From: Candidatus Woesearchaeota archaeon
Lineage (GTDB): Archaea; Nanobdellota; Nanobdellia; Woesearchaeales; UBA11576
Reading direction: 5' to 3'
DNA length: 5,577 nucleotides
Assembly (NCBI GenBank): GCA_016219765.1
Contig: JACRKM010000059.1
Span: 1-5,577, forward strand
Part shown: one piece after another, positions 1-5,577 of the stretch
Numbering within the stretch: the stretch's first letter is position 1
Layout of the letters: each line of letters starts with the position of its first letter
Notes under the pieces: model-generated
Told to the model about the DNA's origin: nothing
Seen by the model: only the letters and a program-made list of their open reading frames with translations
Databases searched by the model: none
Position numbers and translations under genes: made by a program

Positions 1-496
1 CATCCCTGTTGGCGCGGTGCTCAATCTTGTCGACGAAATGTTCAATCTGCCCCAAATACCACAAGTACAGCATGTACAAGGCAGCAAGCACAAGCCCTTC
101 TGCACGCGATATCCTGCCGTCAAGACCATACGTGAAAACGAGGACGATGCTCATCAGCATCGCTACATAATCGGTCTCGAGAAAATTACGTGTGCTGCGA
201 ATTGTCATCAGCAAACCGACAAGGCCCAGAATCAGCGTGATCTGGAACATGTTCGAACCGATATTTGCCCCAAGTGCGACCCCTGAGACAGCATCTCCCT
301 GCAGGATGTGAATGCTGGCAATAATGTGCGTCGCAAGTTCTGGCAGCGTAGTCCCGATCGAAAGGATAGTCAATCCGATGAATGTCTCTGAGATCTTGAA
401 CCGTGCGGCGAGAATTTTGCTTGAATGGATCAGTATTTCAGAACTGAACCACAGCACTGCAAGCGCCGCAAGAAGTTTAAACAGCTGAGCATACAT
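1..496 (-). CDS. Sodium/calcium exchanger (CaCA) family transporter, N-terminal part
   Basis: The first 165 residues of a cation/Ca2+ antiporter-type membrane protein; the gene runs off the left edge. The alpha-1 repeat of the family is visible: GTTLPE at about residues 48-53 (the ion-binding GT-x-PE signature), followed by GANIGSNMF at 76-84 (the conserved N-x-GSN-x-F part). Hydrophobic segments lie at about 5-18, 37-61, 70-98, 109-123 and 134-149. Members are commonly 300-350 residues with a second, inverted alpha repeat, so about half, including alpha-2, should lie outside the window. The start is the ATG at 496-494, preceded by AGAGG (505-501) at a spacing of four bases. A possible weak TATA (GATATA, around 523-517) lies upstream. 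Substrate ions cannot be read from this half. Family assignment is firm; role is known only at family level. Confidence 0.9.
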   Translation of the reverse strand, partial: MYAQLFKLLAALAVLWFSSEILIHSSKILAARFKISETFIGLTILSIGTTLPELATHIIASIHILQGDAVSGVALGANIGSNMFQITLILGLVGLLMTIRSTRNFLETDYVAMLMSIVLVFTYGLDGRISRAEGLVLAALYMLYLWYLGQIEHFVDKIEHRANRD

Positions 497-532
497 GGTG
501 CCTCTTTTTTTCAAACGTATATCAATGTATGG

Positions 533-552
533 AAAAAGTTTTTACACTTTTT
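533..552 (-). terminator. Hairpin with T-run, probable original terminator of the Lrp-type gene
   Basis: AAAAAGT (533-539) and ACTTTTT (546-552) are a 7-bp inverted repeat around a 6-base loop. Read on the minus strand it is a small stem ending in a T-run. If the 345-bp element and one copy of its flanking repeat are removed, this stem falls only a few bases after the stop codon of the minus-strand regulator. It is A/T-only in most pairs, so it is a weak stem; the call rests mainly on position. Confidence 0.45.
545..552. repeat. Left copy of 8-bp target-site duplication
   Basis: CACTTTTT directly abuts the left end of the 345-bp inverted-repeat element; an identical copy abuts the right end at 898-905. 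Joining the flanks with one copy gives a continuous A/T-rich stretch, as expected for an empty site. Confidence 0.75.
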
Positions 553-897
553 GTATTTGTTTAGCTAATCACTCTCACAGCGCCGCCACCGACCTGCGAG
601 CGGAGGCAAGACTGTGCAGTTGAATGTTCTAACGTAATGACACGGGATTGTTAGGTTATCTCATAATCATTCCTGGGACATCTGACCTCCCACAGCGTAA
701 ATCTACGCTGGCAAGATCGGGCGACCTTCGCTTCGCTGCGGTCACCCGCGTTATAATCACATCATACGGAATGATTTTGAGGATGTCTGGCGGCGCAGGA
801 ATGATTATTCACAAAACACAAGCTCATATCAAGTAAATAAGACTGGAAATGGTGAGCGTCGTGAGCGGCGCTGTGAGCATAAGAGCTAAACAAATAC
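553..897. mobile_element. 345-bp non-autonomous inverted-repeat element (MITE-like)
   Basis: The ends are inverted repeats. Both begin GTATTTGTTTAGCT (14 identical bases), then differ over 6-7 bases, then match again over CTCACAGCGCCGC (13 bases); the arms are 553-586 and 865-897. An 8-bp direct repeat, CACTTTTT, flanks the element. The interior has no credible gene. It holds a 7-bp hairpin (CAGCGTA-AATC-TACGCTG, 693-710), a GC-rich near-palindrome (GGGCGACC at 719-726 against GGTCACCC downstream), a 12-bp inverted pair ATAATCATTCCT/AGGAATGATTAT (663-674, 797-808) and three GTGAGC copies near the right end. It therefore looks like a transposon derivative moved in trans. Several insertion-sequence families make 8-bp duplications, so I cannot name the parent. 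It is the main content of the 411-base gap between the two minus-strand genes. Confidence 0.75.
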
Positions 898-905
898 CAC
901 TTTTT
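898..905. repeat. Right copy of 8-bp target-site duplication
   Basis: CACTTTTT, identical to 545-552, starts right after the right inverted end of the element and ends two bases before the stop codon of the regulator gene on the minus strand. Confidence 0.75.
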
Positions 906-907
906 GT

Positions 908-2005
908 TTAAGTTTCTTCCAACCCCTTTGGATATGACACTCGCTTGTATTCCTTCAACATTAATGCTGAATCGATATACTTAAGATCTACTTTGAGAAA
1001 TTCCCGTATCTGTTTTTGGATGCGTTCAAACTCCTGCACGGTTGAGCACGATATCTGAATACGCGCATCCCAATTTCCGATGATGCGCTCTGCATATGTG
1101 ATATTCGGCATTGTCGCGAAAAACGTGCGGATCTGGCCCTCGCGCTTCTGCGAGTAATTATTGATCTTAAGAAACACTGAATATAACAGGTAGTTAAGTT
1201 TTGAAAGATCGATCACTGTCTGAAATTTTTTGATTACTCCCTGCTTTACAAGCTTCTTCATGCGCAAGTTGGTGGCGTCGGCTGAGAGGCGAATCTGCTG
1301 CGCAATCTGCACGATCGGCATGCGCGCGTCTTCCGAAACCACTTTGAGCAACAAGCGATCCTTTGCGTCAAGGTCAGCATGCTCGACAGTTGCCTCTTCT
1401 TCCTTGCTGATCTTTTGAACACTTTGCGTTGCTTGCTGCGGCCGCAGTAAAATGAACGCCAGATTCTCTGCTTTGATTAAATTCACGACCATCACCAGAT
1501 CGTACCGGCGCAGCGAATTGCCGCAGAAATTATCGATCTCGTCAAGGATACTCGCCAACTGCCGCTTGTCCTTCGCAATGATTGTAACTTGAATGTCCCA
1601 ATCACCACCGCACTTGAGCACCCACTTCGTGAACGGGTGATTCTTCAGAAACGTGATTATTCTCTCTTCATCTTCAGGCGCATAGTTTTGTAGTTCCAGA
1701 AGCATAACATATGATTCGTATCCTAACTTTGTGTCATTAACGATTGTGATGAAATTGCGGATGAGATTATTTTTCGTCAATCGCTTGATGCGGTAATCCG
1801 CAACTTCGCGCGAAATGCCTACCTGCTGCCCGAGCGCCTTTGATGTCATACGCGCGTGTTCATTTAGAAGACAAATAATCTCTTTATCTTTGTTATCAAG
1901 CTTTACTATATTCTTCTGCAATGAAGATTCTGCAGTGTCTTTTTCAATAGGCTCAGAAGGAAACTCATCTTCTGTTTCCAGGTCTGGTTCTTGTCTACGC
2001 GGCAT
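908..2005 (-). CDS. Double Lrp/AsnC-family transcriptional regulator
   Basis: A 365-residue DNA-binding protein made of two full Lrp/AsnC units in one chain. Unit 1 has a winged helix-turn-helix at about 36-82 (LDNKDKEII, then SREVADYRIKRL as recognition helix) and an alpha/beta ligand-binding RAM-type domain at about 93-185 with GGDWDIQV at 133-140. Unit 2 has its helix-turn-helix at 211-257 (LDAKDRLLL, ADATNLRMKKL) and RAM-type domain at 268-355 with GNWDARIQI at 310-318. Ordinary Lrp proteins are about 150 residues with one unit, so this is a tandem fusion; residues 1-33 form an acidic linker-like tail. The frame stays open upstream to 2323, but I chose the ATG at 2005-2003: upstream residues do not resemble the family, would overlap the divergent gene, and a TATA box lies about 26 bases before this ATG, as for a leaderless mRNA. 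It is placed to control the divergent cluster and possibly itself; the effector is unknown. Confidence 0.92.
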   Translation of the reverse strand: MPRRQEPDLETEDEFPSEPIEKDTAESSLQKNIVKLDNKDKEIICLLNEHARMTSKALGQQVGISREVADYRIKRLTKNNLIRNFITIVNDTKLGYESYVMLLELQNYAPEDEERIITFLKNHPFTKWVLKCGGDWDIQVTIIAKDKRQLASILDEIDNFCGNSLRRYDLVMVVNLIKAENLAFILLRPQQATQSVQKISKEEEATVEHADLDAKDRLLLKVVSEDARMPIVQIAQQIRLSADATNLRMKKLVKQGVIKKFQTVIDLSKLNYLLYSVFLKINNYSQKREGQIRTFFATMPNITYAERIIGNWDARIQISCSTVQEFERIQKQIREFLKVDLKYIDSALMLKEYKRVSYPKGLEET

Positions 2006-2027
2006 ATTTTTACATAATTCAGTACCA

Positions 2028-2035
2028 CTTATAAA
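2028..2035 (-). promoter_or_regulatory. TATA box of the Lrp-type regulator
   Basis: On the minus strand TTTATAAG occurs about 26 bases before the ATG at 2005, with A-rich sequence (AGAAA) just upstream that could serve as the BRE. Archaeal transcription usually starts about 25 bases after the TATA centre, so the mRNA would begin at or next to the start codon. This fits the absence of a ribosome-binding site there. Confidence 0.65.
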
Positions 2036-2105
2036 TATTTCTGTTAAAAATAAAAATTCTTCCTGTGTTTTTCGTAAAATCTCCTTTTGGCCCCTCTGCT
2101 GGCTG

Positions 2106-2122
2106 GCGAAAGTTTTATATAT
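2106..2122 (+). promoter_or_regulatory. BRE plus TATA promoter of the surface-protein cluster
   Basis: GCGAAAG (2106-2112), a good BRE-like purine stretch, is followed by TTTTATATAT (2113-2122). Transcription would start near 2143, giving a leader of about 35 bases that includes the palindrome at 2147-2162 and the ribosome-binding site AGAGGT at 2168-2173. Confidence 0.7.
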
Positions 2123-2146
2123 CATTCTTCCCAAAACAAGTGGATT

Positions 2147-2162
2147 GCTTTTGTACAAAAGC
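2147..2162. promoter_or_regulatory. Perfect 16-bp palindrome, candidate operator
   Basis: GCTTTTGTACAAAAGC is its own reverse complement. It lies just after the predicted start of transcription of the rightward cluster and six bases before its ribosome-binding site. A bound protein there would block the polymerase. Lrp/AsnC proteins bind short palindromes and one is encoded divergently, so it is the obvious candidate; the pairing is inference. Confidence 0.55.
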
Positions 2163-2177
2163 CTAAAAGAGGTTAGC

Positions 2178-2942
2178 ATGAAAAAGCCGCATAAACAATA
2201 CGAGCGCGACTTTAGCATCGCGTATATTCTTGTCATCAGTGTTTTTGTTCTAATTGTTGCTCTTCTTGCCGTTGTTTTAGGGCCAGCACAACCACGGCAG
2301 ATCACCGCAGCGCAATCCGGCAAAACAACTTTGAGCCAAAGCGACCTCGCACTTGAGCTTGTTGCAGAAAATCCTGCTCTTTCCGCAAACGAGGCGAACA
2401 GCCTGGCCGGGAAAGCACTTTATCGATCGTTCATCACCGGAAAAGATGCTCGGCTTATATTACGGTCTCGAATAGATTCAACTCAAACAGATTCAACACA
2501 GCAGAATTTAACTCCAACGAATTTAACACAGCAGAATTTAACTCAAATAGATAAGTCAAAGCCGGCCGAATACGCATCTCGGCGAGCTAATATGGCTGGA
2601 CAAGCAGCAGATGCGCTTGCAGCACTGGCTGGCTGTCCTCCCAAAACTTCCTGCCAGAATGACAAGCTATACCAGCAGCCACAAAAGAAAGCAGATTCGG
2701 GGGTATGCACTCCCACGACCGATGTTGCAGAGTATGCACGCAACTGTCCTCCGGGTATGACTTGTGATTCAGATGGCTCTCGGTGCGTCTCTTCGTGTCT
2801 TGCAAAATTCACCTGCCAGAACAGAAAATTGTATCAACAAAAACAGATGAAGAATACCACAGGCACGTGTGCGCCCGCGTCGCGCGAGTTCGTCAAAGAT
2901 TGTCCTCGAGGATGTAATAGGAGCATGGACGGATGTAATTAA
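2178..2942 (+). CDS. Anchored surface protein with two six-cysteine modules (gene 1)
   Basis: A 254-residue protein of unknown function. Residues 1-12 are polar and basic (MKKPHKQYER), 13-35 form one membrane helix, and the rest is probably outside the cell. After a helical linker come five pentapeptide repeats (100-124) with three N-glycosylation sequons (NLT at 110, 115, 120), then two tandem modules. Cysteines are at 153, 159, 177, 190, 196, 203 and at 207, 213, 231, 242, 246, 253. Both modules share CQN-x-KLYQQ after the second cysteine and a CP-x-G turn near the end. The even count and lack of HxH or CxxC-pair metal patterns suggest disulfides. The ATG follows AGAGGT by four bases; the frame is open further upstream only over the divergent regulator. 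First gene of the cluster, with its own promoter. Its anchor differs from that of genes 2-4, but its module plan matches genes 3 and 4. Cysteine modules of this general kind occur in DPANN exported proteins; I cannot name a family. Confidence 0.82.
   Translation: MKKPHKQYERDFSIAYILVISVFVLIVALLAVVLGPAQPRQITAAQSGKTTLSQSDLALELVAENPALSANEANSLAGKALYRSFITGKDARLILRSRIDSTQTDSTQQNLTPTNLTQQNLTQIDKSKPAEYASRRANMAGQAADALAALAGCPPKTSCQNDKLYQQPQKKADSGVCTPTTDVAEYARNCPPGMTCDSDGSRCVSSCLAKFTCQNRKLYQQKQMKNTTGTCAPASREFVKDCPRGCNRSMDGCN
2475..2549 (+). repeat. Five 15-bp tandem repeats encoding [DN]-[SL]-T-x-x
   Basis: Five in-frame 15-base units start at 2475, 2490, 2505, 2520 and 2535 and encode DSTQT, DSTQQ, NLTPT, NLTQQ and NLTQI. 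Units 2 and 4 share ACACAGCAG, and units 4 and 5 share AATTTAAC. The period keeps the frame, so copy number can change the stalk length without breaking the gene. Confidence 0.85.
2916..2938 (+). repeat. 23-bp direct repeat, copy in the 3' end of gene 1
   Basis: These 23 bases (beginning AATAGGAGCATGG) encode NRSMDGC at the end of the second cysteine module of gene 1. The identical 23 bases recur at 3401-3423, across the stop codon of gene 2 in a different frame. Confidence 0.9.
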
Positions 2943-2966
2943 TATATTGGTATATTGGTTATTGAA

Positions 2967-3004
2967 TGAAAAAAGGACTGAAAGAGTAGAAAAGAGGTGA
3001 AACA
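2967..3004 (+). repeat. Intergenic leader repeat with ribosome-binding site, copy 1
   Basis: About 38 bases ahead of gene 2 (TGAAAAAAGGACTGAAAGAG onward) recur almost unchanged at 3428-3466 ahead of gene 3. The shared block contains GAGGTGA (2994-3000), the ribosome-binding site six bases before the ATG of gene 2. The block shows that the duplicated unit included the translation signal. A pair of TATATTGG copies (2943-2958) just upstream might act as a weak TATA; gene 2 could equally be read from the promoter of gene 1. Confidence 0.8.
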
Positions 3005-3006
3005 GG

Positions 3007-3405
3007 ATGGTAGAAAAAGATAACACTGGACTTTTTATTACCGCGATTGTTGCTGCTGTAGCGGTCACTGGAATTGTAATGATGTTGCTCGTTGTTGCAA
3101 ATGGCAGCAAAACAACTGCGGGTGGAGGACTTACTCAGTTGGACAGTCAAACCAGCAGTGCAGGTCAGGCGTTTTATAAGTTCGCGCAACCAGCATCGGC
3201 GCGCGCTTTCTCTGCGCCAGCTGTTGGAAACAAGAGCGGAACTGCGGGTGGCGGACTCGTGCAATTGCGCGGTAAAACGGCCAGTGGTTCAGGTCAGGCG
3301 TATTATAATAGGTTTGCGAAACCAGCATCGGCAGGCGCTTACTCCGTGCGTGCGAAACCAGCATCGGCGGGTGCTTCCTCCACGCCCGTTAATCAGTCTA
3401 AATAG
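3007..3405 (+). CDS. Anchored stalk-only surface protein lacking the cysteine modules (gene 2)
   Basis: A 132-residue protein of unknown function. Residues 1-8 are short and charged (MVEKDNTG), 9-31 form a membrane helix, and the rest is a low-complexity Gly/Ser/Ala/Gln stalk with no cysteine. The stalk has two 42-residue-period repeats: GGGLTQLDSQTSSAGQAF (39-56) and GGGLVQLRGKTASGSGQAY (81-99), then a 12-residue repeat AKPASAGA (104-111 region and 116-123). The first repeat is closest to gene 4, the second to gene 3, so the stalk is a mosaic. The first 47 bases are identical to those of gene 4. GAGGTGA precedes the ATG by six bases. The coding region stops with TAG (3403-3405) inside a 23-bp remnant of a cysteine-module 3' end, so it is probably a deletion derivative of a full-length paralogue. 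It may still make a short anchored protein. Confidence 0.7.
   Translation: MVEKDNTGLFITAIVAAVAVTGIVMMLLVVANGSKTTAGGGLTQLDSQTSSAGQAFYKFAQPASARAFSAPAVGNKSGTAGGGLVQLRGKTASGSGQAYYNRFAKPASAGAYSVRAKPASAGASSTPVNQSK
3115..3306 (+). repeat. Two stalk repeats of 126-bp period, types A and B
   Basis: Repeat A starts at 3115 and repeat B at 3241, both with ACTGCGGGTGG. Repeat B matches gene 3 (from 3575) at about 57 of 60 positions, whereas repeat A differs from B at many positions and matches gene 4 (from about 4327) well through GTTCGCGCAACCAGCA. Gene 2 thus joins two lineages of stalk sequence. Confidence 0.75.
3315..3381 (+). repeat. 36-bp-period tandem repeat in the stalk of gene 2
   Basis: TGCGAAACCAGCATCGGC occurs at 3315 and again at 3351, and the match runs on with few changes to about 3345 and 3381. 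It encodes the 12-residue units AKPASAGAYSVR and AKPASAGASSTP. A related CCAGCATCGGCG stands at about 3190. Confidence 0.8.
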
Positions 3406-3430
3406 GAGCATGGACGGATGTAAAATTTGA
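3401..3430 (+). pseudogene. Out-of-frame remnant of a lost cysteine-module 3' end
   Basis: Bases 3401-3423 are identical to 2916-2938. In the frame used by gene 1 they would read NRSMDGC, then K, I and a stop, but gene 2 enters this stretch in another frame and stops at TAG. Downstream homology resumes at about 3428 in the intergenic leader. The simplest reading is that a fuller gene 2 lost its cysteine modules, and the junction left this scrap and a frame change. Confidence 0.7.
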
Positions 3431-3466
3431 AAAAAGAACTGAAAGAGTAAAAAAAGAGGTGAAACA
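3428..3466 (+). repeat. Intergenic leader repeat with ribosome-binding site, copy 2
   Basis: Near copy of 2967-3004 placed before gene 3, with GAGGTGA at 3456-3462 seven bases before the ATG. No TATA box is evident in the 64 bases between genes 2 and 3, so gene 3 is probably read together with gene 2. Confidence 0.8.
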
Positions 3467-3469
3467 AAC

Positions 3470-4033
3470 ATGGAAGGAAAAGATAACACAGGACTTGTTG
3501 TTACCGCGATTGTTGCTGCTGTAGCGATTACGGGAATTGTAATGGCGTTGCTTGCTGTTGCAAACGACAGTAAAACTGCGGGTGGAGGACTCGTGCAATT
3601 GCGCGGTAAAACGGCCAGTAGTTCAGGGCAGGCGTTAAGGGAAGCAGTACAGACAGATGTATCTGAGGAATTTCCGACTCAGCAGGCGTCCTGTACCCCG
3701 GCGACCTGGGTAACGTGTTCTGAAGAGGGAAACTCAACGCGCGTGATGAGTATTAATGAGATGTGCGTCACGGCCGAGACTTCGGTGCCTTGCCTTCCGA
3801 AGCAGGTGTGCCCGCCAGGCGGAAGCGAGTGCGTTTGTCCAGGATCCCCGCCTCTAAGTAAATGTGAAAATGGAACGCTAATGTCGCCGGTGTGGAACAC
3901 GAATTGGTGTGATGTAGACGGCTGGCTTTCCTACCAATGTCGGCCTGGAACGGTATGTCCCGATGGTGCCAGTGGGTGTGTATTCCCACAAACAGAACAA
4001 CCACAATTGGATGAGTTTGGCGAACCCATCTGA
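3470..4033 (+). CDS. Anchored surface protein with two six-cysteine modules (gene 3)
   Basis: A 187-residue protein of unknown function. A short charged start (MEGKDNTG) leads into a membrane helix at 9-31, a single type-B stalk repeat (GGGLVQLRGKTASSSGQA, 38-55) and an acidic spacer. Two cysteine modules follow, with cysteines at 75, 83, 99, 108, 114, 121 and at 123, 132, 147, 157, 163, 170. The spacings are 7-15-8-5-6 and 8-14-9-5-6 residues, a close internal duplication. CENGTL and CPDGASGC are typical stretches. Sequons NST (88) and NGT (134) fit an exported, possibly glycosylated protein. The C-terminus DEFGEPI is shared exactly with gene 4. Cytoplasmic metal binding is less likely because there is an anchor and the cysteines are evenly spaced rather than in CxxC pairs. 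Confidence 0.82.
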   Translation: MEGKDNTGLVVTAIVAAVAITGIVMALLAVANDSKTAGGGLVQLRGKTASSSGQALREAVQTDVSEEFPTQQASCTPATWVTCSEEGNSTRVMSINEMCVTAETSVPCLPKQVCPPGGSECVCPGSPPLSKCENGTLMSPVWNTNWCDVDGWLSYQCRPGTVCPDGASGCVFPQTEQPQLDEFGEPI

Positions 4034-4041
4034 AGATAATA

Positions 4042-4155
4042 TAGCAAGTTCAGTAAATACTGGAACTTTAAGTGAACTGCTTAGAGTATCTCTGTCGACT
4101 GAACTTGCTTATTAGCAAATCGATTCAAAAGTTCATAGATTTAATCGATTTGCTA
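4042..4155. mobile_element. 114-bp double-hairpin element inserted at a TA
   Basis: The sequence after the stop of gene 3 (AGATAATA) and the T-rich block from 4158 match the continuous sequence after the stop of gene 4 (4820-4855), except that 114 bases plus one TA are extra here. The insert begins TAGCAA and ends TTGCTA and is flanked by TA (4040-4041, 4156-4157). Inside are two inverted repeats: AGCAAGTTCAGT (4043-4054) with ACTGAACTTGCT (4098-4109), and TAGCAAATCGATT (4113-4125) with AATCGATTTGCTA (4143-4155). It has no coding capacity. A TA duplication is the habit of Tc1/mariner-IS630-type transposases, so it could be a tiny passenger of one; a loss from behind gene 4 is the alternative reading. 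Confidence 0.65.
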
Positions 4156-4160
4156 TAAAA
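4153..4160 (+). promoter_or_regulatory. Possible TATA box for gene 4 at the element edge
   Basis: CTATAAAA spans the right end of the 114-bp element and its flank. A start about 26 bases on would be near 4183 and leave a leader of about 27 bases that includes AGGTGG (4195-4200). No convincing BRE precedes it. At the empty site behind gene 4 the sequence is ATAATAAAA, a poorer match, so the insertion may have made this box. Confidence 0.35.
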
Positions 4161-4186
4161 TCATTTTATTTTTTTATTTTGTTTTA
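4158..4186 (+). terminator. T-rich terminator downstream of gene 3
   Basis: Several T-runs (TTTT-A-TTTTTTT-A-TTTT-G-TTTT) lie on the coding strand after gene 3, the usual form of intrinsic archaeal terminators. A near copy follows gene 4 at 4828-4855. The 114-bp element now separates it from the stop codon. Confidence 0.6.
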
Positions 4187-4210
4187 GAGTGAAAAGGTGG
4201 GTAGAACAGC

Positions 4211-4819
4211 ATGGTAGAAAAAGATAACACTGGACTTTTTATTACCGCGATTGTTGCGGCTGTAGCGATTACGGGAATTGTCCTGCTAGTGCTTGCTGTT
4301 GGAAGCAGTAATAGAGGAGGTGGCGGTGGACTTGCTCAGTTGGACGGTCAAACCAGCAGTGCAGGTCAGGCGTATTATAGGTTCGCGCAACCAGCACCAC
4401 AGCGCGCTTACTCTGCGCTTGCTAATCCGCCCATTAAACTTCCCGCGCCGCCAAAAGATCCCATTAAACTTCCTGTGCCGCCAAAGTGTAATCTTAGTAG
4501 CGTTCAAACTTGCGTAAATGGAAACCTCATAAAGACAGTAAGCCAGTTTTCAGATTGCACAAACGCAACCAGGGTTATTGCTTGCCCGAGTGGAAAGTTT
4601 TGTCCTGATGGAAAGAGTGCGTGTGTATGTTGGATAGGCTATTCTAACGCCACTATTCCAGCTGACAAGTGTGAAGGTGGAAAGATCCTAACTGCTACGG
4701 TTGATCCAAATACCTGTACTGTGAGTTGGGGCGTTAAACAAAAATGTCCTGTCGGATGCCAGGATAAATCATCCTGCGCGCCTCAGGAAGCCTTTGATGA
4801 GTTTGGCGAACCCATCTGA
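4211..4819 (+). CDS. Anchored surface protein with two six-cysteine modules (gene 4)
   Basis: A 202-residue protein of unknown function and the longest of the three similar-anchor genes. The anchor (MVEKDNTG, helix at 9-31) matches gene 2; the first 47 bases are identical. A type-A stalk repeat follows (GGGLAQLDGQTSSAGQAYY, 38-56), then a Pro/Lys spacer with two PIKLP-x-PPK units (74-92). Cysteines are at 93, 101, 116, 125, 131, 138 and at 140, 154, 169, 179, 183, 189, giving spacings 7-14-8-5-6 and 13-14-9-3-5, the same plan as gene 3. CVNGNL, CEGGKI and CPDGKSAC mark equivalent places. Sequons NLS (94), NAT (118) and NAT (146) suit an extracellular location. AGGTGG lies ten bases before the ATG. 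It ends with DEFGEPI as gene 3 does. It sits between two T-rich terminators and may be a separate transcript. Confidence 0.82.
   Translation: MVEKDNTGLFITAIVAAVAITGIVLLVLAVGSSNRGGGGGLAQLDGQTSSAGQAYYRFAQPAPQRAYSALANPPIKLPAPPKDPIKLPVPPKCNLSSVQTCVNGNLIKTVSQFSDCTNATRVIACPSGKFCPDGKSACVCWIGYSNATIPADKCEGGKILTATVDPNTCTVSWGVKQKCPVGCQDKSSCAPQEAFDEFGEPI
4431..4486 (+). repeat. 30-bp tandem repeat encoding PIKLP-x-PPK
   Basis: CCATTAAACTTCC occurs at 4431 and 4461, and the match continues through GCCGCCAAA. The two units encode a stiff Pro/Lys spacer just before the first cysteine module of gene 4. The period keeps the reading frame. Confidence 0.85.
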
Positions 4820-4827
4820 AGATAATA

Positions 4828-4855
4828 AAATTATTTTATTTTTTATTTTGTTTTA
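4828..4855 (+). terminator. T-rich terminator downstream of gene 4
   Basis: A run of T-tracts eight bases after the stop codon of gene 4, nearly identical to 4158-4186 (one T-to-C difference and one T fewer). It represents the version of this site without the 114-bp element. TTTTATAA at 4851-4858 could also be read as a TATA box for the next gene, but a start about 26 bases on would fall after that gene's ribosome-binding site. Confidence 0.6.
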
Positions 4856-4888
4856 TAATTTTTAACAGCCAAAAAGAAGTGATTGTGC

Positions 4889-5577
4889 ATGGTTTTTGAG
4901 CAACTCATCAGGGTTCATTGGCTTGAACGGCGACCACTTGCTGCATTCATGATCGGCGCAGCGTATTCCGTACTCGGAATTCTCTTTGCACGATTCATCT
5001 TTGCAGGAAATCCCGGCCTTGCTGCAGTCGCATTCATCTCGCTTCTCATCCTTCCATCAGTGAGTAAACTCTTGCTCGAGGAAGAGAACGCCGAAATCCG
5101 CGAGAAGAAATTCTCCCTGCAGATGCTTGTGAAGGACCACAAAGACATCATGGAGATATACTTCTTCCTGTTCTTAGGAATCTTTCTCACATTTGCAATT
5201 ATCGCGGCCATCTTTCCACAGCAAACAGTCATCAAGCTCTTCCAGGAACAACTAACAATCCTTGCAAACTACCGAGGCTATGCGCTCAGCTTTGACAATC
5301 CGCTTTGGTCAATCATGTTCAACAACCTCAAGATCGCTGTCATATGCTTCATTATGTCATTCTTCTACGGCGCAGGAGGAATCCTTCTCATCGTCTGGAA
5401 CGCATCAGTCTGGGGAGCTATCACCGGATATATCGTGAGCGAGGCCGCCGCATCAGGGCAAGGGAATCTATTTGTCCTCTTCTTCCTCACACTGCTGCCG
5501 CTCTTGCCGCACATGATCATCGAGGTCGCGAGCTACTTCTTTGCAGCAGTATCTGGAGGAGTTATCTCAAAAGCAAC
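4889..5577 (+). CDS. SpoIIM-family (stage II sporulation protein M-like) membrane protein, partial
   Basis: The first 229 residues; the gene runs off the right edge. It is a multi-pass membrane protein with hydrophobic stretches at about 17-39, 43-60, 89-110, 146-171, 193-207 and 209-225, and a charged cytoplasmic-looking loop at 64-88 (LEEENAEIREKKF). Features of the SpoIIM domain are visible: NNLKIA (145-150), a Gly-rich helix GAGGILLIVWNASVWGA (161-177), then LLPHMIIE (205-212), matching the family's L-x-PHG-x-x-E with Met in place of Gly. In spore-formers SpoIIM works in septal peptidoglycan remodelling; archaeal members are common and their role is not established, so the name denotes the fold only. 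The ATG follows GAAGTGA (4876-4882) by six bases. The gene stands 69 bases after gene 4, beyond its terminator, and its compositionally ordinary sequence suggests it is a chromosomal neighbour rather than part of the duplicated array. Confidence 0.82.
   Translation, partial: MVFEQLIRVHWLERRPLAAFMIGAAYSVLGILFARFIFAGNPGLAAVAFISLLILPSVSKLLLEEENAEIREKKFSLQMLVKDHKDIMEIYFFLFLGIFLTFAIIAAIFPQQTVIKLFQEQLTILANYRGYALSFDNPLWSIMFNNLKIAVICFIMSFFYGAGGILLIVWNASVWGAITGYIVSEAAASGQGNLFVLFFLTLLPLLPHMIIEVASYFFAAVSGGVISKA

Follow-up and report, generated by a model that had tools for sequence, protein, structure and literature searches.

Four consecutive genes lie on the plus strand of the window (the whole 5,577-nucleotide stretch of Woesearchaeota DNA analysed here), between a divergently oriented regulator gene and a gene for a SpoIIM/COG1300 membrane protein. 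A sister genome of the same genus (G001) carries a related array at the same site and is used for comparison throughout. Dispersed repeats are found both beside and inside the array, and a Na/Ca exchanger is the sole transporter that Pfam recognises among the seven window proteins scanned. The features are as follows.

908..2005, minus: double Lrp/AsnC regulator, divergent neighbour; orthologs are known without an array
2178..2942, plus: gene 1 (254 aa); 12-Cys head behind an N-terminal helix, a linker and a repeat stalk; ortholog P0006 has all 12 Cys
2476..2565, plus: 30-nt stalk repeats of gene 1; stretch altered and nine residues shorter in the sister
2634..2786, plus: gene 1 module 1 (C153-C203), from Cys spacing
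2796..2936, plus: gene 1 module 2 (C207-C253), from Cys spacing
2916..2938, plus: gene 1 head end; 23 nt with an exact second copy at 3401-3423
3007..3405, plus: gene 2 (132 aa); cysteine-free, with the N-terminus and stalk typical of genes 2-4
3401..3423, plus: putative recombination scar; piece of gene 1's last module, out of frame, spanning the end of gene 2; similar scar in the sister
3470..4033, plus: gene 3 (187 aa), 12 Cys
3692..3832, plus: gene 3 module 1 (C75-C121), from Cys spacing
3836..3979, plus: gene 3 module 2 (C123-C170), from Cys spacing
4007..4041, plus: gene 3 shared end (DEFGEPI), 97% identical to 4793-4827
4043..4155, plus: two adjacent hairpins between genes 3 and 4 (fold z -7.3); dispersed element with 98% and 88% copies in the sister
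4211..4819, plus: gene 4 (202 aa), 12 Cys
4487..4624, plus: gene 4 module 1 (C93-C138), from Cys spacing
4628..4777, plus: gene 4 module 2 (C140-C189), from Cys spacing
4793..4827, plus: gene 4 shared end, repeat match to the gene 3 end
4889..5577, plus: SpoIIM/COG1300 membrane protein (PF01944, E 4.2e-9, 37.0 bits against a cut-off of 26.9); 97% to the sister, runs off the window

A paired six-cysteine module

Genes 1, 3 and 4 each encode exactly twelve cysteines in two six-cysteine modules, and every gap fits the spacing plan given in a preliminary description of this DNA. The gaps are 5,17,12,5,6 and 5,17,10,3,6 in gene 1 (linker 3), 7,15,8,5,6 and 8,14,9,5,6 in gene 3 (linker 1), and 7,14,8,5,6 and 13,14,9,3,5 in gene 4 (linker 1). 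When the outermost two cysteines of each head were fixed and the ten inner ones placed at random, none of 200,000 rounds was as regular as the six real modules (observed spread 121, lowest random 275). The spacing of the modules is far beyond chance. Gaps between neighbouring cysteines reveal no CxxC metal knuckle, as would mark a metal-binding cytoplasmic fold, in any of the three heads or in the ortholog of gene 1, a result that bears on CxxC-type sites only; C-x-C occurs once in the gene 3 head and once in the gene 4 head. Gene 2 has no cysteine, yet it shares its N-terminus with genes 3 and 4. Genes 1, 3 and 4 had been taken for one family. Genes 2, 3 and 4 are paralogues with a common N-terminal half; gene 1 joins them by its head plan, but its N-terminus differs.

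Kyte-Doolittle profiles place one hydrophobic helix near the N-terminus of each protein, in agreement with the single helix described earlier. The repeat-rich stalk that had been ascribed to the proteins is present in genes 1, 2 (a 56-nt family, 3172-3395) and 4 (26-nt repeats, 4430-4485) but not in gene 3, where no repeats between helix and head were listed beyond matches to the other genes. Sequons number 5, 3, 3 and 3 in genes 1 to 4, above shuffle means of 1.96, 0.90, 1.12 and 1.11 (P 0.031, 0.039, 0.086 and 0.087). Their assignment to the stalk fares less well, as all three gene 4 sequons lie inside the head and the gene 1 ortholog has none; the sequences hint weakly that the stalks may be glycosylated.

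Behind the helix the tails are predicted to form beta-rich heads. The model of the gene 1 head has short strands behind the helix in a block of pLDDT 58-84 and that of gene 4 has two runs of strands at low confidence, with low overall means for the two models (51.6 and 57.6). Disulfides are plausible because the genome encodes a VKOR (E 2.3e-22) and part of a DsbA-like protein (PF13462, 5.4e-10, in a 99-aa frame). The heads are likely disulfide-stapled, through pairings that we infer, and the proteins may be exported, displayed at the surface and engaged in partner binding or adhesion.

The module appears to be undescribed, as had been suggested. Genes 1-4 score above no curated cut-off in Pfam or NCBIfam, seven modules likewise give nothing above cut-off in Pfam, PDB sequences yield no match and no fold match stands out. 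Small disulfide domains such as granulin and antifungal peptides are alike as short Cys-rich modules, but their Pfam matches, to a single module of the seven in each case, are below threshold (Granulin E 0.34, Antifungal_pept E 0.43).

Relatives are equally few. Used as single phmmer queries, gene 4 matches itself only, and gene 1 matches itself and one clear ortholog (P0006, 82% identity, all twelve cysteines kept) from a same-genus Woesearchaeota groundwater genome. A profile built from the proteins of the four heads also picked up the sister's short gene (P0007), among the 7996 scored candidates that had the most words in common. Two scans of a genome collection found no locus and one locus (JACQXV010000083.1), respectively, and the 29 stretches of viral contigs that fit a pattern include no relative. 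Searched across the order, the module profile reached E<=0.01 in 5 of 287 genomes, strongly only in this genome and the sister; the other three matches are weak (0.005-0.009), and two of them are crossed by stops. At family level five of ten genomes matched at E<=1, three of them weakly. Our literature searches found no work on cysteine-rich surface proteins of Woesearchaeota and nothing on SpoIIM in DPANN, and the titles and abstract openings of the DPANN cysteine-rich literature mention no such family.

Turnover and constraint in the sister array

The sister array lacks genes 3 and 4 and has no counterpart of their heads. There, one short gene without cysteines combines parts of two paralogues as a mosaic, and the frame of a third copy is broken. 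A 144-nt stretch of stalk from gene 1 has been copied into the next gene at 94% identity, and 135 nt around a gene start have been copied at 98.5%. In both arrays, a fragment of gene 1's last module lies out of frame at the end of the gene that follows. Together, the copied stretches, the out-of-frame head-end remnants and the differences between the arrays indicate that copies have been re-joined by recombination. Genes 3 and 4 of the window share a 35-nt end at 97% identity. Two other genomes of the family (G002 and G006) lack both array and SpoIIM at this site. Synonymous divergence from the sister is lower in SpoIIM (dS 0.128) than in Lrp (0.60; P 4e-11), with three unlinked pairs at 0.41-0.88, a pattern suggesting that the right side was exchanged recently.

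Such turnover could also mean that gene 1 alone works and that the remaining copies are mostly decaying duplicates, left behind by recombination and being lost. The headless gene 2, the mosaic and broken copies in the sister and the dispersed repeats in and around the array all fit this account. Genes 3 and 4, however, keep open frames, twelve cysteines at the family spacing and Shine-Dalgarno-like motifs before their starts (GAGGTGA and AAGGTGG, respectively), and we regard decay as quite improbable.

Within gene 1, module 1 is constrained (dN 0.017, dS 0.364 against the ortholog), whereas module 2 (residues 204-254; dN 0.204, dS 0.572) and the stalk (dN 0.28, dS 0.60) are looser. No part of the gene has dN above dS. 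The set had been called diversifying. The arrays of two species of one genus do differ at the same site, but gene 1 gives no sign of diversification by positive selection. Constraint on module 1, and dN below dS throughout gene 1, would also be expected of structural parts: disulfide-linked blocks from which the envelope, or a membrane-remodelling complex with SpoIIM, is built, and which meet no variable partner and turn over by drift and recombination. A role in membrane remodelling has been proposed for SpoIIM homologs (PMC5898192, in excerpt). Against this explanation, which we consider unlikely, the sister's array does without genes 3 and 4, so that they are dispensable there.

The SpoIIM neighbourhood

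The array had been described as a regulated set, to be looked for beside Lrp-type genes. Orthologs of this double-Lrp gene (65-67%) occupy the same site without an array in two genomes of the same family, so Lrp is not a dedicated partner. We reject it as dedicated regulator and see weak support for Lrp regulation of the array. The SpoIIM neighbour is the likelier functional partner.

SpoIIM matches are present in 126 of 287 genomes. We surveyed 53 loci, mostly best-scoring matches rather than a random sample, and dropped two at contig edges. Of the 51 usable loci, 8 have a short, one-helix, Cys-rich gene directly upstream of the related SpoIIM gene (8 of 36 when loci are counted only if a same-strand gene lies no more than 200 nt away), compared with 7 of 238 other ORFs of the surveyed loci (P 1.4e-4). 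Loci of other SpoIIM paralogues, 20 controls hand-picked from weaker matches, have no such gene directly upstream (0/20 against 8/51, P 0.095) or anywhere within 2.5 kb (0/20 against 11/51, P 0.027). These counts use a neighbour length limit of 800 aa; a limit of 450 aa gives 10/53. In the SpoIIM tree one control row has a very long branch and an odd make-up, and three more control rows are long. Four of the eight upstream Cys-rich genes form one family, and the module profile matches none of nine such SpoIIM-neighbour proteins, these included. What the survey records is gene order, from which we infer a functional tie.

One twelve-Cys protein upstream of SpoIIM, in genome G022, was considered as a remote member of the family, but the module profile does not back this, as 98 of 1,000 full and 193 of 1,000 cysteine-fixed shuffles score as well against it. 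Five of its cysteines are spaced 7,14,9,5, within ranges, tried post hoc, that 118 of 20,000 shuffles also meet. We count it as an analogue by position, unproven as a homologue.

Candidate functions

The nearest known kind of locus is the archaeal SpoIIM 'dark-matter' cassette, in which a SpoIIM/COG1300 paralogue (arCOG01996) accompanies small, highly diverged membrane proteins and loci vary between relatives (PMC5898192 and PMC4158269, in excerpt). The window likewise has a SpoIIM/COG1300 paralogue (PF01944, E 4.2e-9) with small, fast-changing membrane proteins adjacent to it. The described partners of arCOG01996 have three or four helices, include a Yip1-like protein and come from Archaeoglobi, Methanococci and Thermococci (same excerpts), whereas here the proteins have one helix and a twelve-Cys head and belong to a Woesearchaeota relative; the likeness is drawn at the level of COG1300/PF01944. 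No Yip1-like arCOG02054 protein (PF04893) is present among the seven window proteins scanned, on a contig that ends inside SpoIIM. By description, the array also resembles the species-variable clusters of secreted paralogues arCOG10027/10028/10066 of Thermococcus (PMC4158269, in excerpt), but the scanned window genes include no metallopeptidase.

The charges flanking the helix in genes 2-4, read from the sequence as about -1 before and 0 to +1 after, do not favour a head-out topology. We take A-V-A (gene 3) and V-V-A (gene 2), which follow the helix, to be possible signal-peptide cuts, in which case the products of these genes could be secreted rather than anchored. Such sites would suit a bacteriocin-like array of Cys-rich peptides that are released from their N-terminal helix and act against other microbes, SpoIIM serving for export or immunity. 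Circular-bacteriocin clusters regularly include SpoIIM (SpoIIM/DUF95) next to a short product that starts with an N-terminal leader, and some of them encode the precursor several times (PMC8659200, in excerpt). Archaeal SpoIIM islands have been proposed as membrane-associated defence (PMC4158269, in excerpt). In contrast to these clusters, neither a peptide exporter nor a peptidase is found among the seven window proteins scanned, on a contig that breaks off within SpoIIM, the Cys-rich products are long at 187-254 aa, and toxin families all score below cut-off. We hold this reading to be possible but doubtful.

The best overall explanation, to which we assign a probability of slightly under one half, is that the array encodes membrane-held twelve-Cys heads outside the cell, linked to SpoIIM, recombining and meeting changing partners. 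The helix would hold the two-module head outside, and the SpoIIM-type membrane protein may help to place or export the array proteins at the envelope. The head would bind something variable, such as a host cell surface, a competitor or a virus, and a variable partner of this sort would account for heads that differ while gene ends stay alike. A bolder version, which we think rather unlikely as a whole, sees a head-swapping surface system of ultra-small archaea, namely a cassette, served by SpoIIM, whose disulfide-stapled heads would be exchanged on a constant membrane anchor through recombination at the ends that the genes share, so that each lineage would show a different face to host, rivals or viruses.

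A locus with alike ends, differing Cys heads and a membrane-protein partner is a concrete, testable candidate for host recognition or surface defence in DPANN. If upheld, the SpoIIM neighbourhood would also provide a gene-order handle to counterparts beyond the reach of sequence search.

An array between Lrp and SpoIIM genes

The window is the whole contig (5577 bases) of a genome that is 81% complete, and its genes are arranged as follows.

2-514, minus strand, Na/Ca exchanger (PF01699), cut at the contig edge
908-2005, minus strand, double Lrp/AsnC regulator
2178-2942, plus strand, gene 1
3007-3405, plus strand, gene 2
3470-4033, plus strand, gene 3
4211-4819, plus strand, gene 4
4889 onward, plus strand, SpoIIM gene (PF01944), cut at the contig edge

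The preliminary description had read twelve cysteines at defined gaps in genes 1, 3 and 4, and this plan holds: twelve occur in each protein, at those gaps. The likeness among the modules of these heads (twelve-cysteine tails, each made of two six-cysteine modules) was equalled in none of 200,000 random cysteine placements. Gene 2 is without a head. The N-terminal half marks genes 2, 3 and 4 as paralogues; genes 2 and 4 are 73% identical over residues 1-71, and genes 3 and 4 have a 35-nt end in common (97% identity). Across 92 codons the heads of these two genes show 32% identity, and their synonymous sites are saturated.

No Pfam or NCBIfam family reached its cut-off with genes 1-4, nor did any Pfam family with the seven module rows, and the module profile found no match at E<=10 among PDB sequences. 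Beyond the window's own proteins, protein searches matched only two genes of its sister (G001, a same-genus relative with its own array at the same site), and the module profile is strong in 2 of the 287 genomes of the order.

Lrp-type proteins like that encoded at 908-2005 are common in the order, with a match at E<=1e-20 in 38 of 59 genomes (own included) and up to 12 matches in a single genome. An element at 550-899, with inverted ends TTTGTATTTGTTTAGC, belongs to a dispersed, MITE-like family. With one mismatch allowed, the end sequence has 49 matches in the window's genome, 118 in the sister, 7 in same-family G002 and 0 in G022, several of them facing pairs about 100-400 nt apart; the reversed pattern has 0 matches in the same four genomes. 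The pair of hairpins that separates gene 3 from gene 4 (4043-4155, z -7.3) is also a dispersed element, with copies on two other sister contigs (98% and 88%).

Recombination and probable exchange at the locus

The sister array lies on JACQXV010000083.1, from a Candidatus Woesearchaeota genome for which the isolate name suggests an origin in a 0.1-um groundwater fraction. Kinship with this sister makes the window's own genome that of a Woesearchaeota relative. The sister's gene 1 ortholog, at 82% identity, retains each of the twelve cysteines. Past this ortholog comes a 125-aa gene without cysteine, which has a start of the gene 2-4 type and a stalk matching gene 1 (144 nt, 94%), followed by a third copy interrupted by a stop; nothing in the sister's array corresponds to the heads of genes 3 and 4. 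In the window, the last 23 nt of the gene 1 coding end are repeated across the end of gene 2 in another frame, and the sister carries its own version of this repeat just after its short gene. Such mosaic and broken copies and out-of-frame repeats are marks of recombination between copies, and the breakpoints lie within the heads or next to them.

In two same-family genomes (G002 and G006), the Lrp ortholog (65-67%) adjoins orthologs (41-43%) of the sister's next genes, which we label HAD and PUA, with neither array nor SpoIIM between them. The window ends short of counterparts to these genes.

At synonymous sites, window and sister diverge by 2.15 in the exchanger (saturated; 165 codons), 0.60 in Lrp, 0.33 in gene 1 and 0.128 in SpoIIM (229 codons), compared with 0.41, 0.66 and 0.88 for three unlinked gene pairs. 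The value for SpoIIM is lower than that for Lrp (P 4e-11), and gene 1 has differences at 10 of 76 synonymous sites in its first 100 codons versus 35 of 97 in the rest (sites rounded, P 0.0008). In a SpoIIM tree of 59 rows, which include long, unsure control rows, window and sister group on a long branch (support 94/89) with two genomes from a different family, and not with SpoIIM of same-family G004, G009 and G007. The simplest reading of these sequences is that the right side of the locus was recently exchanged; uneven mutation, or selection on codons, may instead lie behind its lower synonymous divergence.

Likely working of the proteins

The window's genome encodes VKOR and has a partial DsbA-like match, the heads are devoid of a CxxC pair, and the structure model of gene 1 passes from an N-terminal helix through a low-confidence helical linker to a beta head (block pLDDT 58-84). 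Taking these together, we infer that the heads would be exported and disulfide-stapled. Charges around the helix leave the topology of genes 2-4 unsettled and a signal cut is possible, so the products may instead be secreted peptides. For exported, stapled heads, binding to a partner is the least certain step.

SpoIIM neighbourhoods and related cassettes

The survey covered, apart from window and sister, 51 usable loci with a SpoIIM of this group. In 36 of them SpoIIM is preceded within 200 nt by a gene on the same strand, and in 8 of the 36 that gene encodes a one-helix protein with six or more cysteines (103-733 aa, 6-38 Cys). None of 20 control loci, which carry other SpoIIM paralogues, has such an upstream gene (P 0.095), and among the remaining ORFs of 70 aa or more in surveyed and control loci, 7 of 238 encode such a protein (P 1.4e-4). 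Because one family, f42, supplies four of the eight, the independent cases number about five. In window and sister the array holds the matching place, directly before SpoIIM.

Four f42 genomes (at loci L092, L095, L102 and L103) encode alike one-helix proteins of 130-134 aa with eight cysteines, 3-69 nt before SpoIIM. In same-family G007, the gene 81 nt before SpoIIM (L052:253-1173) encodes a one-helix protein of 306 aa, which has an internal duplication and 25 cysteines.

In Euryarchaeota, SpoIIM is described in cassettes that also hold small, diverged membrane proteins, and a role in membrane remodelling or defence was proposed for them (PMC5898192, PMC4158269). The window locus is a variant of these archaeal SpoIIM cassettes. 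It differs from those of Euryarchaeota in that its partners are one-helix, cysteine-module proteins, the archaeon carrying it is a Woesearchaeota relative, and shuffling is visible at the locus.
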